23,237 nt of DNA, taken from IMG/VR virus record IMGVR_UViG_3300017744_000167, positions 1-23,237 of that record; one strand, written 5' to 3'. The stretch is from a virus. Shown here in pieces: positions 1-23,237 of this stretch; the stretch's first letter is position 1, and each line of letters opens with the position of its first letter. The position numbers and the translations under genes are program-made. Under the pieces are notes generated by a model. It searched no databases. It was not told where the DNA came from and saw only the letters and a list, made by a program, of their open reading frames with translations.

Positions 1-15
1 ACAGAGCCTCTCAGC

Positions 16-44
16 TTGACTAGCAGGTTATGCCATGAGATAAT
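16..44 (+). promoter_or_regulatory. sigma-70-type promoter for the early left arm
   Basis: A TTGACT box (16-21) and a GATAAT box (39-44) are separated by exactly 17 bases. Each differs from the E. coli consensus by one base, and a TG at 36-37 adds an extended -10. The start of transcription would fall near base 51, giving a leader of about 70 nt before the first gene at 122. No gene is visible upstream inside the window. It is read as the host-polymerase promoter driving the early genes. The boxes are seen; activity is inferred. Confidence 0.7.
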
Positions 45-84
45 ATGTGCATGGTGGAGCTATAACTTTCTGCCATATCAAAAC

Positions 85-100
85 CTTAAATGCATTTAAG
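85..100. repeat. 16-bp perfect palindrome, copy 1
   Basis: CTTAAATGCATTTAAG is a perfect 16-bp palindrome lying between the left promoter and the ribosome binding site of the first gene. The same 16 bases recur at 7311-7326. In the leader transcript it could fold into a six-pair stem with a TGCA loop; as DNA it has the symmetry of a binding site for a dimeric protein. Confidence 0.8.
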
Positions 101-121
101 AAATGCAAGGAGGAGTAAGTG

Positions 122-295
122 ATGCGTACTAATGCGAAGGACAATTTGAGCGAGGACGAATGGGAAAAGGTTTTTGAGCAGATAGCGGAAGACGTTAGAT
201 ACGGAGACTTCACCGCGCTGTTTGAAATCCTTAATCGGCTACCTCCGAATGCTTTGATTAGTTATGTAGACGAGGAGAGGGAGGCGACATCATGA
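122..295 (+). CDS. small acidic early protein, unknown function (57 aa)
   Basis: A 57-residue frame starts at ATG 122 behind a strong AAGGAGGAG ribosome binding site (107-115). The protein is acidic and probably all-helical, with a central stretch reading AEDVRYGDFTALFEILNRLP. From memory, short proteins of this look (an IAEDI-YGDYTAL-like helix pair) are common in uncultured marine phages, but no function is known to me. It is the first gene after the left promoter, so expression soon after infection is likely. Its stop codon overlaps the ATG of an eight-codon frame at 292. There is no membrane segment or signal peptide. Confidence 0.75.
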   Translation: MRTNAKDNLSEDEWEKVFEQIAEDVRYGDFTALFEILNRLPPNALISYVDEEREATS

Positions 296-318
296 AGGAA
301 CTGAAGGAGATGTTATGA
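292..318 (+). CDS. possible 8-codon coupling or leader mini-ORF
   Basis: The frame encodes MKELKEML. Its ATG overlaps the stop of the gene before (ATGA at 292-295) and its stop overlaps the ATG of the gene after (315). A purine-rich GGGAGG-like ribosome binding site lies about 8 bases upstream. It may only carry the AAGGAG (304-309) used by the next gene, or it may couple translation of its two neighbours. Such a short frame can arise by chance, so this is a weak call. Confidence 0.22.
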   Translation: MKELKEML

Positions 319-566
319 GGGAAAAAGTAGAGGAGTCGTTGTATTCAAAGATGCAACCAGTGTGGATGCATAGCGAGGACAAGAGATTGTCTGCACATAT
401 AGAACACGGTGCTCGTTTTTTTGGGTTGTATCTTGATCATCCAAAGAGGAAACCATTTAAGGTGGCTCTTTACTGTGATGGTCAGCAAAGTTGTGAGTTT
501 TATTGCGAGAGTATCGCACAGGCACACGATTATATGCGTAGTTACGTTGAGGAGAAGGAGTTATGA
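315..566 (+). CDS. hypothetical protein (83 aa)
   Basis: The start ATG 315 follows AAGGAG (304-309) at good spacing, and the stop overlaps the ATG of the next gene at 563. The protein is soluble and mixed in charge. Its middle alternates like beta strands (around residues 33-55, FGLYLDHPKRKPFKVALYCD) and is followed by a short helix near the C-terminus. I recognise no family. Strong ribosome binding and overlaps on both sides support a real gene in the early block. Confidence 0.7.
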   Translation: MREKVEESLYSKMQPVWMHSEDKRLSAHIEHGARFFGLYLDHPKRKPFKVALYCDGQQSCEFYCESIAQAHDYMRSYVEEKEL

Positions 567-1177
567 GTAAACTAACTGACGCAAGAGATGCAGTGGGTGG
601 TTTTTCTAATCCAAGTAAGATGCCATGCAAAGCATACTCAATACCAGCGGAGGAGTGTCACACCGGATCTGTACTGAGGGAAGTGGTGGGTTCTACATGT
701 GAGGACTGCTATGCCTGCAAGGGTATGTATGTTTTTCCTAATGTTCAGAAGGCTTTACGCCGTAGGTTTGATGCTCTTTCTCATCCTGATTGGGTGGACA
801 ACATGGTGGTAGGTATCAACAAAGCAGAGTACTTTAGGTGGCATGACTCAGGTGACATCCAAGGTGTCGAGCACTTAGCTAACATCGTGGAGGTAGCACG
901 GCGTACACCTGAGACTAAGCACTGGTTGCCTACTCGTGAGGCTAAGTACGTAGCGCAGTACAGTGGTGACGTACCGGACAACCTCATCGTGCGTGTGTCT
1001 GCTGCAATGATTGATGGTACACCACCAAAGAGGTTTGAGTTGACATCGACAGTGCACAAAGATAGAATCCCTACTGACTCGTTCGTATGCCCCGCACCTA
1101 AGCAGGACAACAAGTGTGGTGAGTGTCGAGCGTGTTGGGATAAAGCAGTACCAAATGTAAGTTACACACATCATTAG
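563..1177 (+). CDS. GP88-family (Gene product 88) cysteine-rich phage protein
   Basis: A 204-residue protein with the hallmarks of the phage 'Gene product 88' domain family: CEDCYACKG (C46, C49, C52), the block FRWHDSGDI (91-99), KHWLPTRE (119-126) and a C-terminal cluster C176, C185, C188, C191. The spaced cysteines around barrel-like strands suggest a metal or iron-sulphur site, reminiscent of radical-SAM-related phage proteins (Gp37/Gp68 type), but no chemistry is established. The start is ATG 563 behind AAGGAG (554-559), overlapping the previous stop. Its stop lies inside the strong ribosome binding site of the next gene. Family assignment is from recalled motifs. Confidence 0.82.
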   Translation: MSKLTDARDAVGGFSNPSKMPCKAYSIPAEECHTGSVLREVVGSTCEDCYACKGMYVFPNVQKALRRRFDALSHPDWVDNMVVGINKAEYFRWHDSGDIQGVEHLANIVEVARRTPETKHWLPTREAKYVAQYSGDVPDNLIVRVSAAMIDGTPPKRFELTSTVHKDRIPTDSFVCPAPKQDNKCGECRACWDKAVPNVSYTHH

Positions 1178-1187
1178 GAGGGTAACG

Positions 1188-1436
1188 ATGGGGACAGCTA
1201 GTATGTATGGTAATCAGGTGATGGATGTGGAGTTAGACTGCGAGTGGATGTCTATCTACGCAACCATTGAGTATCTTATGTATGGTGATGAGGAGGAGTT
1301 AGTTGAACTGGTATCAGTTAAAACACGCGGAGTTGATATCACTAGTTGGGTCAATTCTAGTTATATATTCGATCTTATTTCTGATGAGATAAGTAATGCA
1401 GACTACCACCACAGTGATCATGGAGATGACGTATGA
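1188..1436 (+). CDS. very acidic small protein, unknown (82 aa)
   Basis: An ATG at 1188 follows a strong AGGAGGG site (1176-1182) that contains the stop codon of the upstream gene. By hand count the 82-residue product has about 18 Asp/Glu against two Lys/Arg, so it is strongly negative along its whole length and ends in a His/Asp-rich tail. Small, highly acidic early phage proteins are sometimes DNA mimics that block host DNA-binding enzymes (T7 Ocr is the known example). There is no sequence match to Ocr, so that role is only a possibility. It overlaps the next gene by four bases (ATGA). Confidence 0.7.
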   Translation: MGTASMYGNQVMDVELDCEWMSIYATIEYLMYGDEEELVELVSVKTRGVDITSWVNSSYIFDLISDEISNADYHHSDHGDDV

Positions 1437-1798
1437 CTATTGTACAATTTGATACAGCATTACCTAAGTATGCAGCACCGGGAGAGCGTCCTGTCTTACA
1501 GATGTTAGTTGACATGTGCCTACGTGATGATGGCAGAGTGTCAGTGTGGGACGGCGAGGCAATGTCTGTGCAAGGGTGCAACAGCAAGGACAACATCCTA
1601 AAGAACTTAGCACAGACTGACATGGATCAGCTTGAAGCGTTTGATAAGGCTGGTAACTACCTTGGTTTTTTCTTGTTGATATACAACAACGGATCAGAGG
1701 GTGAGCCTATGGTTGTGATCTCTGACTACAGCAGCAACGAGTGGTGCGACAGGGTGTACCACAGACTTAGTGAAGTGTTCGGAGGGTATGAAATATGA
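1433..1798 (+). CDS. hypothetical acidic protein (121 aa)
   Basis: The ATG at 1433 overlaps the preceding stop by four bases and has a GGAGA site just upstream. The product is acidic and soluble, with alternating strand-like segments (GNYLGFFLLIYNN, EPMVVISDY) followed by a helix with an aromatic end (EWCDRVYHRLSEVF). I know no family. It belongs to the chain of overlapping early genes, so it is probably translated as part of one polycistronic message. Confidence 0.7.
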   Translation: MTIVQFDTALPKYAAPGERPVLQMLVDMCLRDDGRVSVWDGEAMSVQGCNSKDNILKNLAQTDMDQLEAFDKAGNYLGFFLLIYNNGSEGEPMVVISDYSSNEWCDRVYHRLSEVFGGYEI

Positions 1799-2013
1799 GT
1801 TACTACATCAAACCAGTTGATGAGTTGAAGCCGGGACGCCTTGCTGTGTATCGTAAGGTGCATAGGTTACGTGACTTCAAACCAGAGAACGGTATTGAAT
1901 ACATGGTGTTCCCCAGTAAGAAGGCAATGAAGACAGCGTTCTTTATTGACCTGTACTGTGGTAAGAATGGTAAGCTAGTCAAGCTTAAAGACAGATCGAT
2001 GATGAGGTTTTAA
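1795..2013 (+). CDS. small basic hypothetical protein (72 aa)
   Basis: The ATG at 1795 overlaps the previous stop (ATGA) and follows GGAGGG (1780-1785). In contrast to the acidic neighbours, the 72-residue product is rich in Lys and Arg, including a basic C-terminus ([13 protein letters not shown]), so nucleic-acid contact is possible. No domain is recognised. The next start codon follows one base after its TAA stop. Confidence 0.68.
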
Positions 2014-2014
2014 T

Positions 2015-2209
2015 GTGAGAGATGGTATGACTTACAAGGAGATAGGCGAAGTTCTTGGTATATCAGGTGAGAGAGTTCGCATGATAGAGGCACAGGCGTT
2101 GAGAAAACTACGTCGTTCAGGTAGGTTGAGGGATTTCCTTTGCCTACTTGAAACACCTGTCGAGATAAATTATGGTGAAAAACATAGGAGAATTAAACGT
2201 GAAAGGTGA
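2015..2209 (+). CDS. mini protein with sigma-70 region 4.2 helix-turn-helix
   Basis: Residues 5-34 ([20 protein letters not shown] and onward, ending ALRKLRRSG) match the region 4.2 helix-turn-helix of bacterial sigma-70 factors, which contacts the -35 element and the polymerase beta flap. The remaining ~30 residues are basic. Nothing resembling sigma regions 2 or 3 is present, so this is not a full sigma factor; it might bind DNA or host polymerase. The start is uncertain: GTG 2015, one base after the previous stop, is annotated. ATG 2027, with GAGAG upstream, would begin exactly at the HTH. It overlaps the next gene. Confidence 0.72.
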
Positions 2210-2624
2210 TAACGAAAGACGACTAAAAGTCATAGAGGATTTTAACTTCAACGACTTAGACCACTTGTTTAAGTTTACAGAGTATCTTTCTGGTGCTAAG
2301 TTTAGAGTTAAAAAGTATGACGATGGCACTGTTAAAGTTCTATACACCGACGGTGATAGTGGAGCAATGGAGTTTGGATACTCTGAAATATATGACATGG
2401 ATGGATATCAAATGGAATTGATTGCGTGCAGGTGGTGTGACATAACACCAGAGTATATACAACAAATTAACAGAGTCTTTACTAAACCTGACGACTACTA
2501 CGATGGTGAGGTGATCGTGTTTGAAGAACCGTGTATTACCGTAGCGTGGGACAGTGATGAGCGTAACGAGCGTATAATTAATGCGAAAAAAGACCGAGAA
2601 AATAACGTGCACTGTGTAGTTTAG
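2199..2624 (+). CDS. hypothetical protein ending the early block (141-150 aa)
   Basis: An acidic soluble protein without recognisable domain. It reads as alternating strands ([20 protein letters not shown]) and a helix near residues 85-95. GTG 2199 is chosen because AGGAG (2186-2190) lies eight bases upstream. The in-frame ATG 2172 would add nine residues but has no clear binding site. Either start overlaps the HTH gene. The stop (2622-2624) is inside the left arm of an inverted repeat (2617-2641). Confidence 0.65.
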
Positions 2625-2641
2625 TGTGGTAAACTAAACTA
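2617..2641. repeat. 8-bp inverted repeat spanning a stop codon
   Basis: TAGTTTAG (2617-2624) and CTAAACTA (2634-2641) are perfect reverse complements around a nine-base loop, TGTGGTAAA. The left arm contains the stop of the upstream gene. No run of T follows, so it does not look like a simple intrinsic terminator. It may be a processing site, an operator or part of the AT-rich element that follows. Confidence 0.6.
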
Positions 2642-2704
2642 TATAGATAACTAAGTATTAATATTATTACTAATACTATTACTAATACATAGGAACTATA
2701 TAAT
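2625..2704. other. AT-rich intergenic element, candidate replication origin
   Basis: This 80-nt gap is the longest non-coding stretch inside the left arm and is almost entirely A and T, much richer than its surroundings. It starts in an inverted repeat and contains a perfect 12-bp tandem repeat. It lies directly before the primase-helicase operon. AT-rich unwinding regions beside replication genes are typical of phage origins; the T7 primary origin is AT-rich, but near gene 1. No convincing promoter was found in it. Origin function is inference. Confidence 0.4.
2665..2688. repeat. two perfect 12-bp tandem repeats (iteron-like)
   Basis: TATTACTAATAC occurs at 2665-2676 and again, with no gap, at 2677-2688. 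A partial related word, GTATTAATA, precedes them. Direct repeats in an AT-rich gap before the replication genes resemble iterons, although two copies of a low-complexity word are modest evidence. Confidence 0.75.
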
Positions 2705-2884
2705 ATGACTAACGATCAGATGATTGAAGAGCTAGTTGAGTTTGAGTTTCATAACATCACGGTGGTTGAGGTGGTACAGATATACATCAAGTTACAGCGT
2801 GAGTTTCTGAAGAGTCAGCTTACCGAGGAAGAAGTCAGGGCTAAATACCATGAACTGTTTGGCGATGAGGAGGTAGTACACTGA
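2705..2884 (+). CDS. small acidic protein before the primase-helicase (59 aa)
   Basis: A 59-residue frame opens at ATG 2705 with AGGAAC about nine bases upstream and closes with a TGA that shares one base with the primase-helicase ATG (TGATG). The product is acidic and predicted mostly helical (VVEVVQIYIKLQREFLKSQL, then EEEVRAKYHELFGDEE), possibly a short helical hairpin that pairs with itself or a partner. Function unknown. Its position as first gene of the replication operon and tight coupling to the helicase suggest it is translated with it. Confidence 0.7.
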   Translation: MTNDQMIEELVEFEFHNITVVEVVQIYIKLQREFLKSQLTEEEVRAKYHELFGDEEVVH

Positions 2885-4470
2885 TGTCGTTTGTTAAATT
2901 GCACCAGCAGTGTGATGACTGTGGTTCTAGTGATGCACTGTCATATAACGAGGATGGGTCTAGCTACTGTTTTGCATGTGCTAAGTTTACACCCTCACCA
3001 GAAGCTACAGGAGGCTCTGTGAGCAACATTAAGGAACGAGTAGTACCAGCGGCAGGGTTCGATAGATCGTCCTTTACAGAGCCATACAGAGGCTATCAGG
3101 ATAGGGGTCTAACTGCTACCACCATGTCTGCATACTCAGCACAACAGAAGGCAGGTAACATTCTGTTTGGTTATCATGATCCTGTTGGTGAATTAGTGGC
3201 GGTGAAGACTAGGTATCCAGACAAGCAGTTCAAGATCAGTGGGGATTGGAAGAAGGCTGGGTTGTACGGTCAGCATCTATTCCCCAGCGGTGGTCAATAC
3301 ATAACCGTAGTGGAAGGAGAGTTCGATGCACTGGCAGGATATCAAATGTTTGGTGGCAAGTATCCTGTTGTTTCTATTCGTAATGGCGCCCAAGGTGCTG
3401 CTGCTGATTGTCGCAGGTCATATGAATTTCTCGACCAGTACGATCATATTATCTTTTGCTTTGACAACGACGATCATGGAAGGTCTGCTGCTTTAGAATG
3501 TGCTGACATCTTTGGTGGTAAGTCTAGGATCTATCATCATGGTGAGCACAAGGATGCGTGTGACTACCTGTTGAACGGTGACAAGGATGAGTTCATCAAG
3601 AGGTGGTGGGCTGCTAAGACGTACACACCAGATGGTATGGTGATGCTGGGTTCTCTGCGCGAGGCGTTGAAGAAGCCATTGGAGGAGGCAGAGGTACGCT
3701 ACCCGTACAAGGGATTAGATGACATGACGTTTGGTGTGCGTCCTACTGAGCTAGTCACCATCTGTGCTGGCTCTGGTCTGGGTAAGTCTACGTTCATGCG
3801 TGAGCTAGTGTTCTCCATACTAGGACAGACCAACGACAGGGTAGGACTAGCCTTCCTTGAGGAGACACCTGATCGTACTGCCCGTGGTTTGGTAGGGCTA
3901 CAGATCAACAAGCCTATACACCTACCGGGATGTGACTACTCACCGTCTGAAGTAGACCAAGTGTTTGACAGCATGGATCTTGATGATCGTGTGGTGTTGT
4001 GGGATACGTTTGGTTCCAACAAGATAGAGAACGTGTTGGCTCGGTTCCGTTACCAGATCAAGGTACTGGGTGTGAAGTACATTGTACTGGATCACATCAG
4101 CATCTTGGTATCAGATCAGGAGAACGGTGATGAACGTAAGGCTATCGATGAGATCATGACCAAGCTACGTATGTTCTGTCAGGAGATGCGTGTGTGTATG
4201 TTCATCGTGTCACACCTACGTAGACCTGAAGGTAAGGGGCATGAAGACGGTGCATACACCAGCCTTGGTCAGCTACGCGGGTCAGCAGCAATTGCACAAC
4301 TCAGTGACATCGTGTTAGGATTAGAACGTAACGCACAAGCAGAAGATCCTTTGGTACGTAACACCACCAACGTGCGTGTACTGAAGAACAGGTTCAGTGG
4401 TATGACAGGACCAGCCACTGCGCTGATGTACAACAAGGATACGGGGAGGCTCACTGAGGTATTTGAATGA
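2884..4470 (+). CDS. T7 gp4-like bifunctional DNA primase-helicase
   Basis: This 528-residue enzyme unwinds the phage duplex and lays RNA primers for the lagging strand. An N-terminal zinc ribbon has C10, C13, C29 and C32. A TOPRIM primase core follows, with E144 in VVEGEFDAL and D194/D196 in FCFDNDDHGR. The C-terminal RecA-like DnaB-family helicase has Walker A AGSGLGKST (295-303), Walker B ending at D403 (KYIVLDH), and the conserved histidine motif IVSHLRR (H444). Length is close to T7 gp4 (566), so both activities should be intact. The ATG shares one base with the previous stop, and its own stop overlaps the next ATG. Confidence 0.96.
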   Translation: MSFVKLHQQCDDCGSSDALSYNEDGSSYCFACAKFTPSPEATGGSVSNIKERVVPAAGFDRSSFTEPYRGYQDRGLTATTMSAYSAQQKAGNILFGYHDPVGELVAVKTRYPDKQFKISGDWKKAGLYGQHLFPSGGQYITVVEGEFDALAGYQMFGGKYPVVSIRNGAQGAAADCRRSYEFLDQYDHIIFCFDNDDHGRSAALECADIFGGKSRIYHHGEHKDACDYLLNGDKDEFIKRWWAAKTYTPDGMVMLGSLREALKKPLEEAEVRYPYKGLDDMTFGVRPTELVTICAGSGLGKSTFMRELVFSILGQTNDRVGLAFLEETPDRTARGLVGLQINKPIHLPGCDYSPSEVDQVFDSMDLDDRVVLWDTFGSNKIENVLARFRYQIKVLGVKYIVLDHISILVSDQENGDERKAIDEIMTKLRMFCQEMRVCMFIVSHLRRPEGKGHEDGAYTSLGQLRGSAAIAQLSDIVLGLERNAQAEDPLVRNTTNVRVLKNRFSGMTGPATALMYNKDTGRLTEVFE

Positions 4471-4712
4471 GATGCGTTGCTTGTGATAAGATAATGACAG
4501 ACTACGAACTAACCAAAAAGTTTAGTAGTAGTGGTGAGTTCGTGGATATGTGTAATGAGTGTAGTCGTTACCTTGCTGATGATGACTTGATAACAGTAGG
4601 TAACATGGACTATGCTACCCTTAGCGATCTAGAGGAGATACGAGATGTCGAACATGGGACGTTGGATTATGACACAGGAACAGAACAAGGAGATGAGGAC
4701 GAATGGATATGA
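4467..4712 (+). CDS. small CxxC zinc-ribbon-like protein (81 aa)
   Basis: The ATG at 4467 overlaps the primase-helicase stop. Cysteines C3/C6 and C29/C32 form two CxxC knuckles 22 residues apart, which looks like a small zinc ribbon. The C-terminal half is strongly acidic (ends EQGDEDEWI). It resembles unnamed small zinc proteins placed between helicase and polymerase in marine phages, a comparison made from memory. Its end overlaps the polymerase start by ten bases and carries the polymerase ribosome binding site AAGGAG. A replication accessory role is inferred from position only. Confidence 0.75.
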   Translation: MRCVACDKIMTDYELTKKFSSSGEFVDMCNECSRYLADDDLITVGNMDYATLSDLEEIRDVEHGTLDYDTGTEQGDEDEWI

Positions 4713-6391
4713 ACTTTCAGAAAGACAACACCTTGATCTCTCCTACTACGAATACTGTGTTCTTAGACATAGAGGCAGACGGCCTGAACCCTACGAAAGT
4801 ACACTGCGTGGTTACAAAGAGATCGAACGAAGCTCACTTGACCCACTTATCTAGACGGAGTTTGATGGATGAACTGGCAAAAGGTGGACAGGTATGTGGT
4901 CATAATCTTATTGGCTACGATGTTCCTGTGTTGTACAGGCTATGGGGTATACGCATACCTCAGCACAGAATTGTGGACACACTGGTACTTTCACGTCTCT
5001 TTCATCCTGACTTGGACGGTGGTCACAGCCTCGCTGCTTGGGGAACTAGGCTTGGATTCCCTAAAGGAGATCACACTGATTGGGAAGAACTGTCTGAAGA
5101 AATGGTTGAGTACTGCAAGAGAGATGTGGATGTCACTCATAAACTACACGATGCACTGATGGCACAGATGCAGATGTTTGGATTCAGTAAGCACTGCGTT
5201 GATCTTGAGCACAGCGTTGCGTTCATCTGCAAGGATCAGGAAGACAACGGCTTTGAGTTTAACAAGGATGGTGCAGTAGAACTATACGAAGAACTTACTA
5301 CCCGTATGCACAGGATAGAGAAAGATTTACAGCAAGTGTTCCCGCCTATAGTAGAGGAGAGGTACAGTGATAAAACACAGAAGAGACTCAAGGACAAAGT
5401 TACGGTATTCAACGTCGGTAGTAGACAACAAATTGCAGAGAGGCTTGCTAGTAAGGGTGCTGTGTGGAAGGAACTCACTCCCGCAGGAAAACCAAAGGTT
5501 GATGAGGCGACTCTCAAAAAGCAGGCTCACATTCCCGAAGCAAAGATTATTCTCCGTTACCTTCTCTGCCAGAAACGCGCCTCTCATGTTGACTCGTGGA
5601 TTAAAGCAGTGGGCGAAGACAACAGAATACATGGCAGAGTCAGGCACATCGGCGCTGTCACCGGACGGATGGCACACTCCGGTCCAAACATGGCTCAGAT
5701 ACCTGCTGTAAGGGCTGAGTACGGTAAACAATGTCGTGCGTTGTTTAACACACCTGATGGTCGTGTACTTGTTGGTGCTGATGCTAGTGGTCTTGAGCTA
5801 CGTATGCTTGCACACTACATGGATGATGCTAACTACACCAACGAGATATTAACAGGTGACATACACACAGCTAACCAACATGCTGCTGGACTAAAGACAA
5901 GAGACCAAGCCAAGACATTTATCTATGCGTTCTTGTATGGTGCTGGTGATGCTAAGATAGGCAGTGTTGTAGGTGGTAGTGCATCTCATGGTAAGAAACT
6001 AAAAGCAGACTTTCTTGAGAACACACCAGCACTGGCAAAGCTACGTAAAGAAGTAACAAAGGATGCTGAGTCTGGTTTTCTTACTGGTCTTGACGGCAGA
6101 CGTATACGTGTACGATCACAACACGCCGCACTGAACACGCTACTGCAAGGTGCCGGTGCTGTGGTAATGAAGCAGGCTATCATTATCCTGTATGATTTGT
6201 TAGCCCGTGTTGACTTCAAGCTAGTCGCACAGGTACATGATGAGTGGCAGATAGAGTGTCGCCCAGAAGACGCAGACTTCATTGGTAAGTCATGTGTCAA
6301 CGCAATGGTATTCGCAGGTGAAGTCCTGCAACTGAACTGTCCGTTAGACGGAGAGTATAGAGTTGGTAATAGTTGGGCAGATACCCACTAG
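4703..6391 (+). CDS. T7-like family A DNA polymerase with 3'-5' exonuclease
   Basis: The replicative polymerase, 562 residues. Proofreading exonuclease motifs are complete: D22 and E24 (FLDIEADGL), D73 (GHNLIGYD), Y137 and D141 (YCKRDVD). Polymerase motif A is GADASGLELRML (D360, E365), motif B RDQAKTFIYAFLYG (K404, Y408, Y412) and motif C QVHDEW (H512, D513). Y408 corresponds to T7 Tyr526, the residue that allows ready dideoxynucleotide use. It is much shorter than T7 gp5 (704), with no room for the thioredoxin-binding loop, so processivity must come otherwise. AAGGAG (4688-4693) supports ATG 4703. No 5' nuclease domain is fused; a separate exonuclease gene follows. Confidence 0.96.
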   Translation: MDMNFQKDNTLISPTTNTVFLDIEADGLNPTKVHCVVTKRSNEAHLTHLSRRSLMDELAKGGQVCGHNLIGYDVPVLYRLWGIRIPQHRIVDTLVLSRLFHPDLDGGHSLAAWGTRLGFPKGDHTDWEELSEEMVEYCKRDVDVTHKLHDALMAQMQMFGFSKHCVDLEHSVAFICKDQEDNGFEFNKDGAVELYEELTTRMHRIEKDLQQVFPPIVEERYSDKTQKRLKDKVTVFNVGSRQQIAERLASKGAVWKELTPAGKPKVDEATLKKQAHIPEAKIILRYLLCQKRASHVDSWIKAVGEDNRIHGRVRHIGAVTGRMAHSGPNMAQIPAVRAEYGKQCRALFNTPDGRVLVGADASGLELRMLAHYMDDANYTNEILTGDIHTANQHAAGLKTRDQAKTFIYAFLYGAGDAKIGSVVGGSASHGKKLKADFLENTPALAKLRKEVTKDAESGFLTGLDGRRIRVRSQHAALNTLLQGAGAVVMKQAIIILYDLLARVDFKLVAQVHDEWQIECRPEDADFIGKSCVNAMVFAGEVLQLNCPLDGEYRVGNSWADTH

Positions 6392-6408
6392 CACAATTCT
6401 ATTTTATG

Positions 6409-6417
6409 TGGTATAAT
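6409..6417 (+). promoter_or_regulatory. extended -10 promoter before the ssDNA-binding protein gene
   Basis: TGGTATAAT at 6409-6417 is a perfect extended -10 element (TG, one base, TATAAT) in the 60-nt gap after the polymerase gene. No good -35 box is seen 17 bases upstream (TAGCAC), but extended -10 promoters can work without one. Transcription would start near 6424 and give a short leader holding the CGGAG ribosome binding site (6438-6442). It would allow extra expression of the abundantly needed ssDNA-binding protein. Confidence 0.6.
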
Positions 6418-6451
6418 ATTAGGGTAAGTTTAATTATCGGAGATGTGTAAT

Positions 6452-6898
6452 ATGTCTAATGAAGCACCCAACGTAATGGTAAAGTGTGACTTGTTCTGGC
6501 CTAACCTGACTCACAAGAATGAGTTAGCAGGTAAGTACACAGTTGATCTTTCCAACCTTTCTGACGCTGCTATCACTGCGTTGGAAGACATGGGTATCAG
6601 CATCAACAACAAGGGAGATGATCGTGGATCGTACATCACCTGCAAATCCAACAACAAGTACCGAGCGTTCAACACTGACGGAACAGAGTTGCTCATCAAG
6701 GGACGAACACCACGAGATGACATGGACGACACAGAAACAGGAGTCGTGGTGGGTAATGGTTCCACAGCTAAGTGTCTCATCGGATACTACGATTGGGAGT
6801 ACCTCAAGAAGAAAGGTCGTAGTGCCACACTCAAGCGCCTTGTGATTGATGAGGTTGTTGAGTACGCACCAGAGCTAGAAGAGATGGAAGCTTTGTGA
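6452..6898 (+). CDS. T7 gp2.5-like single-stranded DNA-binding protein
   Basis: This 148-residue protein fits the gp2.5 OB-fold group: an N-terminal strand region (NVMVKCDLFWPNLT), a central strand hairpin, VVVGNGSTAKCLIGY corresponding to the conserved gly-rich strand of gp2.5, a basic patch and an acidic C-terminal tail (VEYAPELEEMEAL) of the kind that contacts polymerase and helicase. It would coat ssDNA at the fork and help recombination. ATG 6452 is chosen because CGGAG (6438-6442) lies nine bases upstream; the in-frame ATG 6443 touches that site. It has its own promoter, and its stop overlaps the exonuclease GTG. Confidence 0.85.
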   Translation: MSNEAPNVMVKCDLFWPNLTHKNELAGKYTVDLSNLSDAAITALEDMGISINNKGDDRGSYITCKSNNKYRAFNTDGTELLIKGRTPRDDMDDTETGVVVGNGSTAKCLIGYYDWEYLKKKGRSATLKRLVIDEVVEYAPELEEMEAL

Positions 6899-7587
6899 TA
6901 CTCATTGATGGTGACATGCTGGTGTACCGTGTTGGCTTTGCTTGTGATGATGAGCCAGCAAGGGTAGCAACAGAGACTCTAGATAACTATCTATCTCAGA
7001 TAGTATTAGATCTTTCTGATCACTACACATCCAGCATTGTTTACTTAACGGGTAAGGGCAACTTCAGGGACGAGGTTGCTGTTACCCAACCCTACAAAGC
7101 TGGTCGTTCTGAAAAGCGTAAGCCTGTACATAAGAAACTGCTCCGCGACTTCATGGTATCTGAGTGGAATGCAGAGGTTGTTAACGGTATGGAAGCTGAC
7201 GATGCTATAGCTATCAAGGCTACTGAGCTAGACCACAAAGCTATCATATGTTCACTAGACAAAGACTTCAGGCAGGTTCCTTGTCCTATGTATGATTACA
7301 CCAAGAAAAACTTAAATGCATTTAAGGTTGATGACGCTATGCGGTGGCTGTACAAACAGGCGTTGATGGGTGATCGTGTTGATAACATCCCCGGTATCTA
7401 TGGGGTTGGGCCTAAGAAAGCTGACAAGATTATTGACCCGTGTACAACAGAGTGGGAATGTTACAGTACCTGTCTTGCTCACTACTGGGACAACGATCTG
7501 GATGAAGACAGACTACTAGAAAGTCTTAACCTTCTGTACCTGTTACGTTCACACGATGATAAGTACGAGAAGCCAAGTGAAGTTTGA
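6895..7587 (+). CDS. T7 gp6-like 5'-3' exonuclease (FEN/PIN family)
   Basis: A 230-residue 5' nuclease that removes RNA primers and degrades host DNA ends. The metal-binding acids are visible: D5 and D7 (LIDGDML), E100, D102 and D103 (GMEADDAIA), D122 and D124 (SLDKDF), and D160 and D163 (GDRVDNIPG). A helix-3-turn-helix DNA-binding element follows (GIYGVGPKKA, 167-176), and YKAGR (67-71) matches the basic 5'-end contact. The start is GTG 6895, overlapping the ssDNA-binding protein stop by four bases. The codons for NLNAFK (139-144) contain the second copy of the 16-bp palindrome. Confidence 0.92.
   Translation: MILIDGDMLVYRVGFACDDEPARVATETLDNYLSQIVLDLSDHYTSSIVYLTGKGNFRDEVAVTQPYKAGRSEKRKPVHKKLLRDFMVSEWNAEVVNGMEADDAIAIKATELDHKAIICSLDKDFRQVPCPMYDYTKKNLNAFKVDDAMRWLYKQALMGDRVDNIPGIYGVGPKKADKIIDPCTTEWECYSTCLAHYWDNDLDEDRLLESLNLLYLLRSHDDKYEKPSEV
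7311..7326. repeat. 16-bp perfect palindrome, copy 2 (inside exonuclease gene)
   Basis: CTTAAATGCATTTAAG, identical over all 16 bases to the copy at 85-100, here within codons 139-144 of the exonuclease. Flanks differ apart from a few A residues upstream, so it is not part of a longer duplication. Confidence 0.8.
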
Positions 7588-7954
7588 TTCTAAGTTTGAG
7601 AAAGAAGCTTATGCATTGATGCGTGGCTGCGAGTATCATCCTTCACAAACACTAGAGTACGTACTGCCTAAGACGTATGAGCCTGACTTTGTTTACAAGA
7701 CAAAGAGTAAGACCATATGGATAGAAGCTAAGGGTAGGTTCCGTACATCAGACGAGGCACGTAAGTATGTCTACATTGCAAAGACGCTTGGCCCAGCAGA
7801 GGAGTTGGTATTTCTCTTCCAAAAACCAAAGACACCAATGCCGGGATCACGTAGAAGAAAAGACGGTACACGCTACACAATGGAAGAATGGGCGAACAAG
7901 CAAGGGTTCAGATGGTACACTCTTGAAACAATACCGAGAGGGTGGAGACAATGA
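7556..7954 (+). CDS. T7 gp3-like endonuclease I (Holliday junction resolvase)
   Basis: A 132-residue PD-(D/E)xK nuclease that cuts branched DNA and helps break up host DNA; T7 endonuclease I works as a domain-swapped dimer. Catalytic residues are seen as D44 in YEPDF, and E57 and K59 in IWIEAKGRF, with E15 or E17 in the N-terminal helix as the fourth acid. The C-terminal block ending in TIPRGW also matches the family. It is slightly shorter than the T7 enzyme (149). The start ATG 7556 overlaps the exonuclease end by 32 bases with no clear binding site, so coupling is likely; GTG 7577 is a possible later start. Confidence 0.88.
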   Translation: MISTRSQVKFDSKFEKEAYALMRGCEYHPSQTLEYVLPKTYEPDFVYKTKSKTIWIEAKGRFRTSDEARKYVYIAKTLGPAEELVFLFQKPKTPMPGSRRRKDGTRYTMEEWANKQGFRWYTLETIPRGWRQ

Positions 7955-8718
7955 CTAGACACCTAGTAATACCTGACACTCAAATAAAACCTGACTGTCC
8001 TGTTGACCACATGTACTGGGCAGGTCGGTACGCGTGTGCTATTAAACCAGATACGATCATACACCTTGGTGATCATTGGGACATGCCGTCGTTGTCATCG
8101 TATGACGTAGGTAAGAAGTCGTTTGAAGGTAGACGTTACTCCGCTGATGTTGAAGCTGGCAACGAAGCAATGCAAGTCTTCATGGACTGTATCAGAGCAG
8201 AGCAACAACGCCTACGCAGACGTAAGAAGAAGATATGGAAACCAAAACTTATTTTTACTCTCGGTAATCATGAGTACAGGATAGAACGCGCAGTAGAAAA
8301 CGATGCCAAGCTAGAAGGGTTAATGAGTTATGAAGATCTCAATCTCAGGGGATGGGAGGTTCTTCCGTATCTTCAGCCGGTTATTGTGGACGGTATTGCT
8401 TATTGTCACTATTTCACTAGCGGTGTCATGGGCAGGCCAGTTACAAATGCAAAGCTACTGCTCCAGAAAAAACATATGTCATGTGTTATGGGACACGTAC
8501 AAGACAGAGATATCGCGTTCGACAGAAACGCAGCAGGAAACAGAATGACCTCCTTGTTTGCTGGTATATACTATCAACATGATGAGGAGTATCTTAACCC
8601 ACAGACTAACGGGTCATGGTCTGGTTTGTGGGTGTTCAATGAAGTAGACAACGGTACGTTTGATGAGATGCCTGTGTCTATGACATACCTACGGGGGAAG
8701 TACGGTGCTAACTCTTGA
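7951..8718 (+). CDS. calcineurin-like metallophosphoesterase
   Basis: A 255-residue phosphoesterase with metal motifs in the usual order: D9 and Q11 (VIPDTQ, with Gln in place of the common His), GDHWD (D41, D44), GNHE (N106, H107), H153 (YCHYF) and GHVQ (H182). The fold uses two metal ions to cleave phosphate esters. The substrate in phages of this type is not known; DNA-end, nucleotide or RNA processing are options given its place among nucleases. ATG 7951 is chosen because it overlaps the endonuclease stop by four bases; the in-frame GTG 7942 would add three residues. Confidence 0.86.
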   Translation: MTRHLVIPDTQIKPDCPVDHMYWAGRYACAIKPDTIIHLGDHWDMPSLSSYDVGKKSFEGRRYSADVEAGNEAMQVFMDCIRAEQQRLRRRKKKIWKPKLIFTLGNHEYRIERAVENDAKLEGLMSYEDLNLRGWEVLPYLQPVIVDGIAYCHYFTSGVMGRPVTNAKLLLQKKHMSCVMGHVQDRDIAFDRNAAGNRMTSLFAGIYYQHDEEYLNPQTNGSWSGLWVFNEVDNGTFDEMPVSMTYLRGKYGANS

Positions 8719-8869
8719 TGAAATACTAGAACGAGTTTCTTCTAGGTATGATGAAGTTACTATCATGGAAGCACTAGAAATTACATCTGAAGACTTAGTT
8801 GAAAGGTTTTCTGATAGAGTAAAAATTAACAGTTGGAAGTTTGACTTGGAGGAAGAATATGCAGAATGA
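8705..8869 (+). CDS. small acidic protein, GTG start (54 aa)
   Basis: A 54-residue frame starts at GTG 8705 behind a GGGGGAAG site (about 8692-8699), inside the end of the metallophosphoesterase gene, and stops within the start of the next gene. It fills what would otherwise be a 140-nt gap. The product (beginning MLTLDEILERVSS, ending KFDLEEEYAE) has two helices with an LEI-T-EDLVERF turn that resembles short helix-turn-helix-like acidic proteins of marine phages, recalled from memory and without known function. Overlaps on both sides support it. Confidence 0.68.
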   Translation: MLTLDEILERVSSRYDEVTIMEALEITSEDLVERFSDRVKINSWKFDLEEEYAE

Positions 8870-9176
8870 GTGGACTGATTACAAATCTATAAACGAAGCA
8901 ACTCCAGAGCAATGGGACAAAGCAAGCAAGACAGTGTATGGTAAACTATACGATCCTAATGACCAAGCTATAAAGAAACAAGTAGGAGGATCTCATTACA
9001 ACCGCTACTCAATCCAACCAGTTGATTTTATCCTTGCTAATAAACTTGATTGGTGTGAAGCCAACGCCATCAAATATATTACAAGACACAAAGACAAGGG
9101 TGGAGTCGAAGATGTAAGGAAAGCAATACACTATCTAGAAATACTTCTGGAGCGTATGGTCAATGAACATAATTGA
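8859..9176 (+). CDS. DUF3310 / T7 gp1.7-like protein
   Basis: A 105-residue protein carrying the DUF3310 signature: QVGGSHY (41-47), a Q-P-VDFI segment, then the helix AIKYITRHKDKGGVEDVRKAIHYL split over residues 70-93. The same motif forms the C-terminal part of T7 gp1.7, reported as a nucleotide kinase that also affects ddT sensitivity; short versions like this are common in phages and may not be kinases on their own. ATG 8859 has GGAGGA (8848-8853) upstream, better than a TTG 18 bases earlier. It overlaps the next gene by 14 bases. The position before the reductase fits nucleotide metabolism. Confidence 0.85.
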   Translation: MQNEWTDYKSINEATPEQWDKASKTVYGKLYDPNDQAIKKQVGGSHYNRYSIQPVDFILANKLDWCEANAIKYITRHKDKGGVEDVRKAIHYLEILLERMVNEHN

Positions 9177-9414
9177 AGGTAAGTTTAAAAAAGACATACC
9201 CGCTAATGAGTTTCTTGTTACTTGTGCGTTAAGAGCACAGGACCAGATAGAAGAAGGTAGAAATCCTAAAGTAGTTGTTGTGTTCTTTGAGAATGAACAC
9301 CCGCTAGAAGTCACGTCGTCAGAACAATATCCTGATGGAGTGTTTATGACGCTTCACTTAGCAGCAGCGGCTATTATTAATGAAACACTAGGCATAACAG
9401 GAGAACCAGAGTAA
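9163..9414 (+). CDS. hypothetical protein before ribonucleotide reductase (83 aa)
   Basis: ATG 9163 follows a GGAG about ten bases upstream, within the end of the DUF3310 gene. Its TAA stop is immediately followed by the reductase ATG. The 83-residue product looks like a small alpha/beta protein: a strand (NPKVVVVFFENEHP) between two helices (EFLVTCALRAQDQIEEG and FMTLHLAAAAIINETLG). No family is recognised. Close packing suggests co-translation with the reductase. Confidence 0.68.
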   Translation: MNIIEGKFKKDIPANEFLVTCALRAQDQIEEGRNPKVVVVFFENEHPLEVTSSEQYPDGVFMTLHLAAAAIINETLGITGEPE

Positions 9415-11286
9415 ATGGATGCATATCAACAGTACATACACAAGTCACGCTACGCACGCTACAATGCAGAAGAACAACGCCGGGAAACTTGGGAAGAAAC
9501 AGTTAATCGTTATGTTAACTATTGGGTAGACAAAGCAGACCTCAATGACTTTGAAGTATCTGAGATCTTCAAGGCTATACATGATCTAGATGTAATGCCT
9601 AGCATGAGAGCATTGATGACAGCGGGTGAAGCACTAGACCGTGACAACGTAGCAGGTTTTAACTGTAGCTACCTACCTATTGATCACCCTAAAGCATTTG
9701 ATGAGATGATGTACATTCTCATGTGCGGCACAGGCGTAGGCTTTAGTGTTGAGAGACAGTACATAGCCAAGCTGCCTGAAGTTGCGGAGAAGTTTCATGA
9801 AACAGACACAGTTATTAATGTTGCGGATTCAAAGATCGGATGGGCGAAATCGTTTAGGGAACTGGTATCATTGTTGTATTCAGGTCAGATTCCCCAATGG
9901 GACGTTAGCAGAGTACGACCTGCAGGTGCCACACTTAAAACTTTCGGAGGTCGTGCAAGTGGTCCAGAACCTCTCATCGAACTATTCAAATTCACGTCCG
10001 GGTTGTTTCAAGGATCTGCTGGACGAAGGCTTACATCCATTGAATGCCACGATCTTTGCTGCAAGATCGCACAAATCGTAGTAGTAGGTGGAGTAAGACG
10101 ATCAGCACTTATATCACTATCCAACCTGTCTGATGACAGGCTACGCAGAGCTAAGACAGGTGAGTGGTATCATGCTAACCCACAACGTGCCCTATCTAAC
10201 AACTCTGCTTGTTACACAGAAACACCTGACTTTATTGCTTACTTAGAAGAATGGAAAAGTTTATATGAATCCTTCTCAGGAGAACGAGGTTTCTTCAGCA
10301 GAGTTGCTAGTCAAAAGCAGGCTGAAAGGAATGGCAGACGAGATGCTACCTACGATTTTGGAACTAATCCATGTAGTGAGATCATCCTCAGACCCAACCA
10401 GTTCTGCAATCTATCAGAGGTTGTTGTCAGGCCAGACGATACGCTCGCTAGTCTCAAACGAAAGGTACGCATTGCGGCTATCCTTGGAACTTTACAAGCT
10501 ACCCTCACAGACTTTAGATACTTAAGGAGTATTTGGAAGACAAACACAGAGGAAGAAGCTTTACTAGGTGTATCACTAACAGGCATCATGGATCATCCTT
10601 TACTATCAGGACGAGGAGACAATGCAAAGCTTAAGAAGTGGCTCACAGACATGCGAGAAGAAGCAATTAAGACTAACAAAACATGGGCTGATAGATTGGG
10701 TATCAATGTATCTACCGCTATTACTGCGATTAAGCCTTCAGGTACTGTTAGTCAGTTGGTCGATAGTGCTTCTGGTATCCATCCTCGCTATAGCGAACAA
10801 TATATACGAACAGTTAGAGCAGATTCTCGTGACCCTCTTTGCGCTGTCTTAGAGGCTGCTGGTGTCCCTGTAGAAACAGATGTAAACAGTGCTAGTACTA
10901 AGGTATTCAGCTTCCCTATCGCCTCACCAGAGGGCGCTGTGACAGCCTCAGATATGGGTGCAATAGAACAGTTAGATTTGTGGGAGTTGTATCAGGACTA
11001 CTGGTGTGAGCACAAGCCATCGATGACGTGTTACTATAGGGATCATGAGTTTCTTGAGGTAGGACAATGGTTGTGGAACAAGTTCGATAAGGTATCAGGC
11101 GTTAGCTTCTTGCCCTACTCAGACCATGCATTCCAACAGGCTCCCTATCAACCCATTGATAAGAAAACCTACAAGCAAGCAGTAAAAGACTTCCCCACTG
11201 AGATCAACTGGGACATCAATGAGGAGTCTGATATGACTGAAGGTAGTCAAGAACTAGCTTGCACAGGTAACAACTGTGAGATCTAA
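9415..11286 (+). CDS. nrdJ: adenosylcobalamin-dependent (class II) ribonucleotide reductase, monomeric RTPR type
   Basis: This 623-residue enzyme reduces ribonucleoside triphosphates to deoxy forms using vitamin B12 coenzyme, in the cytoplasm. Active-site residues line up with Lactobacillus RTPR: N318, thiyl cysteine C320 and E322 in NPCSE, C331 (QFCNLSE, eleven residues later as in RTPR), and C84 (GFNCSY) for the partner cysteine. The C-terminal redox pair is C616/C621 (CTGNNC). It is over 100 residues shorter than RTPR (739), with the difference at the N-terminus and between C84 and C320. It closes the plus-strand arm, and its TAA overlaps the stop of the convergent minus-strand gene. Confidence 0.94.
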   Translation: MDAYQQYIHKSRYARYNAEEQRRETWEETVNRYVNYWVDKADLNDFEVSEIFKAIHDLDVMPSMRALMTAGEALDRDNVAGFNCSYLPIDHPKAFDEMMYILMCGTGVGFSVERQYIAKLPEVAEKFHETDTVINVADSKIGWAKSFRELVSLLYSGQIPQWDVSRVRPAGATLKTFGGRASGPEPLIELFKFTSGLFQGSAGRRLTSIECHDLCCKIAQIVVVGGVRRSALISLSNLSDDRLRRAKTGEWYHANPQRALSNNSACYTETPDFIAYLEEWKSLYESFSGERGFFSRVASQKQAERNGRRDATYDFGTNPCSEIILRPNQFCNLSEVVVRPDDTLASLKRKVRIAAILGTLQATLTDFRYLRSIWKTNTEEEALLGVSLTGIMDHPLLSGRGDNAKLKKWLTDMREEAIKTNKTWADRLGINVSTAITAIKPSGTVSQLVDSASGIHPRYSEQYIRTVRADSRDPLCAVLEAAGVPVETDVNSASTKVFSFPIASPEGAVTASDMGAIEQLDLWELYQDYWCEHKPSMTCYYRDHEFLEVGQWLWNKFDKVSGVSFLPYSDHAFQQAPYQPIDKKTYKQAVKDFPTEINWDINEESDMTEGSQELACTGNNCEI

Positions 11287-11474
11287 GACATAAAGAACAC
11301 AGAGTAACCGTTAGACTTACCTACGTCCTCTGGCTTATCTTTAGAGTCATGGGGCGTAGGTATTCCTTCAGCTTGCATCTTCTTGATACGCTCTTTAGAA
11401 CGCTGACACATACTGTGATAGTCAATAGATGTGTAGGATACTGTGTGCTTGTCTGTGTGCTTGTCGTCTTTCAT
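11283..11474 (-). CDS. small hypothetical protein, last gene of the minus-strand operon (63 aa)
   Basis: Its ATG (11472-11474) overlaps the stop of the large ejection protein gene as ATGA, the same coupling used elsewhere in this operon, which supports it. The product is charged and hydrophilic (KDDKHTDKHTVSY near the start; CQRSKERIKKMQ; GIPTPHDSKDKPEDVGKS) with no membrane segment or known domain. The TAG stop overlaps the reductase TAA on the opposite strand. The gap on the plus strand here has no better coding frame. Confidence 0.6.
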   Translation of the reverse strand: MKDDKHTDKHTVSYTSIDYHSMCQRSKERIKKMQAEGIPTPHDSKDKPEDVGKSNGYSVFFMS

Positions 11475-14400
11475 TCGTCTGTTAACCCCTTTATAGTTTT
11501 ACCAATAATAGGTAGTGCTTCAAGCGACGTGCTTGGTATTGGGTTGGGCGTCTCACCAGCTAACAACGCACGCGCTACATCAGCCGTATCTTCTATAACA
11601 GCAGCAGGAAAAGTAGCAGTAACAGGAGGCATAATATTAGAAACCACAGCGTTAGCAGGATCGCTCATAAACTTATCATAGCCGTAGTCGTTAGCGCCCA
11701 TTGCACCAAACGTAAGAACAGAACCTATTTGATACAAAGCCCCTATAGCTGCCTGCTCTGGATCAGGTGTTTCACCTTTAATAACCTGCCTGCCTTCGTT
11801 GACAATACCGTAACCACCACCAGATAAAATTAAATATCTCATTGCATTTTGTAAGGCTTGTCTCTTGTTACCTGACTTCCACTCTTTGTAAATTCTACGC
11901 TCCATTAAATCAAACTGCTTGATAGCAAAACCTTTAAGCATATAAAAGATACGAGCATTAGGATTAGCTAAACCAAAAGCAGTTTGTGCCGCAGCGTTGA
12001 TAGGTTGTAATCTAAATAAGTCAAACATAACAAGATCACGTACTAACTCACTACTAGTATTACCAGCAGCTATGTCTCTCTTTAACTGATCTATTTCAGG
12101 TCTACTAAAACTGTACTGCCACTTGTTATCAAAACTACCATTAGCTACATCTTGTCTTGCTTTACGAAAAGAAGCACCCATGATACGGCTCTTACCAAAT
12201 TGATCTAACTTGGTAAAACCAGACCACTTCATTGACCACTCTAACAAGGACTCACTAGCTTGTGCTGCATTCTCTAAAAATTGATTACCACTTACCTTTT
12301 TACCGAGTAGTTTTTGGTCTGTTCCTTTCCTTGCTTTTCGTACAAACTCACCAAAAACCTGACGAGCTAGTCCCATATCAGCAGGATTAAATGTAATACC
12401 GCCTTTACCAAACAAAGCGCCTAGTACATTCTTAACACCTAACTCAAATGAGGCATTAAACAAATCATGTATGTTCATCAGAGCGCCGTAAGGATTAGCA
12501 ATAGTACCTACGTAGCCGAGACTGCGTACTAGTTCTAGCTCATGAGACATACCCTTGTTAGCATTGATACCAAGATCATCAATAATTTGCTTTGCGTTAT
12601 TAATCTGCACCTCAGATAAACCTTCACGCTTTAATGCTTCTTCAATAATACGATCATCAAACAATTTAAATAACCCAGCTTCTTTAGCTGCTGTTTTCTC
12701 TAATGTATTCTTTCCTTTAGCAACAAGAGGTTTACCTGCTGTACGAAAACCAAGCTGTTTACCTAGCTCCATACGTGTCAGTGTTTCTCGTTGCCATCTC
12801 CAATGAGAATCAAAAATATTTTCGTAGTCTTTGCTTGGATCTTTATTTTTTTCCCTCCACTTTTTCATAGAAGGACGAGTAACATTTTTAGAAGCTGCGT
12901 CTACTGATTTTGCTTCTGCTCTTTTTCTAAATGACCTAAGACTAACATCCTGACCAGTAGTAGTTAAGTTAGAATGCATCCATGCACGAGACAAGTCACC
13001 CGCAGTTACTTCTCTACGATACCGCATAGAAAACTCTAAGTTGTCATCAAAAAACTGGTTAAGCCTATCTTCTGAACCTTTTCCTATCTTACCTTTAGCT
13101 ATGTTAATGGCAGTTTGCATACGTTTTTCTCTAAACTCTAAAGACAAACGAGAGTTCGTTGCGTCTAAAAGTGAATCGTTAAACTTTGCATTTGTTTGTG
13201 CTAACTCACGAAACGGTTCCATACCTTTCCACATTCTATCTAATACAGTTTGACCACGAACAACACGATTCATTCCTCGTATAATACGTTCAGCAAAAGC
13301 CTTACCTACTGTTTCTTCAGCTAGTGTAGCAATAGGAGAAGCCAAACGACGTAACTTAACAATAGTGCTTTGTGCCTGTGGTATAGTATTATTTGTATCA
13401 GCAATAAGACGTTTAGTAGTCATATCTAATAAGTCTTGTCGCAAAAAAGTTAAGTCTTCTAATGTGTTAAATGGTTGATTTATTAAGTCCCTTAACTCTT
13501 TAATCTCTTTGTTAGAACCGTAGACTTTGTTTAACTGTTTCATGTTTACGCCCATATCAATAGCGTAATCACGCATACGTGTTAACATACTACCTAAGTC
13601 AGAAGGGTCAGCACCTTGTCTACCTACTACATCTCCTAAGTATTCTATTTCTCTTAACATTAATTGTGTAGCTAACTCATCATTAGTTAACTCAGCAGTA
13701 GGGCGATTAACTTTTGCTTCTTGTAACAACACTTCTTGAAGATCAGCTTTCTGTGAATTAAGTTCATCAACAGAGCCGACCTGACGGCCTAGTTGTGGAT
13801 CAAATATACTGTCAAAAATACGACCTACAATGGCACCACCTGCACCGTAATAAGCACCTTTTTCTAATCTGTCTATAGTATCTTCACCACTACCTATACC
13901 GTAGGCACCCGTTTCTAATGCACCTGCCGCAGCCCCAGAAGTTACACCAAGAGCACGCAACCCACTAATAACACCAACACTTGTTGGGACTGCTCCTGCA
14001 ACTTCCCCATAAAAAGAAGCACGAGGACTACGCATTTCGTAATCAGCCATCTCTTCACGTATACGCTTTAACGCTACTTCATATGGTTCATCAGACATTA
14101 AAGCTTCTAGTTCATCACCAAATTGAAGAGTTGTTCCAGAAATTACTTCTCTTATTAAACCAATCCTATCTCTATCTTTAATTGATTGCACTCTTTCCAA
14201 GTACGCATCAACAGGATCACGTTCACGAACAGGTTCAGGTGCAACAGCTTGAGGTTGAGGAGTAACAGGAACAGAGCGAGGCTGTATTACTTTTTTTAAG
14301 TAAGCATCAACAGGATCAACTTCTGGTACAATTTTTAATTCTCGTTGTGGTACAGTTATTTCATCCGGTACTTTAGGCTCCATAGCTTTCATTTGTGTAG

Positions 14401-15475
14401 AGGCTAATTCAGCTTCAAGACGAGGCGTTGATTCAACAACACGCTTAAGATAAGCATCAACAGGGTCAACTTCTGGTACTTCTTTTTGACTACGTTGTGG
14501 TACAGTAATTTCTGCTAGACGTTGATCCATTGCAGTTGTATAGTCAGTGTACGGAACAGGTACTTCTTTTTGACTACGTTGTGGTACAGTAACTTCAGAA
14601 AGTAATTGTTCAGGTACACGTTGTGCATCAACACGCACTTCTTGCAGTTTTTCTTCAAGTTTTTTACGATCTATTTCGTTAGGAAACGTAGCCGCATAGT
14701 CAGTAAGTTCTTCTAATTTACGTTGAGATGCTTCTTCATCTTTAATTCTTAAATTACCTAACTTAGTTGATTCAGAACCTTTGGTAGTAACGTCTTCATC
14801 TGTAATTCTTAAGTCGCCTAGACTGATAGATTCAATAGGTTTACTTTTTAAATTTTTAGGCGTTGATATATCTTCAGAAAAAGAAACAACTACTTGATCT
14901 GCTACTTCTGCAAACTTTTCATTGCTTCGTTCCAAAGTAGGCTGATCTGTTCTGTCTGTATGGTGATGATCCAAGTACAAGTCTTGGCCTGCGTCCCAAT
15001 TACCATTAGCAAGATCAACAAGCAACTGGTCAGTGCCGACACCCTCTTTATTTTTTTGAGGACGTTGTTGTACATCAAGAAATATTAAACGCCTTACTTC
15101 ATCTTCAGATAAATCAGCAGGATCACGGTTTTTATCTTCAAGAGCTTTTAGGTACACCTTTGGTACATCAACACCTGCTTTTTTATATTGACGAATAGTA
15201 CGCCTTAACATAACAGGATAAGAACCTTTACCTTCTCTATCTTTTTTTAATATTTGGTATGGTCCTCTAGCAGAAGAAGAACGATTATATGTATTCCACC
15301 CGCCGCTAGACTCAATTTCTTTTACTGTATCAAACCAAAGATCAAAATTAGGCGCTGCTTCAGAAGGATCAATACCTAAACCTTTTAACATATCAAGCAT
15401 TGCAGGATCATTCATCCACGTAGGAAGATCACTTGATGAGACAGGATTAAGAGTTTTTGATTTAACTTCAGCCAT
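11471..15475 (-). CDS. T7 gp16-like ejection (internal virion) protein with lytic transglycosylase domain
   Basis: A 1334-residue virion protein predicted to enter the cell with the DNA. Residues about 45-165 form a transglycosylase-like domain: VKEIESSGGW (probable catalytic E55) followed by SSSARGPYQIL (68-76), as in T7 gp16, which opens peptidoglycan. Residues 219-430 are a low-complexity hydrophilic stretch with short repeats. Residues 485-550 are rich in Gly and Ala and hydrophobic, suited to membrane contact. The rest is long, mostly helical and basic in places. It is the last large gene of the tail/ejection operon, as gp16 is in T7. AAGGAAT ten bases upstream supports the ATG. It is similar in size to gp16 (1318). 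Confidence 0.84.
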   Translation of the reverse strand: MAEVKSKTLNPVSSSDLPTWMNDPAMLDMLKGLGIDPSEAAPNFDLWFDTVKEIESSGGWNTYNRSSSARGPYQILKKDREGKGSYPVMLRRTIRQYKKAGVDVPKVYLKALEDKNRDPADLSEDEVRRLIFLDVQQRPQKNKEGVGTDQLLVDLANGNWDAGQDLYLDHHHTDRTDQPTLERSNEKFAEVADQVVVSFSEDISTPKNLKSKPIESISLGDLRITDEDVTTKGSESTKLGNLRIKDEEASQRKLEELTDYAATFPNEIDRKKLEEKLQEVRVDAQRVPEQLLSEVTVPQRSQKEVPVPYTDYTTAMDQRLAEITVPQRSQKEVPEVDPVDAYLKRVVESTPRLEAELASTQMKAMEPKVPDEITVPQRELKIVPEVDPVDAYLKKVIQPRSVPVTPQPQAVAPEPVRERDPVDAYLERVQSIKDRDRIGLIREVISGTTLQFGDELEALMSDEPYEVALKRIREEMADYEMRSPRASFYGEVAGAVPTSVGVISGLRALGVTSGAAAGALETGAYGIGSGEDTIDRLEKGAYYGAGGAIVGRIFDSIFDPQLGRQVGSVDELNSQKADLQEVLLQEAKVNRPTAELTNDELATQLMLREIEYLGDVVGRQGADPSDLGSMLTRMRDYAIDMGVNMKQLNKVYGSNKEIKELRDLINQPFNTLEDLTFLRQDLLDMTTKRLIADTNNTIPQAQSTIVKLRRLASPIATLAEETVGKAFAERIIRGMNRVVRGQTVLDRMWKGMEPFRELAQTNAKFNDSLLDATNSRLSLEFREKRMQTAINIAKGKIGKGSEDRLNQFFDDNLEFSMRYRREVTAGDLSRAWMHSNLTTTGQDVSLRSFRKRAEAKSVDAASKNVTRPSMKKWREKNKDPSKDYENIFDSHWRWQRETLTRMELGKQLGFRTAGKPLVAKGKNTLEKTAAKEAGLFKLFDDRIIEEALKREGLSEVQINNAKQIIDDLGINANKGMSHELELVRSLGYVGTIANPYGALMNIHDLFNASFELGVKNVLGALFGKGGITFNPADMGLARQVFGEFVRKARKGTDQKLLGKKVSGNQFLENAAQASESLLEWSMKWSGFTKLDQFGKSRIMGASFRKARQDVANGSFDNKWQYSFSRPEIDQLKRDIAAGNTSSELVRDLVMFDLFRLQPINAAAQTAFGLANPNARIFYMLKGFAIKQFDLMERRIYKEWKSGNKRQALQNAMRYLILSGGGYGIVNEGRQVIKGETPDPEQAAIGALYQIGSVLTFGAMGANDYGYDKFMSDPANAVVSNIMPPVTATFPAAVIEDTADVARALLAGETPNPIPSTSLEALPIIGKTIKGLTDE
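14189..14590 (-). repeat. in-frame repeated motifs within the ejection protein gene
   Basis: The ejection protein carries TVPQRSQKEVP at residues 296-306 and 324-334 and a variant TVPQRELKIVP at 374-384, interleaved with DPVDAYLxxV at 337-346, 387-396 and 420-429. The composite unit VPQR...VPEVDPVDAYL recurs twice at a 50-residue period. A second pair, LGDLRITDE/LGNLRIKDE (219-227, 239-247), lies just before. DNA-level similarity suggests duplication within the gene. Confidence 0.85.
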
Positions 15476-15481
15476 TAGCTA

Positions 15482-16786
15482 TTAATTCCTTGTAGGTCTT
15501 CCACCAGTAAACAAAGATTGGTCTTCTCGTCGTTGTGCGGCTTCTCTATTATAAGTGCTGAAGGCTTGCGATACGCTATTTCTTCGTTGTGCTTGCTCTG
15601 GCGTTACTGCGGGATATAATCTAGGATTACGACCCGGAGGAATTAACGGTGTTGTGGCAGCAGGTGGCGGTGTTGGGCTAGCAGGTGGCAACGGTGGTAC
15701 TACCGGTTTGTTTTGTTCTTCTATAGCTAATGCAGCTTGACGCCTGTTAATCTCTCTTATAGCTTCTTTTCTACTTAAATCTTCTTTGTCCATAAGATAC
15801 GCAATTATTTCTTCTCGTTGTTCCTTTAAAGATACATCTTCTTCAATGTTTATTAACCTACCAAACTCAAGTTTGTCACTGTACTTTTCACCCATAAAAT
15901 CCAAAGCATTTTTAACAGCAAGTTCTGCTGTTATATTAGGAGATTTTTCATACTCAGCGCCGACAAACTTAACAAACTCGTCTTTAAACTCTTCACTATT
16001 AAATACTTCACGAGCAGTTTCTACTGCATCTCTTCCCCAAATACCCTCAGAAATACTATCTTGTTTAATAAAATTATTAATAAGCCCTGTAGCTTGTGCT
16101 TGAACAGAAGCAGTAGTAAATTGAGCTTTGCTTTGTCTTTCTATTTCATTGTCTACTATATCTCGGATATTCTTTGCGGCTATTAGTCTTTCTCCTACTG
16201 CAAAATTTCCGTCTTCTCTTTCCATAACAGACATAGCGGTTTGAAACGCAGGATTTTTATCAAGTATTGATCTGTGTTTTTTAATAAAATTTAGATAGTC
16301 GTCAGAAAGAGTACGTGCATTTTTGTTCTCTTGTTCAGAAATTATAAGTTTACGTTGTTCTGTAGCTTGTTTAAGTACTGTTGATTTTCTCCACTCTGGA
16401 ATATTTAAACCATCTACATACTCGGCAATGTTACCAATATTTGCATCAGATGCTATTTTTTGAGCCATTCCGGTAAACTGTTGATCTTGTCTTGCTTGAT
16501 CAGCGTCATACTGCTTTTGCATATTGGTAGCAGCGGTGACTAACGCTTCTGCTCTTTTAGGATTTGTTACAGCCATACTAGCAGCCATAGAACGCAGTTG
16601 AGCAATACGCTCAAGAGTAGGCGCACCAGAAATTATTTCTTCCATTTTATTTTGTTGTTTTTTACGTTCTTGTTGCAAACCCATAATAAAGGGAGTCTGT
16701 CCAAGACCCTTAGCGGCCTCAAATAACCCTTCTTGCATAGGATTATTAAGCAGTCCTTGTAAAAATGTTTGTGAAAACTTAGCCAT
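15482..16786 (-). CDS. putative internal virion (ejection) protein, gp15-like by position
   Basis: A 434-residue, largely helical protein with charged coiled-coil-like regions (about 35-110 and 140-220), a probable second helical block to residue 355, then a proline-rich linker (361-384) and a basic C-terminal tail. No family is recognised from sequence. The middle place of three consecutive genes after the nozzle, just ahead of the transglycosylase protein, is that of gp15 in T7, so an ejection-channel role is inferred by synteny. The T7 counterpart is longer (747). Its ATG overlaps the preceding stop by one base (TAATG). Confidence 0.65.
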   Translation of the reverse strand: MAKFSQTFLQGLLNNPMQEGLFEAAKGLGQTPFIMGLQQERKKQQNKMEEIISGAPTLERIAQLRSMAASMAVTNPKRAEALVTAATNMQKQYDADQARQDQQFTGMAQKIASDANIGNIAEYVDGLNIPEWRKSTVLKQATEQRKLIISEQENKNARTLSDDYLNFIKKHRSILDKNPAFQTAMSVMEREDGNFAVGERLIAAKNIRDIVDNEIERQSKAQFTTASVQAQATGLINNFIKQDSISEGIWGRDAVETAREVFNSEEFKDEFVKFVGAEYEKSPNITAELAVKNALDFMGEKYSDKLEFGRLINIEEDVSLKEQREEIIAYLMDKEDLSRKEAIREINRRQAALAIEEQNKPVVPPLPPASPTPPPAATTPLIPPGRNPRLYPAVTPEQAQRRNSVSQAFSTYNREAAQRREDQSLFTGGRPTRN

Positions 16787-18495
16787 TAGTCATCTCCAAA
16801 TATACCGCCTAACACATTACCAAACAAAGAGCCTATACCACCGTCTTCTGTTGCCATAGGACTAAACAAACCACTTAAAACATTTGATCCTATACCGCCC
16901 AAGAGGTTAGCAGCGGCTTGTTCTGCAACCAACATAGCCTCAAGACCTGCCATAGAAGTTTCACCAAACTGACCAGCACCAAACAACTGACCGCGCTGTT
17001 GCAACTGCGGGAAAAGCTGTGATGCTTGTTGTGCAGCCAGAAGTTGATTCTGCGGCATGTACGATCCTGTGAGTGCGCCCAAGGCAAGCTGTTGTTGTGC
17101 TTGTTGTGCGGCAAGATCCTGCATAGACAACTGACTACCAAGTCCAGCAAACTGTGCACCAAGACCCGCCTGTTGTGCTTGTAGTCCACCAGCAAGCTGT
17201 GCCATCTGACCCGCTTGTCCAGCCGCTGTAGCTGCTCTGCCTAGACCCTCAGACTGCAACTGAGATTCAATCTGCTGTGCGCTGAGTCCAAGCTGTGATA
17301 GCTGTGCAGACCGCTGTTGTGCTGCTGATTGAAGTTGGCTAGATAGTCCTGCCTGTTGACCAAACAAACCACCAAACGTCTGAGCCTCACTAACGGCCTG
17401 CTGACGCTCTGACTGTGCTTGTTGAATAGCAGCCAGTGAAGCTCTGTTCTGTGCTTCTTCTTGTGCTTGAGCTAAAGCAAACTGTTCAGGAGCACCACCA
17501 AACATGGCTGTACGTACACCTAAACGTCCTTGTTGAGCCATGCGCTCTTCCAACTGTAAACGCTGTCGCTCTTCTTCAGGACGCTGTGTGGCCCTAATAC
17601 GCTCAAATACGTCAGCCTCTCGTCCTGCTGTGTCTTGCAAAGCTCTACCTGCAGTTTGACTTGCAAGTTGAGTGTACTGCTGTCTTAAAGCTTCTACATC
17701 AGAAGGAGCCTGAGTATCTAAACCAGCCATACCTAAGTCAAGAGCTTGTTGTCCAAACTGACCTATAGCTGGGTTAGGCTGTTGCCCTAACATACCACCT
17801 ACTTGTCCTGCAAACTGCCCACGAAGAAGATTAAGGTCTGCCGGTTGTGTTCCAGCAGCGCCCATAAACTGACCACCTAAATTAAATGCTTGTTGTGCTG
17901 CTTGTTGTCTTTGTGCTGCACCATACGGCCCTTGAAATAAAGCATTTTCTGCTTGAGATTGCAGCATGTTTTGTATAAATTGTTCTTGGTCAGAAAGGCC
18001 CATAGTAACGCCTTGGCCTACAATTTGTCCTGTTTCTGGATCAATAGTAGGTGTTGCACCAAACTGACCACCAGTTGCTGTAGTAACTGTAAACGGCTGG
18101 AACTGAGACATGTCTACTGCTTGTTGAGCTAATTGGTTAGCTCCGGGTATAGTTACAATCTTACCTGTTACTGGGTCTGTTACTTGAGTTCCTATTACAG
18201 CTTGCTGGCCGATCTGTTGAAGTCTGTCCATACCAGAAGCAACAGCGGCACCACCAGCACCAACCCCAGCGCCAAGACCTAAAAGACCAAAAAGACCGCT
18301 AAGAAAGTCACCACTACCGTCGTCTTCTGTTCCTCCTGTTGAAGGAGATCCGGCGTTTCCTTTTGCATAAATGCCTCCTCCAGCGGGTAAACTAGCCGAC
18401 ATCATTGGGTTAATAGTTTCTATAGAATTATAAGTAGCAAAATTAGGATCCATTAATCCTGTATTTAAATCAGTTCCGGGGGCTGCTAAACGCAT
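16786..18495 (-). CDS. putative internal virion protein, Gln/Ala/Gly-rich, gp14-like by position
   Basis: A 569-residue protein unusually rich in Gln, Ala, Gly and Leu, with almost no Lys or Cys. Residues 64-88 (from DFLSGLFGLLGLGAGVG) are hydrophobic and glycine-rich, as is the C-terminus (about 530-569), whereas the middle is long Q/A-rich coiled-coil-like helix. Two hydrophobic ends around a helical body suggest a membrane-inserting ejection protein, which agrees with its place after the nozzle, where gp14 lies in T7. No sequence match is claimed. GGAGGA precedes the ATG, which shares one base with the upstream stop (TAATG). Confidence 0.66.
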   Translation of the reverse strand: MRLAAPGTDLNTGLMDPNFATYNSIETINPMMSASLPAGGGIYAKGNAGSPSTGGTEDDGSGDFLSGLFGLLGLGAGVGAGGAAVASGMDRLQQIGQQAVIGTQVTDPVTGKIVTIPGANQLAQQAVDMSQFQPFTVTTATGGQFGATPTIDPETGQIVGQGVTMGLSDQEQFIQNMLQSQAENALFQGPYGAAQRQQAAQQAFNLGGQFMGAAGTQPADLNLLRGQFAGQVGGMLGQQPNPAIGQFGQQALDLGMAGLDTQAPSDVEALRQQYTQLASQTAGRALQDTAGREADVFERIRATQRPEEERQRLQLEERMAQQGRLGVRTAMFGGAPEQFALAQAQEEAQNRASLAAIQQAQSERQQAVSEAQTFGGLFGQQAGLSSQLQSAAQQRSAQLSQLGLSAQQIESQLQSEGLGRAATAAGQAGQMAQLAGGLQAQQAGLGAQFAGLGSQLSMQDLAAQQAQQQLALGALTGSYMPQNQLLAAQQASQLFPQLQQRGQLFGAGQFGETSMAGLEAMLVAEQAAANLLGGIGSNVLSGLFSPMATEDGGIGSLFGNVLGGIFGDD

Positions 18496-18728
18496 TAGTA
18501 AGTTCCTCCGTCAATTGTGCCTGTAGACAAAGTACCCGTAAGTGTCAACGTAGGAATTGTTACAGTGCCAGTAAATGTAGGAGAAGCTAAGTCAGCTTTA
18601 GTTGCAACCGCAGTTACAATAGCGTCAAACTCTGTATTAAACTCGCTACCACGAATAACTTTATTACTATCTCCAGAACTCAAACTGTCTTTAGCAGCAA
18701 AGTTAGTTGTCTTTGTATAATTGCTCAT
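18495..18728 (-). CDS. short tail-fibre-like protein (77 aa)
   Basis: The N-terminal block (NFAAKDSLSSGDSNKVIRGS, then EFNTEFDAIVTAVATKADLA) is the type of sequence that opens many podovirus tail fibre proteins, and SPTFTGTVTIPTLTLTGTLS is the repeating beta pattern of fibre shafts. The protein then ends at residue 77 after TIDGGTY with no knob or receptor-binding part. It may be a cut-down fibre, a small connector, or a short trimeric spike. It starts in an ATGA overlap with the nozzle gene. Confidence 0.75.
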   Translation of the reverse strand: MSNYTKTTNFAAKDSLSSGDSNKVIRGSEFNTEFDAIVTAVATKADLASPTFTGTVTIPTLTLTGTLSTGTIDGGTY

Positions 18729-20248
18729 ATTGTTTTACCTATAAGTGCTAATACGTTGATTTCTTGAAGAGATAAAGCAAAACCATTTATTTCTGACTCA
18801 AGACCAATTGTTACTACAGAACCATTACCTGTAGTGTTAATAGTAGGTCTGGTTGTTAGATTTCCACCAGTAAACTCAGCAACAGTGTACTCTGAAGTTG
18901 CTTCATTAAAGTAAAACGGAGTTTGATTACCTACCGTAAATTCTTGAGTGCTATACGTTGTGTTAAAGTCATAAGACCATTTTATAAACACAACAGAACT
19001 GTTAGCACCTATTAGTGTTGGCTTTAGTTTTTTTAACATTTTAAGTTTAGACGGGTCACCAAAAGTCAAACCCGGACTGTAGTACCTAAAACGATACGCT
19101 GCTGTGTTGTCTTTGTAACCTGAGTACGTTCCTAATCCATCAGTTGTTCCTACAAATAACGTACCGTCAGTCTTAACTTCAAACGACTTGTGAGGAAGCG
19201 AGGTCCACCTAGTAACTCTGTACGTTCCGTTTTCAAGCCTTCCTTTTAAATCAAAACAATATGCTGTTTGTTGGTCTGGAAACACAATAATATAAAAAGA
19301 ATTTTCAGGACTGTACACAGACGCTGTAGGCAACGTCCTAGTATTAATCAAATTAATTAATTCAGTTTTTACATTCAAGCTTAGGTCAGATATAGGCAGT
19401 GACTTTTCTTGTATAGTACGGCCTAAACTTCTTAAACCATTTTGAGACATAAACAACACATCAGTACCAATATGCTGTACAGAGTTTCTACAGATACATC
19501 CAACACCAGCTATTGTGTCAACTATAGACATACTAGCTGGACTAGACGCTCCTCCGTACACAATTATGCTATGCTCGCCAAAAACAATTAAAGAATTATT
19601 ATGCGCTGCTAAAGCTTTAACTTCATCGTACCCGTCAGGCCACGCCTTAGATACATCTATAGAACCACTGGAGCCACCAGTGAAGTCTGTTCCTATCAGC
19701 AGGTCAGACCAGTATATAGTCTGTGTGTCTGCTACGTTATCTACGATCCACAGTCTACCGTAAGCTGCTAGAGCCTCGTGGCAGTAGAAGTTACTATTAG
19801 TAGAACTACCTGTTGCTGTGCCAAACGTCCTAAGTCCTGTCGCGTTGTCATACACCAGAGGCTCTTGTCCACGCTGAAAGAAGTACGCTTTGTCGTTAAA
19901 GTTTACTATCTTCCAATTATTAGCTGTTATAGAGTACGAGCCGGGAGTAGCATCAGTCAGGGTAGTTGTCCCTGTCATAATCTTATTGTTACCTGCTGTA
20001 AATACTACCTCGTTACCTGCGTCATCGTAGAAGTAGTGAATCTTGTGTACGTAGTCAGTACCTAGTGCAGTCTTGTTAGTAGTAACAACTTCTACACCTT
20101 TACGGGCAGCAATACGCCCACGCTTGTCAATCACAGCATTATCAGCAATGTCAGCATAAGAAAAATCCTGACCAATAGGAGAGTCTTCTGTGTTTACTCC
20201 TTTAAAACCCGGAGCAACTAAATTAATACTTTGTAGTGGCTGTGCCAT
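18725..20248 (-). CDS. tail nozzle protein (T7 gp12 / P22 gp10-like)
   Basis: A 507-residue beta-rich protein. The N-terminus (NLVAPGFKGVNTEDSPIGQD followed by DNAVIDKRGRIAARKG) and the middle segment LAAHNNSLIVFGEHSIIVYG (213-232) have the look of the podovirus nozzle/stabilisation family, a blade-like beta-propeller fold that closes the tail tube, as P22 gp10 and T7 gp12 do. T7 gp12 is longer (794) and P22 gp10 similar in size (472). It follows the adaptor gene as in T7. AGGAG eight bases upstream supports the ATG. The exact family is assigned by pattern and order. Confidence 0.78.
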   Translation of the reverse strand: MAQPLQSINLVAPGFKGVNTEDSPIGQDFSYADIADNAVIDKRGRIAARKGVEVVTTNKTALGTDYVHKIHYFYDDAGNEVVFTAGNNKIMTGTTTLTDATPGSYSITANNWKIVNFNDKAYFFQRGQEPLVYDNATGLRTFGTATGSSTNSNFYCHEALAAYGRLWIVDNVADTQTIYWSDLLIGTDFTGGSSGSIDVSKAWPDGYDEVKALAAHNNSLIVFGEHSIIVYGGASSPASMSIVDTIAGVGCICRNSVQHIGTDVLFMSQNGLRSLGRTIQEKSLPISDLSLNVKTELINLINTRTLPTASVYSPENSFYIIVFPDQQTAYCFDLKGRLENGTYRVTRWTSLPHKSFEVKTDGTLFVGTTDGLGTYSGYKDNTAAYRFRYYSPGLTFGDPSKLKMLKKLKPTLIGANSSVVFIKWSYDFNTTYSTQEFTVGNQTPFYFNEATSEYTVAEFTGGNLTTRPTINTTGNGSVVTIGLESEINGFALSLQEINVLALIGKTI

Positions 20249-20259
20249 ACATCAGGCTC

Positions 20260-20907
20260 CTACGGAATGTACCAGATGGTTTCTTCAGGGTGCTTCTGTG
20301 CGTCCATAGCAACCGCGTCAGACAAAAACTTATCAGCAATACCAAAGTACTCAGGTGCTGATGTACCGCCTGTCTCACCACGCTCACGAGCTAACATAGC
20401 TATTGCTAGGTGTATCACAGGTTGACTAGGAATAACTAACTTATCAGTATCAGCACTAAGTTCAGCGTTCCTAAGCGTACAATTAAACCGTAAGTCATAA
20501 ACGGCGTCTGGCTTTGGGTATACGTCTACCTGTGTGTCACCATCAGAATCTACACCGTTATACGTGTAGTACTCAGGAGTGCCTGATGCTGGTGTTCCTA
20601 TTAAGTACTTGTCGTCAAACCAGCGTTGAGATCGGTATTCCATAGTTAAGTTTGAAGTGTCGTTAATTACGTTTAGTACTTTAATTTTATTTTGCGAACC
20701 TGTAAGAACATAGTTAAACGTACCAGAAGAAGTTGTTACAGTTAGTGTTGTTCTAAGAGCCGACCAATCCCAAGCGTCTTCTACTAGTTTTTTAGCGTCG
20801 TTAATAAAGTCACCCGCCAGCTTGCTATAAGTACTATCAGCAACACTAGATACTTCGTCTTCACGTAAACGCCTTAACACGTTGTTGACCAAATTTAAAT
20901 ATGTCAT
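20260..20907 (-). CDS. head-tail adaptor (T7 gp11 / P22 gp4-like)
   Basis: A 215-residue protein with helix-rich ends and a beta-strand centre: TYLNLVNNVLRRLRE at the N-terminus, WDWSAL (46-51), then strands such as TQVDVYPKPDAVYDLRF, and a helix PSQPVIHLAIAMLARERGE (160-178). This pattern is typical of podovirus adaptors that form a 12-subunit ring under the portal. It lies directly before the nozzle gene, as gp11 precedes gp12. Its ATG overlaps the upstream gene's stop by four bases. Confidence 0.82.
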   Translation of the reverse strand: MTYLNLVNNVLRRLREDEVSSVADSTYSKLAGDFINDAKKLVEDAWDWSALRTTLTVTTSSGTFNYVLTGSQNKIKVLNVINDTSNLTMEYRSQRWFDDKYLIGTPASGTPEYYTYNGVDSDGDTQVDVYPKPDAVYDLRFNCTLRNAELSADTDKLVIPSQPVIHLAIAMLARERGETGGTSAPEYFGIADKFLSDAVAMDAQKHPEETIWYIP

Positions 20908-23009
20908 GATAAAAACCTTGAAGAAAATTCGGGAAATAAATTTTTAACAATACTTTGCTCAAGTTTTTGAGTATTTTGCGTGGGCTGTGCTCCTGTTAAC
21001 ATGCCAAGAGAAGAAGCTGGTAAAACGTCTGGCACAGGTTGCTTTGCATACGAAATACCACGAACAACAGGATTAAAAGTACCGCCGCTGCTTCCGCCGC
21101 CACCACTACTAGCGGGTGTGGAAGTAGTAGTAGTAGGAGGTGTTGTTGTTGTTACAGGTATTTCTTGTTTAACACAGTTGTCCATGTTTTCATCTAGGAC
21201 GTATCCGGGCAAACAATCGCCACAAGACCCGTCTTCGTTTGTGCTTCTGTTTAAAGAGGCACATTTATTACTCTGTACACTACCTCCACCACACTGTTGA
21301 TCCCACGCTTTTTGTTGGTTTACCAAGTCAAATGTTAATGCTCCTGTTGGTCTAGGATCTACACTACAATCAAAGTTAAAAACGTTTGGGTTTGGTGTTG
21401 TTGTAATTAGGTCTTTAGTACAGTCTCCTCCTTCGTGCGCGCTTGGTGCAGACCCGTCAGGACATTCTTTACAGTCACTTTCTAATGTAGCACCGTTATT
21501 ACAGGGTGTAGAAGGCTGTTCTCCACAAACACCACTTTCTGGTTTTACAGACCCATCGGGACAATGTGTAGCGCCACACGCTTCTTCCCAATCAGAATGT
21601 GCTGCGTTATCTGCAGGATTAAAACTAGGGGTGGATGCAGGCTGTGGTTGAGTACAGTCTATAGTCGGAGGAGGATTAACAACCTCTACACATTCTCCAG
21701 ATATGTCATCAGGTTCATAGTTTTGAAGTTTACAATCCCCACACGAATCAGTAACCTCGTCATACTCTCTGCCTTTTTGTTTACAGTCTTCTTCAACTGT
21801 GTTTACTACTGGCCCTGCATCTTCACACGACTTACTTGCTTCTATGTACTCAAAACCTTCTGGACAAACACAGTTTCCGTCTGCATCTGTTTGTGCTCCT
21901 GCATTAACACAATCAGGATTAGGGTTGTCTGGGCCGTACACAGGCGTAACAGGAGGAACACCAATAGTGCCGTCATCGTCTACATCTGTGCCATAGATGT
22001 CTTCCAGACCGCCCAAAATTTCTTTACCAAGAATACCGGCTCCAATAACACCCCAAATCCAAGGAGGCATACTGAGGGGGTCTTCTCCAAAAATACCTTT
22101 TAACCACTCGTAAACTTCTTTTACTGCATCTTCAGGGTTTGAAACAGCGCCTACAACACCTTCATAAACTTCTGTTACTTTTTCTTCTATTGTATTTCCT
22201 AGATCACCAGCAGCATCGCCTATTCCACTTAAAATTTGTCCTGTACACTCAGAAACTGATGCTTCTCCTTCAAAGCAACCTTCGTCAACACCTTCAAAAA
22301 CTTTTCCAAAAGTATTATCCCAAACATCTGCTATTGACGGTAGTTTAAAAATAGCAGGAATAGGAATCCAATCAGGTATTGGTAAATTAAAAACACCTTT
22401 AATTAAAACATCAATATTTTCAAGAATACCTCTAAAAGTCCCATCACTTTCTAACACACCGTAAACATCTAATATAGCAGTGGCGTCTGCTCCTGATTTT
22501 TCCATCATGTCTTTGAAAACATCTTCTGGTGTTGCCATAACTCCGCTGGGACCGGTCATGGACATCACAACAGAATTATTCTGTATTCCTGCGCTTTCGT
22601 ACCTGTTGACAACATCTAAGAAGTCTTCGTCTGTTTCTACGTTTTCTATGTCATTCAAAAAACTATCGTACTGCCACTGATTAAACTCTGTTGACTCAAC
22701 TTCGTTATTGTCATCGTACCCGTAAACAGTATGCGGATTACCATCAGCATCAACAGCGTAGACTTCGTTTACTCCGTCACCGTCTAAATCACTAGAGTTG
22801 TAATCAACAGCACCTTCTGGAAGTGTACCATAAACAGCTTGGAGGTAGGCTTTTAGTGTTTTGAATTCTCTTAGGGCTGTTCCAGAGGGGCCAGTGGTAG
22901 AAATACCTCCAGAACTAAAAGGGTAAAAGCCGGGAGCAGGGTCACCGTTATCGGGTTTTACAGTAGGAAGGTCAAAGTCTTGCATTTCTTCATGTGTAGG
23001 ACCAGCCAT
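20904..23009 (-). CDS. large cysteine-rich, EGF-like secreted-type protein of unknown virion role
   Basis: A 701-residue acidic protein. DLDGDGVNEVY (74-84) and DVDDDGTIG (342-350) look like calcium-binding loops. Residues 315-336 (PPWIWGVIGAGILG...) are hydrophobic and could cross or touch a membrane. Residues 361-620 hold 22 cysteines in repeated CxxC-x12/13-C triads with CPxG turns, like EGF or growth-factor-receptor modules. A Thr/Pro-rich linker (617-634), a Gly/Ser stretch and a basic tail end it. No signal peptide is visible. Lying between holin and adaptor in the late operon, it could be a fibre, decoration or adhesion protein. Function is unknown to me. Confidence 0.7.
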   Translation of the reverse strand: MAGPTHEEMQDFDLPTVKPDNGDPAPGFYPFSSGGISTTGPSGTALREFKTLKAYLQAVYGTLPEGAVDYNSSDLDGDGVNEVYAVDADGNPHTVYGYDDNNEVESTEFNQWQYDSFLNDIENVETDEDFLDVVNRYESAGIQNNSVVMSMTGPSGVMATPEDVFKDMMEKSGADATAILDVYGVLESDGTFRGILENIDVLIKGVFNLPIPDWIPIPAIFKLPSIADVWDNTFGKVFEGVDEGCFEGEASVSECTGQILSGIGDAAGDLGNTIEEKVTEVYEGVVGAVSNPEDAVKEVYEWLKGIFGEDPLSMPPWIWGVIGAGILGKEILGGLEDIYGTDVDDDGTIGVPPVTPVYGPDNPNPDCVNAGAQTDADGNCVCPEGFEYIEASKSCEDAGPVVNTVEEDCKQKGREYDEVTDSCGDCKLQNYEPDDISGECVEVVNPPPTIDCTQPQPASTPSFNPADNAAHSDWEEACGATHCPDGSVKPESGVCGEQPSTPCNNGATLESDCKECPDGSAPSAHEGGDCTKDLITTTPNPNVFNFDCSVDPRPTGALTFDLVNQQKAWDQQCGGGSVQSNKCASLNRSTNEDGSCGDCLPGYVLDENMDNCVKQEIPVTTTTPPTTTTSTPASSGGGGSSGGTFNPVVRGISYAKQPVPDVLPASSLGMLTGAQPTQNTQKLEQSIVKNLFPEFSSRFLS

Positions 23010-23011
23010 TG

Positions 23012-23236
23012 TTACTTACCACCCTTTAGCTGCATCAGCTTGTCAGCACCACGTATGCCAAAGCTGGCTGTGACTGCAACGTACAAAAGATATTGATACC
23101 ACTCAGGTAGCTTCCCTAGTTCTGCAAAGGCCACACCTACGCGACCAATAATATCAAGATCGTTCATACCTACGCCCCACATAATAGCTATCACAGGCGC
23201 ACTCAGGACTACTGTGAACCACTCGTCTTTCCACGA
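23012..23236 (-). CDS. holin, GTA-type 3TM family (5' end cut by the window edge)
   Basis: The frame stays open to the edge. The visible part begins SWKDEWFTVVLSAPVIAIMW and ends in ASFGIRGADKLMQLKGGK. Two hydrophobic segments are seen, WFTVVLSAPVIAIMWGVG and WYQYLLYVAVTASFGIRG, separated by an amphipathic stretch with LPEWYQY. The pattern matches the GTA_holin_3TM family of small membrane proteins that make holes in the inner membrane at lysis. An internal GTG at 23194 would cut the first membrane segment and is not the true start. It is followed two bases later by the cysteine-rich protein gene. No endolysin is seen nearby in the window. Confidence 0.75.
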   Translation of the reverse strand, partial: SWKDEWFTVVLSAPVIAIMWGVGMNDLDIIGRVGVAFAELGKLPEWYQYLLYVAVTASFGIRGADKLMQLKGGK

Positions 23237-23237
23237 G

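Follow-up and report, generated by a model that had tools for sequence, protein, structure and literature searches.

The cysteine-rich gene between a holin-like gene and the tail adaptor gene of an uncultured, marine, podovirus-like phage encodes a modular protein whose cysteines are conserved and even in number, and whose relatives at the same genomic position are mosaic and hypervariable. We refer to this position as the slot and to the protein (P0001) as the slot protein. We judge the chances to be about even that this late, modular and probably oxidised protein is attached to the virion and may contact a receptor, with host recognition as its most likely role.

Genomic setting of the slot gene

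The window, by which we mean the whole stretch of DNA analysed (G000), is a virus record of 23,237 bases with 42.9% G+C. Its plus strand carries replication genes, namely primase-helicase, DNA polymerase A, 5'-3' exonuclease and class II ribonucleotide reductase, and its minus strand carries the late genes. Judged by DNA polymerase, the closest isolates belong to the HTVC103P-type pelagiphages (47% identity), which are also distantly related by their nozzle protein; no relative of the slot protein was found in them, however, and only small genes lie between their capsid gene and tail genes. A tblastn search with the tail adaptor of the window matched none of 50,697 phage records, and the phage group is therefore uncultured as far as the collections searched go. 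P0001 and the slot protein of relative L072 likewise had no relative in these 50,697 records (tblastn), and the adaptor and the L072 protein had no match in 84,980 genomes, which gave no host lead. The early genes include a GP88-family protein with CxxC motifs (563-1177, plus strand; PF17338, E 8.5e-31). A 64-aa open reading frame at 2015-2209 (plus strand) consists of little beyond sigma-70 region 4 (PF04545, E 9.5e-13); this stand-alone mini sigma domain is possibly a transcription regulator.

The slot gene, its parts and its neighbours are as follows.

23012-23236, minus strand: small holin-like membrane protein, truncated at the end of the window (phrog_2524, function unknown, E 8.4e-19)
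20904-23009, minus strand: slot protein P0001, 701 aa, cysteine-rich (open reading frame and translation; homologues in the same slot of IMG/VR contigs)
22560-22907, minus strand: N-terminal domain, residues 35-150, with the calcium-type loop DLDGDGVNE at 74-82 (76-79% identity to L001-L003)
21945-22559, minus strand: helical, amphipathic/hydrophobic middle cassette (residues 151-355) containing the C245/C255 pair (identity to L002 and L001)
21822-21914, minus strand: cysteine module 1 (C367, C380, C382, C395), EGF C-terminal-type spacing CVCPEGF...C (cEGF below cut-off)
21687-21788, minus strand: cysteine module 2 (C409, C423, C426, C440; 8 matches in 6 proteins)
21519-21659, minus strand: cysteine module 3 (C452, C478, C483, C495; 145 matches in 66 proteins)
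21417-21506, minus strand: cysteine module 4 (C503, C513, C516, C530; 145 matches in 69 proteins)
21282-21371, minus strand: two-cysteine unit 5 (C548, C573; 47 matches in 40 proteins)
21168-21266, minus strand: cysteine module 6 (C583, C596, C599, C612), two beta hairpins (184 matches in 75 proteins)
21075-21152, minus strand: Thr/Ser/Gly-rich linker, residues 620-645 (from the sequence)
20907-20975, minus strand: C-terminal hydrophobic tail, residues 679-701, ...SIVKNLFPEFSSRFLS (recurrent tails)
20260-20907, minus strand: tail adaptor (PF24175 SU10_adaptor, E 4.7e-15), its start overlapping the slot-gene stop by 4 nt

The preliminary description reported the gene without a strand; the open reading frame is real and lies on the minus strand, the plus strand across it being full of stops. 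Of the neighbours it named, the tail adaptor is borne out by its domain, but the supposed holin is only holin-like, as its family has no known function. The slot gene starts 2 nt after this small gene, and the small gene that flanks the slot in relatives has a median identity of 96% to the copy in the window.

Because the holin-like gene lies directly upstream in 62 of the 81 slots tested, and amphipathic and hydrophobic segments precede the cysteine beads, the product might be a non-virion, late, membrane-associated protein that displays its beads in the periplasm or on the infected cell and serves lysis or the exclusion of other phages. We consider this unlikely, since no signal peptide is seen at the N-terminus, the Cys-rich members have no clear transmembrane helix (top hydropathy means of about 0.8-1.7), and the overlap with the adaptor start and the recurrent tail peptide fit a structural role better.

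Downstream of the nozzle gene, the late operon encodes three large proteins of 569, 434 and 1334 aa. These already fill the usual places of internal or ejection proteins, and ejection proteins are not usually as variable as the slot protein. Both points argue against the quite unlikely alternative that the slot protein is ejected together with the DNA into the host envelope and extends across the periplasm, where its beads would oxidise, even though the membrane-friendly middle cassette, the Ala/Gly-rich hydrophobic stretches in relatives L095, L097 and L075, and the wide length range of slot proteins would suit it.

A domain search in relative L003 found a Peptidase_S74 tail fibre encoded upstream of the slot, and a fibre gene is also upstream in several other relatives with longer upstream sequence. 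Receptor binding may thus be the task of that fibre, and the slot protein is not necessarily the main protein with this function. The S74-type tail fibres of this phage group resemble the slot gene in being late genes of the structural operon with variable parts; they differ in that the fibre has a gene of its own, located upstream of the holin-like one, and the slot protein has no S74 domain. After the nozzle gene of the window (18495-18728, minus strand) lies a 77-aa open reading frame ending in GTIDGGTY, which matches the GTINGGTY end of a 366-aa coiled fibre in L003; the two ends are perhaps a shared assembly motif.

Architecture of the slot protein

P0001 contains 24 cysteines, 22 of them in residues 367-612 and the others at C245 and C255. 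They occupy positions 245, 255, 367, 380, 382, 395, 409, 423, 426, 440, 452, 478, 483, 495, 503, 513, 516, 530, 548, 573, 583, 596, 599 and 612. All positions named in the preliminary description are right, as is its count of 22 cysteines within 361-620. The cysteine triads it recognized are, instead, the last three cysteines of five four-cysteine modules, C-x(9-25)-C-x(1-4)-C-x(11-13)-C, which are accompanied by one two-cysteine unit. The 90-residue register that it noted holds from 423 to 513 in P0001; it is not general, because in two of the three nearest relatives residues 356-445 belong to another cassette.

The modules differ in how widely they occur. Modules 1 and 2 are rare among relatives in profile searches, and module 1 was found outside the window only in L001. 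Module 3 has a helix between its first and second cysteine. Unit 5 resembles the first half of module 3, lacking the second cysteine pair, and is matched by the module 3 profile; judged by sequence, the step between the two would again be a change by two cysteines.

Preceding the modules, the middle cassette ends in a calcium-type loop, DVDDDGTIG (342-350). The calcium-like loops described earlier are indeed present, as DxDxDG at 74-79 and 342-347, and a loop of this kind is found in 33 of 48 relatives. A candidate transmembrane helix at 317-335 was rejected, its hydropathy being only 1.25, which is the highest 19-residue Kyte-Doolittle mean of P0001. Following the modules, a Gly-rich linker lies within the last 160 aa of 58 of the 66 slot open reading frames, and the hydrophobic C-terminal tails fall into few types that recur across otherwise unrelated slot proteins.

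Relatives, mosaicism and hypervariability

A search of IMG/VR with P0001 found three close relatives and 30 relatives with an alignment, and a search with the adaptor found 80 loci at 78-90% identity. The open reading frame before the adaptor was taken in all loci, giving 91 complete frames, 66 of them distinct and 48 of these with at least 20 cysteines. Slot proteins of IMG/VR relatives, encoded between the holin-like gene and the SU10-type adaptor, contain from 0 to 84 cysteines.

In seven loci (L036, L037, L038, L082, L087, L089 and L098) an optional, Cys-free open reading frame of 222-274 aa lies directly before the adaptor. These frames were rejected as slot proteins on the evidence of L038, L082 and L089, in which upstream sequence is available and the frame proves to be an extra gene following that of the slot protein; all of them stay in the count of 66. 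In L038, the frame before the Cys-free gene is a 5'-cut protein with 57 cysteines. The Cys-free gene product ends in a sequence (such as NSLFGDFL) that is similar to the hydrophobic slot-protein tails.

Sequence comparison shows P0001 to be a composite of exchanged cassettes. Its residues 151-355 are 98-100% identical to L002 versus 45-57% to L001, and residues 356-445 are 94% identical to L001 versus 34% to L002. Before the first of these switches, residues 105-150 have 95-98% DNA identity among P0001 and L001-L003, a block that would fit cassette exchange by homologous recombination at conserved blocks. A strict whole-protein screen for mosaic slot proteins gave no pairs at its thresholds, and a looser screen gave 22 ordered pairs in 13 proteins. 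The N-terminal domain of L113 (621-2915) resembles DUF4214 (E 0.0011, below cut-off), which indicates that the N-terminal part is swapped too.

Divergence of the slot protein greatly exceeds that of its neighbour. Among 820 pairs of Cys-rich proteins, median identity is 84% for the adaptor versus 25% for the slot protein. The slot median is again 25% in the 247 pairs with adaptors at least 90% identical, and slot proteins are below 40% identity in 85% of these pairs; at the extreme, L049 and L062 share 99% identity in the adaptor and 19% in the slot protein. With conserved neighbours on both sides and tail genes close by, the variable slot gene has the arrangement that marks the hypervariable host-recognition loci of marine phages.

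The N-terminal domain of P0001 is shared with the Cys-poor relatives L022, L026 and L014, the match in L026 covering residues 35-112, and in L022 and L026 it is followed by a low-complexity middle. Simple repeats of the ESKPTDGG and KDGE types, with no cysteine beads, make up the middle in L022 (497-1876), L100 and L014 (5760-7973). Such Cys-free, low-complexity middles imply that the beads are not indispensable to the role of the slot. Since the Cys-poor relatives place repeats between similar N- and C-terminal parts, the protein might even be a passive spacer or shield in which length and bulk count and not binding, but the conserved cysteines, the conservation of some other module residues (Gly, Asn and Asp) and the swapping between genomes are more than a filler needs, and we regard this as improbable.

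Even cysteine numbers and cysteine conservation

The cysteine count is even in all 48 distinct, Cys-rich, complete slot proteins. L012 was excluded from this count because its open reading frame stops 88 nt short of the adaptor and is apparently frameshifted. In an earlier set, all 39 distinct Cys-rich proteins had even cysteine numbers, with other amino acids even in 15-22 of the 39, and the slot open reading frames with 0-6 cysteines are also all even. Among comparison open reading frames of at least 300 aa with at least three cysteines, 26 of 42 are even, the window gene and two slot-like frames being counted among the 42. Cysteine groups more than 30 residues apart are even in 81% of cases, versus 48% in spacing shuffles (maximum 57%). 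Clustering reduces the 48 proteins to 39 groups at 70% identity and to 15 at 50%; treated as independent coin tosses, an all-even outcome would have a chance of about 2e-12 (39 clusters) or 3e-5 (15 clusters), neither of which is exact because modules are shared between proteins.

The totals of the 48 divide 24:24 between 0 and 2 modulo 4. Together with the even counts, this indicates that the conserved unit is the cysteine pair, and thus disulphides and not Cys4 zinc sites; full disulphide pairing would predict the even counts observed. In non-redundant alignments of the module families, the four cysteine columns are among the most conserved, at 94-100% in module 6, 89-100% in module 3 and 80-100% in module 4. 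On these columns and counts, the cysteine pattern exceeds chance. The disulphide-rich modules and the oxidised final state proposed in the preliminary description, whether extracellular, periplasmic or reached after lysis, are supported accordingly: the relatives keep their cysteines.

Predicted structure and resemblance to known folds

AlphaFold2 modelled full-length P0001 with a pLDDT of 46.2, the N-terminal half being mostly below 50, and comparison of this model with PDB and BFVD gave only noise. The cysteine modules were the best-predicted part, and not the disordered one that would have spoken against the preliminary description. Residues 446-620 modelled separately reached a mean pLDDT of 73.5, with about 81-91 in module 3 and two hairpins in module 6; the pTM of 0.31 is what would be expected for linked beads that are not fixed to each other.

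Most of the top 50 Foldseek matches of this module model were EGF domains, all of them weak (best E 0.2), and VIA Z was at most 2.2. EGF-like domains have six cysteines in three disulphides (1-3, 2-4, 5-6). Like the EGF domains of factor IXa/Xa (EGF2) and LRP6, the slot protein would be a tandem array of small, disulphide-stapled beads. The C-terminal EGF hairpin, C-x-C-x2-G-[FY]-x(n)-C, is reproduced exactly in module 1 (C380-V-C382-PEGF...C395); module 6 is similar, with CxxC replacing CxC and weak Foldseek matches to EGF. In contrast to the six cysteines of EGF, however, the slot modules have four and unit 5 has two. P0001 scored 11.9 bits against Pfam cEGF, versus a cut-off of 26.6, and no module 6 member exceeded the cut-off of a Pfam EGF family, cEGF being the best at E 0.045. 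The EGF likeness claimed earlier therefore holds for the look of some modules and not for family membership, as six-cysteine domains are absent. The module 6 profile also matched a TNF-receptor cysteine-rich repeat, in one EDAR chain, over a CGpC-x-pGy core (E 0.015); at 15 residues this match is too short for family membership to be assigned, and TNF-receptor repeats differ from the slot modules in module lengths and cysteine order.

Binding of metal by the CxxC modules in the reducing cytoplasm, in the manner of zinc ribbons and with no disulphides, is very improbable: the four-cysteine modules with CxxC and the weak matches of zinc-ribbon models to single modules are outweighed by the common two-cysteine units and the 24 of 48 totals at 2 modulo 4, which Cys4 sites would not give, by the single CxxC of module 6 with its outer cysteines 13 residues away and not two knuckles, and by the EGF domains as best, if weak, Foldseek matches.

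Whole P0001 had no family above cut-off in Pfam, PHROGs or PDB sequences, and neither the window protein nor any other slot protein that was scanned had a PHROG or Pfam fibre match. None of the PHROG, Pfam, PDB/BFVD and Foldseek comparisons gave a fold or family match pointing to a binding function. As neither the protein nor its modules could be assigned to a curated family, the earlier suggestion of a new protein type is upheld.

Comparison with known phage loci

In marine phages, host-recognition genes are overrepresented in hypervariable 'metaviromic islands' (PMC3909814), and HTVC010P-type pelagiphages have a hypervariable region linked to host recognition (PMC10504331). These loci resemble the slot in that strongly variable proteins are encoded among the structural genes of podovirus-like marine phages. 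Their known proteins are instead of the lectin, C1q, carbohydrate-binding or fibre type, and the available portions of the two reports do not mention cysteine-bead arrays. In the part of the literature covered by our searches, no Cys-rich or EGF-like phage tail protein is described, and we found no description of tailed-phage proteins with tens of disulphide-linked cysteines in tandem beads. The type of locus is thus already known, and the protein architecture appears new.

Proposed role of the slot protein

The late slot gene is coupled to a tail gene and is hypervariable, its product is fit for an oxidising place, and comparable islands are enriched in host-recognition genes; a role in host recognition is therefore the most likely. 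The short hydrophobic C-terminal tail would dock on the tail or connector region, as we infer from the recurrence of tail types across slot proteins, next to a flexible Gly/Thr linker. After the linker would follow a string of disulphide-stapled beads, comprising the five four-cysteine modules and the two-cysteine unit, and beyond these the helical, amphipathic cassette and an exchangeable N-terminal domain, which in this putative orientation faces the host. The cysteines would be reduced when the protein is made, and would all become paired once it has been released or has reached the periplasm. Exchange of whole cassettes would alter length and surface and leave no cysteine unpaired. We put forward, tentatively and with some doubt, the more specific proposal that this combinatorial disulphide-bead protein is a fast-changing host-contact device of uncultured marine podovirus-like phages, its modules being exchanged with every cysteine paired.

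The even cysteine number under cassette exchange is a sequence signature that can be used to find more such proteins, and the slot becomes a candidate for the host-range locus in a phage group without a cultured member in the collections searched. If located in the virion, the slot protein would show clearly that phages can have modular host-contact parts stapled by disulphides. If it does contact the host, it would be a phage counterpart of the Cys-bead adhesion proteins of animals, synthesized in the reducing cytoplasm and then oxidised once released.
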